From Aquilaria yunnanensis (Eukaryota; Streptophyta; Magnoliopsida; Malvales; Thymelaeaceae), in assembly GCA_039654915.1 (NCBI GenBank), contig CM077594.1:15313001-15377000 (forward strand): a stretch of DNA of 64,000 nt, read 5' to 3'. The translations under genes were made by a program, and so were the position numbers. Below the pieces are notes generated by a model, which made no database searches, was not told the DNA's origin, and worked only from the letters and a program-made list of their open reading frames with translations. Each line of letters begins with the position of its first letter. Position 1 is the stretch's first letter. This document shows, one piece after another, positions 1 to 64,000 of the stretch.

Positions 1-589
1 AGAGTTCTTGAAGTTACAGAGAGTGAAAAAGAGAGAGGGCTTGAGGACGATTCGCTTGTTCAAAACCAAATCATGACCTACATGTGTTTGTTTGAATTAG
101 AGTTATGGCAAAGAGAATAGGAGGACAATAGTAGAGGATAGTTGACCGGAAAGAGAGGCCAAGATAAGGAGGTTGGATGGTCCAAGGATTTTTTAAAAGA
201 AGTTTGATGTTAGATTTCAAAGTTTTAAGGATTTTTTGTTAAAAAAAATTTAGAGACTAAATTTAGCATTTTTCCCTACAATACTATACTGACGTAACAT
301 TTTCTGTCTAAATTAATGACTTCTGTCACACAAAGGTAAAAAAATGAAACGTTTTAACAAGGTTGGGGAGGTAAAACATGCAACTTGAAAATTAAGGTTA
401 AAATTGAAATAATAATTAAAGGTTATGGTCTAATTGTACAATTTACCCTAAGAATTGTACAGCTTCGATTAGATATGAAAATTTGGAATATCTTATTTGC
501 TGGTTCTAGTTGCTATTTTCTTTTCCAAACGTTTTCTTATATGTTACTATATCTATCTCATATTTTTTTTAAATATCTGACTTTTTTGT
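1..589. other. Intergenic, AT-rich
   Basis: No coding, RNA or repeat signature was recognised here. The reading frames are short and low-complexity. Confidence 0.5.
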
Positions 590-784
590 AATCATTTAAC
601 TTGAATTTATTTATATTATGGTTTGCTAGAAAAAATTTTTAAAAAATATATTTAGAAACTATATATTTTTATTTATCATTCATATATAAAGACTTTTCAC
701 TAATATACTAAAATGTTAAAAATAAAAAATTATAGATTAATTGATAAATAGTGAATATTACAAAAAACTTGGATCAAAGGGAGT
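590..784. mobile_element. Truncated Stowaway-like MITE
   Basis: The right half matches the other Stowaway-like copies in this window: an AT-rich body with 'actaaaatgttaaaaataaaaaattatagattaatt'-type wording, ending in 'ggatcaaagggag' before TA. The left terminal repeat is not recognisable, so the left boundary is approximate. Compare the fuller copies at 1899-2133, 3111-3346 and 54584-54816. Confidence 0.5.
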
Positions 785-1898
785 ATTTTGTTGAGCAATA
801 TAATACATGGATACTCTTTATTCTGATGATAAGTGCCAAGAATAACAAGCAGGTAATATATTAAAAAAACACATGCACAAGTTCTTAAAAATTTAGGGAC
901 TTAAATCTACCAAGTTTGAATTGATGCACTAACTCATGCGAGTTAACAAAGTTGGACGGCCACTGGTGCACTTAGAGCTATAATATATTACTACGGTACT
1001 CCTATAAGAGATGTGTATGTTGTGATGAACTAAATACTGTATTTTACAAAACTTATATGTAGGCCTTGTTGTTTAATGAAAAGTGTTTTCTTTGCCTTTG
1101 CATTCTAAATTTGTACCTTCACCTTTGCCTTGCAAGTGTGAGTATTATCTGGAAAAAATCAACTGAAAAATGAAAAAAAAATTGATTGCATTTGGATAGA
1201 ATAATTTGGTTTTTTTTAATTTAGTTAATTCGGATCAAAACCAAATTTGATATTCGGTTATTGGATCAGTTATTAGTTCTTATACATGGAACCAAATAAA
1301 CCGAATAATAATAAATATTTTACCATTATTTATATTGACCCTACATATATAAAGTTATTTCCCTTTTAATTTTGGAGTACATGTTGTTGGCCCTTGTTTA
1401 ATTTTGGGTATGGGAGGTGTAAAATTCTAAATATTTATCATATTTTTTTCCTTTACAATATGCTAAGGTCTTGGAAAGAAACCAAGATGTAATTCAGACA
1501 AATCATCTTTGACATGTAGTTTGGATGGTCTAGGTATATTTTGCAAAATTTGAAACCAATTAGATCATTGTGTTTAGATTGGATTGAATGCTCACCCTTA
1601 TTGCCTTAAATCAATTTTAGGTGATAAATCATGGAATATCATAAAAGTAGATCACTAATTTGATGAAGAAATTGTTTGAATCCTTCGATCTGCCAAAGCA
1701 AGAATGAAACTACAGAACAAACAATCTTACTGACAGAATAAGGCCAAGGCTTGGGCAAAGTAGTAGCTCGGAAATTCATCAAGATGGCTGCTCAAATTCA
1801 TCAAGATGGCTGCACACCCTTAGCTCCTTTGCCCTACTTAACCTGATGGATTCATGTACACATAAGTTTCTTTCCAATAACTAACCAGTTGCTATATA
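785..1898. other. Intergenic, no gene seen
   Basis: AT-rich sequence without a supported gene. The only structure noted is a 22-bp tandem duplication containing 'attcatcaagatggctgc' at 1772-1791 and 1794-1813. Confidence 0.5.
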
Positions 1899-2133
1899 CT
1901 CCCTCTGTCCCATATTATTTGAAACACTCACTTTTTACCAATTAATCTATGATTTTTAATTTTTAATTTTTAGTATATAAATAAAAAATAATTTTTATAT
2001 AAATGATAAATAAAGACCTCTAGTTTCTAAATATATTTTTTTAAATTTTTTTCTAACAACCAATAATATAAATAAATTCAAGTCAAACTATGGCCAAAAG
2101 TTAACTGTTTCAAAGAATGTGGGACGAAGGTAG
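1899..2133. mobile_element. Stowaway-like MITE
   Basis: The element begins CTCCCTCTGTCCCATA and ends with the inverted counterpart 'tgtgggacgaaggtag'. It is flanked by TA on both sides (1897-1898 and 2134-2135). This CTCCCTCYGTCCC terminal repeat and TA target duplication are the hallmark of Tc1/mariner-derived Stowaway MITEs. The body (235 bp) is AT-rich and non-coding. Confidence 0.85.
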
Positions 2134-2203
2134 TAGTAGTTAATAAATTAATTTGATCTTTTATCCCTAATACTACTGAAAAAATGCTTTTTTTCCTCCA
2201 TAG

Positions 2204-2518
2204 GGAGGTTTTGCAAAAGCACAAGAAATGGTGAGAAGGGTGAGAATTGAACTACTCAGAGGGATATCAAGGGCATTTGGATTAGAAGAGTCCTACATTA
2301 AAGAGAAACTGGAGGTGAAGGAATTGGGATATGACTTCCACACGTCAAATGACTATCATAAAGGTCACTTAATTTAGATTTTGAAGAATGGGAAGTTGAA
2401 GAGGATAGTACATAAAGTTGTGGTAGATAATGAAAAGAGAAAGGTGACTCTTCCTTTGTTTCTATGACCGTTGCTAGACACACTTGTGAGCCCTATGGAT
2501 AAATTTGCAGATAAATAG
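2204..2518 (+). pseudogene. 2-oxoglutarate/Fe(II)-dependent dioxygenase fragment
   Basis: Read in one frame from an apparent splice acceptor (tag, 2201-2203), the peptide contains ELLRGISRAFGLEESYI, the helix before the jelly-roll core in plant 2OG dioxygenases of the DOXC class. After a TAG stop at 2375-2377 the same frame continues with LKNGKLKRIVHKVVVDNEKR, matching the 'SNGKYKSVxHRVVVN' strand near the C terminus that carries the 2-oxoglutarate-side residues. A second in-frame stop is the TGA at 2465-2467. The stretch that should hold the HxD iron-binding motif and most of the core is missing. It is therefore an internally deleted, non-functional copy. No upstream first exon was found. 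The family call is firm and the subfamily is open. Confidence 0.75.
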
Positions 2519-3110
2519 TTAGATTTACTATTTTTTTTCTCTATGGATACAAGAAAGTTAATTTTAAGAAGAATTAGGTATCAATTTTAATTTTATACTC
2601 CTACCGACCCATTTTTTTGCACCATTTTTCTTTTTAAATTGTCTTAAATTCTTTGCACAATTTTTTTTTTTTTTGACAAAATTTAGCAACCAAAATGACT
2701 ATTTTATCCTTACTTCCAAATCTTACACGAATGACTTTTGATGGGTTTTTTTTAGTTGCTTATATAAAACAGATGACGAAGAAACCAACCAGTTGCAAGG
2801 CGCTGAGGAATCCAAGATTCAGCGGAAATCATGGTGATGGGCTCGATCTGACACAAGAAGATCATTCGAATGACGGCATTGATGAAACAAGCAAGGAGCT
2901 TGGTGAAATTAAGGTTGGTTGATAGTAGGGGATAGAGATATCTAGAGGTGACAGATTAAGGCTGGTTAGTGATAGATATGGAGATTTGAAGGGGCAAGGT
3001 ACAGGGGCAAAATTAGAAACTGAGTGAGACTTTCACCCTTTTCTTGGTCTGTGTGTGAAATGAAATGGTGCAAAGATAACGGGATGGATGGGGTATTTAT
3101 TATTAAATTA
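2519..3110. other. Intergenic, no gene seen
   Basis: AT-rich DNA. A 75-codon open frame at 2695-2922 shows no recognisable motif and is probably chance. Confidence 0.45.
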
Positions 3111-3346
3111 CTCCTTCTGCCCTATATTCTTTGCACTATTTAACTTTTTTGCTTAATTTAACTTGAATTTATTCATATAAGTATTTGTTCAAAAAAAATT
3201 AAAAAAAAATATATTTAGAAACTATAGGTATTGATTTATCATTCTTATATAAAAGTTCTTCATTTTGTATACTAAAATGTTGGAAATAAAAAACATATAT
3301 TAATTGCTAAAAAGTAAATGGTGCAAAGAATATGGAACAGGAGGAG
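3111..3346. mobile_element. Stowaway-like MITE
   Basis: It starts CTCCTTCTGCCCTATATTC and ends 'gaatatggaacaggaggag', which are inverted counterparts. TA duplications lie at 3109-3110 and 3347-3348. The 236-bp body resembles those at 1899 and 54584. Confidence 0.8.
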
Positions 3347-3379
3347 TATTTTATTAGACTTTCTATTAGGTTTAAATGT

Positions 3380-3495
3380 TCAGTTTAGTTGCAAAGGAAA
3401 AATATTGCAACATTATCAATAATTCATTGAAGATGGTACCATAATTTATGTAGTTTGATGGTGAATATGCAACACAGGTGATAGTTCTTGGATAA
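3380..3495. repeat. Dispersed repeat fragment, same family as 36270-36390
   Basis: The wording 'gcaacattatcaata...atggtaccataatttat...ggtgaatatgcaacacaggtgatag' closely parallels the right arm of the foldback element at 35936-36392. It appears to be a solitary arm of that family. No target duplication was identified. Confidence 0.55.
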
Positions 3496-3717
3496 TTTGT
3501 GCCACTTAACCATAATCAATAAAATGTCAAATTGTTCAAACTTATGGACATGGATGTTTATTTGTTTGTTTGTTTCTTTCTGTTCTTTTTCTTGGTACAG
3601 AGAAAGAGCAAGAAGAACTAAAATTGAAAGAAGGCTGCTTGACATTGGTAAGCTACTAGTAAGTAGCCTAACCCTGATGGGGCAAAGCATTTACTTGAGT
3701 AAAGTAGGTTAAATTAA

Positions 3718-3933
3718 GGGTTTGTTTAGATTGAAGGAAGTGAAAAGGAAAGAGAATTAGTATGACTTCTTATTTGGATAAAGAGAGAGAGGGAGGGAAA
3801 GAGAGTTATTATCCCCCAACTTCTCTCCTTTATACATTTTTTTCACCTTTCTAAATAAGGAAAATAACTCAGTCCTTCCTTTTTCTTACCTTTCCCCCTT
3901 CCTTTTCTTTATTAATTAAATGCAAATGGACCC
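3718..3933. mobile_element. PIF/Harbinger (Tourist-like) MITE
   Basis: A 216-bp palindromic element. The left end GGGTTTGTTTAGATT pairs with the right end, whose reverse complement is GGGTCCATTTGCATT. A TAA target duplication lies at 3715-3717 and 3934-3936. The interior is a GA-rich arm followed by a CT-rich arm. The trinucleotide TAA duplication and GG-G-TTTGG-like end fit Tourist elements. Confidence 0.7.
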
Positions 3934-4085
3934 TAAAGAACTAATACACTACATGTGGAAAAGGAGGCTACATGAACTTAAAGGTTTGTTATTGAAACTA
4001 GTACTCAATTTCACCAAACTCTGAGAAAAAAAGACTTCATTGCAAATGTATAACTTTGAGCAAATTAATAGCTCGGGAGCGTTTT

Positions 4086-4750
4086 GGCCTGTTTGGTTAG
4101 AATTAACCCAACCTTATTATTGTGTTTGTTTGTTTGTTTTTTTTTTACAAATGATGTGGAGTCCATAAATTTATTTCTTTTTTACTCCCATCTATCTCTT
4201 TCCCCAAATTCCCAAAACCGATTTCCAAACCCATTAGAGCCAAGGCTGATCTCCGATTTCTTTGCCAAAAAGCAAACCCATTAGAGTCAGTTTGAATCAA
4301 ATCCTTGAGCCCAGTTGGCCTTCAAACTCATCGAACCAGAGATCTAGGAACTTGAGCGATTTTGGGCAAAACAATTGGTTTCTAGGCAAGGCCAGTGGGT
4401 TTTTTGACCAAGTGGGTTGGGGGTAGAATGGGCCGGGGCTAAAGTGAAGGCTAACCATGGACTGCGAGGCCAAGGAGATTCTGAGCAAGATCGGTGGGTG
4501 CCAGCGAGGAAGAAGGTGGATGAGGTTCCGGGAAAAACCACTGGGTGACAACAAGGAAGAACAATGGATGAGGTTATGGGCAAGACCGTCGGCCAAGGAA
4601 GAACGGTGGGTGATGAGCGAGGAAGAACAGTGAACAAAGATGGGGTTAGTTGCAATTTCAAGTAACTTTTGGGATAAAAATCACACTAACCTAAGTTCAA
4701 TCAATAAAAACGCATTAGTTGGGGCTCATTAACTCTAAACAAACTATCCC
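4086..4750. mobile_element. Probable Tourist-like non-autonomous element with GC-richer interior
   Basis: The left end GGCCTGTTTGGTTAGAATT is roughly the inverse of the right end (reverse complement GGGATAGTTTGTTTAGAGTT). The flanking trinucleotides are TTT and TTA, so the target duplication is imperfect. The interior (about 4320-4640) is much richer in GC than its surroundings and contains imperfect repeats around 'gaggaagaac..tgg'. No transposase coding is visible. Confidence 0.5.
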
Positions 4751-4953
4751 TTAATTAGATTGAGAACTGTCTTAAACTACTTTGAACAATTGCCCATCAT
4801 CCTGGCTTTTGATGATATCAAGTGTCTCTTGTAACAAGACCATAAGGCTCTTACAATAAGCCCATCATGTAAAACTGGAGAAGAATTTAACAGAAAACAT
4901 AAGAAAACCCCTAAATTTATTACTTTGAGAAGAGATAAATAACAAATTGCCCT

Positions 4954-6623
4954 TTAGAACAATCTCCTAAGTTCGTTGTTATGGTTGCGACTGTCAGCTG
5001 CATATTGAGAAAGGCATTCCAGGAGCTTGATTTCCAAGGCTTTGAATTGGGTAATTTGGGCCTCCAATTGAAGCCTCTCTTTCTTCAGATTCTGGTTCTC
5101 CTGGATAAGCATGGACCGGTGGTCGGCATCATCTGAATTGGGCCGGAGAAAAGTTGGGAAGGCGCTGGGCTCGCTCTTCTTCCTCGTTATCTCCACCAGC
5201 ATTTGCTGGCACCCTCTTTGGAACTTCTCGTGCTTGAACTCCCACCTCTTCGACGTCGTTTTCTTGAATCCCTGCTTAATTAATTATTTTTTTATTAATC
5301 ACTACCTTCTTCTTCTTCTGTTTTTTTATTTATTATTTTTTTTTTTTCATGTTGATAAATTTCTTTTGTGCTTTACTCATAAGCACGTGAATGGGTATGA
5401 GAAAAATGAAATATTGCACGTGATAAAAAATGATTGAAAATAATTGATATAAGTGCTACATCTTGGGCCAATAAAAGACTTTTATATTATAAAAAAAATG
5501 TCCCTTTTGAAAACAATTTTTATGATTTATATTAAAATTTTAGATAATTTTTTTAATAATTAAAATAAAAATGTTAAAATTAAAAGTTAAAATCTATTAT
5601 TGAATAATTTTTTCTAAACTCTAACACTAACCACTAACATTAATACCATGTGTGGCCTATAACTTTTATCTCATTATAGCCTTTTTTTTTTTTGTTTATT
5701 ACAAGTGGCAATTTCTAAATACTACTTTGGAAAATTGGTATATTCCACGACGCAAGCGGGATAATTTTGACCCTTCTCTAAAAATTTCAAACTTCGATTC
5801 TATTTCGCACTAATCATCCCAACCCCAAGGTGTTTCGTATCGTTTTTCAACATTCTAGTATAAATTTCTCACCATGCGGCTTATGCAATTGATCAAAAGT
5901 CCTTTTTCTTTCAACGAAAAAAGATAACTAGCTAGCAAACAAACTATTCCCAAAACGAAAATGCTCTCCCCAAAATTATTTTTTTTCGTAGCATTTATCC
6001 GAAGACAGAAACCCTACTGGATCGAATCATTCACTTAATGAAAATTTCTGATTGCGATAAAGGTTACATGAAAGATTTAGAATTTCAATTAATTTATTAA
6101 TAGTGAAAATCATCTCTTTTTTTTTTTAATTCGATAATTAGATATTTCTTCTAAAACTTCAAGCTAAATGCTGACGGATATTTGAACTATTTTTAGGTTT
6201 AAAGTTATTGCTTTTTCCATTAAAAAGACTACAAGTTTCAGGTATTAAAAAAAAAAAAAGGATGCGAAGGAGCAGACTCACATAAGTGTTAAGCTGGCGG
6301 ATGAAGCTCGAGAAGTTGTTGTGCTTGAAGTATCTGGGCAAGGTAAGTTCGGAGAACTCCGCCGGCGACCAAACAACGAAACCATTCCCGTCGTCATTCC
6401 ATGAAACGGTCCTCCGCCGGCCGTCATCCGCTCCGTCGACTCCGGGAGATCCCAACTGCTCGCCTTCCTCCACCAAAGCATACGTCTTCGCTAGAAACGG
6501 CGCCGGAGCTTTCGCTCTCGTCGACGGCGAGCACTGGCTCGACGACGGGCTCGTACAGTTCTTGGAGCTCATCACAGCACAGTCGCCATTGATGGGGGGC
6601 TCCGACGAGAGTTTCGTTTCCAT
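4954..6623 (-). CDS. HSFB5: Heat-shock transcription factor, class B5
   Basis: Two exons on the minus strand, 6623-6282 and 5271-4954, joined in phase 0 at the conserved HSF intron position inside the DNA-binding domain (after ...RQLNTY, resuming [12 protein letters not shown]). The product is 219 aa. The winged-helix DNA-binding domain spans about residues 40-147 and should bind heat-shock elements (inverted nGAAn). It is followed by a short HR-A/B coiled coil (about 165-200: [19 protein letters not shown]). There is no LFGV repressor motif and no AHA activator motif. The protein ends with [26 protein letters not shown] wording. [26 protein letters not shown] and the missing LFGV are characteristic of HSFB5, a class absent from Arabidopsis. 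A TATA-like box lies about 50 bp upstream (6673-6680). The intron is about 1.0 kb. HSFB3 is the alternative, but B3 proteins normally keep LFGV. Confidence 0.9.
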
Positions 6624-6672
6624 GACTAGGATTAATTTTGCATAAAAGTTTCTTCATTATTCCTCAGGGTCG

Positions 6673-6680
6673 TATTTATA
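6673..6680 (-). promoter_or_regulatory. TATA box of the HSFB5 gene
   Basis: On the minus strand the sequence reads TATAAATA, about 50 bp upstream of the start codon at 6623. This implies a very short 5' leader. The assignment rests on motif and position only. Confidence 0.5.
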
Positions 6681-7196
6681 AGTGGTTGTTTGAGAAAAAA
6701 AGAGGCTACTTTAGAATTTGCTGTTGGCCGTGGAAGGTGGGCAGCCGCTTTATTTATTTTTGTTTATTTTATTCTACTTTTTGTAGTTGTTTCTTCTTGT
6801 AGTTTCTTTGGTTTTAGTTTTCTTCGAGAGTTTCTTTTGCAATTCTTAATTTCTTGTCGGGAAGACTCGTATCTTAACTTATTGGGAAAATAAAAAAGGA
6901 GGCTATATCATGTGAGATTTGTGTGCGGAGATGGTAGAATCATTTGATCACCAGAACGGTCTCCTACTTAAAATGAAAGGAGCTCTCACATTTCGAATAT
7001 GTTTGTGACTTGGAGATGTTTTCATTTAGGAATGTGAATCACATTTTTTTAATTCAATTTATAAAGAAAAAAAAAAGAATAGAGGAAAGAGGAAATGATA
7101 GATGAGTCATTTCCCCAATTCAAATGGGTGAAAAGACGTATAAAGCAGTAAAATGAAAAACTGATTTTCTTTTATTTAAATAAGAAAGTCTTACTA
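6681..7196. other. Intergenic, upstream of HSFB5
   Basis: T-rich and AT-rich sequence upstream of the HSF gene. No clear perfect heat-shock element was noticed and no gene is supported. Confidence 0.45.
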
Positions 7197-7398
7197 CCTC
7201 TGTTCAAGTTTTTTATACCATATTAATTTTTTACTCAAATTTAAATTAAATATATTTACATTAATATTTGTTAAAAAAATTTAAAAAAATTATAATTCTT
7301 TTATTGTCTAAATATAATTTTTTTAAAAAAAAATTATTAATATTAATATAAATAAATTTAAATTAAACTGAAACAAAAACACTCATGGGACAGACGAA
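7197..7398. mobile_element. Stowaway-like MITE, diverged
   Basis: The left end 'ctacctctgttcaag' and the right end 'catgggacagacgaata' are inverted relatives of CTCCCTCYGTCCC. The body is AT-rich with the family's 'aataaatttaaattaaa' wording. The ends are approximate. Confidence 0.6.
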
Positions 7399-7843
7399 TA
7401 TTAATTATCCTCTTTATATATATTCCTCTAGTTGTTTCAACTGGAACAACCTAATGATCATGACCAAGAAAATAATTCATAACACCAATAAAGCCTTCAT
7501 CTCTTTATCAACCGACAGTGACCGTATATTGAATAGAATGTTGAAACGGATGTCTCTCCTTTTTTCTCGATACTTCTTTAAATTAATATGAGCTTTTATC
7601 ACAAGATCATGTCTAGATTTTTCTTGAATTCTTTAGTTAATTTGGCATCGGGTACCACAAATGTGTTTCACATCAGAAAGATATGGGGTTAAAAGTAACA
7701 CATTGAATGCAGATTTCGATATTTCTTTTAAGTGCTTTCATATGCTTCCATCATTCGCATAAATTAACCATTTTATCTCTTTTTAATGGAAAATTGGTTT
7801 GAATATTTTCATATTAATATGTATTAAAAAATTTTAAATAATA

Positions 7844-8155
7844 TCCCCTCTGTTTCACAATAGTTGGCCTCTATTTTTTTTTTTTTGCAGTTTCAAAATA
7901 GTTATCCCCTTTCTATCTTTCTAAATAAGGTACTTTTTTTATTATTTTATATATATATATCATTTATTGAAATGAGAGAAAGTTAAGAAAGTTAAAGAAT
8001 GGAAGTATGTAGGATCCATTAAAAAGTAAATAAGTACATGTACTTTATATAAATATAAATAAATTAATAATTTTATATTTAAAAAAAAGTAAAAAGTGGA
8101 TAAGTCTTAATTTACGTACATTATCAAACGGACAGATTTTATGAGACAGAGGAAG
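7844..8155. mobile_element. Stowaway-like MITE
   Basis: The left end TCCCCTCTGTTTCACA pairs with the right end 'tatgagacagaggaag'. TA lies at 7842-7843 and 8156-8157. The 312-bp body carries no coding. Confidence 0.75.
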
Positions 8156-9817
8156 TAATATTTAAAATTTATAATTTTTAAAATTTTATTTTTATATAAA
8201 ATATTTAAATTTTTATAATAAACTTTAAAAGAAATAAAATCATAAATTAATCCACACTGCTGTCGTCTCTCACGGAGTCTCCAACCACGCTGTCGCTGCC
8301 ACCATCTCTCACCAGACATCTCTCATATATACTCATGGTGAAATGAAAATCAGATGAAATACGGTTGATTGGTTGTGGGGAGGACGAGACCAGAAAGGGG
8401 TTTAAAAAAGGAGGGATGAGGGATTCGCGTAACTAGGTTTTAAGAAGAAGTGGTGGAAGATAATTTGGCGGAGGGGGTGGTGAAAGGTTCGATAGTAGAT
8501 GTGGCAGTTGTTCAACCCAAAAAAGGTTTAGAGTCAAACCTTTCGCTATCCCTCATTTTTTTTAACTTTTCTCAATTGAGTCTCCAATGTCGTTTTAGTA
8601 TGTATATGTATATAAAGAGTAAGTAATTCCTACAAAGTCATAAAATTATATATATCCAAAAATAATATATGAACAATTGTAATATGGAATCATTTACAAA
8701 TAAAAATAATACTATCAGTAATAATATATATTATCTAATTTATATATATCTCTAATTTTGACAGGAAGTGTGATCTGAAGCGTTCATACCTTGTTTTTTA
8801 TAGTAGGTTGAACCCGTCCATACTATTGAATATATGGGTAATATATTCATGTTCCCATTTATACATATGTCACATATTATTTATGCAAATCTTTCACTTT
8901 CTTTTTACATCGAGTTTTGTACATATTTAGTATCTAATTTTTAAATATCTCTAACTTTAAAGGGACAAAAAATTTGATATATTTACACTTATTTTATGCT
9001 ATGAATAGTAGTATTGAAAGTGCATATCACACTTACTCCTAAAATACTTATAACTCAACAACGAGCAAGCCAATGAACATCAAGTGTTATAATACCTATA
9101 GTAAAAATTTTTAATTAAGCATTCTCTCAACTTGAATTGGATATTTGGAATTGACATGGAAATTAAAAAAAACTATATGTATTATTTTTTTCTATTTTTA
9201 CCTTCAAGAAAAATAGGAAGAAAACAAGTAAATATTTGAATAATGATTTGAAGGGAAATATAAAACATAAAAATCTTATAAAAATTTAGAACAACCTAAA
9301 CATTGAAAATGATTTAAGAAGAATGAAGTATAATTCAAACTTAACCATCAATCATGCACTATAAATTATGTACCCTGATTGACAGGTTGGTAATAAGTCT
9401 GTCCCAATAAAAGAAGCTAATGAGCAATGGCTCCGTGAAGATCTGGAAAAAGAGGACTGGTGGAGTGTAATAGTATTTGCTTGGGTCCAAATATTCTTCT
9501 GTTAGCCTCGAGCACAGTAATATTATCGCGCAAGTTGAAGAAATTTTGGGTTGTAATCTAAGTTGCACAAATTATCTTGAAAGTGGGAGTGAAAAGTGAG
9601 AATGAAAGAGGAAAAATATCATTTTTTATAATTTAAGTAAGTAAAAAGATTGTAAAAGTAAAAGGGGAGTGATAGTTAAAAGTAAAAGTAAGAGTGATGA
9701 TTCAAATTAGAAGAATTATACAAACTTAGGTTGTAATCAACTATATAATCCTTTTATTTTGAATTGATATTCCTAATTTCATGCTTTTCTCTTATTTTTT
9801 ATATTATCGTACAAGTT
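8156..9817. other. Intergenic, no gene seen
   Basis: AT-rich with two slightly GC-richer patches (about 8250-8520 and 9370-9560). Neither gave a reading frame with a recognisable family. Confidence 0.45.
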
Positions 9818-10020
9818 ACTCATTCCATTTCATATTCTTTGCTTAGGTTTTTCATTTAAGTTTGACTTAAATTTATTTATATTAATATTTATTAAATTTT
9901 TTAAAAAATTAATATTTGAAAACTATAAGACTTACTTTTTAAAAAATTTTAAAAATATTAATATAAATAAATTCAAATTAAATTTAAGTTAAAAAACCGA
10001 AATAAAGAAAAAAAATTGAT
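9818..10020. mobile_element. Degenerate Stowaway-like MITE
   Basis: The left side 'cattccatttcatattctttgc' and the right side 'aaccgaaataaagaaaa' are weak inverted relatives, with the family's AT-rich body between them. The boundaries are uncertain. Confidence 0.4.
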
Positions 10021-12661
10021 TTAAAGGTGTAAAATTTTTACTTATTTAATTTTTTGCTAGTTATATCAAAAGTATACACCCAATTCATTTTAAATTAAGT
10101 CAATTGACCTTAAAATAATTTATTTTTATTCTTATATCTTTTTTACTCGAAACTAGTTTTAATTAAAAGTCAATATTATATAGCTACAATAATGAATTGA
10201 AAATACAATTTTTATAATCTTATTAAATTTTTATAAATTTTTTTAGTTTAAGGTATTAAAAAAAATTATAAAAATTTAATTTTAAATAAATTATTTTATT
10301 TACATAATATTAATTTTTAAAATTAAATTAATTTTACATAAAATAAATATTAAAAAAATCAATTAACTTAAGCCGAAAAAAATTGGCTCTAAAGGAGCTC
10401 GAATCTGACTCTGCATGCCTCATCACCGCAGTGCTTCAGACGAGTGGAAATTCAAAGGAGGCCCTGGAAGTCTAACGCCCTCATCCTTCCTCGGAAGTCC
10501 CTATCGCTACAGTGTCCTGTCTCGTATTTAAAATATTTTCACTTTTTATTCTTTTATCCTAAAAAGACTCAACAAGCTCTAATTAGTTGAATAATAATGA
10601 AACATAATAATGTAACCTCTTCATTAATTCACTTCTTAAACAAAGTTAGGATTGGGTCCAACGTACATGCCCGTTAATAATGGAGAAGAAAATTAATTTT
10701 TGAAGAAAAGGAGTCTCAAACACATGTACTTTAATTACATGCAATCAAATCAGAACACAATAAAATAAATTCTTTATATTATGTTGCTTAAAAGGCATGG
10801 TTATACTATCTCACATTTAGTGAGATTTCTCATTCCTTCTTTCTTACTTCGAGAAGTCGTTGCTGCTTTTCTTTTTAATTTTTTTTATGACATATCATTT
10901 TACATCTAAAGAGGATATAATTCGAAGGGTTAGATGCACATTTTCATATGCTACAAAAGATATTATTTAGCAATTTATTAGGAAATGTTTTTTTCAATCA
11001 CCTATCACACATGACAGAACAACAAATAGAATCAAACTAGTACACGCAAATAGATATTATATCCATAGTTAAGAAATATACTTGAATAAAATATAAAAAT
11101 TATATCTACAAATAAAAACTTGGTGCATATGCTGACTTATTGATCCCCTACGCACTAATGACAATCATAATTTCTTTTCTCACACAATTATAGGATATGA
11201 GAATTACACAAGATTTCTTGTTCTACTCCTCCTCCTTGATTATGGACCTTTCTTTTTTTAAAAAAAATCCCCACATCTTACTTTCTTACTACATTGACTT
11301 TTCTCACGTACTAAAAACTCTACTATAACAAGCATTTTTGCAGGCTACACACAAATTCGAACAACATCAAAATAGAAAAACTAAGACCAACATCAAAATA
11401 GAAAAACTAAATTCTAAATGAATAGAAAAACAAAAACAAAAACCTACACAAAATCAAAATCCTTAAACTTTTTAGATCTGATCTAACAAGCCCAACAATC
11501 CCCACATTGGCTGAAATTCTTCACTATAAACATGAATGCTATAAACACACTCTCATGATCACAGATACGAACACTACGAATATTGCATACTAACACAGCA
11601 ACGAACACAAATAACTATGAACAACATGAACATGACTCTAAACATCAACATCATGAACATTAATACATATGAATACAATCTTCTATTTTTAAACTTATAT
11701 CAAGCTGTTGCTACCTTGTCCATCAAATAATACAATTTTGCACCTTTTCCCATGGTAAAATATTGGATTCTCTACTCTCGTAAAATTGAAATAGTTTGCA
11801 TTTGATCAATGGTGCAAATCAATCTATCACAATGAGAGATCGTGAGTTTGGAATTTTGTTAAGTGGACTTCCTTAGCAAACTTGATTTGACTTCTAAACA
11901 TGTTAGTTGTCTATTTACTTATGGCAATAAGCGACGTGCCAAATATAACATCATTGAACTTCTTTTGGTGCTTGTAATTTTTTTTCTGCAAAGAATGTGC
12001 TTGTTTTTACTCTCTTCTCTCTTGGGAAAATTTTATCAATTTGAATACCTTTTCTTAAAACGCCTCTTTTTTAAGGTTTGACTCGACAAGTTTCATGTAA
12101 AAGATGATTAATAAGTAACCCCCTGCAATGATAGAAATGCTTCCTCTAAATTTTACTTCTAGTAGTATTGATTTTAGCATAAATTAATATTTGTTTAATC
12201 AAACTTAAGCTAATTCTTTGATTAAGAAAAACGTGAAAATTTCTTTCAAAAAAGGTTGTTACCTCCAATCATGAACCCTCCATAAATAATAAGTTAACTG
12301 TTGCTTCAATAATCATCAACTCTAATATGAGTAGAAATTTTGAGTTAAAAAAACAATACAGTAACTGATGCTGGTTTTTCTACCCTCGCCACTATTAAAA
12401 TTTGAAACCTTCCCGGTAAAGCTTTGTACTGGTCAGCGGTTATGATAGCTCCAAGTGGAGATTACTGGAGAAAATAGTTGAGTAATGTTACATGTAATAA
12501 GATTTTTACAAAAGTATCTTTTAAAAAATTAACCAATTAGCTATTATGGTAAAATTTAGGAGTGGGTCATTCACAAATTTTTGCATCCAATTATTTATTA
12601 GGGGAAATTATGAATGGCAAAAAATTTGATGAGAAGAATTTTAACACTAACGAAACATTCA
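10021..12661. other. Intergenic, no gene seen
   Basis: AT-rich. There is a GC-richer island at about 10390-10540 with no identifiable product. A 26-bp tandem duplication lies at about 11365-11412 ('acatcaaaatagaaaaacta' twice). Open frames such as 11863-12081 are T-rich and unconvincing. Confidence 0.45.
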
Positions 12662-12734
12662 GTTGTTGTGGTGTAGTGGTTATCACGTCAGTTTTACACA
12701 TTAAAGGTTCCCAATTCGATCCTGGGCAGCAACA
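12662..12734 (+). tRNA. tRNA-Val-like gene (anticodon TAC), somewhat degenerate
   Basis: The 7-bp acceptor arms GTTGTTG and CAGCAAC pair fully (one G-T). The D arm GTGTAGTGGTTATCAC is canonical for plant tRNA-Val. The anticodon loop TTTACAC gives anticodon TAC (valine). A run of five T follows immediately at 12735-12739 as a Pol III terminator. Two defects suggest decay: a C-A mismatch in the anticodon stem (TCAGT against ATTAA) and a G-to-A change at the start of the T loop, giving CAATTCGATC where the B box should read GGTTCGA. No intron and no encoded CCA are present. It may be a weakly functional gene or a recent pseudogene. Confidence 0.65.
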
Positions 12735-13121
12735 TTTTTCATTTGATTGTTATTTTCTCCGAACCTCATAATTCACTAATTTGTTGAGTTTCAAAATTCA
12801 ACAAGCAAATTGGGTGCACTTAATAATTTCATTCAACAGAGTTTAGCTATTTGCAAATTGATAATGAATTTGTAATAGCGTTTAAAATTAGTGTTAGATA
12901 TTAGAATAAATTATCAATAGTTGCAATAGTTTTTTCAACCTTCTAAAGCTAAAAGATATCATTAGAAAGTTATTTAATTAATTATTTCTATTTTAATTAA
13001 TTATCTATTTAACTTGCATGGCAATTGAAACTCTATAATTTAACAAATACAAAAAGAATTCTTGAAATATTTATTTATTAAAATTTCTTTATCATTTTAG
13101 GTTGAGTACAAAAAAAATTGT
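12735..13121. other. Intergenic, no gene seen
   Basis: AT-rich sequence between the tRNA-like gene and the MULE-like MITE, with no supported feature. Confidence 0.4.
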
Positions 13122-13131
13122 AAAAAATTAA

Positions 13132-13454
13132 GGGTAAACCTCACCAATCGCCCCTAAATTATATCAAATGTTGCTTGCTCATCCATAAACTATCAAATGT
13201 TGCTTAATTATCCGCAAACTATATCTATTATTGCTTAATCATCATACCATCCATCATAGTCATTAAGTATAAATGGAAACATGACGTGGTTACTGATGTA
13301 GTATCACTTTTCCATCCATTTTTAACAGTATGATAGACAGTAGGACGATTAAGCAATAATGGATATAGTTTAGAAATAATTAAGTAATATTTTATAGTTT
13401 AGGGACAAATAAGTAAAATTGGATATAGTTTAAGGACGATCAGTGGAATTTACC
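13132..13454. mobile_element. MULE-like MITE with 10-bp target duplication
   Basis: Terminal inverted repeats GGTAAACCTCACCAATCGCC (left) and the reverse complement of the right end GGTAAATTCCACTGATCGTC are about 33 bp or longer. They continue into 'taaaytatatc'. The element is flanked on both sides by AAAAAATTAA (13122-13131 and 13455-13464). The 9-10 bp duplication points to the Mutator superfamily. The 323-bp body is non-coding and itself repetitive ('caaatgttgcttg', 'aataatggatatagttt'). Confidence 0.75.
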
Positions 13455-13559
13455 AAAAAATTAATTACTTTTGTAAAAGAAATTTATTTAAGTGATTATT
13501 AGGTAGATAGAGTGTGAGCTTCCCCAAGAAGCTATATATAGGATACACTTGGTGTAGCT

Positions 13560-14330
13560 CCCAACTTCCTCATTTTCGCCTTGTTTGCAAAAATGTCACC
13601 TTGTTTAAAATAGCAAATTTTACGAAATGGACAACACTTCTTATAGGACTATCACCATATCTAGAACAACAAATTTTACAAAATGAATATCATTTTATAG
13701 AATAACATATTTGTATGAACGGAACAACACTTCTTCTTGAAATAAACAACACTTCTTATAGGATTGCTACCACATATTGAATAGCACACCTTATAAAATG
13801 GATAACATATTTTATGAAAATAAATAACATTTTTTTACAATATTACCATTGTATCTGAACAATATTTTCTTATGCCATGATAGCATTTTACAGAACAATA
13901 CATTTGTAAGAATGAAATAACACTTCTTATTGAAAGGAACAACATTATTTACAAAACATCATTTTTTACAAAGTGAATAATATATTACAAAACAGCACAT
14001 TTTTATGAAATGAAACAACACTTTTTATTGATAAGAACAATATTATTTACAAAACAACATTTCTTATGAAGTAATTAGCATATTACAAAATAACACATTT
14101 ATCTAAATGAAATAAAAAATTTAAATAAATGGAACAACAATAAATTTATGTTGTTTTAATCAATAAGCCCAATCATTTTATCTGGTTTGCTGTTCATTTA
14201 ATTAAAATTGTTGTTCCAACTTAAGATTGATGTTCTTTTAATCAATATTATTATTTCCTCATAACTGTTCATTTTGTCGATATTGTTGCTACTTTTATCC
14301 AAAAATATTGTTCCTTCAGTCAAATTACAT
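13560..14330. repeat. Degenerate AACA-rich repeat tract
   Basis: Irregular, diverged repetition of phrases such as 'aacaacacttctta', 'attttacaaaatgaat' and 'aataacatattt' with a loose spacing of several tens of bases. From about 14140 the motif appears in inverted form ('ttgttgttcc'). No coding or terminal repeats are evident. Confidence 0.5.
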
Positions 14331-14572
14331 AGTTTCTTTTACAGCTCCTACATTCATTTTAAAAAATAAATAATTGTACTAGTTAACATTTTTTACATGC
14401 AACTATATACTTAGTCACACTTTCTCTAATAAGCTTAAAAAATTCTAATAAGATGCAATTTTGGTTGGTTTGACCATTGCGTTCTCTCTATCTCTCTCTC
14501 TCTCTAATGCAAAACATATTTCCTCATCAACTTTCTTTAACTTCCAAAGGCATCTTTTTCTCTCACCCCCAC

Positions 14573-15484
14573 TAGAGGTGGGACCTGGGCCGGGTCGACC
14601 CGGCCCAACCCGGGACCGGACTGTAAGTCAAACCCGGCCTGCCCTAGCCCGACAAAAGCGCGCTAAGATATAGGCCTGAGAGAAGGAGGTGGTGCAAAAT
14701 GGACCGCCCCAGACCAGGACCTGACCCGTGGACTGCCCCGCCCCGCCCCCGCAAGACCGGACCGGACCAATCCGGTCCTGGCGCCCAATGGCTTCTGCAC
14801 ACAACGAAAACCTGCAAAAAAAAAAAAAAGAATTTTTAAATAGATTAATTACACAGCATGCCCTCCAATGGTTTTCTATTCCAATATTGACCGTTTCATC
14901 TGATGTAGCGTTTAGTGCTGGAAATCGGGTGATATCAGAGAAACGATTAAGATTGACACCCAACGCGGTAAAAGTATGCGTGTGCAACCGAGATTGGGGC
15001 CTCACAGCACTCCGGCAACAAGATCAAAAGAGTTCAGATAAGGAGATAATATCCGATACGGAGACTTGAAATTTTTTTTTTTAATCATACATGCAGTTTG
15101 TATTTGATCTGATTATGCTGTTCAGCACAGATCACAGGTTTCTATTATTCATTATTTCCAAAGCGTTTTTGCCATTTCAAAATGTAAGGCACATTCTGAT
15201 TATTTGTAATTGCCGTTCGATTTTTTAACTTAATAAAATTTACACCGGAGGTGGTGTTTTTTCTTAAAAATATTTATGACATATATAATTAATTATGTTT
15301 CTATTTATAAAAAAAAAAACTCCAAACCCGCCCTGCCCTGCCCTGTCCCAGACCCGGCTCAGGACCGCCTCACCTGTGACCTGACTCGGAACCGCCCCGC
15401 TTGCGACCGGGCCAAGCCTGGTCATCGTGACCCAGGACCGGGACCGGCCGGGCCCGGGCCGGGCTGACCCGGTTCCCACCTCTA
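14573..15484 (+). mobile_element. Non-autonomous hAT element with GC-rich palindromic ends
   Basis: The ends are TAGAGGTGGGACC and its inverted counterpart 'ggttcccacctcta'. The flanking octamers are ACCCCCAC and ACCCCCGA (6 of 8 identical), consistent with an aged 8-bp duplication. Both subterminal regions (about 14580-14780 and 15320-15480) are extremely GC-rich and built from short palindromic CCCGG, GACCGG and GGGCC units, in sharp contrast to the AT-rich surroundings. The interior keeps a piece of hAT transposase (14833-15069). It is 912 bp long and is best read as a Ds-like deletion derivative. Confidence 0.8.
14833..15069 (+). pseudogene. hAT transposase C-terminal dimerisation fragment
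   Basis: The open frame contains IPILTVSSDVAFSAGNRVIS followed by RLTPNAVKVCVCNRDW. This is the conserved hAT dimerisation signature (IPxSTVxSExAFSxGGRVxxxxRxxLxPxxVxxLxCxxDW), ending in an acidic tail with a stop at 15069. Only about 75 residues of a transposase of several hundred remain, with no catalytic D..D..E region. It lies inside the hAT element, near its 3' end where a transposase C terminus should be. Confidence 0.85.
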
Positions 15485-15523
15485 ACCCCCGACCCCTGTT
15501 CAATCAAATCTCATCTCACAGCT

Positions 15524-15985
15524 CTAAGCTCTCACCATTTCTGCAAACTCCTTAATCGCTTGTAGCTCGGCTTCTATTGCTTGAATTGCCATATACATGT
15601 TTGGGTTTTTCTTCTTTCTATTTCTATTATTTCTTCTTTTATTTCTTTTCGGCTTCGATGTTTCAGAAATCTGTGAACCTGTTGATTCATGGAAATGCCA
15701 GAACTCATCGATTTCTAAGTAGTTATCCAATTTGTGAATGACGATGTTGGACAATCGGAATCCTTCTCGCTGGCGCACTTGTCAGACCCGGACTCGGAGG
15801 GTCGAGGAGTTGAAGCGGCGGAGGAGGTCTACGGTGGGCTGACGGAGGTTAGCAGAGTAGTAGACGGCCGAGAGGAAGTGTAAGGCAAAGCCATATGGGC
15901 AGATGATAAAATTGTAAATATACTGAAAGTGAAGGTGTAGCTCGTGGAACGGGTGCACGATATTGTCCCCTGTAACCGTTAACAT
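15524..15985 (-). pseudogene. Unidentified coding fragment with one in-frame stop
   Basis: On the minus strand, an ATG at 15985 opens a frame of 67 codons to a TGA at 15782-15784. The same frame then resumes and runs to 15524. The two halves read as one protein: aromatic-rich first half (FIICPYGFALHFLSAVYYSA), then GFRLSNIVIHKLDNYLEIDE, then a basic tract (KRNKRRNNRNRKKK) and a helical C terminus. The TGA could derive from CGA by a C-to-T change. The composition looks like real coding sequence rather than chance, but I recognise no family. It could be a relic of a nuclear gene or the last exon of a longer gene. Confidence 0.45.
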
Positions 15986-16400
15986 TCACAAGTCTCCCCG
16001 TCCCAAAAACAAAAGCAAAATCAATCCATATTTTTGCAACAACAAATATAGTAAAATGGGGGACAACATTTCTACAATTAAGTTGTTTCTAATTAACGTG
16101 TAAGATATCAATTTCTTAAACAAACATTTGTCTCAACAAAGACCTTCTGGATGCTGCAAATCATGTAGCCAGGCCAATTTATGGATAATACAAATATAGT
16201 TTTTTATTCCGTTGTGCAACAAAACCAAATCGCATAAATATTTTAAGAAGCCATTGTTAAAACCCAGAACACATAATCGGCTCACAAAACAAGTTTTTAG
16301 TCACTAATCAATCCAGCATAAAGGTGAGCTCTGATATCACAATGTAAAAAAATTTACAGTATAATACAGTCATGATATAAGATTACACATTTAATCATGA

Positions 16401-16690
16401 TTCTTCAAGCGCTTGGAATCTTTGGATGATATCCTATTAACTTTTGAAACACATTCTTGTGAAATAGTGCAATGGGAAATTATGGATTTATGGTGGACTT
16501 TCCGTAAAGAACAGGATCGTTACAGTCTTGGAAATCTGACTTTTAATGACCCAGTTTGCCAGCACCTCATTGAGAGAACAAATGCCTAGGATTTTAGGAG
16601 ATATTTTTTATCTATGCCTATTAGATTGAACATCTATTGCTAATGGGAGGTGCAACCTTATTTACTTGCTAAATCAGGAACCTAACCCTG
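16401..16690 (+). pseudogene. Unidentified decayed coding fragment
   Basis: One forward frame is open for over 60 codons with protein-like content (ESLDDILLTFETHSCEIVQW, later DRYSLGNLTFNDPVCQHLIE). It then continues coding-like across in-frame TAG and TAA codons. No start codon in frame, no splice structure and no recognised family. It is interpreted as a gene remnant on the strength of codon-like composition only. Confidence 0.4.
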
Positions 16691-17109
16691 ATTGTAATTG
16701 TCATAATTTATCCTTTCATCAAGGAAACTTTAAATGACAATTTCTATGTTCCAATTAACTCATTTAACTAGATTTCTTAGGATTTAAACTTCCTTAATAA
16801 TTATCACCGAATTTTCATAAAATAAAATATTAACATAATACTATGATATATTAAAAAAATAAGTTATATATGGGCCGTACTTAATGAAAAACTTCTAATA
16901 GCTTCAAGCTCGATTGTCTAAAAACAACCCTTTAGTAAAAGACCTTTTTACACTTATGTATCTTTAATTTCCATGTAACTCATATATAACTATCTAATTA
17001 CTTTATCAACCAACAGGATAATAAATAATATTTATTCAATCCATTCAACTTGTTTTCAAAAGTGAAAAAAAAAAAAGGATGAATAGAGAAAACAAAGAAA
17101 AGTTTGTAT
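16691..17109. other. Intergenic, no gene seen
   Basis: AT-rich sequence without a supported feature. Confidence 0.4.
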
Positions 17110-17118
17110 TTTAACAAA

Positions 17119-18019
17119 GGCCTAATTACCTATTTGACCTCTATACTATAATAACTCGGCTATTCACTCTCTTAAACTTTTGAAAAGTCATAATTGAGCC
17201 ATAAACTTTAATTATTGGAACCCTTTGCTCTATTTGCTTAACTTTTGTTTATTTAAAAAGGAAAAAAATGACATAATTGCCACTTAAGTTTCCAAATTTT
17301 TATCTTTTGGACCCAAATGTTTCGACTCCTCCATTTTAAGTACTCCTACCGTCTCATCTCGTCCTGCCAGCCTTGTCCATCGGTCATCGCCTATCCCTTC
17401 GTCCATTTGTCTCGTCCTACCAGCCTCGTCAATCAGTCATTGCCCGTCCTGCCAGCCTCGCCCATTGCTTGTCTGCTTGTCTGTTCCTCAATTTGTCTTA
17501 TCCTCATCTCATTTATCGCTCTTCACATTCATCTGTTCCTCGATTAGCCACTTTGATTTCGATTCACCTCATCCTCTATCGTGCTGGAATCAAGACTATC
17601 AAAAGTGTCGGAATCGCACTGGAATCGAGACTGCTGGAATTGCGTGAAATTGTGTTGAAACGAAGACCGTTGGAATCACACTAGATTGCATTGGAGTTGT
17701 GTGGAATCGCGCCAGAACCAAGATGGTCGGAATCGTGCCAAAATCACATCGAATCTTGTCAGTTTTTTTGTTTCTACGGGTTTAATTATAGTTTAAGTCC
17801 TAAAATCATTGGTTTATACAATTAGAGGCCTGAAATTTTAAATTGTGCAACTAGATGCACTTCTGTTACATAACTGACAAAAAAACATCTGATTTACTGA
17901 GTCAATAGAGCAAAGTGTCCTCATCATTAAAGTTTAGGGATCAATTATGACCTCCCAAAAGTCCAGAGGAGCGAATTGCCAAGTCATCATAGTACAAGGG
18001 TCAAATAGGTAATTAGGCC
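17119..18019. mobile_element. Non-autonomous Mutator-like element (MULE)
   Basis: Long terminal inverted repeats of about 130 bp start GGCCTAATTACCTATTTGAC at both ends and remain similar through 'aaactttaat...ctttgctctatt'. A perfect 9-bp target duplication TTTAACAAA (17110-17118 and 18020-18028) is diagnostic of Mutator elements. The 901-bp element has a GC-richer centre (about 17350-17760) made of imperfect repeats, 'tcgtcctgccagcctcg' on one side and 'ggaatcgcgc'-like units on the other. It could be captured host sequence (Pack-MULE-like). No transposase is present. Confidence 0.85.
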
Positions 18020-18028
18020 TTTAACAAA

Positions 18029-18675
18029 TCACATGTAATATTGATAAAAGACATAAAGTTAATAATATTTCATGAATAATTAATTCAGTAGCAGCTCGTA
18101 AACCACCTAAAAAGAATACTTATTATTTGATATGTATCCTGACATAAGAAGGCAAAAAGGGCAATACGTAAAATAATAATAACCTGGTCAGAGAAATGTA
18201 TGTCTAATGTGTTTGAACTAATAGGTTGATGTGTTTGGATACTTTAAGCATAATGATGTTGTAAACGGTATGGAATCACAAGTAATAAAAACATCAATAT
18301 GTGTTTGAAATAAATACAAAGAAATATCTGAATTAATGGCAGATGTGTCTACAATAACATCCGGATGTATCGTTCAGTTTATAAACACTATAATTTAATA
18401 GAATGCAGATAAAAGATCATGAAAATGAAGAATGTAAATACATCTTGATAGTGATAATAGAGGCATATCTTTTTGTTTCTTTAGACACATCTTGATAATC
18501 CTTCAGACACATCTTTGAGCTAGGTTCGGGTAAGTAAGCTTTCTGCATCTTTGTAGCACTTCAAACACATCTTTATACAATATTTTAGACACTTATTGAT
18601 ATTTTTTTAGACATATCTTTTTACGAGTTCCAATTCAATTCTGGTTTGGCTTTTTTGGCATAGCCGAACATAAAC
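18029..18675. other. Intergenic with repeated 'cagacacatctt' phrases
   Basis: AT-rich DNA. Between about 18470 and 18640 the phrase 'agacacatctt' recurs loosely. No gene is supported. Confidence 0.4.
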
Positions 18676-19610
18676 TGTTGAATTTGTTCCAAGCAAATAT
18701 TTAATTTTGATGATGACAAGTGAATTGTTTTAGTGTGCTTAATCTCATTTTATTGGGTCAAAATAATTTTGTTAAAGTTGTGCTTAAATCGGGTTATTTC
18801 AAATGTTATTTCAAAAAATATGTTTTAAGATTGTTGAGGAAACTTGTTTTTGAAAAGAGAATAGTAGGTTATTAAGTTATATTAATGTTTGAATCAAGTT
18901 TGTTTTACAATGAAAGGTGTTTCTAAATTGCTTCCAAGTTTATACTTTAATACGTTAAATTAGTTTAATCCGAAGTCTGAGTTTGCTGTAACTTTTCCAA
19001 ACCATCAGTTAACGCATTAAACTTTGATTTAACCTGTTAAGACGAAGCCTGAAAGTTCCATTCAAATTGTACGAGTGGCGCGATTTCCTCCAAAAATTCA
19101 AATGGCACTTGGACGAATCAGAAAACGCTATATGGACACTTTGACATAATTTTTAATGACCTGTCACTAGCTGTTTTTTGACCGTTGGAGGACGAAATCG
19201 AGTTTAACGCGTTAAACTCGAAACTTAATGTGGAGTCTGGAAACTTGGTTTTTTGCGTGAAAAACAGAGCAAACGTTCACCAGAATTTCAGGACCTTTTC
19301 CAGACTTTCCCAGCAGGTTTCCAACGTCTCTTTGGCCCCCAAATGAGTATAAAAATATGGCGAAACACTTTGGGAACTAACTTGGCAATAAGATCAAAGA
19401 TTTATCATCAAATGTTCATCAAAGTGTTCATCATTTGAAAAAAAAGCCAAATTTTGTGCTTTTACTTGTATATCTAGCTTGAGTGCTATTGTATGAGCTT
19501 GTGAGTTTATAAACATTCAAAGTCTTAGAATCTCTTGATTGTAGAGTGGTTTCTAGTGAGCCTTGAAGAAAACTAGAGAGTGGTTTCTAGTGAGCCTTAG
19601 AGAAAACTAG

Positions 19611-20140
19611 TGTAACGACCCAAGTCCAGAACTAATCAACGGAACACTTGTCTACACCATATGGGCTATCCTTTAGAAAAGGATAAGCGCTAGGTGCTTA
19701 TGTTTTGGAATTGGAGCCTAGATATCCACATACGGCTTCCCACAATTCACCCATGTGGGATATGGGGGTGTTACAAACTCCCCCCCCTATGTATCCAATG
19801 TCCCCGTTGGGGTCAATTTGATTACTTGGTTCCCCGGACCAAGTAACCTCTCTAATCGGACTACTTAGCCCCTAGCCAAGTAGCCTTTCGAATCCAGGAT
19901 CAGTCCCGGTAGACGATGCATGTGCATACCTACTATGCCACACCATCGTGGTCCCGGGTCGACTCTGATACCATCCGCAACGACCCAAGTCCAAAATTGG
20001 TCAACGAAACACCTACCTACACCACATGGGCTATCCTTTAGAAAAGGATAAGCGCTAGGTGCTTATGTTCTGGAATTGGAGCCTATATATCCACATAAGG
20101 CTTCCCACAATTCACCCATGTGGGATATAGGGGTGTTACA
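19611..20140 (-). mobile_element. TRIM retrotransposon copy 1
   Basis: Two LTRs of about 165 bp (19611-19775 and about 19978-20140), each reading TGTAACGACCC-like to GGTGTTACA, enclose about 200 bp. On the minus strand the internal part starts with TGGTATCAGAG, the primer-binding site complementary to initiator tRNA-Met. It ends with a polypurine tract (AGGGGGGGGAGTT), which fixes the orientation. There is no coding capacity, as expected for a terminal-repeat retrotransposon in miniature. Confidence 0.8.
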
Positions 20141-20144
20141 AATC

Positions 20145-20675
20145 TGTGATAACCCAAATCCAGAACTGGTCAACGGAACACCTATCCACACCACATGGGT
20201 TATCCTTTAGAAAAGGATAAGCGTTAGGTGCTTATGTTCTGAAATTTGAAGCCTATATATCCACATAAGACTTCGCACAATTCACCCATGTGGGATATGG
20301 GGGTGTTACAAACTCCCCCCTTTATGTACCCAACGTCCCCGTTGGGGTCAATTGGATTACTTGGTTCCCCGGACCAAGTAACCTCTCTAATCGGACTACT
20401 TAACCCTTGGCCAAGTAGCCTCTCGAATCCAGGATCAGTCCCGGTAGACGATGCTTGTGCATACCTACTATGCCACACCATCGTGGTCCCGGGTCGGCTC
20501 TGATACCATCCGTAACGACCCAAGTCCAGAACTGGTCAACGGAACACCTGCCCACACCACATGGGCTATCCTTTAGAAAAAGATAAGCGCTAGGTGCTTA
20601 TGTTCGGAAATTTGAGCCTATATATCCACATAAGGCTTCCCACAATTCACCCATGTGGGATATGAGGGTGTTACA
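20145..20675 (-). mobile_element. TRIM retrotransposon copy 2
   Basis: It has the same structure as copy 1: LTRs at 20145-20310 and about 20511-20675, a minus-strand primer-binding site just inside the latter, and a polypurine tract beside the former. Four bases (aatc) separate the two copies. The whole doublet is bounded by a single 5-bp duplication ACTAG (19606-19610 and 20676-20680). No duplication surrounds copy 2 alone. Confidence 0.8.
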
Positions 20676-20985
20676 ACTAGAGATTGGTTGGGTGTAAACC
20701 TTAAAGAAAGCACCATTGTAATCTTGATCAAGAGATAGTGGAGGAAATCTCAAGTGGGCAAGTTTGAGGAGAAGATGTAAACTCCGGTTGGTGGAGTTGA
20801 ACCTCTATAAATTCCGGTGCACTCTTTCGTCGTCTCTCTTTATATTTTGCTTTATATTTTCCTTATACTTGCTTAGTTTGTTCTTGATTTGTGATTAAGT
20901 AAATTTAGTTATAAATTTTGATTTTGCTAAAGTTTTTAATACAACCAATTCACCCCCTCTTATTTGCACTTGGGCCAACATAAAC

Positions 20986-21332
20986 TATGCATTCTCTTCC
21001 TCGATTTTCCATAATATGGTCTTAAGGATGAGGAAGGCTAAACTTGAGTTGTTTGTGACAATGAGCACCGATCTCAATCAGCGTTAAACGGTGAAAGCTT
21101 GCCACTAGATGACAATTGGTGCATTGCTGCTGCTAGATCTCATAATGATAGTTTGATCTGGTGCCTCTAGGTCTGATCTCGATAAAATACAGCTTGATTT
21201 GACAATGAAAATGATGATGGTATTGTCATCATGGGACTGAGTTGCCGGAAAATGCCGCTTGAAGGTGGTGGCAGTTAGAGAAGTTGAAGGTTCGTGATCT
21301 CATGCTGGCAGTTAGAGAAGACAAAAAATGTG
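20986..21332. other. Intergenic, no gene seen
   Basis: Moderately GC-richer than its surroundings but without an open frame or repeat that I can identify. Confidence 0.4.
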
Positions 21333-21752
21333 ATTTGGACTAGAGATGACAAAATTTGACCCGACCTATAGACCTGACCTAACCTACTCGAACCCAAGCC
21401 AGACCTGACCCAATTTGACAAGAAAAGTCAACAACCCAAACCCGACTGTACCCAACATGACTTGAACCCTAACCTGACTAAAGTAAAACTCGAGAAAACC
21501 CGAATCCAACCATATTTAAACCCGAAATGACCCGATGACTAAATCCGACAAGATCTGATTTTAACTTAAATCAATATAAAATATACGATCGGCAAATACT
21601 TTAAAAAAATTATCATTTAATATATATGATTGAGTTTCTTCTATTCTACTGATTTATTTTACGTTGTAGAGCGAGCGAGTGAGAACTATGAGAAATGATT
21701 AGTAAAACAGTGATAAAAAGATAAAAATAATTAGTTTTTAGAAATTATAGTA

Positions 21753-22218
21753 CATCTTCTATCCCATATTCTTTGAAATATTTGACTTTTTTGAATAGTT
21801 TGAATTGAATTTATTCATATTATTCCTTATATCTTAAATTATTTGTACCATTCATATTTTAATAATTAATATATAATTTTTTGTTTTCAACATTTTAATA
21901 TATAAATAAAAAATTTTATACATGAATAATAAATCAAGACCTAAAATTTTTAAATATATATTTTTAATTTTTTAATAAATAATAACATAAATAAATTCAT
22001 GTCAAACTAGTCAGAAAAGCTAAATGGAGCAAAGAAAATGGGACGGAGGGAGATTATTTGTTAGAAAAAAATTTAAAAAGTATATATTTAGAAACTATAG
22101 ATCTTTATTTATTATTTAATATAATCATTTTTCATTTATATACTAAAATGTTGAAAATAAAAAATTGTAGATTAATTGTTGAATAGTGAATATTACAAAG
22201 AACTTGATATAAAGAGAG
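21753..22218. mobile_element. Stowaway-like MITE inside the hAT element, itself interrupted
   Basis: The left end 'catcttctatcccatattct' and the right end 'acttgatataaagagag' before TA frame a MITE whose body is split. The left arm stops at about 21822 ('ttattcatatta') and resumes after 22052 ('ttatttgttagaaaaaa'), as in the uninterrupted copy at 54584-54816. Confidence 0.65.
21823..22052. mobile_element. Stowaway-like MITE nested in the preceding one
   Basis: It ends in a near-consensus 'aatgggacggagggag'. The left end 'ttccttatatcttaaatt' is a diverged inverse. The flanking sequence joins into a normal MITE if this 230-bp block is removed, which supports nesting. Confidence 0.6.
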
Positions 22219-22912
22219 TATTTTATTAAATAAATTATATATTAATATATCTTTATAAATTTAATATTATTGTTATGTCTAGTTAAATTAATTTTTAATC
22301 AAAATTAAATAAAAAATTGAATCAATTTAGCGATTTCGGTTTATGTATCAGTGAACCAAGTAACCCGACAATAAAGCTAAATATGGTCTAAGATCCGATA
22401 ACCCGATCTGATTGGATCCGAACCCAAATAAATACGGTTTGATCCAACCCGAACCTAAAATCTACTCAACCTAAAATCAACCCGAACCCAAATAACCCGA
22501 CCTAGATCCAAATACATGCTAACCCGATTAAACCTAAATTTAAATGACCTAAGCTAAACCTGACCCGACCCACTTAATTGCCATCCCTAATTTGGACGAG
22601 CAGTGTGATAGTAATTAGCTAGGTAAAATGGGGTAAATAGTAAATTCAGACAGTTTGTCCCATTGCGCATATGCCCATCGTATCCAGTGGCGTATAATAA
22701 TAGCCAGTAAGTTTGACGTGCTGAGAAAACTTTTGAATTCGGCGAATCCGAATCAACCTCCGCTACGAGATTTTTATTTAAGCGCGCGCAGAAACACTTT
22801 TCAAACTTCTCCATCGGAAAACCTCCACATTCCAAACACCTGAAAATTTCCTAATCTCACTCTCAGCCAGACAGCCAATCCGATTTGGAGCTCTAAGTCT
22901 CTGAGGAAAACA

Positions 22913-24627
22913 ATGTCGGCTATCAAAACCAGCTCAAAGAAGCGAGGATCCGAGGCGTTGCTCGCCAAATCCGACCAGAAGCCTAAAGTCGCCGACGACA
23001 TGGATCTCGATCTCTCCAGGTCCTACTTCTGAATAATCTTCAATTCTTCTCTTCTCATCTATTCTCTTCAGCGTTTCTTTGATTGTTTTGTAGCTTAATT
23101 ATAACCAAGTTATCTTTGTGTTTATGAGCTGTGTAAGTGATTTAAGTTGATGAGCTGCAGCGATCTGAAAGGGATCATGTCGGCGCTGCAACAGATCAAA
23201 GACAAAGCACAGAAAGACGGTCAGAAGAAGAGTGAAGAGACGATTTCGAGGTAAAATTTCAAATTCGAGCTGTTTCTCTTAGTTTCTCGTTTTGATTTTA
23301 GACGATTGATGGCGATTTTGGCATGATCTTGGCGCGTTTTGTTGCTCAGTTTGTTCTGACGGATTCGGTTACTTTAGGGACTTTCCGTTTGTTTGAGTTG
23401 AGATTTCAATCCCAGCTTACGTGACTTGGCTTGAATTTGTTCTATGAATCTCTGCTTAGTTATGGAATTTGAATTATGAGTGATGATTTGCGATGAATTA
23501 CCATCGTTTTCTGTATTTGCCAAGTTTAATGGTACTGTGATCATATAACACTGAAATGGATTTTATCATTTGTTGTTCATGCGACATCGCTACTCTCTCA
23601 CAGTGTATCTGCTGAGCTGAAGTCTAAGATCGATGAGCTGAAGTTGAAACTTGACAAGGAGAGGTAAATCGTAATCTTCTACCTCTTCTAAAACGTTTTA
23701 GTCCGGAACTGGCTTCACGAACGGAAATACTCCCAACTGTTTGATTTTCTGATCAATTCATATGTCTTTTCTGGTTTGATGTAGACAAGCTTTTGCCAAG
23801 GCGCTTTCAAGGAGCTCAAAAGAGGTATTGAGAATTGATTTAAATGTTGCATGAAGGCTGAAATGGTTGTGTAACTGCACATTTCTGTAGTGCGAAACCC
23901 GCTTGAAGAATGAGACTGCAAAGTTCCAAGAGATTTACGACAAATTCTGCAAGGATAAAGAAAACCATGTGGTGGCCTTGAAAGGTACTCTTGATGCGCA
24001 TTATGATACCTATCATTAGGCACAGTCGCACACAAAGCACTCCTTGAATTATCAGAACAGGTTCAGCTTGGTTTGTTTTAGTTGTTTCTTGTATTGAAAT
24101 AGGTATGTATATGGGACACGTTATGAGTGGCTTTGCCTACTTGAAGGTTTTGCAGGAAACATTAGAAAATTGTTTAGCATGTTTCAAGTGACTCTGCTGC
24201 AGACTGGTATCTGTCCTAACCTTAGCTTTTCTAATGATGTTTGACAGATGCTGTATCCAAGTTCGAGGAAGAAAAAGAAAGGCTATTCACTCGCTATGAA
24301 CAATTGAGTAAGCAAGAGATCTTACTCATTTCTAACTAAAATGCTCCGCACTGAAACTGTTTGATTGAATCCAGGGAAGAAGGAAAAGAGTATGATTGCC
24401 GAGCAAGAGAAATTTTGTGCTGATAAAATTGCTCAATTGGAGGAGTCTTTGAAGAAAAAAAAGGTACACCAAAAAACCAGTAATCAAAAAGTTGCCTTTT
24501 TAGAATACGAGGTGTAAAGTTCCTGTTCTTGTGTACAAAGCAGGATGACAAAACCTTCAGCATTTTAAGGAAAACTCTTGGCTCCTTTCTGGACAATGGT
24601 TCTGACGAGGAATTCCCAGTTGATTGA
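22913..24627 (+). CDS. ASY4: Short coiled-coil protein, ASY4-like meiotic chromosome axis candidate
   Basis: Eight exons: 22913-23019, 23161-23250, 23604-23663, 23785-23824, 23891-23984, 24248-24307, 24375-24463 and 24544-24627. All have GT-AG boundaries and the total closes in frame at 207 aa. A basic N terminus (KTSSKKRGSEALL) and an acidic patch (DDMDLDLS) are followed by an almost continuous charged helix from about residue 36 to 190 (e.g. SKIDELKLKLDKER, KFEEEKERLF, AQLEESLKKKK). The tail is TLGSFLDNGSDEEFPVD. No enzymatic motif is present. Length, organisation and the all-coiled-coil form match plant ASY4, which resembles the C-terminal coiled coil of ASY3 and belongs to the meiotic axis. 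The gene structure is firm. The name is from recalled similarity and less certain. It is convergent with the LOL2-type gene, with about 490 bp between stop codons. Confidence 0.75.
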
Positions 24628-25121
24628 AGATTCTCATGGCACCATTCTGCAAGGCCTTATCAAGACCTGGCAGATCATAGTGCAAGCAGGGCATGAATTA
24701 TGATTATTGTAACTCGCTGAGTTAATAACCATTCTCATAACTCAGTATCACCAGCATATATGTAGCTTCCTTTGCCCATTGGTGCTCTTTTCCGGTGAGA
24801 TTTATGGAACTGAGTTCATGTTGAAACAATGGTTTGAGTGATTCTTTGTGGTTTGGTTTTCGACCACAGATAATCTATCTTTCCGCAATCATGTGCTTGC
24901 AAACAAGGGATTCCTGGCTACTTAGTCAAAATCACAAAACGATCATAAAGACAGTGTCTTAACAAAGTAGTTACGAGTTGCAGGGGAACATTAGCCACTA
25001 GCTCTGTACATTGAAAAGCACTCTTAGGAGTTTCTCTCTGTGATGGTAAAACGACCCCCTTTAGATTTAACATTGTAGGGTTGCATTCATTCCTCCGCCA
25101 TTCGTTTACAAAAAAAGCACT
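24628..25121. other. Shared 3' region of two convergent genes
   Basis: The space between the stop codons of the ASY4-like gene and the LOL2-type gene. It must hold both 3' untranslated regions, so their transcripts may approach or overlap. No other feature was recognised. Confidence 0.5.
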
Positions 25122-27251
25122 TCAGTGAACTGCATGAGGAGGTGCTTGTTTCCCCTGCTGTACAGACCACGGAGGACGCTTGTTGTGTGGCTGCACATGA
25201 TTGAATGGAAAAATAATTTCATTTCAATTTCATAACGAGAAAATCACGTAAGGCATGAAAAGACATTAAAATTACAATTATGAAGGCTAAAAATAATCAA
25301 TTTATAAATAGCTTCACTAAGCTTTGTGCCTCACTGTGTTCAGACTCTAGTGCTTGCAGGCATCAACTATGTAGATCATGAGCTAAAATAGTGGATTTTG
25401 AATTTTCTAGTCCTATTTAACACACTTCAGATAAACACATACCCCAATTTCTGTTATGAACTGGCATGAGGAACACCGAACTGATGGAGCTCCATATGGA
25501 TACATTAGCAACACAGCACAACTTCCACATTTAACTATTCCCACCTGATGGGCTGGCAATGCATGTAAAGCAATTAATTAATGTACCGGCAAACGAATAA
25601 TGCAACAGAAAACATTCAAGAGATTCTGTTCAGAAAAATGTAATAAGCAGCAATAGAAAAAAGAAATAGAATGTGAGCCTGTTTCCACATGAATTATTCT
25701 CTTATTCTTTGGTGGATTCTGACATGTTCCCACATGCCTAAATTTAACTGGATTTTGAGAATAACTTGTTTTCCAGGTAAACTGATTACTGATGATCCCA
25801 GATAAAAAATGTCACCTCGAATCTTTTAAAAACAAAACAAAATCTACCTTTACCATTGAGCACAATTCATTGCACTGGAATTAGTTTTACAGTTAGAACT
25901 AATGAAGAAAGGCTACACAGGTCAAGGACCCCGAAGAGTTCCAGGCAGGCATCTCCAAAATAAGCTCTATAAATGGTTTGGTGATAAAACGCATCAATTG
26001 CGGGAACATAAACTTTTGTTACCTTTGCCAAGATGATAGTTTTGCTCCCAGCAGAAAGTGGCACATGAAAGCACAGATACATTGATCAACAAAGTGCAAC
26101 AAACAGAAAAGGAAGTTGTCACATGATCCACAGTTTTCTGACCATGCAAGCCAAAAGTTGTCTTCCTTTGTGCAACACAATGAATTAGACTGAATGCAAA
26201 TAGATTTCCAAACTGTTTTTTTTCCCCCTTTTTTGGTTGAAAAGAAACTAATTAATTTCAGGCATTCATTCATCACCAGGATCCTCTATAAAACCTAGGG
26301 CTGCTAAGAAACCTTAAAGATTGTAACTTGTGGCAACACAAAAGCATCAACAGATTATTTGAGCTTGAAAAAACCTCTTATCAAAGACTCCGGGGCACAT
26401 AAAGGTTCTAAACTTCTATTAAAAATCTGTTAACTTCCATTTTTTATAAGAAAGACCATATAGAGGGAGAGCTAACCTTCTAACACGAAGTTGACCACCT
26501 GACAGCACGAGCACTTAACATGTTTCCTGCCCACCGGGTACGAAAGCAACTGCCTGCAAGAACCACAGACCATCTGTCCTGTTTCTGCAATCCACAATGC
26601 AAAGCCAAAAAACACGAGGAACGTTCAGAGATCAATCCAGACAGATTGATGTAGGTCAATAGAAGACACTGATTAAGCAGAACTTTTCTTAATCGGCTGA
26701 TTTTGCATCATATTGGTGATAGAAATTTTAAGCCCTGAGAGCAGATCCTGTGACAACTTATGGACTCCCTTAAGATCAAAGACCACAATTTCCACACATT
26801 AGGTTGCACACCAATGTTCAGATCCAAGCTAAAAAAATCTAAAATTTCAGAACTCATATACAGAATAACGGCATAAGTTTGAAAAATTAGGTTCTAGAAT
26901 CTAACCCTTCCGCTAGAGTCTGCATCAAGGATACAGCGGTTTCATAACATCCAATTGGGTTTCAAAATTAACAAATATTGTGATTCTTGCAACTAGAAGA
27001 GTAGCCATGTAAAAAATAAGCAACTGACCAGTTGGCGTCGGCGGCAGTGGCGATTGAGAAGGAAGTGATGGCGTCGGGGGTGGCTGGCAAGGAAGTGAAG
27101 GTGTCGGCGGCGGCCGCACTGGCGATTGAGGTGGTAATGATGGTGGCGTCAGTGGTGGAGGAAGAGGCGGCGGGATCGTTTGCCACCCAGGAGGTGGCCC
27201 GTCGTCTAGCTCTTCGTCATCTATTTTCTCAGAATCTGTATTATTATCCAT
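25122..27251 (-). CDS. LOL2: LSD1-type zinc-finger protein, LOL2-like
   Basis: Four minus-strand exons (27251-27029, 26584-26477, 25552-25443, 25190-25122) give 169 aa. An acidic start with DDGPPPGW is followed by a proline-rich repetitive segment (residues about 24-73, PPTPSLP repeated). Then come two LSD1-type zinc fingers: C81/C84/C99/C102 (MVCGSCRQLLSYPVG) and C119/C122/C137/C140 (VKCGSCAVLLMYPYGAPSVR). The protein ends NKRPPWSVQQG plus a short tail. Two fingers and the KRPPWS-QQG end match Arabidopsis LOL2 rather than three-finger LSD1. The family regulates cell death and stress responses and acts in the nucleus through protein interaction. Exon 1 carries essentially all of the proline-rich part. 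A weak spot is the choice of last exon, supported by phase and the conserved KRPPW motif. Confidence 0.88.
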
Positions 27252-27899
27252 CGTCTCACTCTGTCTACTGATTCTGGATTTTGTTGACTACCCCTTGTCC
27301 TGGAACCGAGTAACTTCCACAGTCTGCGTGATCTCTGCTGTGCCAAAAGTCGCAGTCTTGAATTGATTACTCATTTATTTATTTATTTATTTTAAGGTAC
27401 GGACGTCCCTCACATGTGGGTAAGTCTAACGTACACCCGACCGCTGATATTTATATATAGGAAAAATTACGAAAATTTACCCTATGGTTTGATCTAATCT
27501 ACAATTTACCCCTCTGCTTTCAGAAACCTATATTTTACCTTATTCTTTCCTTAAAGTGTCTGACAACGACTTCTAAAACCTTAATTTAAATTGGCTAATA
27601 TTCATGTTTCAGTAATTTTAATATTTTTTTAATAGTTAATTGACCTTTAAAAAATATTAATATGTATTTACTAGAAAAAAATGAATTTACAAAAAGAAAA
27701 ACTTGATAATTTACAATATCTATTAAATATAAAAAAAATATTAGAGGGATTGAAATTATTAGAAAATGACTATCGTATAGTTTCAATTACAATTTTAGAA
27801 GTTGTTATCGGACAATGTAAAAGAAACATGAGCAAAATGTAGTTTTTTAAAAATAAAGTGAGTAAACTTGTAAGTTACATCAGGGGTAAATTGTAAGTT

Positions 27900-27954
<55 letters not shown>

Positions 27955-28448
27955 ACCTTCATAGTATAAAATAAGTCTTAACACACCAAATCTCATGTTT
28001 CCCAAAATCGGAAATATGTATGAATCAGATATCAAATATGTACAAAGACAATACACAAAAAAAGTGAGAGATATGTGCAAATAATGTGTGACATATGCAT
28101 AAACGAGATCATATATATTTATTTAGTGGCATGTGGAGGTTCGATCTCTCATAAAAAATATGTGTGAACGCATCAAATTACGTTTCCTACTAAAATTTAA
28201 AATATGTAAAAATTGAGTTGCAGATATGTATAAAATTCAATATATAAATCAAGTGAGGGATGTTTACAAAACATGTCATACATATACATAACTGAGATTA
28301 TATATATATTACAAATACACACACACACACACACAAGTTCAACCTTGGTCATAAAAAATATATGTGTGAGTACATCAAAATGTGCTTCTCGTAAAAAATA
28401 AACATATGTAAAATTAAGTTCAAATATGTATAAATCCTAAATCTTATA
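27252..28448. other. Intergenic, AT-rich, upstream of LOL2-like gene
   Basis: It holds the LOL2-like promoter side (27252-27420) and then AT-rich DNA with a long (TA)n at 27905-27951 and a (CA)n at 28317-28335. No gene is supported. Confidence 0.5.
27905..27951. repeat. (TA)n microsatellite
   Basis: An uninterrupted TA dinucleotide run of about 47 bases. Confidence 0.95.
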
Positions 28449-28741
28449 CTACATCTGTCCTAGTTTACTTGAAAAATATTTTTTTTTTGGAAGTCCCAAA
28501 AAGGTTAAAATATTTCATCTTTTAGAAAAGTTTAAATAATTAAATAATCTTTTTACACAAAACCCAATAAAGACTCTTTTTTTAATATCCACTTAATCTC
28601 TCACTGCACAAAACCCAAAAAAGAATCTTTTCTTTTTTAATCATTATTTAAACTTTTACTACATAAAAAATTAACACAAATTACATACACCTTAATCTCC
28701 GTACCTAGTCAAATATTTCATCTAATTTGGGACGGAGGTAG
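28449..28741. mobile_element. Stowaway-like MITE
   Basis: The left end CTACATCTGTCCTAGT pairs with the right end 'tttgggacggaggtag'. TA lies at 28447-28448 and 28742-28743. The body is 293 bp. Confidence 0.8.
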
Positions 28742-29236
28742 TATATAAAAGTGATATGTACAAAGAATATAAGAAATATGTAGAAAAGGTGCGATATAAA
28801 TCAACTATTTTCGAAAATTAAATTTCAAAATATGCACAAATTATATATATAATATATACGTAGGAATTGCAGCTTTAGTCTCCCTCCCTCCCCTCTGCTT
28901 CTTGTCAAAATCAACAGAACCGCTCACGTCCCTTCGTCTAACAAATCTGATCACCCTTCTTCGCTTTTCGCATTGGACCGATTACACCGACACCGGCCTC
29001 GGTTCCTCAACATCCATACTCATCTTACCTGTTTGCAATGTAAGCATCATAGATAGAGGGATGGCTTTCATGATTTTGACCAAAGAACTAAAATCACATA
29101 TCATGATTACAAAGTGTACCAAAGGGTTCGATCTTGTTTTCCATGTCGGCGGCCATTAAACTAAGGCTAGTTTCCTCCTTATTCTAGTAGACTTCGTCGG
29201 ATCCAAAATGGTTGGACGCTTCGTATAGAAATTTTA

Positions 29237-29242
<6 letters not shown>
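28742..29242. other. Intergenic, no gene assigned
   Basis: An 85-codon open frame at 28902-29159 sits in a locally GC-richer patch but has no recognisable motif. Confidence 0.4.

Positions 29243-29280
<38 letters not shown>
29243..29280. repeat. (GA)n microsatellite
   Basis: An uninterrupted AG dinucleotide run of about 38 bases, next to the duplicated segment that follows. Confidence 0.95.
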
Positions 29281-29282
<2 letters not shown>

Positions 29283-29302
29283 AGCAAATCTCTAGAGTGC
29301 CG

Positions 29303-29530
29303 GAATCACCCAGAAATGCCATGAATCGGAGGCGGATTTAGAGTGACGAACTGAGGAGAATTAGATCGTGCGTTGATGAGGGAAGAGAGACAATGAGCAG
29401 TGAAGAGATGGGGTGGGATTGCCCAAAGAAGCCATGAATTGGGGCCAGATTTAAAATGACGAACTAAGGAAAATCAAATCGTTTGTTGGCAAATGAAGAG
29501 AGACGATGAGCAGGGAAGGGATAGGTTGGG
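29303..29530. repeat. Diverged tandem duplication, unit about 114 bp
   Basis: Two consecutive units (29303-29416 and 29417-29530) share landmarks in order: 'gccatgaatyggrgsc', 'gacgaact', 'gaagagagac', 'atgagcagkgaag'. No reading frame is conserved between them. Confidence 0.75.
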
Positions 29531-29854
29531 AATTGAAAATTTTATTGAGGACAGAAGAGTAATTATAGGACCAGACAGTTCCCGATGGCTATGAATCCTA
29601 TGATCGCTGCCTTTCGTGGTTTTTATTTATTTCAAAAAGGATAAAAAGTTTTGAAGTAGAGCAGGCATATGCGCCATTATTTTTTTTATTAATTTTATTT
29701 ATTTTTGTCAGTTTTGTTCGCTAATGAATGCTATTTGTTTTTTTTTTTATTTGTTGTTCTGTTACTAGCTATTTATTCTTTTATGAAAAATAATTATTCT
29801 TATTATAAGTTAATTGTTATTTTGGCCCAAGTTTCACTACTAAAAAGGACGTAA

Positions 29855-30150
29855 TTACCAACTGCCAAATTACCAACGGTCTAGCCGTTGGTAAATACCA
29901 ACATGTAGAACCGTTGGTAATATGCTTCCAACGTGCAACAGTTGGTAAATTTTGATGTCATGGGCTGGGTTTTTTCCAACGTGATAGCTGTTGGTAATAT
30001 TTCCAACGTGCACGCGTTGGTAGTTTGGGCTGTGGAAATGGGCCTGGATTGGTGGGCTTTATTACCAACGGCTTAGCCGTTGGTAATTAAGAAACAGAAC
30101 GCTACGTTTCATTTAAGAGGTTACCAACGGCCTAGCCGTTGGTAATATCA
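29855..30150. repeat. Left subterminal repeat array of the CACTA element
   Basis: About a dozen copies of 'ccaacg' or its inverse 'cgttgg', several arranged as hairpins such as 'ttaccaacgg' then 'ccgttggtaa' separated by about five bases. Confidence 0.85.
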
Positions 30151-30841
30151 CTTTAAAAACTTCATCTTCTTCCTCAGCTCGTTCATTCGCGTCTAGTTGC
30201 CAACTCTCGTCTCCACAGCTCCAGTCCGCCGCGACATGTCCATTGCTCCGGCCGCCGTGAAATCGCCCTTTTCCTGACGTATTTCCTACCCCATTTCACG
30301 GATCTGATGCCAGATTAGCAAATACAAGTGTATGTTTTCATTTTATTTTTTTTCATTTTGAGAAATATCTTTCATTTTCGTTGATATTAAGTTTTTGAGG
30401 TCCATTCTTTCAGCTCCTCCCTTCATCCTTGAGCTTGAAGACGTTGTCATTGTTTTCCCTCTCCGTTCGAAGTGGTTCAAGGTAAGTTTTACTTTCTTTT
30501 TTTTTTTTGGATTGAAAATGGGATTTCATTTGAAAAATTATTTTTAATTATTCTTATTGATAATAAAACGTATGTCAGATCACTATGGTTCAAAATTAGT
30601 TGTTGATATTTTTAAATTAATTTGTGTTAATTATTTATTATATGTGGGTAATTTTTGTGATGGATTACAGTAAATATGCAATTAAATTTGTGCGTTGTAT
30701 TTAATTTTGTTAAAGGTTGATATGTTTAGTTTATCATATAAATTATTTTATGGAATGATTATTTGTATATTTTGATGCTAATAGCTTTAGTTATGGTTTA
30801 GTTGGAGTGATTTAGTGTAAATGGTTATATTATGTTATGGT

Positions 30842-30843
<2 letters not shown>

Positions 30844-30878
<35 letters not shown>

Positions 30879-31510
30879 GATGTACAAATAATATCAAAAT
30901 AATAAGAGTAATAATAATAATTAATTAATATGTGTACAGGGGGATTAGTAGGAACTTATAAAATAATAGTAATGAACCTAAGTAATATTAATTAAGCATG
31001 ATATGTTCAATGTTATAACGTTAATACTAAGAACAATAAGAATGTTAATAGTAATAAATTAATAATACGTATTTTAATAACAAGAATATGGAGAATAATA
31101 ATAATAATAATAAAAGTAATATTATTGATGATGATTATAATAATAATCATACTAAAAATAATTGATCTTATATGCATGGAACATCATAATAATTTTACTT
31201 ATAAGCATGGCACATCCATAACAATAATATTAGTAATAATAATTGTAATAATACTTATAATTATAATAAGTAAAATATTTATTAGAATAACAATAATAAT
31301 ATTATTAATATTTAAAAAAATAAAAATACTAATTATACATAATTATTATAATAATTATTGAAGCATGTACAATAATACCCATACTAATTAAAATTCACTA
31401 AAAATAATACCCATAATGATAATGATAAAAATAATGTATTTATTTAATTATTATTATTACATCATAATAATTATACTTATATGCATTGCACAGTCATACT
31501 AATAATACTA

Positions 31511-31602
<92 letters not shown>

Positions 31603-31844
31603 AGAATAATTTGTATACTACTTAAAAGAATACAAATAGTAATAATACATAATAATTAAATTAATTATAAAACAAAGTACAATGATACCCATAGTTCTTA
31701 AATTTGAGTAATATATATACCCATAATAATACTGATAGTAATAATAATCCCCATAATAATACTGCTACTACTTATGTATATAATTATAATTATTATATCA
31801 TAAATTATTGTACTCATATGCATGACACAATCATAATAATATTA

Positions 31845-31909
<65 letters not shown>

Positions 31910-32060
31910 AATAATAATAACGCGAACAATACTTAAAAAAATAAAAATTGTAATTATACATAATAATTACAATAAAAATAGAACCACGTACGATAATAAC
32001 CATATTACTTAAATTTGAGTAATAATAATACCCCTCATAATACTATTAGTAGTAATGTGT
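30844..32060. repeat. (TAA)n/(TTA)n-rich tract inside the CACTA element
   Basis: Long pure runs at 30844-30878, 31511-31600 and 31846-31907 are embedded in interrupted TAA/TTA sequence. Short phrases such as 'atgcatggaacatcataataatt' and 'tatgcatgacacaatcataataat' recur at about 31174, 31473 and 31817. This indicates an amplified unit of about 300 bp. The isoleucine-rich reading frames here are artefacts. Confidence 0.85.
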
Positions 32061-32194
32061 TTATATGCATGCCACATAATAATAAGAATTTATAATATAT
32101 GGGAAGGGTACGCCTGATTATTAATAGTTTCGTGATTGTGTTCTTTGATGACAACATGACTCTTTTATACCAATAGGAGCCGATTTAGTTTGTA

Positions 32195-33285
32195 ATGGAA
32201 TCGGGCCGTAGTTGGATGTACAGTAACCGTTTCTTGCCTGGCCGAAAGGGACACACACAAGAGTGGGAGGATGGGGTTGATGAATTTATATCAGTTGCTG
32301 TCTCTCATCCAGAGACAATGAGCGGGTTACGCATTCGCTGTCCGTGTCGAAAGTGTAAGAATTTGCGATTTAAATAGTGTGACGAGGTTAGAGTTCATCT
32401 GTACAAATGAGGGTTTAAGCCTTTTTACTTGAATTGGACGGCTCATGGAGATCCATTTAATGTAGCATCAGATATAGACCCGAGTGTGTGTGTCTTTGAT
32501 CAGTTTGACCAGGGGTCTTCAAGCAATCCATACGAAAGGATGGTATTAGATGCTGCTGGGCCTAATTTCTCACAATTTCCGGAAGACAATGTTGCGCAGC
32601 CGAATGAAAGTGCACAAAATTTTTTTAATCTATTGAATTCAGCATCAACCCCTCTATGGGATGGGTGCGAAAATCATTCTGAGTTATCTGCTGCTGTCCG
32701 TCTTCTTAGTAAGCACTATGAAAAAGTTGCTGTAAGTATTATAAATTTTTTTTCTTAACTATTGTTAAAATACTTCCAATGTTTTACCAATAATATCTGG
32801 GTCAAATGTATTTTATTATGTTTTTGTAGACTCGTATCAATGCAGAGATTGAGGAGCAAACACAACAAGAAGATGGATTGGAGCCAATTGATGAACTAGC
32901 AATCATTAGTACTGCATCTGGCGGTAGAAGGAGAGGGCGTGTTTTTGGATTAGGATCTGAGCAGTGTGTCATACCGGGACGCTGACAGCCAGGTGCCATC
33001 CCACCTATCGACATCACATAGGCACCGCAATTCAACGAGCAAGTACAGAAGATGATGGCGGAGGAGAATGCGCGAAGGGATGCCAAGTACGAGAGGAAGC
33101 TCGAGAGAATTAAGAGGAGACAGAGTGCAGAGATAGAGGCGAATAGAGCCGCATTGGAGGCGAACCGGGCTCAGTTGGAGATTATTTGTCGTTCGCTAAA
33201 TCTTCCGTGCCCGCCGGCTCAACCAGTTCCACAGTATCCTGATGACTCGGACTCGGAGGTTGAGGAGATAGTCGGGACTCCGTGA
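32195..33285 (+). pseudogene. CACTA transposase relic: TnpD-type N terminus joined to TnpA-type C terminus
   Basis: Exon A (32195-32731) encodes a transposase-associated domain: RSWMYSNRFLPGR, the cysteine cluster CPCRKCKN, then FNLLNSASTPLWDGCENHSE, all typical of the start of TNP2/TnpD. A GT donor at 32732 and an AG acceptor before 32830 keep the frame. Exon B (32830-33285) instead encodes the end of a Transposase_24/TnpA-type protein: GGRRRGRVFGLGSEQ, then an alanine/arginine-rich coiled coil ending DSDSEVEEIVGTP. Four in-frame stops interrupt it (two in each exon). The catalytic TNP2 core is absent. The joint suggests a deletion that fused the two transposon genes. Confidence 0.8.
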
Positions 33286-33599
33286 TGATCGTCATCAACA
33301 AGTAAATCATTTCCAAATTTTTTGTGTCATCAGAATTAAATAATAATTCTTAGACCTAATTAAGACTCAGTTGAAATTACTGAAATGTGTAATCCGTTGA
33401 ATGTTGTATAGTTTGTTCCATACATATATTTTGTTGTGTTTAATTGGTGTATTTGAGGATATTTTATGGAAATTACGTGTGCATATCTGTGACATCTTTA
33501 CTGCTGAGCAAGGCTGGGGGAAATATATAATTGGGATGTAAATTTCAAACTTGTTTCAAACTGGGAAAAATACAAAACAACCGATGCCAGGAACGCTTA

Positions 33600-34070
33600 A
33601 TGTACATTACCAACGCACAATCGGGGTTTACCAACGCGCGTGCGTTGGCGCGTTGGTAATTACCGACTGTCATTTGCATTGGTAGTTACAGATACTGTTA
33701 CCAACGTGCATGCAAGTTGGTAATTACCAACGTAAAGCTACCAACTAGCACGCGTTGGTAATTACCAACTGCCATGTGCATTGGTAATTACCAACCCCCA
33801 TACCAACTGCTGTAAGTTGGTAATTACCAACGTGGTCTCCTACCAACTGTCATGGCAGTTGGTAACTACCAACGCATATGGCAGTTGGTAATTACAATTA
33901 CGCGTTGGAAATCAAGCCTGGTTACTGACCGTTGGTAATTATCAACGTAAATTTTACCAACGTACACGCGTTGAAATTTACCAACGTGTTATTAGTTGCG
34001 CGTTGGTAAAAAAATTTCCAACAAATCGAATACCAATGTGCGTTAACTGACAGTTGGTAAACTGAGCTAT
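33600..34070. repeat. Right subterminal repeat array of the CACTA element
   Basis: More than twenty CCAACG/CGTTGG motifs, often as 'ggtaattaccaacg', which are denser and longer than the left array. Several form 'gcgcgttggcgcgttgg'-like clusters. Confidence 0.85.
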
Positions 34071-34083
34071 TTTAGTAGTGTTT

Positions 34084-35935
34084 ATTATTATTTTGTAAGC
34101 TTTTATTTATTTTTAGATAAATTGTTTATTTTTTTTATTCTTTTATTAATATTTTTTTTTTGTACGTAAATATTAGTTTTTTTAGATAAATTAATTATTC
34201 ATTTAGAACTATCTCTATTTTTTTTATAGAGAAACTAACTATTCTTTTATTATTAATTATTTGTTCTTTTAGCCAACTAGCTATTTATTTCTTTATTAGT
34301 TGACAAGTTTTAAATAAAAGAATGAATCAAAAAGTATTTTAGTTATTAGCTAGAATCACTTATTCTTCAGCTACACATTCTCCAAATTGGTTGTTGACAA
34401 AACCACGCATTGGCTAGTTCTACACTGTTAGTTGAAGAGTGGAGAGAAGGGATTTACTGGTTAGAATCGAGTTTCAAGAAAAAAATCAACACTAGGTAAG
34501 ATTTGTAAAATTGCTTTTGTAGCAATCATCTATCATATTTGAAGAGCACAACCCAGTCATCAGCCACATCATCATCCAGTCATCATCACGTCAATTAAAA
34601 TTGCCACATCATTGCACACATAGGCAACATCTTGGCACCATGTTATTATCCACAGAGGCAACACCGTGGCGCCACATCAACAACAGAATGACCGTTATCA
34701 TAATAGGATCAACAGTGATGTGTAATAGGTGGTAGATAGAATTTGCTTTAATATCTCTATCTATGTGAATTATTTTGAGCTACCAAGAAATATAAGAAGG
34801 AATTCAAGGTATTTAGTTTATGACCGTTAATGTACTTTTTTCCTAGGATGCCAGTTGTATTTGTATTTTTAGCAATTAATATATATTCTTTGCCATTGCC
34901 CTGAAAAAACTTAGATAAGTTTTTTTAAAAAATGAATAACATAAAATATAAAAAGTGAAACAAAACTAAGAAGAAAAGATAGATAAATGGAAAAAAAAAT
35001 AATGAATCAAACTGGAATAAAACAATAGACAAAGTTAAGTGCAAAAAGATAGATAGAAACTGGAATATTTTTTATTTTGTGATGATAATTTTCTAATCCA
35101 ACAGATTTATTATTTTTATTTTATAAATTATTATTATTTTTATTATTTTTTAGTTGAAATTTATTATTTTTAACTAATAGAAAGTTTGTATTATATTATT
35201 TTAAATTTAATGTCAGAGTGTGTTATTATTTTATGTCGTGCATCTGTTCTTCTAAAAATCACAAAAACAAAAAAAAAAAATGAGAGCAATAGTGAACAGT
35301 ATGGAAGAAGAAAATGAAAAAATAGATATTTTTTAAAACAAAACCAAGAATAACACAAAAAATGAAAAACAAGGAATAAAAATGGGGAAAAAATGTAAAG
35401 TAGAAAATAATAGAAATAAAAAAAATGAAAAAAAAAATGAAAAAAAAAACCAAATGAGAAAAAAAAAATGGAAGGGGAGCTGTGCTTCGAAGTTCGAACT
35501 TAGCCTCCCAGCCAGCTTCCCCTACACCTTTAGCCACTCTTCCAACCGCCTAAAATAAATACAAGTACAATACCTGTCTCAAGTCTGATCCTTTAGAATA
35601 TGTGGTTGTTAAGTTTCATAACTTCACATGATTAGTTAAGAAGGTTATTGGGTTTTCATGCAAATTCTGATGAGGTTCCTTAATCAATTGTGAATTAGTT
35701 TTAGATTGAATAATGATATTATTTACATCCCATTATATTGTCACTTTTTGAAATTTTTATTTTTCATATTCTATTTCTTCCAAATGTTCATTTTAATTGT
35801 ACGCTAAAATTTATTAGCGTGCATTGTTATAATTAAGTAAATGGTAATTTTCAAAAATTTATGTTTCACGAACATTTTAGTTTTAGGATTTTTCGTTGTT
35901 GCAAGTACACCATGATGACCTCATAAAAGGTTTGG
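34084..35935. other. Intergenic, AT-rich, no gene seen
   Basis: Low-complexity T- and A-rich DNA. A short 'gttcgaacttagcctcccagcc' stretch near 35490 resembles a box-B remnant but is not a tRNA. No gene is supported. Confidence 0.45.
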
Positions 35936-36392
35936 GGAAACGGTACTAATCATCCCTAAATTATTGCCTAGGTTGCATATTTATCCTCAAATAATAAAAT
36001 ATTGCACCGTCATCCTGAAAATATTGGCAGTATTGCAATATTTATCATCTGTGACCAAACAGAACATTTAAACCAAATTAAAGGTTTAACAAAATAATTC
36101 AACCACAAATATAAAATTTAAATTGTCTGTCAACAATCTCTCAATAAATTTAAATGCAAATTAACCTTTATTCTTTAAAGAAATCATGTAATTTCTATCA
36201 ACCTTAACTTTATATTTATGGTTGAGTTGCTTTATTAAACCTTCAATTTGGCTCAAATATTCCATGAAGTCACAGAGGACAATATTGCAATATTATCAAC
36301 AGTTTTACGATGATAGTGCAATAATTTATAATTTAAGGATGAATATGTAATATAGATGATAACTCCAGGATTATTGGTGTCGCTCATATACT
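35936..36392. mobile_element. Foldback (long inverted repeat) element
   Basis: The left arm ('actaatcatccctaaattattgc', 'catatttatcctcaaataat', 'ttgcaatatttatcatctgtga') reappears inverted on the right ('tcacagaggacaatattgcaatattatc', 'ttaaggatgaatatgtaat', 'gattattggtg'). This gives a hairpin of roughly 450 bp. The ends and target duplication could not be fixed. A solitary arm of the same family lies at 3380-3495. Confidence 0.6.
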
Positions 36393-38285
36393 CATGCACG
36401 ACGCTTCTCACAGATAGACTTCCGTAAATCTGTTGGCAATCAACACCAATGTTGTAAGAACCAAATGCGAACTAAAGAAGCCTTTGGTTAGCAGTTCCAG
36501 CCTGTTCAACCGGTTGAACAACTTTTTTACTAACCATCATAAAGAATAATTGTAATTGCTACCCACCATTGTAAAGAAAAACCAATTCTTTTCATGGTTA
36601 TAAGGGTGAGCAAACTATTCAATTATAACTGATAAAACTAGATAATCATTTTTTTTTTCAGTTTTCAGTTATTAATATGAGATGGATGATCATTTTTTTT
36701 TATTATAACTGAATAACTAATTTTTCTTCTTTGGTTCAAGTTTCTGTTAGGTGTTTTAGAAATTTAGTGACTAAAATAACCAAAATATATGGCTTATTGG
36801 ATTATTTTATGTGATGGGGCTTGATTGAAAAGAGAGAAAGGGAAATAATAGAAGTCTCAAATTTATTTATACGTGGATTAGGCCAAATCGTAAATCTATT
36901 TTGTATACACGATAGGGCTATTTTGCCCAAAATTGAAAATAGAAAAAAAAAAAAAGAGAATGAATTTTGGTTAACTGAATTACAAATTGAAAAAATCATA
37001 CTTTTTTCAGTTTTCTGTTATTTCGGTTTTCCATCCTTATTCAGTTTATTCAGTTCCTAACGTCCATGATTGAAAACTGATTTTTTTGGACAATTTAGTT
37101 TCGGTTAAAATCAAAATAATGAAATGATTATCCCCATATAGTTTACCATTTTAAATTAAATTGTTTTAGGCAACTTTGAATGAGTTTGATAGATTTTTAA
37201 GCAAATACCTAATGAGCCGATAGCTAGATTGTCAATGGTAACGGTTCACAGTTGAACCGGCCAGTTTAGTCTGGCTCTTACAATATTGATCAAACTATGT
37301 TACTCTGTCGATTAAGGCTATCATAGTGCACCAACACTTATAAATTACAACTTGACATATTTCATATTTCAAAAAGTAAGCAGATTTCTTTCTAATTTTG
37401 ATAGGTGATCTCTCATACACCTTAATATACATGTAGAGATGCTTTCTAAGTTAAAAAAAAAAAAACATGTTCTCAGGGCCCTACAAACTTGTGAAAACAG
37501 CTTAAACAGATCCATTAAGCCATGAAAATGAAACTAATGACAATATCGGACGGATGACAACTTTTAGCTTTAACTGTTGAAAGTTCTAGTGGGAGTCCAA
37601 CCTTCCAATAAAATTTGGTTGCTGGTTACATTTGCTTGAGGCTTAGGCAACATTAGGCTCCTAGTTTGCTCTTCCACTATACTTTTTTGCGCTTCCTCTA
37701 TATTTTGGGCTGAGTATAATCTTTTACTTAAAATGAAAAACTGTCTTAACAACCAAAGTTTTGGTTTAATGGTTGGGAATTGTAATAATTATCAATATCC
37801 TTAAAAAGTTCAATTCTCTACCTTCTGCTTTTACCTCTCTGATCTATCTTATGTACCAAAAAGTAAAAAATTTCTTGTGTTTGTTAAAAATGTCTTACAT
37901 TTGGATGGTTATTGGACTGTGATAGACGTCGAAAGTTACTAAAGGCCTTGAATTCAAGTGAATCACATTATCTAGTTGTACAAAGATTTTACTATTCTGT
38001 ACTTGAGGCTAATTAGTCTTTTAAACTGTTGATATTATTTGACTATAGAAGAGGGTAATTGCAAATCTTACTGGAAAAACATGGGGCAATTTTATTGTTA
38101 TAGTAAAGTGGTATACTCCCATATAATTAAGTTAATTCGCTACATTTTCCCTCGGTTTGGCAGTGATTAACTTTTATTCCTAGGTAAATTAAACATACTT
38201 TTAATTACTCCTAACTTCTTCAACATTTATGTCGGAAAAGAATGTCCTAAATTTGCAAAGATAAAAATTAATAATTTAAAATGTC
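36393..38285. other. Intergenic, no gene seen
   Basis: AT-rich. A 60-codon minus frame at 37570-37752 has no recognisable family. Confidence 0.4.
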
Positions 38286-38290
38286 CATTA

Positions 38291-38515
38291 TAATGATCTG
38301 ACAAATACTTGCAGTTTCATTGAACAAATGTGAGGTATATATACACATACAGGAGATTGGTATTTGACCAAATCTCATTTAAATGGAAATCCAATATCCT
38401 AATTTTAGTTAATTGCCTAATCTATGGGATGTGTTTGCCAATACAATAGATACATCAATAGGGGAGTTTAATGAGTTTAGTCAAATAGGCAGATAATAAG
38501 TTAATTCCTCTAATA
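38291..38515 (-). repeat. 3' LTR of the copia element
   Basis: It reads TAATGATCTGACAAATAC... to ...TTCCTCTAATA on the plus strand and matches the right LTR except for about three substitutions. Confidence 0.92.
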
Positions 38516-38522
38516 TGCCCCC

Positions 38523-41500
38523 TCAAGATGGAGCTCGGTTAGAGAGTCCAATCTTGACTAGTAAGGACTGAAAGCGAGTGCGTGGAAGCGGCTTGGTTAG
38601 TGCATCGGCTAGTTGATCTTCTGAGGATACATGAGTGACACGTAAAGCTCCACTTTGTACTTGTCCCCGAATAAAGTGATAATCAATTGCAACATGCTTC
38701 ATTCGTGAGTGGAAGACAGGATTAGAGCAAAGATGAGTTGCACCAATATTGTCACAATAAATAACTGGAGCAACAGGTAGACTTATGCCAAGCTCAGTTA
38801 GAAGGGAGCATATCCAGCGTAGCTCAGCAGCCGTAGAAGCAACAGCACGGTATTCAGCTTCCGTGGATGAGCGGGCAACCGTACGTTGTTTTTTGGAGGA
38901 CCAGGAAATGGGATTGCGACCAAGGTAAATAATGTAAGCACTGGTGGAGGTGTAGTCATCCTTATTCCCGGCCCAGTCAGCATCAGAGAAGGCATGAAGG
39001 GCTAGAGAGGTATCACGGTGTAAGGCAAGACCATGATCAGCTGTACCAGACAGATACCGCAGCAAGCGTTTGACAGCATTCCAGTGATCAGTAGAAGGTC
39101 GATGCATGAACTGAGACAGCTTGTTAACGGCATATGCAATGTCAAGGCGAGTGAGACATAAGTATTGAAGACTTCCAACTATTGTTCTGTATTCAGAAGG
39201 ATCGGGCAAGATAGTGCCGGAAGAGGTTGTGAGTGGTGGTGCAGTGGCAAGTGGAGTGAGGACAGATTTGGCTCCAGTCATGTGAGTGCGAGCGAGAAGA
39301 TCTGTGATGTATTTCCGCTGAGAGAGAAGTAAGCCAGTTGAAGTGGTGATAACTTCAATACCAAGAAAGTACGTCAAGTCACCGAGATCTTTGATGGAGA
39401 ATCGCTGGCCGAGGAGTGTGATAAACTGTTGAACGGTAGTGGCATTGCATCCTGTAATAATTATGTCATCAACATACACAAGGAGATAGACAAGATTACC
39501 TTTGTTGTGGAAGATGAACAGTGATGGGTCCGCATGAGAGTTTGTAAACCCTGAAGCTATAAGGAATTGCCGAAGCTCCTGGTACCAGGCTCGTGGTGCT
39601 TGTTTGAGACCATATATAGCCTTCCGTAGCTTGCATACATGGGTGGGATTATCACGATCAATAAAGCCTGGAGGTTGAGCCATGAAAACGTCTTCAGAGA
39701 GATGACCTTGTAAGAAGGCATTGTTGACATCGAGTTGACAAAGAGACCACCCTTGACTGACAGCAAGACTGAGAACCAAGCGAACAGTAGTTGGTTTAAC
39801 AACCGGGCTGAAAGTGTCATAGTAATCAACACCAGGACGTTGGTGGAATCCTTTGGCAACAAGTCGTGCTTTGTACCTGTCAACAGAGCCATCAGGTAGA
39901 TGTTTAATTCTATAAATCCATTTACAGCCGACAAGGTTTTGCGTGGAGTCAGAGGGGACAAGTTCCCAGGTGCCATTTCGGACAAGAGCATCATACTCTT
40001 CAACCATAGCCTGACGCCATTGAGGATGTTTAAGTGCTTGTGTTAGTGTATGTGGCTCAAGATGATGGTTTGAGGTGAGAGTAGCGGTGAGATTGAGTTT
40101 TTGGATAGGTTTATGAATTTGGTTTTTGGCACGAGTGGTCATGGTGTGAATGTTGTTGGGTGGTTTTGGATGAGGTAAGTCGGGATTAGTGCTTGTGTGG
40201 TTTGAACTTTCTGAGTAAGCAGCAGATTGTGTGGCTTGGTTCTTCGAAGGTTGGCTGAGAGTAAGTGTAGTTTCGGAGGGGGGACCGTGATTGATAAGAG
40301 TTTGAGTGTGAGAGGGGTCCGAGCTTAGGGGGGGTTGTGGAAGTGTTGAGGGGTGTAACTGTGGTAGGAAGAAAGGATGCTGAGGGAAGCCAGTTTGGTA
40401 GTGTTTGGGGACTTGGACGATGAAGATGACTTTGAATGGAGTTGAATGGAAAAACAGTTTCCACAAATTTAACATGCCTGGATGTGTAGAGTTTGGAAGT
40501 GGAAGGATCGAGACAAAGATAAGCACTTTGGGTGAGGGAGTACCCAACAAATACACACGGGGTGGAGCGAGATTCAAGTTTATGACGAGAGTAGGGACGA
40601 AGCCATGGATAGCATAAGCACCCAAAAATACGGAGTTTTGTGTAGTTTGGTGGAGAACGGAATAGGGACTCATAAGGAGAGAAGAGGGAGAGTGTGGGAG
40701 TAGGCATGCGATTAATGAGGTACACAGCGGTGGTGAAGGCAAAGTTCCAGTAAATAAGTGGAAGTGAGGCGTGAGTGAGTAGAGAGAGACCAATTTCAAC
40801 AATGTGTCGATGTCGGCGTTCAGAAAAACCATTGTGTTCAGGTGTATGTGGGGGAGTGGTGAGATGAGTAATGCCATGAAGGGATGGGAATCGATCTAAA
40901 GCTTGATATTCCCCACCATTGTCGGAGTAAAGAGTGACAATAGATTGTTTAAAATGATTTTCGACTAGTGCCTTGAACCGAATAAAGACATCGTAGACAT
41001 GAGATTTTTTCTTTAAGGGGTAATACCAGACATAGCGTGTGAAGTGATCAACGAAAATAACATAATACTTGAAGTCATCCACAGAGTAAACGGGGGAGGT
41101 CCAGACATCGGAAAAGATGATTTGTAAGGGGTGAGATGAAGTAATTGTAGATGTAGAGAAAGGAAGTTTGTGACTTTTATTAGTTAAACACGCATTACAG
41201 TGAGAGGTTTGTGATGTAGAATAAGGCAGAGAGGAAGCGGACATAATGTGTTGAAGAATGGATGATGATGGATGGCCTAACCTAGAGTGCCATTCAGATG
41301 AAGTGGTCTTGATACTGGAAAAGGCAACAAGCGGAGATGATAATTTTGGAGAGGAGGTCGGCCACTCATAGACGCCATCTTTAGTGTTTCCCGTCAGCAG
41401 TATTGCCCCCGTGCTTAGATCCTTAACATGAAAGACAGTGGGTAAGAATTCAATAGAAACATTATTGGTGTTGCAAAATTGATAGATAGATATAAGATTC

Positions 41501-42696
41501 TTTTTCATGGTAGGTACGCAAAGAATATTATGTAAAGTGAAAGTGCAAGTAGGGGTAGGGAGGGTGGTGGAACCAGTGTGGGTGATGTGAAGACCTGAGC
41601 CGTCGCCAATTGTAACGTCATCAGACCCTGCATAAAGATTATGAAGAGAGAGATTATTCAAGTCCATGGTGACATGGTGCGATGCGCCACTATCCAGCAG
41701 CCATGTGGGGGTGTCAGTGGTCTTAAGAGATGCAAAGTGTGCACGTGGTTGCCATGGTGAGGTAGGACGAGGGGTCTGTGGTCGTGTCGTTGAGGAACCA
41801 GATGAGTGTTGAGTGTTGACAAGTCGATAGAGTGGGCATCGTTTGACAGTGTGTCCTTGAGCACCACAACCTTGGCAATGCCCAAGATATGGACGTGGTG
41901 TGGATCGATCATTGCGCGGAGCATTTGATTGTTGTCGTTGATGATTAAAGGTGGTTGTGGGAGGACGCCAAGGCCTGCTGTGTTGAATGACAGGATTTGC
42001 AGTAGCTGGAAAGAAGGATGGCTGTGCATATGTTTGCTGGAGAGACGCCTCTTTGTTGATAAGTTTCTCATGAATTTCATCAAAGGAGATGGGCGTTTCT
42101 CGAGCATTGACGGCATCAATAATTCCTTTGTATTCTTCTCCAAGGCCATCAAGAATTTTATCAATGAGATCTTCTTCATCAACGGGTTTCCCCAGAAGAG
42201 CAAGTTCATCCGCCTTATGCTTAATAAACTGCATATATTCAGAGATTGTCTTGGAACCCTTGACACAGTTCTTCATTTGGTCCTTGATCTGTTTGATGTG
42301 ACCACGGGATGGTTTGGCGTAGGTGGTAGCCAAGCTTGCCCAAGCTTCCTGTGATATGGTGCTGCGTGCGAGAAGAGGTTGAATGGGTAGAGAGACTGCC
42401 CCAAGAAGTGCACTGAAGATGAGACGATCCTGGCACTTCCATGTTGTGTGGACTGGATTTGGGGTTGATTTGCCACTTTCAGTGATGGTTTGTGTGGGAC
42501 TGGGATAGGAGCCATCAAGGAAACCATACAGATCATATCCTTCTAGTAGACTTCGGATTTGGAGGCTCCATGTAATATAGTTGCTGGGAGTTAGTTTTGT
42601 GATGTTTGTAATGTTGATGGTAACCAGCGGATTAGCAGGGTCTTGGGCATTTTGAATGGTGGTATGAGAAGTTGCAGACGTTTCGTCAGAAGCCAT
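38523..42696 (-). pseudogene. gag-pol of the copia element, with one frameshift
   Basis: The frame opening at 42696 encodes gag (UBN2-like), a CCHC zinc knuckle at residues 274-287 (CQGCGAQGHTVKRC), the protease motif DSGASHH, the gag-pre-integrase motif WHSRLGH, and integrase with DNGGEY and PEHNGFSERRH. That frame terminates at 40186. Reverse transcriptase (LDVNNAFLQG, YVDDIIITG) and RNase H (YCDNIGATHL) lie in another frame that is open from 40877 to the stop at 38523. The two overlap in the variable proline/serine-rich linker between integrase and reverse transcriptase, so one small frameshift between roughly 40190 and 40430 breaks the polyprotein. All catalytic motifs otherwise look intact. 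Replicative enzymes of this element are therefore probably not made as one polyprotein. Confidence 0.9.
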
Positions 42697-42743
42697 TGCA
42701 AAGAGGGAAGGATGAGAACGAAGAAACAGGTCAGAAACGCAGA

Positions 42744-42756
42744 GGCTCTGATACCA
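42744..42756 (-). other. Primer-binding site of the copia element
   Basis: On the minus strand it reads TGGTATCAGAGCC directly after the 5' LTR, complementary to the 3' end of initiator tRNA-Met. Confidence 0.9.
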
Positions 42757-42981
42757 TAATGATCTGACAAATACTTGCAGTTTCATTGAACAAATGTGAG
42801 GTATATATACACGTACAGGAGATTGGCAGTTGACCAAATCTCATTTAAATGGAAATCCAATATCCTAATTTTAGTTAATTGCCTAATCTATGGGATGTGT
42901 TTGCCAATACAATAGATACATCAATAGGGGAGTTTAATGAGTTTAGTCAAATAGGCAGATAATAAGTTAATTCCTCTAATA
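42757..42981 (-). repeat. 5' LTR of the copia element
   Basis: A 225-bp copy, differing from the other LTR by 'acgtac' versus 'acatac' and 'ggcagttg' versus 'ggtatttg'. Confidence 0.92.
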
Positions 42982-42986
42982 CATTA

Positions 42987-43666
42987 GTTGTTAAAAAATT
43001 ATTAGATAATTTATACTTATTGAAAAACATTTAACTAACGGGTAATTTAAATTAAAATCCTCAAATTGATGTTAGACAGAATAAAAGAAATTAGATGTTA
43101 AGAGTAGGTTTCAAGAACGATGATTATTATTATTATTATTATTATTATTTTGGTATCATCAAGAGCTGTCGCGTAAAAGGATTTTTATGAAGCCGGAGGG
43201 ACTCTAGATCATTAACCCGGAAATTCAAACTACTGTCTTCGATTAGTTGATTTACTACCAAAGCCTCGGCGAAGAAAACTTAGAAAAGTACATTTCAAGC
43301 TGGTTATTTGCCCCCATAGAATCGACAAAATTATAGGTATTCTGTATTGTATATTGTTAATTATAAATTTAATAAAAATTAAAAGATTATTTTAAGATTT
43401 AAAATATTAAGTATAAATATTTTAAATATTTTTATCGATATCTTATTTCTATTATTTTTTTCTAATATAAATAATATATATATATATATATATAATGAAA
43501 TATATAGAATAAAATAAATATTTTTCAACAAAAAAAAATACTCATATATAGGAGAAAAAATAATGCTCCAATTTTTTACTCTAACCTATGTACTTTCCTC
43601 ACGGAATCACCCCTCTCATATCTAGCAAAGAGAACAAAATTTGACACTCATTTGTACTTTCATATA
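42987..43666. other. Intergenic, AT-rich
   Basis: It contains a (TTA)n run at about 43123-43149 and a (TA)n run near 43467-43492. No gene is supported. Confidence 0.45.
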
Positions 43667-43908
43667 CTCTTTTTGTTTCATAAAAGCTGGTCATTTTATT
43701 ATTTATAATAATTAATTTATAATTTTATTTTTTAAAAAAATTTATTATAAAAATATGAATATTTTATATGAAAATGAAACTTTAAATATTATAATTTATA
43801 AATATCATTTTTAATTTTTTTTTCAATATATATTAATATAAATATATTCAAATTAAATTTCAGTAAAAAATAAAATAAAATGATCAATTAATGCAAAACA
43901 GAGAGAAG
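43667..43908. mobile_element. Stowaway-like MITE, diverged
   Basis: The left end CTCTTTTTGTTTCATAA and the right end 'aatgcaaaacagagagaag' are inverse relatives. The body is AT-rich with family wording ('aatttataattttatttttt'). Confidence 0.55.
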
Positions 43909-45720
43909 TCTTTTTAGGTCTATTCTTAATTGGCTTTGCTTCGAATAATTTTACAAACACAAGTACGTTTAGGCTTAGAGTCAAAATTTCCAGTAAAAAA
44001 TTGTGCAAATTGTTTCTGAAAGGTGTGGGAATTTCGGTTTTTATCGAACGGCCTGTTTTAGGCTCTAATTAAGGCTCCTAATTTCCTAGTGCACCTGTCT
44101 ACCAATCAATGATTTCCCAAGGTTGGAAACTTGGAATTCCAACCTTGGTTTGTGGGCTCGGAATAGGTGGAAAGTGTGAAACAAACATATTATCTTTAAA
44201 ATTATTTGTTTATGGAAAACTCTTCATACTTAAGTTAGTAAAAAGGAAAAGCTTAGAAGGGATTTTGAGCAGTAATGGGGAGGTACCTAAGGTTTTCATG
44301 CTGTCAATTTTATAGATGAGTTGCCTTGAATGCCAAGTTAAGGGTTTCCATCCAACTCAGATTATAATCATAGGGTCCATTTTGTTACAGGTTCCACGGG
44401 GTTCATTTTATTATAGAAGTTTTCATAGGTTCCATTTTATTTAAGGAGATCTTGTGACATTGGTAATATTCTAATCTTCAACATATGGTTTCGAAATAAA
44501 TCAAACCATTCCAACAATCAAAGGACCGAGCTTAGCTAGGACCAGTAAATAGCCTCTCAATCTTAGCAATATATCCATTTCGCTTTGGTCATTAAACATT
44601 TCATTTATTTCATTATTTAGTTCATAAATCGTATTTCGCCCATTATATGGCAACAATTCGTTTAGAAATAGCACTAGTTGAATCGGCCGTATTTTGTTGT
44701 TGCAACTTGTTGTTCGAGAGGCCAATCGTAAGAAAACAAAGTTTGGAGACCATGATAACAAAGAACAATAACTTAGGAACCTAAATTGTATAAATTTGGG
44801 GGTCAAAGACATAGAATAAAATTTTGAGGACCATTAAAGCAAAGTATCAGAATTGAGAGATCTTTTCCTACATTTAACCCTTTTCTTTTCTGGACATTTT
44901 CGTGGGTCTGTTGTTTAACTGTGTTTTAGATTATGTACATAATTAGTGGTATGCACGAGCATTTAGACGTGTTTAGGAAACAAAAAACTTATCCAGTAGT
45001 AAAATTTTTAATTTTAGGGAACTGGAGGATGTTGTTTTCACCATTGAAGAATTCTCTTAAGTTAGAATGAAACCTACATAAGTTAAAGTCTTCCAAAAAG
45101 GTAAATTTAAGTTTTAGGGACTGAAACTGTCAAAAAATAAAATTTAAGTTTTGGGGACTGAAATTGTCAAAAAAATAAGAAAACGAGGACCACTTAAGCA
45201 ACTCTACCACCCACTTCTGATCATCTAGGAAAAATAAATTAGGACTTTATATTGATGTCCACCTTGCCAAGAAATCGGACCAACAGAGTCACAGATCAAA
45301 AGAGTGGTTGAACAAATTCAGTAGAAGAAATGATTTTTTTCTAAAAAAAAAAAAAAATAAACACACAAATAAATTTAATTCTTGTAAAATATTCTCCATA
45401 TCCTATCAACTTCGAGAGCTTATACATGCACAGCAACAAAAAAAAATCAAAATATTATTTTTTTGATAGGTCACCAAATCATTCATTTCCCATTCCCATT
45501 GGAAGCTGCAGAGAAAAACCAGTCCACTACCCCTCATCTGTTCGCCTACCACCCTGCTTCTTCTCACTCAACCTCCTATTTTTGTGAGAAGTGCTTGATC
45601 AAATTTCAGACTCCAAAATCTTGGACACAATTTTGAAGCATTTTTTCTTGCCGATTAAATTGACAGGTTGAAGAAGAAGAAGAAGAGAAGAAAATCTCCA
45701 TCATCATCATCATAATCATC
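43909..45720. other. Intergenic and CASP-like promoter region
   Basis: No gene is supported. A 38-bp tandem duplication ('tttaagttttrgggactgaa') lies at 45103-45178. The last few hundred bases should hold the promoter and leader of the downstream CASP-like gene. Confidence 0.45.
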
Positions 45721-46391
45721 ATGACCTCCAAGATGTTCACCATTCTCCTGAGGCTTATGGCCTTGGGAGCAAATGTTGTTGCCATTGTTTTGATGGTCAC
45801 TAGCCATCAGTCCACTCAAGTCCTTAACTTGACCTTCACAGCTAAGTACAACAACACTCCGACGTTCAAGTAAGAATTTTCCGATCATTTTTCGGTTTTA
45901 TTTGCATTTGAAATGTTGCAAAAAGTTCAAGAAATAATGAAATTAAAATGGAGGGATTCTCATAGTTTCATCTCTTGTCCATGCATCTTCCCAAGGTGTT
46001 AATTACTGCTACTTCCTGTCAAAATGACTAAAATGCCCCCCAAATTTACAGGTACTTGGTGATTGCTGAGGCAATAGCAGCCGGGTACAACATCATAGCC
46101 ATATTGCTTTCATCAAAGAGCAAGTTTTGGCGCTTGATCGTGATCCAAGATGTGGTGGTTGCCATGCTCCTGACCTCGAGCGTCTCGGCCGCCCTGGCAA
46201 TAGCTCAGGTGGGCAAACATGGGAACAGCCACGCCGGCTGGCTGCCCATCTGTGGCCAAGTCCCCAAGTTCTGCGACCATGTCAAGGTGTCCCTTATAGC
46301 TGGTTTTGCAGCAGCCGTTATCTACCTGGTCCTCAATCTCTACACTCTCATTCGCACCGCCGTTAGTCCTCTCTTTGATGTAAAACCTTGA
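45721..46391 (+). CDS. CASP-like protein, subfamily 1C
   Basis: Two exons (45721-45869 and 46052-46391) encode 162 aa. Four predicted membrane helices lie at about residues 7-27, 51-70, 78-103 and 129-150. The family's conserved Arg in helix 1 (R11) and Asp in helix 3 (D83) are present. The second extracellular loop carries NSHAGWLPICGQVPKFCD with two cysteines (C117, C124). The N-terminal STQVLNLTFTAKY and this loop match CASP-like 1C proteins (DUF588/MARVEL-related). CASPs build membrane scaffolds in root endodermis, whereas 1C-type members are broadly expressed plasma-membrane proteins of unknown role. The ATG chosen is the first in frame after an upstream stop. Intron 182 bp. Confidence 0.92.
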
Positions 46392-48419
46392 AGCAGAGGT
46401 GGTCAGAGAGCAGTTAAGAGTATTTGTGAATGTGGTTCTGAGTTCTGTGTGGTTTGTTTTAGGCAATAATATGTAATCTCATTTTCTTCGTCTGAGAAAA
46501 ACGGTAGCAGCTTAGGAGTTTGATAAAGCTATCCAATCATACCTTTGGGCATTGTTTTGGAATAATGTCACTGTTCAGCGTTAAATGTTGGAAAAACTAT
46601 TAAACGGCAGCTTTTAGGTTTGAAAAAGCTATCACAACCGTTAATAATATTTTTCCAACATCTAACACTAAGCTTAAATGCTATTCTCAGATAAATTAGT
46701 ATTAGAGGTTTGAAGAAACTATCACAATCATTTATAAATTATCCCAACCTCTAATACTAATATCAAACGTTATTACCCAAAAAAGTCTTTATTTAAAACA
46801 AGTGTGACACATGATGCTTAAAGTGAGGTTTGTTGCATCTTGTTAGTATCAAGGTATTAAATACTGCTACTGCTATGTATACTGCACCCTGTAAGTTCTA
46901 AGTCCACATTATATTTTGTTATTGTTTTCACAAAAGAAGTGTTTGAATATTATTTTAAGATGAAATACAATAAATAATTTTTTTACACTTTTTTATATGT
47001 ATTCTAATTTTTTTCATCACAATTTCTGAAATATAAATGAAATATATATCAAAACTAATATCTTTTTATATAAAAAAATGTAAAAAATGAAATATATAGA
47101 ACAAAATAAATATTATATTGTGCAAGAATTATATATCTTTTACAGAATGAAAGAATTATATGTCTTTTACAAGCCAAAAAATATGGACTATATTATGCAA
47201 GAATTATAATAATTTTCAAATCAAAATTATGATGACTCCATTTGTTAATTAAATTTTATTTTTAAATAAAAAATAATATTAATATTTATGTTAAAAAATA
47301 TGTGTATTAATTATATTTTATTATTTTACATATTTATATATAATATTTTGATGTAAAATGTCAAAAACAATTTTATCCCACACATGTGGTGCAAAAAAAT
47401 AGAATACTGCTTCATGTACCATGTGTTATTTTGCATTATGCTGCAGTATTTTGACAAAATGTACATTAAATACAAATGATATGTAAAATATCTTAAAATA
47501 TCACTATATACCACAATATCATGTGAAAAATGATAAAATATATAAAAAAAATATTTATACCCTGTACTACTTACCTGCGACACCGCCATATTGAAAACCA
47601 TGTGCTTTTATGTTTACATTGGTGATTTAACAGAAAAGAGAAACTTAATAAAAGCATTTAAGATTTTTTGATACGAACATAATTAAACAAGAACCAGACA
47701 GATTTCTTTTTACAAGCAATAGATCTTTTTCTTTATGGATGGGGAAATGAACCGAATGTTCTGTTCCAAAGCATATTCAGTATCATAATTAGAACAGGAA
47801 AAAAAATCATTTTTCACATTATGGAAAAACGAACTGAAAAAGAAAAATGAAAAAGGATCAATACGATTTCCACCTCAGGTTTGATGATAATTATATTTTT
47901 ATCCTTGATGTCTCGAGGCCTGCTCTTACGGTCTTACCCCCTACTTTTTTCACTCCAGTAAAGAAAAAAAAAACTATATTGCATTTAAAAAGATAAAATT
48001 TATTAATTCAAATTTTCTTTTAACTATAAAAAATTATCAATTTAGTTTATTAAAAATAGTTATTTCATAGTTTAAATCATAATTTTTGTTTAATATTTAG
48101 AAGCAATAACTAAGATAGAGTTTAATAAAAGAGAGATACAACAAAAGTATGTGCCGGAGAATTTTAAAAGTGAATACCAAACATCGTAAGAAAAACAAGA
48201 AATATGTTACAATAGGTTTCTAAATCTGGGGGTGAATATGTAATTAGCACTATACCTCAGGGGAAAAGATGTGATTAACCCCCCAAAATTATCATTTTGT
48301 GGTATTTAAAACAAAGAATCCCCAGCCATCCAACGAGATCACATCGACCTTACCAACGAGATCACTAAACTAAAAGAAGCAGAAACAGAGCATCTCTCTG
48401 TCCTGTCCCTTCCATTACA
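46392..48419. other. Intergenic, no gene seen
   Basis: At 46500-46770 there are hairpin-like diverged repeats around 'gtttgaaaaagctatcacaa' and 'aacctctaatactaa'. The rest is AT-rich and includes the promoter side of the following gene. Confidence 0.45.
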
Positions 48420-50530
48420 ATGGTCCGCGGAGCTTTGTCCCTCACCATCGCCTTTTCTTCTAACTTTGTTCAAGACTCTGATTCTAAAGCAGCTTCGTGT
48501 TCTAGGCGCCAAGTTCGCCATGCCTCAACCCTTCGACTTCAATGCTCAAATTCTAGTGCAGATTCTCCCATCACAGCAGGTAACTGGATACTAAATGGTT
48601 TTTAGTTTTCCAAGTTTGGTTCTTTTTGGTTTCCTGTTTGAAGAATCAACATGGGTTTGTCTCATTTTCTCGAATTAATAAAACCACTCAGAGCTATTTT
48701 ATATTCTTGAGATTTGGAGAATGGTGGTGGAGCAGTATCTTGGTTCCATATGACCTCATCTGAAAAATTTCATCCTTGTCAAAGCAATTTTGAAACTTGA
48801 ACTTGATCTTTTGTGTTCTGCAGATTTAACAGAGAAAAATCAGAATGATTCTTACATGACTGGTGGTGCATATGGTTTTGAAAAAGCAACTACTTCGCTC
48901 ACTATTGACCCAATATCCTCACCAAAGAAGGTCACAATTGTTAGGCATGGACTTAGCTCCTGGAATTATGAGGGTAGAGTTCAGGTTTGCGGCCTTTTCT
49001 CTTATTTGCTTAATTCCTTGTTCAATCATTTTCTTGGATTTCCCTTCATAATTCCAGTATTTGTAGTTTCAGGAATTGGGTACTTGTTCGCTTACTTTTG
49101 AACCACAAAGCGTAGATTCATGTCTAGGACTTCGTAATTCCAGTATCTGTAGTTGTAGGAATTGGTTTTTGAAATGAATCATGCAACTAAGTAAACATAT
49201 CCTTTTGATGAACTAATGAACAAATCTTGGCAACAGAGGTTGATTCCTGTCCTAAAACTCTTAACTGTTACAGTTTTTCACATATAAGAGAAGTTTCATC
49301 TATGTACCTCACAATAACTTGTTTGGGAGTCAAGTTTTCTCTCCATGTTTACTTGCAGGGGAGCTCAGACTTATCTGTCCTGACAGAAACCGGAGTCATG
49401 CAAGCTAAGAGGTGTAAACAAGCACTCAAGAACATCGACTTTGATCAGTGTTTTTCGAGCCCTATATCGCGTGCCAAGGTATGACTAGCAGGTAGTGTCT
49501 TCCTCGGAGTAACCAGTTTCTTTGATTCTGAAATGCCAGCTGTTTATGCAGTCGACTGCTGAAGTTATGTGGCAAGAGAGGGAGAAACCATTGGTATTTC
49601 TTGATTCACTGAAGGAGGCACATCTATTTTTTCTCGAGGGCATGAAAAATGGTCTGTTGAATTCGTTCATCTGCTGCTTTTTCTGTAAAAGTGACATCCA
49701 AAGTATATACTTGCTGCAAAAAACTTGTGTTCTCCATAGCCTTGCCTCACATTGCTTGATTTTCAGTGCCTTCGAGTAGACCACCGGAGTCAAGTTAGTT
49801 ACTTGCTGCAGTCTAGGATGGTTGTGTGTCTTCCATTTATGTTTGGGTCTGCAATTTTAGGGCAGTGGATGCTAGGCAGATATATCCAAGAGAGTACACA
49901 ATGTGGAGAGAAGACCCTTCTAATTTTGAAGTGAATGGTGTCTACCCGGTTCGAAGACTCTGGCAAACGGCCAGAGAGGCTTGGAAGGAAATCTTGTTCA
50001 CACCTGTAAGATTACTTCCTTCTTCGCTTATTTATTTATATATTCTTTTACAATAGATAGTATCTTGGATGGATAAAACATTCTGGTTGACATATAAGAA
50101 TCTAATTCATCCATCAGGGGGAAAATTTTCTGGTGATCACCCACAAGTCAATATTAAGGGCCCTGATCTGCACGGCACTAGGTCTGGGCACAGAGAGGTA
50201 AGACATTCACTTTAAAATCATCGATATTCTTCCATTGCAGCGATGAGTACGTTTCACACATATATTGCTTTAGCTTTCTGTACAAGCTTGCTAGCTTGAC
50301 ATTAGGAATGAGTAGGTAATATAGCAAGGTCTCATGTTTTAAGCAGCAGCATTGCACGCTCTGGTGCAGCTACTGATCACGACAACGTGTTGTGTGCTGA
50401 CAGATTCCGGGCAATTGATGTGAACAATGGCGGGATTTCGGTATTCAAGTTCAACAATAAGGGAGAAGCTATGCTTCAAGCTCTGAATATGACTGCCCAT
50501 ATGTACACTGATCATGAGTACCAATACTGA
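48420..50530 (+). CDS. Probable 2-carboxy-D-arabinitol-1-phosphatase (histidine phosphatase family)
   Basis: Seven exons (48420-48579, 48824-48984, 49359-49478, 49552-49651, 49866-50005, 50118-50197, 50404-50530) close in frame at 295 aa. Residues 1 to about 55 are Ser/Ala/Arg-rich with few acids, consistent with a chloroplast transit peptide. One phosphoglycerate-mutase-like domain follows, with the catalytic RHG at 94-96 (VTIVRHGLSSWN), the CFSSPISRAK segment at about 138-147, an acid in LKEAHLFFLEGMKN (about E169) and the second histidine in VITHKSILRAL (H236). The end is NMTAHMYTDHEYQY. The sequence matches the plant family of Arabidopsis At5g22620. This family removes the phosphate from the Rubisco inhibitor CA1P in the stroma. 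The exact substrate is inferred from family naming. The fifth exon's acceptor (ending 49865) was chosen because the nearby alternative at 49860 breaks the frame. Confidence 0.88.
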
Positions 50531-51027
50531 AACTACAAGAGAGATGAGACTTCTCATGTGCAAATGGCTGGCACAAGATCCAGCTGGCTGATGGAGGAAG
50601 CCTGGTAACCTGAAACTTAAGCTGGGTGTGTCACAGCGAATGTTGTTAGTTCATATCATATAAGCCTAGAATCCATCAACAGCCATAATTTCACTCGATA
50701 AAGATTGATGTTTGAAAGTTTTTATGCACTTTTCTGAAGTTAATTAAGGACTAACATGTACTGAGTTCCACATATATGTGATGGCTAGTGCGACCAAAGA
50801 GTCTTGAATGTTTTTTGCACCCTGAACAGAACCTTTGCTGAGACTGGAAGTTGTTAGTTGGTGTACACAAAGGCAGCAGCGTGGAGTGGTAAGGACAGAA
50901 GTTTGTAAAGCCAACATGAACATTTTGATTGTAAACATGCAGAAGTAGATATTTCCATGTCGTTAAGTTTACATTCTACAAAGCAATGGTTGACATAAAA
51001 TTATTGAAAGAATTTTCAGCTATAAAA
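50531..51027. other. Shared 3' region of two convergent genes
   Basis: About 500 bp between the phosphatase stop codon and the DUF2921 stop codon. It holds both 3' untranslated regions. No other feature seen. Confidence 0.5.
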
Positions 51028-53991
51028 CTACAAGGTGTTAGAGTTCTTCTGGTTTTGGATGGATTCACCTTGCAATTCGATTGCAGGCACCATCTCATAC
51101 CGAGAACTCTCCCTGAACCGTGCTGGTAAGAACCACCTACCTCCATATCTCTGCTGTAGAAAGATAGTAGCAGAAAATAGCAAACCAGTCAGCGGTATTA
51201 TGATATCCCAGGCAGTGGAATAGAAATCCTTTTTGTGATCTGCATAAATGTATGATATGTCAAGGTAGCTGGATGAGCTGTGACCTCTGTAAAGGTCATA
51301 CGTGTGAGGTAGTAGACGAACCAAGGTCATCCCCATGTAAAAGCATGTGGAGAGAGCCTTCCCAGTTGAGTTGGATAACAGGTTTAACACTATCTGTGGC
51401 AGCAAAAAACCATCAAGGATAAGACCACCATAGGACTTAAGGTCACTCCAGAAAACTGGCTGTCTGTGTAATTGCTTCTTTGGGTAGACCCGTAGTTTCC
51501 CATTAATGTGTCGTACTAAATATGGGCTCTGATGAGCACCCCGCCATAGATGAACAATCCAAGCAATCATCCCACCACTAACATATAATGGTAAACATAC
51601 ATACAAAACTTTTCTCTCAGCTGCCCACAAGTCTCTTCCACTTTCACTACCTGTTCTTGCAGACAATGAGAGTTGTACCAGATAGAATTGCAAAAGGAAA
51701 GCTATCATAGTTGCCACCCTAACCAATATTTCATTTGTTTCAAGCCATCCACCGCTCTCGAGAAAGACATTCCGCTGACTATAATTCTTTATGAATAAGG
51801 CTTCAAAGTTCAACAATAGAGGGATCATGTATCCAAGAGTAAGCATCACAAGCATCAAAACCGAAGCAAAGGGAAGCACGTGTTGCTGTTTCTTCACATG
51901 AAGAAGTTGCCAGCCCATGGATATGCATGCTAGTGTATTGGAAATCAGGACCATTGTAATCTCAAGATCCATTCTCCATATAGAATCTTTAGCCTGCCTA
52001 TTGTAGTAGGATTTTGAAGAAACATCAATAGGTTCAAAATATAGAGGATCTGACTTTGGGCGTCTGCTTTTGATAGTTCCTGTTAGATGGTTGGCGCTCG
52101 CAACATTCATAGGAGAAAACTGCAAAGTAACAGTTATATCACAGTCCAGTGAGTCATTTTGCGATAAACTTCCATTATTTGGAGCTCTATGCCAGCATCC
52201 CGTCATGCACAGGAGACCTGTATGTTGATCATATATTCCTTCTGCAGAAATTTCAACTCCACCTAAAGTAGAATCCTTACCACCGAAGTTTGTGATAGAC
52301 ATGAAGGTCAACTTGTAGCTGATATTCAGAAGGGTGCTATCACTAACACTCCGCTGAACTGTCGACAGATTTTGTGGTGACACAAACCAATAGTTCTGGT
52401 ATTTATACAACTGATCGCCGACAAATAGAGGTGACGCATAACCCTGTAGCGTCTGCCCTTTACCATCTACAGCCAAGAGGTCAAACCTCATGTCAGATGA
52501 GTGTGGACTAGGATACTTCTTCCCAGGGTGCCGAACTACTTTCTTGTTAGCACAAGAACTTCTTGCAGTATCTATCTCAGTATACTTGTATCCCAAACCA
52601 GGAATGCCCAGAGTTGACCACTTTACACTTTTGAATCTAATTCTTCTGAAGTACCCAGGATCCTTTTCAGTTTTGTTGCTCCAAATTTTTCCCATAATCG
52701 AACTTGTCCTTTTCAATGTCCAAATCTTGGGGAATCTAAAAGTGAAGTTAACAGAACAATCCCCAACAACAGCACCGGTCACACTGTCGCTGAAATTTAA
52801 AACACGACAAGCTACACCACAGAGTCTATTCTTCTTCGCATCCCAAACTCCCTCAGCAATCAATGTAGTGCTAAGATCAAAAGGAAATGTGTATGAAACA
52901 GGAAGGCTCAAGTTGTGGAATGCCAAAAGGGCTTGCATTTTACCTTCATCTACACAAGTGGCCTGCCTGAAAGTCATCAAATTTGGCAAAAATGAAGCTC
53001 TGCTAGTCAGAGGACTGCAATTACCATTACCACAATTGCCTCCATAGTCCAATTGAAATTCAACATTTTTCCTCCGAAGCACCGAACATATTCCTCCCTT
53101 CACTGCAGCAAGAGACAAACTTTCTTCTTCCTCATCATCCTGACTTGAGCATGAAGGTTCAGATCCATTACCCACCAATGTATACTCATATTTCTCATCA
53201 TTCTGTCTCAAACCGATAATTGAAACTGGCTCAAAATAGCTACCACTACTCCTATCATCCAAACTCTCGAGAACTCCACTAACTAAACTACCAAAAACAG
53301 TAGAGTTCTGGGAATAATGTAGCTCAAGCATAACATTTAAAGATTTCACCTTGCCACCATCTTCATAACTGGTTCCTGATCCGATCATACAAATCTTCCC
53401 TGTCGATTCGGACCAAAATCCATTCAGAACAAACCTCGGCGTGCCTCTGCCGAACACCGGAATTCGCGGGCCCCTGATCTTGAACCGCGACTTTCGGCGA
53501 TTCACAGGGTTCGCCCTGGAGGAGGACGACCCAAGAATCTGCAAACTTAGCATTCCTCGGATCTGGTAGACGTAATTACCATTGTCGAAGACCGCACGCT
53601 GAATATGAGGGACGAAACCAGCGGATTGGAGGGAATGGATGCCGGCATTTGAGCTGGGGAAGAGGGCGTCGCCGCCTGAGAAGGAACCGGTGTCGAATTG
53701 AATGACGCGAATGAAGGGGCGGCGATCGCCTTCGGTGGCGTCGAGCGGCGGGGTGGGAACGATGCGATTGCAGTGTTGATCGTAAAGTTGGGATTGAATT
53801 GGGACCGAAGCGAATGCTAGAGGAACATGAAGAAGGGGAAAAGCGAGGAGAAGAAGAATTTGAAAAATCGGGGTTTTTGGAGGGTTTTTCCGGCGCCACG
53901 GAGGTGGTGAGAAAAGGGTATTTGTCTCCATTGATGGATGTGGAAGGAGGGATCTCTGGAACTGGAAAGAGAAGGCGAAGCGAAGGACCAT
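51028..53991 (-). CDS. DUF2921 family multispanning membrane protein
   Basis: An intronless frame of 987 codons. The likely initiator is the second ATG (53931, giving 967 aa), because it puts the hydrophobic signal segment PIFQILLLLAFPLLHVPLAFA near the N terminus. The first ATG (53991) has an acceptable context too. A large lumenal or extracellular region (to about residue 690) contains three related modules with the repeated pattern 'GxWxxxxxxLCMxGC' (e.g. EGIYDQHTGLLCMTGC), then about seven helices from 710 to 960. The charged start of the membrane region reads WRMDLEITMVLISN. The family is widespread in plants (Arabidopsis At1g52780 is of this type). The membrane part is related to that of FLY1/Tul1-type ubiquitin ligases as far as I recall, but no RING cysteines are present at this C terminus. 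Function unknown. Confidence 0.9.
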   Translation of the reverse strand: MVLRFAFSFQFQRSLLPHPSMETNTLFSPPPWRRKNPPKTPIFQILLLLAFPLLHVPLAFASVPIQSQLYDQHCNRIVPTPPLDATEGDRRPFIRVIQFDTGSFSGGDALFPSSNAGIHSLQSAGFVPHIQRAVFDNGNYVYQIRGMLSLQILGSSSSRANPVNRRKSRFKIRGPRIPVFGRGTPRFVLNGFWSESTGKICMIGSGTSYEDGGKVKSLNVMLELHYSQNSTVFGSLVSGVLESLDDRSSGSYFEPVSIIGLRQNDEKYEYTLVGNGSEPSCSSQDDEEEESLSLAAVKGGICSVLRRKNVEFQLDYGGNCGNGNCSPLTSRASFLPNLMTFRQATCVDEGKMQALLAFHNLSLPVSYTFPFDLSTTLIAEGVWDAKKNRLCGVACRVLNFSDSVTGAVVGDCSVNFTFRFPKIWTLKRTSSIMGKIWSNKTEKDPGYFRRIRFKSVKWSTLGIPGLGYKYTEIDTARSSCANKKVVRHPGKKYPSPHSSDMRFDLLAVDGKGQTLQGYASPLFVGDQLYKYQNYWFVSPQNLSTVQRSVSDSTLLNISYKLTFMSITNFGGKDSTLGGVEISAEGIYDQHTGLLCMTGCWHRAPNNGSLSQNDSLDCDITVTLQFSPMNVASANHLTGTIKSRRPKSDPLYFEPIDVSSKSYYNRQAKDSIWRMDLEITMVLISNTLACISMGWQLLHVKKQQHVLPFASVLMLVMLTLGYMIPLLLNFEALFIKNYSQRNVFLESGGWLETNEILVRVATMIAFLLQFYLVQLSLSARTGSESGRDLWAAERKVLYVCLPLYVSGGMIAWIVHLWRGAHQSPYLVRHINGKLRVYPKKQLHRQPVFWSDLKSYGGLILDGFLLPQIVLNLLSNSTGKALSTCFYMGMTLVRLLPHTYDLYRGHSSSSYLDISYIYADHKKDFYSTAWDIIIPLTGLLFSATIFLQQRYGGRWFLPARFRESSRYEMVPAIELQGESIQNQKNSNTL

Positions 53992-54074
53992 GTGACGACG
54001 ACTACGAGCATGTTAGTCATGCTCTGTGTTTTTCTGTTGCAATAAATTATACTTCTGAGGAAGTATATTTCTAG

Positions 54075-54583
54075 TATATTTCTAGTACCCTAAGGATCCT
54101 CATAGTTTTGAAATCTCATTTATCCTCGTAAGTGTATCTCTGGGCATAGAAATAAATCTCATTTATCCTCATAGATTATTTTACTTTTGACCTATTTAAA
54201 AATAAATATGAGTGGTATATTTGAATTGAAAAAATAATTGTGGCGGATTTGGGCCAAATCACAAACAATAATGATTTTTTTTGTGATTTTCACCTATTTC
54301 TTAATTAATTGAAAGTGTAATTTTATATTTAATTATTTTTTTTCTCAAACTTCTGCACAAATCAAAATGTGGTGCTTCGGAAAGTTCTAATTATTTCTCT
54401 GCAAAAGCATGCATTTTTATGCTTTCTTATTTTTTTTTATTTTGGAAAATATGAAAAACTTATTACAAAATAATAATATCTAGCAAACTATTCATGGGAC
54501 AATCAAGAAAATAAAATATTAAAAAAATAATAGAAGGAGATGTGAAGTTGCCGACTTGGGTAGCCTCCTGTTGATGATTAGTA
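54075..54583. other. Intergenic, no gene seen
   Basis: AT-rich DNA upstream of the DUF2921 gene. No supported feature. Confidence 0.45.
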
Positions 54584-54816
54584 CTCCCTTGGTCACATTC
54601 TTTAAATATTGATTTTTTCAAGTAGTTTAACTTTGATTTATTCATATTATTGTTTATTAGAAAAAATTTAAAAGAATTAATTCATAAATTATAAGTCTTT
54701 ATTTATCATTTACATATAAAGATTTTTTATTTATATACTAAAGTATTAAAAATTAAAAAAAATTATAAATTAATAACTGAATAATAAATCCTGTAAAGAA
54801 TTTGAGACAAAAAGAG
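54584..54816. mobile_element. Stowaway-like MITE
   Basis: The left end CTCCCTTGGTCACATTCTTT pairs with the right end 'aagaatttgagacaaaaagag'. TA lies at 54582-54583 and 54817-54818. The body has uninterrupted family wording and serves as the reference for the interrupted copy at 21753. Confidence 0.8.
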
Positions 54817-54818
54817 TA

Positions 54819-55216
54819 ATCTTTTCAAGGAACTGCAGTTGCAAGCTATGCTGAAAATCCTCAAGATAATTATCTTCTTCTGCCTGAAATTGCTACCAAC
54901 TAAAGCAAATTCCGACCACTGAAGCCAAGCAGTACTAAAGCATACCAATCCATATATTATTTTACAGAACATGGTTGTCTACAATCCAGAATCACACAAG
55001 GCCAAAGAACAAGCAAATATCAGGTAGCTGTTTGCAACGGTTAAAAACCGTGAACAACGAGTCTGATATTTCATCAAACACCATGGATATGATACAGATA
55101 TTTTTATTCATTAACTCACAGTGTTTTCTGTTTCTTTGGGAATGGTATTATACACATTTTACTTACATGTACAATCTGTATAATACTGTATATGCTTGTG
55201 TAGGCTTGCCGGGTGG
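54819..55216. other. 3' flank of the PHO2 gene
   Basis: Immediately downstream of the PHO2 stop codon; likely its 3' untranslated region and intergenic DNA. No other feature seen. Confidence 0.45.
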
Positions 55217-58200
55217 CTAGGAAAATTGGGCACAATCAATCCCCTTATCTAAGAGTGCCTGCACAAGCTTGGGGTAGAGCTTAGCCAGCATGATTTTGAA
55301 CCCAGCGGAACTTCCTTTCCTATTTTCAACCCAACTTTCATTACACTCCAGAGCAGAACCGATTGAAGCACCTTCCATATAGGCCTTGCAAGCGGACAGA
55401 ATGAACTGAGACTGTTTGGTGAAGTGCCCTTGGACAAGTGCCTCAAAATGCTACACCCAAAAAATGAAGAGATAAAAATCAATACTTGCAAGGGAAAGAA
55501 TGATTTGATGTCTTAGGAAGAAACATGTATTTCCATACTAATTCCAGTGCAATGAACATGTATGATCGTTTTGTGATATTCCTGTGATTATCAAAACCAG
55601 CTTAACGGGAGTACAAGTTCTTGAAACAGATGGATGATTTAGCCAGCAGAGTCGTTCAGAATCTACATTTTACCTGGGGCGGTTTGCGGAGCACATAAAG
55701 CATGGACTTCCAGGTTAGAAGAAAAGCACTCTCGTTATAGCAAATTGAATTTTTCTCCCCTTCAGTGCTTCCCACCTGCTTATCATATCCAGCCTCATTG
55801 AAGTAGGGCTTCTCATTTAGCACAAGACCCTGGAGGGACAGCAGAACTTGGAGAATGGTGGAGCTTTCTGGTGTCCATACTTCACTGCCCGAACCTGTCC
55901 ATGTGTTCAGAAGGCTGAGGCAAACACGCCCAGATTCATACAAGTTTGGGTTGACTCGGAGTCCTCCAGAGTTGTAATGTACCAACTGCATAGAGTTTCA
56001 CATGAGAACAATATTTCTTTTAATTTAAATGACTTCACAGTTAGAATGGTTGCCCTATTGCTTCGACTTTGGTGATAGTTGAAGATGTTCTGCCCAAAAT
56101 CTTGGAGCAAGGGCGAATTGAAGAAAGAAAGAAAGAAGAATGCAACTTTCCTTTTTACAAGCATAAATTTCATGAAATTTGTACTTCCTAGAACTGCCTA
56201 ATCTTATTTTGTTTGAGAGATGACTGCATGCAGAATTATAGAGTACTTAGAGAATGGTGAAATTTTGACAACTTACAGGTGGTTCATTAGGATATTCAGG
56301 AGGAATGAATATATCAAAAAAGAACAGCCCGTCCTGGTAGGGCGTTCCAGTTGGGCCAACAATGGCTGCTCGAAGAATGTCCATCCTCTCCTCATATATG
56401 CGGACATAGATCGTCTCTGTGCCACAATTAACAGCATCAATAAGAAACTACTATTGTTATGTTTTGGTCATGCATGAGAATTAGGAATATGACAGATGGG
56501 ACGATAACATCAGCTGGCTTTGTAGCCAGGTGAAACGAAGACAAGACAAAGCAGAAACAGAATAAGTGAAACAGCCTTTTTAGTTTACCAAATTTGGCTG
56601 GAGTGTGACAACCAACAAGAAGAGATCTCTGAACACAACAAATTGAGGATTCAATTGTCAAACTAATCAAGGTTTTTGCATATGCATTGCATTCAAATTT
56701 TATGCATGACTACAACGTTTCATCTTCAGCTAATTTATGTGCAGTTTGAGTGGACCAGATTTCCCAGTATAGCGTATTAGCCACTACTTCACTGTGTGTT
56801 TCCTTGAAGTGGAGAACAGAAAGGAAAAAGGAAGTCCGCATCATCTAACGTGTTTCACAACACCAAGAACTTGCCACAAATACATGAAATACCATCCATT
56901 TAAGTTGGCCATACTTGAGATTTTTAGAATTATCAAGCAGTGGCATCCCATGCTGTCATTTATTTTCTCCGTGACAGAAATGTATCATAATACCATCACC
57001 TGTTTATATGGAGGAAAAGGGCACAAATAATGTTCTACATGGACAAAAGAGGCCATATGCATATTTTCAAATCATATTCTTTTACATAGAAGTCCACATT
57101 ATGGTGCTATTTCCAGGATGAGTAATTTTTCTGCCTTGTCAGACAGATAAATTAACAAACATAGCAAATATCTATCTGCCACATGATATATTAACATATG
57201 TAGCAAATATCACATCAATTTTGATCATAACTCCAGAATTAGCAAAGACTTCAGCCCCTTTGACACAAATTTATCCATTCAGATGAAAAAGAATAAACTA
57301 CTGGTGTCAAAAGAAAATAGTTACTGCTTCTGTATAAATAGAAGAGAAGAGTATTGACCTGGGAGATTATTCTCCAGGATGCTCCATTCTCGTTGAACCT
57401 TCTTAAGCCAACTTCTTTTCATCTGTGAGGGAAAAGTGGACAAAAAAAATCATCATTTTCCATATCAGGACAAGAAATGGGTTGCTAAGGGATGATTGGT
57501 CATCTTTCTAACCTGAGGACCAGAGGCCTTGCTTTCTGCAATAAAGTGGTGGTCTGAACAGTCACAGACTATATCAAACTGCTTAAACTGATAAGGATTT
57601 CCACAGGCTCTTGGAGTGATAACATTCTGGTTCTCATTCTCTTCATATTCCTGCTTCGAAGTTCCCACGGAGAACTCCCGTGGCCCACTTGGATCAGCTG
57701 CAGCATAGATGTCATGTGCCTCAGATTCCTGTGTCTCAGTTTCATAGGCTTTTCTACCACTGATGATGTCATGAGACGGCACTAAGCCAAATAGTGATAT
57801 GGAACCAAGGGACGCAAAGAGGCTGGAAACTGTGGTTGTAAGAAATCCAACAACAGATTGGGGAAAAGAGCTAGCAGGTCCTGAGGAATTACCCTCTCTG
57901 TTTTCACCAGCATGATCACAACTCATTGAATCCTGATAATACAAATCTTATTCAATTCCAGAGCAGAAATGATTTTAAATGATGCAAATTCTTTCTTTTC
58001 ACTAATTGAATTCTGAAGCAAAGCCTTCCCATAATTCAAGATTTAACTAATCAGTTATTTATTTAATGTAACAACAGATATTGTAATCTACTAGTTTTAT
58101 CCACATTGAACCATCTCAAGATTCAATGTTTGTTCCATATTTTGTATCTAATATCCTAACTATGGATCCTTCTGTAAAATCTCTTAAGGTGAATGCAATC

Positions 58201-60881
58201 AATCACGTCGCCCCCACATACCGATTCTGTTCTTTTCTTCTCTTCATCTTTTCAATTTGGATCTTCTCATGAAATTTTACACTAATTTTCTTATGAAATT
58301 GTACACTAACTTTAACAGAATATTATGTCTTTTGTCAAAGCGAAAAAGTTAAAATTACTTCAAAAATCAGAATATAAACACAAAATTGAGGCATTCAAAG
58401 AAGATGCATTTGTTAGTTAAAAAATTCCACTATTACCCACAACGATACAAAACTAAAAAAGGATCCTGGAAAATGAACGAACTCAATAGCTAATTTATGA
58501 GGCAGTTTAGTGCATAAATTTCCTTTCCTAGCAACAGCCAGCTCATGTTCAAGTAATAGTAATAACCGTTCTTGAAAAGACGTTATAGCAAGAAAAGAAA
58601 AAGTAAAACAGGATGATTTATATTGGTGGCAGAAAATTGTAATACAAATATAAAAAAAATCAACCACATGCATGTCTGCCTTCTTAGGCATCAGAGAAAT
58701 GCACACAGACGGGAGACATATGCATGCTAAAGGAAGAGAGCTGGCTGTACCATGTCTTTTGTGATGCAAGACAGTTTGTCACGTCCTATCACCTCTTGAG
58801 TAAGATTGGCACCATTTTCTTCAGATAGAGCTGGGGCTGCGGTTGAGTCTTCATATTTGTCAATTCTATAAATCTCATCAGGTGCAACCTGGAAGAAAGC
58901 TAGTCAGCTAATGGCAAGTTTGTTTTCTTTTGTTCTTTGAAATACAATAAATAAGTCAACTATGTAGAAATGTAAAATCCAAATGCTGAGATGAAACTGC
59001 ACATGTCCGAGTACTACAGAATGACCTCCACTAAGGACTTCAAAAGTTAGGCAGACAAATACAATGCAGAAAATGGTTACTATTGTAAAAGCAGGGAATA
59101 ACAAAGGGAAATATCGGGGGGCAAAAACAAAAACAAAACAAAAAAAATGTCATATTTCAGAGTTTGCCTCTGAACACCAATATATTTTCTTAGTTGCAGT
59201 TGGCCACCTACTATTTTAACCGATCACCATGAAGAGGCAGGGGAATCCTTTCCCTTATACAGCATCACATATCTCAGTTAAGCATCTACACACACACACA
59301 CACATACCTACACCCACACTCACACTAAAGACATGTATGAAGGATGGCACTAATTATCTTTAGATGTAATTGCAGTATTAACTCATAAAGAAGAAACTGA
59401 GAACTCGCAAAAGAAGAAATTGAGTATGACTAACATTGGACTATCAATACCTTTGTCGATAAACCAGTTGCCCATTTCACTTGTACTTCACCATCTTTGA
59501 AGCCTACAACAACACCAATACTGGCCAGGCATTTTCTACTGGTGTTGTCACTCTCAACAACAGCATCATTATTGATTATTGGAGAAGCCTGTGCATCCAA
59601 ATCATTTCCTGACTGTACGTTACCATTATAGGTTAGATCACTTGTTTCATTCTGGACCACGCGAAATACAACATCCCCAAAACAGAAGGAATAGTCAGGG
59701 TGTTCAATAAGCTCATAAGCACTCACAGTTTCCTTAATCACGTCCTCACAAACCCTACTAACTTCATTGATAATCATGCTTCTCCATTGCACCTTTACTG
59801 TCCGTTCCTTTGCATCCACACCCACCACAACACCCCATCTTGGACTATCATCACTACCTTCCTTCTCAAGGACAAACTGTTCAGGCCAAAATTCATGAGC
59901 AGTTATGCTACTAACAGGGATTACACTATGGGAATCCAACCCCACGCTGCAGCTGCCATCTTGCCACAATACATCGACCTTTGACTTTATCTTTGCAATG
60001 ACAAAGAGCTCTTCTAATACTGAATGAGCTTTTTCTCTTTCAAATCCACTTTCTTGCTTTCTGGGATTTCTAATTTGATCACAAGTGATTCCATCAAGAA
60101 AATTTTGCTGGCCTAGTATACCCTGCTCTGCCAAAGGAAGTATGCACCAGTCACACAGCTGCCAGTTTGCATGGGAAAAGCAAGACAACACAGTCAGGTT
60201 TTTTGGTTCCTGCATACGAGGGGGAAGGTTGGCCTTAAAACCACGATCTACATGAGTAGAGGCAATCCAGTCAACATATACCAGCCCTGCATCTACAACA
60301 GAAACAGTTCCTTCACACTGCATATCCTTCCAGGTTCCACATAACCACCTTGTTGACTTAGTCACATTTGAGTCCAAAACTTTCACTCTCTGTCCTGGAT
60401 AATAGGGATATTGTAAATCTTCAAATAAGTTGAGCGAAACTGGTACAAGCTTGACATGATCAGCAGCCACAACTTCACATTTTGAGCCATCATCAAGCAC
60501 AACAGAGATGTGGTCAACAACCTTATCGACTCTTCCTATCCATGTGCCGTGAACCACATAATCTCCAACAGAGACAGAGCGGATCTTCAAAAGACTCTTG
60601 GAGTTCACATTCTTTATTTTTGTCCCAAGTCCATTCTCAAGATCCACAAACATATTAATGTTGATTACTCTGCCAGTCTGTCCAGAAGGGTCTGCCATTG
60701 AGCACACAATTTCCCCATATATGAACCCTCTCTCAAATGAGAGGAAATCATCAATTTTTCCAATGCTGTCCTCAAGGCTTGACAAGATGCCACCATACAA
60801 AATGTTGATTTCCTCTTGCTCCTCGCTGCCGCTACTTTCACTAAAATTCTCCCAATCAGATTCGCTGAGGAGAAAATCCAT
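55217..60881 (-). CDS. PHO2: Ubiquitin-conjugating enzyme E2 PHO2 (UBC24)
   Basis: Seven coding exons (60881-59451, 58888-58751, 57932-57513, 57422-57359, 56416-56277, 55985-55674, 55450-55217) close in frame at 912 aa, about the length of Arabidopsis PHO2. The long N-terminal part (residues 1 to about 660) starts SDWENFSESSGSEEQEE and includes SFERGFIYGEIV, YYPGQRVKV and FSHANWQLCDWCILP, all typical of PHO2 and its SH3-like/Tudor-like repeats. The UBC domain covers about 665-880, with catalytic Cys753 in GRVCLSLLNTW and FFDIFIPPEYPNEPP before it. PHO2 acts at endomembranes and promotes degradation of PHO1 and PHT1-route phosphate transporters, limiting phosphate uptake and root-to-shoot loading. 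Its leader holds miR399 sites (61300-61642). A 5'-leader intron is likely because an acceptor (CAG) lies 11 nt before the ATG. No defect seen. Confidence 0.96.
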
Positions 60882-61299
60882 TCTTCAAGTGCCTGGCACA
60901 ATATTTTGTACAATATAGATCAACACAATCAAGAAAAGGGAAAGTATATAGTCAATGAAAGAAAACTGTAATGGACATGACATGCTTAGAAACTTCATTT
61001 ATCAGCTACTAAAATAAATTACATGAATGAGATAGTTCCAAACATGATTGTGAATGTGCATGTCTGAGTCTGCATAAATGCTAATAACAGTTTGAGGATA
61101 GAAAAACAATACCAGCACTTAAGCAACTTGATGAACAAGCTAGCCAAATGTATATTCCAGGAGCACTCAGAGTTAATAGCAAAATCCGGAACTCAAATGG
61201 AATGACATATTGTGCCTCAGAACTGCAAGTTGTCTTTCAGTTAATAAACTGATTGTAACAAATAATGAGTCAGTATCCTGAAAAGGATACTTTAGACTC

Positions 61300-61320
61300 T
61301 GCCAAAGGAGATTTGCCCTG
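61300..61320 (-). promoter_or_regulatory. miR399 target site 1 in PHO2 leader
   Basis: The plus strand here equals the mature miR399 sequence over all 21 positions (TGCCAAAGGAGATTTGCCC then TG). The minus-strand PHO2 transcript would thus pair perfectly with miR399. Located about 420 bp upstream of the PHO2 start codon. Confidence 0.92.
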
Positions 61321-61352
61321 ACGGACAAAGGAGCCAGTTAAGGACTCCCAAA

Positions 61353-61373
61353 TGCCAAAGGAGATTTGCCCAA
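61353..61373 (-). promoter_or_regulatory. miR399 target site 2 in PHO2 leader
   Basis: Identical complement over 19 positions (61353-61371). The last two differ (AA for TG), at the miRNA 3' end where mismatches are tolerated. A weaker 'caaaggag' core between sites 1 and 2 (about 61326) may be a decayed site. Confidence 0.9.
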
Positions 61374-61621
61374 AATGGACAGGTTTTCACAGGAGAAAGT
61401 AGACCACGACTGGGAAGAAAGGTATACTTGCGGACGTTTTCCTTGAAGGACAAGCTGAAGTTCCAAATACCACCCAATCATGAGCTTGAAATCCCAAAAT
61501 CATGAACTGGCTGAAGGAGAAACTTGTTCAACAACATCAAAGAGGAGTTCCAAAAACCAAAGATAACTGAGATCGAACCTGGCTTCTGAAAGAATTATTC
61601 ATTTCAAAAACCAAGTGAAAT

Positions 61622-61642
61622 TGCCAAAGGAGATTTGCCCCA
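61622..61642 (-). promoter_or_regulatory. miR399 target site 3 in PHO2 leader
   Basis: Identical complement over 19 positions (61622-61640), including the central cleavage positions. The final two bases are CA. It lies about 270 bp further upstream than site 2. Confidence 0.9.
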
Positions 61643-63440
61643 GGATGGAGTAAGATTTTGTTTATGTTACTTTTCCCTTCCTGATTCGTCTCACTGAGAG
61701 TTCAGTAACTAATGATAGCCATCAGCAACAAAGATAACAAACTAGACACTTTTCTTCAGGATTCATCCACATAAACAACTGCCTGTAAAAATAATTGCTT
61801 AGAGATATTTATTCTAATAAAAGGTTTCCTGGCCCATGTTGGAAGGAGCTTCTGCAATCAGTTTGATGTTACCATGGAACCTGCAACAACCATGAGAAAT
61901 TTTTTATGATTAGAAGAATTCATCCTGGCAGCACTATTGCAGGAAGTAAAGCTTGAATGACTTTTACCAACCACTTCATTCCTTTTATCTTTTACAGTAA
62001 CAAGATTAAAAAGGAAAACCTGAGAAAGAGAGAGAGATTTGCAAGAATGAGAATAAGATTAATTTGAGAATAAAGTTCCTCTGTAATTCACCCTGCTTCC
62101 CTCTCTAATACATACACACACAAATAGGTATTTACATACGTGTGTGTGTGACCGCATGCATGTGTGAGTGTGTAACTAAAATGATGGCAGATTCAAGGAG
62201 CATGCAGAGGCACGCAATAAATTGAATAAAGATATAGAGAGGGAAAAAAAAAAGAATAAGAAGAAGATCTGAGAGAAAGAAGCTAAGGTGTAAAGAACGG
62301 TGAATTTAAAACTTCACATATGAGAAACAATAGTTGGAATTCAAAGAATGGTCTCCTCTTCACTAAAACGGTTGACACTTTATGCACCAAAAAATATGTT
62401 AAGAACACATATTCCTATTTTTGAAACTTGGCTCCCTAGACAAGTTCCAGAAAGAGCAGAAATTGTACGCAGATTCCTCTTTATTAACAGACGTATTCAA
62501 TGACTCCTGTTCTAAATGAAAAGTTCATCAAAACATAAAATTCAGGAAAAAATATCCGACTTATGTAAACATAAGCAAAAGCACACACAAGCCTGGAAAC
62601 ATAATTCCTCCAAAGAGATTATATTATGACATAATTTAATCATGCATGCGAAGTTCAGACACATCCAAAGTCTATGAAATCATTCTAGCAAACTAAAAAG
62701 AGAACAACAAAAAGAGAATTCTTATCTTTTAAGCAACAATAATCAAGTGAAACTACCACGTAGCACCACAAGCCCAATTAAAATTTGAAGAAAACGGAAA
62801 ACAGGCTAAAATTTCCCTTCAAAACTCCGCACATGAGAGGAAAAACCGCTATCAAGAGATTCAAACCATACGAGGAAAAGCTAAAAAAATCTAGGTTCAC
62901 TAAGCCTTCGAGCAAGTTATATGCTATATTAACTAAACACGCCAATAAACAAAATCTAACGCATAAAAACAACTGAAATAAATGATAGAAGACAAGCAAA
63001 AAACCGTACAATTTTCCACTCCTGAATATCAGAGGAGCCATAAATTCTCGAAACGATGACAAATCAGAAGCGGAAACCCAGAAAGCAGCAAGAAACTCTA
63101 GACGAACCGATCAGAGGAGCTCTTCCCAGAAAACAACTTATCCATCAAGACTCCCCCTTTAATCGTCGCCCGCAGTTTTTGTCCCTTCCCCAGCAAGGAA
63201 AACGTCCGAACAACAAAAAGGCAAAGATGGGCAATTCAGAGAGGCCCAGTTCCTCCCTGAATCCCACCAATCACACCATGGAAGAACATTGAACACATTA
63301 GTACGCACACCAACAGTAGTAACTGGCTCTCTGTTTCGACGGCTGAGTCGCTCTGGATTCTTCCCCGCGTCTTCTTGGGGGAAATGTGGACGCTTTGAGT
63401 TGATTGACCCGGAGTTTGTGAGTGCTTTCACATCGGGTAT
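61643..63440 (-). other. PHO2 upstream leader/promoter region
   Basis: No protein-coding gene is supported. Given that PHO2 genes usually have a long spliced leader, the GC-richer patch at about 63080-63430 is a candidate first non-coding exon and core promoter. A (TG)/(CA)-rich stretch occurs at about 62105-62175. Confidence 0.4.
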
Positions 63441-63662
63441 TTCGAATTAATATTAATGTATGGGTACGCCGTACGGGAAAGCATATACCAACAGTATCCC
63501 CCGATGTACCGTGTTCGTTAGTGTGAGCGAACCGTTAGTTAGGTTTCTTTTCTTTCTTTTTTTTTTTTTTATGTGTAAATAGAAATATAGGAAAAGACTA
63601 AAAAACAATAGAGGAGGCAAGTTGGTAGGCAAGAATGACTTCATGCATAGATATGATTAGTA

Positions 63663-63860
63663 TCAAACAGTGCTGCATGGATTCAAGGACTTCCTAATCT
63701 TGTGAATAAGCCGGTGAATCCTTACGGGAATCAATAGTTTACCTGATCTTATCTGTGGAGCTTGTGAAGAATCAGTTAATATGGTTATCGTTCTCAGATC
63801 CTGATTCATTGTAAAAAAAATCACTTCGAAAATAACAAAAAGCTCAGCTTCTAATGCCAT
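63663..63860 (-). pseudogene. RNase H-like (RVT_3-type) fragment of a retroelement or domesticated gene
   Basis: The minus frame reads MALEAELFVIFEVIFFTMNQ followed by LRTITILTDSSQAPQ. This is the 'AExxAIxxAL...I.IESDSQxA' helix-strand of plant RNase H-like domains. Upstream (63860-64000) the frame is interrupted by stops. The expected first Asp segment is not intact and the window ends. This suggests a decayed piece of a LINE-type RNase H or a related nuclease-like gene. Confidence 0.45.
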
Positions 63861-64000
63861 TTTACATTGGGAAATTAGGATTCTTTGTTGGTGTCTAAGA
63901 GGGGCATTGATATCTAATCACACCCAAACAACTGTACCTTGACCTAATAAGCGACGCCAGACCCCCATCAGTCACAAAATTTCTGGATGCCAAGACTCAA

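Follow-up and report, generated by a model that had tools for sequence, protein, structure and literature searches.

Three predicted miR399 target sites with intact cores upstream of a PHO2/UBC24 gene of Aquilaria yunnanensis

The window (the whole stretch of 64,000 nucleotides that was analysed) very probably carries on its minus strand the 5' leader of an apparently single-copy PHO2/UBC24 gene, and this leader is predicted to contain three functional miR399 sites. It had been claimed for this region that the PHO2 strand has three sites complementary to miR399 over at least 19 positions, and these sites are real. Scanning the 64-kb window with the complement of miR399a gave three matches at up to five mismatches, each of them on the minus strand. 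The match at minus 61320-61300 has no mismatches (21/21), and those at minus 61373-61353 and 61642-61622 have two mismatches apiece, which are confined to the two 5'-most target bases. An identical, unbroken 19-nt core is common to the three sites, and all variation among them lies in these two bases, which are the partners of the miRNA 3' end. The next-best miR399a match in the window, at 60149-60129, has six mismatches and lies within PHO2 coding exon 1. The three sites are listed below.

61622..61642, minus strand: miR399 site A, first of the three from the 5' end of the transcript; core perfect over 19 nt; predicted slice 61632/61631
61353..61373, minus strand: miR399 site B; closest to an isoform of the plant's own; predicted slice 61363/61362
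61300..61320, minus strand: miR399 site C; 21/21 with PvmiR399a; predicted slice 61310/61309

Sites A and B are spaced 269 nt apart and sites B and C 53 nt, and the structure predicted at all three is moderately open, at the 64th-80th percentile for the leader stretch. Upstream of the coding sequence there are, then, multiple miR399-complementary sites, three rather than the five usually reported for a miR399-regulated PHO2. Five is no strict requirement, as the four sites of N. benthamiana show. One site had also been described as complementary to miR399 over all 21 positions. This is correct for TGCCAAAGGAGATTTGCCCTG, which we take to be Arabidopsis miR399a, but it could not be extended to the plant's own miR399, as no locus for TGCCAAAGGAGATTTGCCCTG, the 21/21 partner of 61320-61300, was found in its own assembly. 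Outside PHO2, two MIR399 loci have the exact 19-nt core, with CAG and CGG as the last three bases of their isoforms, and this is why no own locus was found for the 21-nt match. In the published excerpts available, TGCCAAAGGAGATTTGCCCTG appears as PvmiR399a.

The sites are followed downstream by an intact PHO2/UBC24 gene. Its seven coding exons, which are separated by GT-AG introns and agree in phase, encode 898 aa.

59451..60881, minus strand: PHO2 coding exon 1; ATG at 60881; UBE2O-type SH3 domains
58793..58888, minus strand: PHO2 coding exon 2; placed by splice signals and phase; donor ambiguous, longer form possible
57513..57932, minus strand: PHO2 coding exon 3
57359..57422, minus strand: PHO2 coding exon 4
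56277..56416, minus strand: PHO2 coding exon 5; contributes to the E2 (UQ_con) core
55674..55985, minus strand: PHO2 coding exon 6; E2 core, in which NLYESGRVCLSLLNTW surrounds the cysteine
55217..55450, minus strand: PHO2 coding exon 7 and stop codon

An in-frame stop codon just upstream of the ATG at 60881 makes it likely that this is the start codon. The protein contains the domains PF23046, PF23043, PF23044 and PF00179 (tSH3-B, SH3-B, SH3-C and the C-terminal ubiquitin-conjugating core); it is a long UBE2O-like E2 with N-terminal SH3-type domains and a C-terminal UBC core with its cysteine, as is characteristic of a PHO2 orthologue. A protein database search, in which 7993 candidates were scored, returned 604 proteins. 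Among the 120 matches listed, full-length identity reached up to 60%, the named proteins were from plants and many were annotated as E2 24, PHO2 or similar. Judged on these 120 of the 604 matches, the protein is closest to eudicot PHO2/UBC24 proteins and separate from a deeper paralogue. In a protein tree of 23 rows, made up of the own PHO2 and 22 proteins picked by hand from the listed matches, PHO2 groups with Rubroshorea (support 90/86), and together with three Malvaceae these form a set of five (support 100/100), a placement that we read as that of a member of the Malvales. The end branch of PHO2 (0.55) is the longest of the 23 rows, the next being 0.51 and 0.50 and the median 0.24. The full-length homologues listed include bean PHAVU_006G185400, whose locus number is that of PvPHO2 in excerpts of PMC3645745.

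When the genome was searched with exon 1, only one further PHO2-like gene was found, at C6:19243448-19245040 (46% and 36% identity in two stretches). Going by its sequence, this gene is a deeper paralogue, and PHO2 therefore appears to be single-copy. The 18 kb fetched for the paralogue contained no miR399-like site (the best match had 6 mismatches of 19). Being too distant and lacking such a site, it is uninformative about which sites were lost. The identification of the gene as PHO2, which the original prediction had drawn from the sites, is thus borne out by evidence that does not involve them, namely the domains of the protein, its homologues and the number of exons. Downstream of PHO2, the window also has an open gene for a 987-aa DUF2921 membrane protein (51028-53991, minus strand). 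Elsewhere in it are a Copia-type retrotransposon (38523-42837, minus strand), whose gag, integrase and RVT_2 domains are spread over two frames that overlap, and a tRNA gene (12662-12734, plus strand), which is the sole Rfam match at gathering threshold.

In the same genome we counted eight loci with MIR399-like hairpins, seven on C1 (112.107-112.147 Mb) and one at C4:62163126-62163146. The seven hairpins on C1 are clustered inside 40 kb (C1:112107000-112147300), and one of them is almost a palindrome and has a miR399-like 21-mer on either strand, at 112139655 (minus) and at 112139723 (plus). When their folds were compared with those of dinucleotide shuffles, seven of the eight loci had z values of -5.0 to -12.8, with 0 of 200 shuffles as good; for the remaining hairpin, C1:112147209, which was cut to 147 nt, z was -1.46 and 15 of 200 shuffles were as good. 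The gathering score of the Rfam MIR399 family (RF00445) was reached by three of the eight loci, C1:112147209 included, and five fell short of it. Over the MIR399 cluster, the count of P1BS motifs (27) does not clearly exceed the shuffle mean (21), and the window contains fewer of them than its shuffles (16 versus 21). Descriptively, P1BS motifs also form close pairs, with distances of 38 and 32 nt inside the cluster and of 24 nt next to the C4 hairpin.

A wider 18-nt miR399 pattern, allowing up to two mismatches, was found at 140 places in the whole assembly, compared with 10 for the reversed control. Nine of the 140 are exact, and all of these but one, on C17, belong to PHO2 or to the counted MIR399 loci. 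The bulk of the excess for this pattern lies beyond PHO2 and the counted loci, and hairpin testing covered a few places in the first part of the 140, which was the part listed. The following were rejected as MIR399 loci: C17:4993487, which has an exact 18-nt match, but only 15/21 positions paired and a weak fold (-25.7 kcal/mol); C2:100059007, with 18/21 paired, yet only within a 284-nt fold; and two places on C4, with 15/21 positions paired.

The genome was also searched, at up to three mismatches, with the IPS1/At4 mimic motif, which gave 9 matches, versus 2 in the control. The best candidate in the genome for an IPS1/At4-type miR399 target mimic is GGGCAACTTCGAACCTTTGGCA (C8:79738092-79738113, minus strand), which has 2 mismatches to this motif and is preceded by a P1BS motif at a distance of 397 nt. 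A second mimic-like sequence, GGGCAACATAGGATCCTTTGGCA (C3:575355-575377), has a P1BS motif 226 nt upstream; it is a weak candidate, because the gapped pattern gave 3 matches versus 1 in the control.

The predicted mature products of the own MIR399 loci, which are predicted hairpins, pair with the PHO2 sites. Pairing was scored by a penalty (mismatch 1, G:U 0.5, one optional bulge) for eight sequences, namely the seven own isoforms and PvmiR399a; the plus-strand 21-mer at C1:112139723 was left out of both the penalty and the duplex-energy scoring. Over sites A-C, penalties ranged from 0.5 to 3.0 with the seven own predicted isoforms and from 0 to 1.5 with PvmiR399a. Site A scored 1.5-2.5 with the own isoforms and 1.0 with PvmiR399a; with the own isoforms, site B scored 0.5-3.0 and site C 1.0-2.5, the nearest of them pairing with site C at 20/21 positions. 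The best own pairing is that of the C1:112107049 isoform with 61373-61353, which consists of 20 Watson-Crick pairs and one G:U pair, and the best duplex at site B has 0.96 of the energy of a perfect duplex. Against the seven distinct own isoforms, duplex energies at sites A-C were 0.80-0.96 of perfect, and those of three weak candidates in the leader were 0.19-0.38. With the C1:112107049 isoform and without gaps, the sole additional match in the window up to penalty 5 is minus 60129-60149 (penalty 5.0), which is located in PHO2 coding exon 1 at the codons for WCILPLA; this match is probably fixed by the protein sequence.

Could the three sites resemble miR399 targets by chance, without any relation to miR399? 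At up to one mismatch, the 19-nt core occurs at nine places in the own 842-Mb assembly (345 contigs), a count that is possibly a lower bound, and its reversed-pattern control occurs at none. These nine places are the three PHO2 sites, five in the 40-kb MIR399 cluster on C1 and the MIR399 locus on C4, so that each match is in PHO2 or at a MIR399 hairpin. A chance origin of the sites is therefore excluded for all practical purposes. A different question is whether the sites, although present in the DNA, are mostly absent from the mature transcript owing to a downstream start or to splicing, so that PHO2 would escape miR399 in some or most tissues. Excerpts of PMC10319397, which cites Scheible et al. 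2023, mention a shorter spliced form of Arabidopsis PHO2 without miR399 sites, and in the present leader a splice-acceptor-like sequence, CTCCTTTGTCCGTCAG/GGCA, ends within site C. A simple consensus score picked out no strong splice donor on the way from the sites to the ATG; the best-scoring one is CAT/GTAATT at 61022. We regard such an escape as very improbable, because the sites of other species are reported in 5' leaders in the excerpts available, and because three 19-nt cores free of any change suggest that the sites are still under selection. We infer instead that PHO2 is expressed with a leader whose exon structure and splicing retain the three sites.

It had also been proposed that an ancestral set of about five sites has decayed here to three, leaving as traces a fourth, core-only match at about 61326 and less clear matches at about 61505-61550. 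Excerpts describing PHO2 of Medicago, bean, barley and wheat report five sites, which makes such shrinkage plausible. If five sites were ancestral, the comparison suggests a loss of two. In bean, the five predicted sites are at 1084, 1175, 1345, 1399 and 1453 (PMC3645745, excerpts), and of the ten possible triples of these, sites 1, 3 and 4 (261/54 nt) best fit the spacing found here (269/53 nt). Residual sites were sought by comparison with shuffles, by penalty, by duplex energy (three candidates) and by position relative to bean. In the 741-nt leader stretch, the best residual penalty with the eight miR399 sequences was 7.0. In a seed-weighted gapped scoring against 60 dinucleotide-shuffled leaders, with one own isoform, 52, 28, 24 and 27 of the 60 shuffles did at least as well as the matches of ranks 1-4, and two other isoforms scored 11.5 and 10.5 at 61509, versus a rank-1 shuffle mean of 11.2. 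At about 61326 the core CTCCTTTG is indeed present, but as a decayed site it is at chance level against the shuffles, and its duplex energy is 0.27-0.36 of perfect. Moreover, it sits inside the 32-nt gap that separates sites B and C, whereas in bean the matching sites 3 and 4 are direct neighbours. For the one isoform, the less clear matches at about 61505-61550 are likewise within shuffle expectation, but one sequence is weakly favoured by its position.

61535..61555, minus strand: possible relic of site 2 of a five-site set, lying where bean site 2 would be expected; not usable

This sequence (61555-61535) is the best match in the 25-nt stretch expected for bean site 2, and 4.5% of 552 leader windows equal it; its penalty is 7.5-8.5 in the four isoform lists that show it. 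At the place expected for bean site 5 there is nothing (54.5% of the 552 leader windows are as good). The named traces of decay could thus not be demonstrated, and it is possible but in our view doubtful that five ancestral sites lost two members whose remnants are the weak matches near 61326 and 61505-61555. A related idea, which we put forward tentatively and with somewhat less reserve, is that a five-site leader shrank to three in this lineage while each survivor was kept at an unbroken 19-nt match, giving fewer but stronger sites. If true, the leader would be a natural test of the trade-off between site number and site quality in PHO2 repression, and would involve the PHO2 protein on the longest end branch (0.55) of the 23-row tree.

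The reading that we favour, a PHO2 leader with three miR399 sites, would place the gene, whose product restricts the uptake of phosphate, in the known phosphate-starvation response. At low phosphate, PHR1-type factors would raise MIR399 transcription, and AGO1 loaded with miR399 would bind the three leader sites and slice the PHO2 mRNA opposite miR399 positions 10-11. Less PHO2 E2 enzyme would then be made, and phosphate transporters would be kept. Both slicing and its dependence on phosphate are to be expected from the arrangement of sites and loci. This is a textbook miR399-PHO2 arrangement with fewer sites than usual, and it is mostly ordinary; a modest special feature is that the few remaining sites all retain a flawless 19-nt core. 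The known miR399-PHO2 mechanism is unchanged by it. The own predicted MIR399 loci support the presence of the miR399-PHO2 phosphate switch in a Malvales species, exact predicted cleavage positions are supplied for sites A, B and C, and a leader with three sites, where five are usual, would allow the question of how many sites suffice to be studied in a natural setting. A literature search of incomplete coverage returned no description of a three-site PHO2 leader in Malvales, from which we do not claim that none is in print.

The closest parallel is PHO2 of Phaseolus vulgaris (Phvul.006G185400), in which, as here, the sites lie upstream of seven coding exons. According to excerpts of PMC3645745, bean PHO2 has nine exons, of which two belong to the leader, and it is the second of these two that holds the sites; cleavage by miR399 was shown by 5'RACE, and five sites are also named for rice, poplar and Arabidopsis. 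Under the scoring used for bean (mismatch 1, G:U 0.5), a penalty of up to 5 was counted as functional. Several of the five predicted bean sites have penalties of 3-6, whereas each of the three sites here has an intact 19-nt core. The PHO2 5' leaders of barley, wheat and Medicago also contain multiple predicted sites, five each versus three here (excerpts of PMC3878733, PMC4945926 and PMC10319397). In the barley degradome, miR399 cleavage was seen at sites 2 and 5 only of the five, and a perfectly matched site was not seen cleaved (PMC3878733, excerpts). N. benthamiana PHO2 resembles the present gene in having fewer than five predicted sites in its 5' leader, four there and three here. Its second and fourth sites were confirmed as cleaved by 5'RACE, and PHO2 was not seen in the degradome (PMC6296076, excerpts), whereas cleavage at the sites described here is predicted. 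Since the leaders described in these excerpts have five or four sites, the three sites found here place this PHO2 at or just below the low end.
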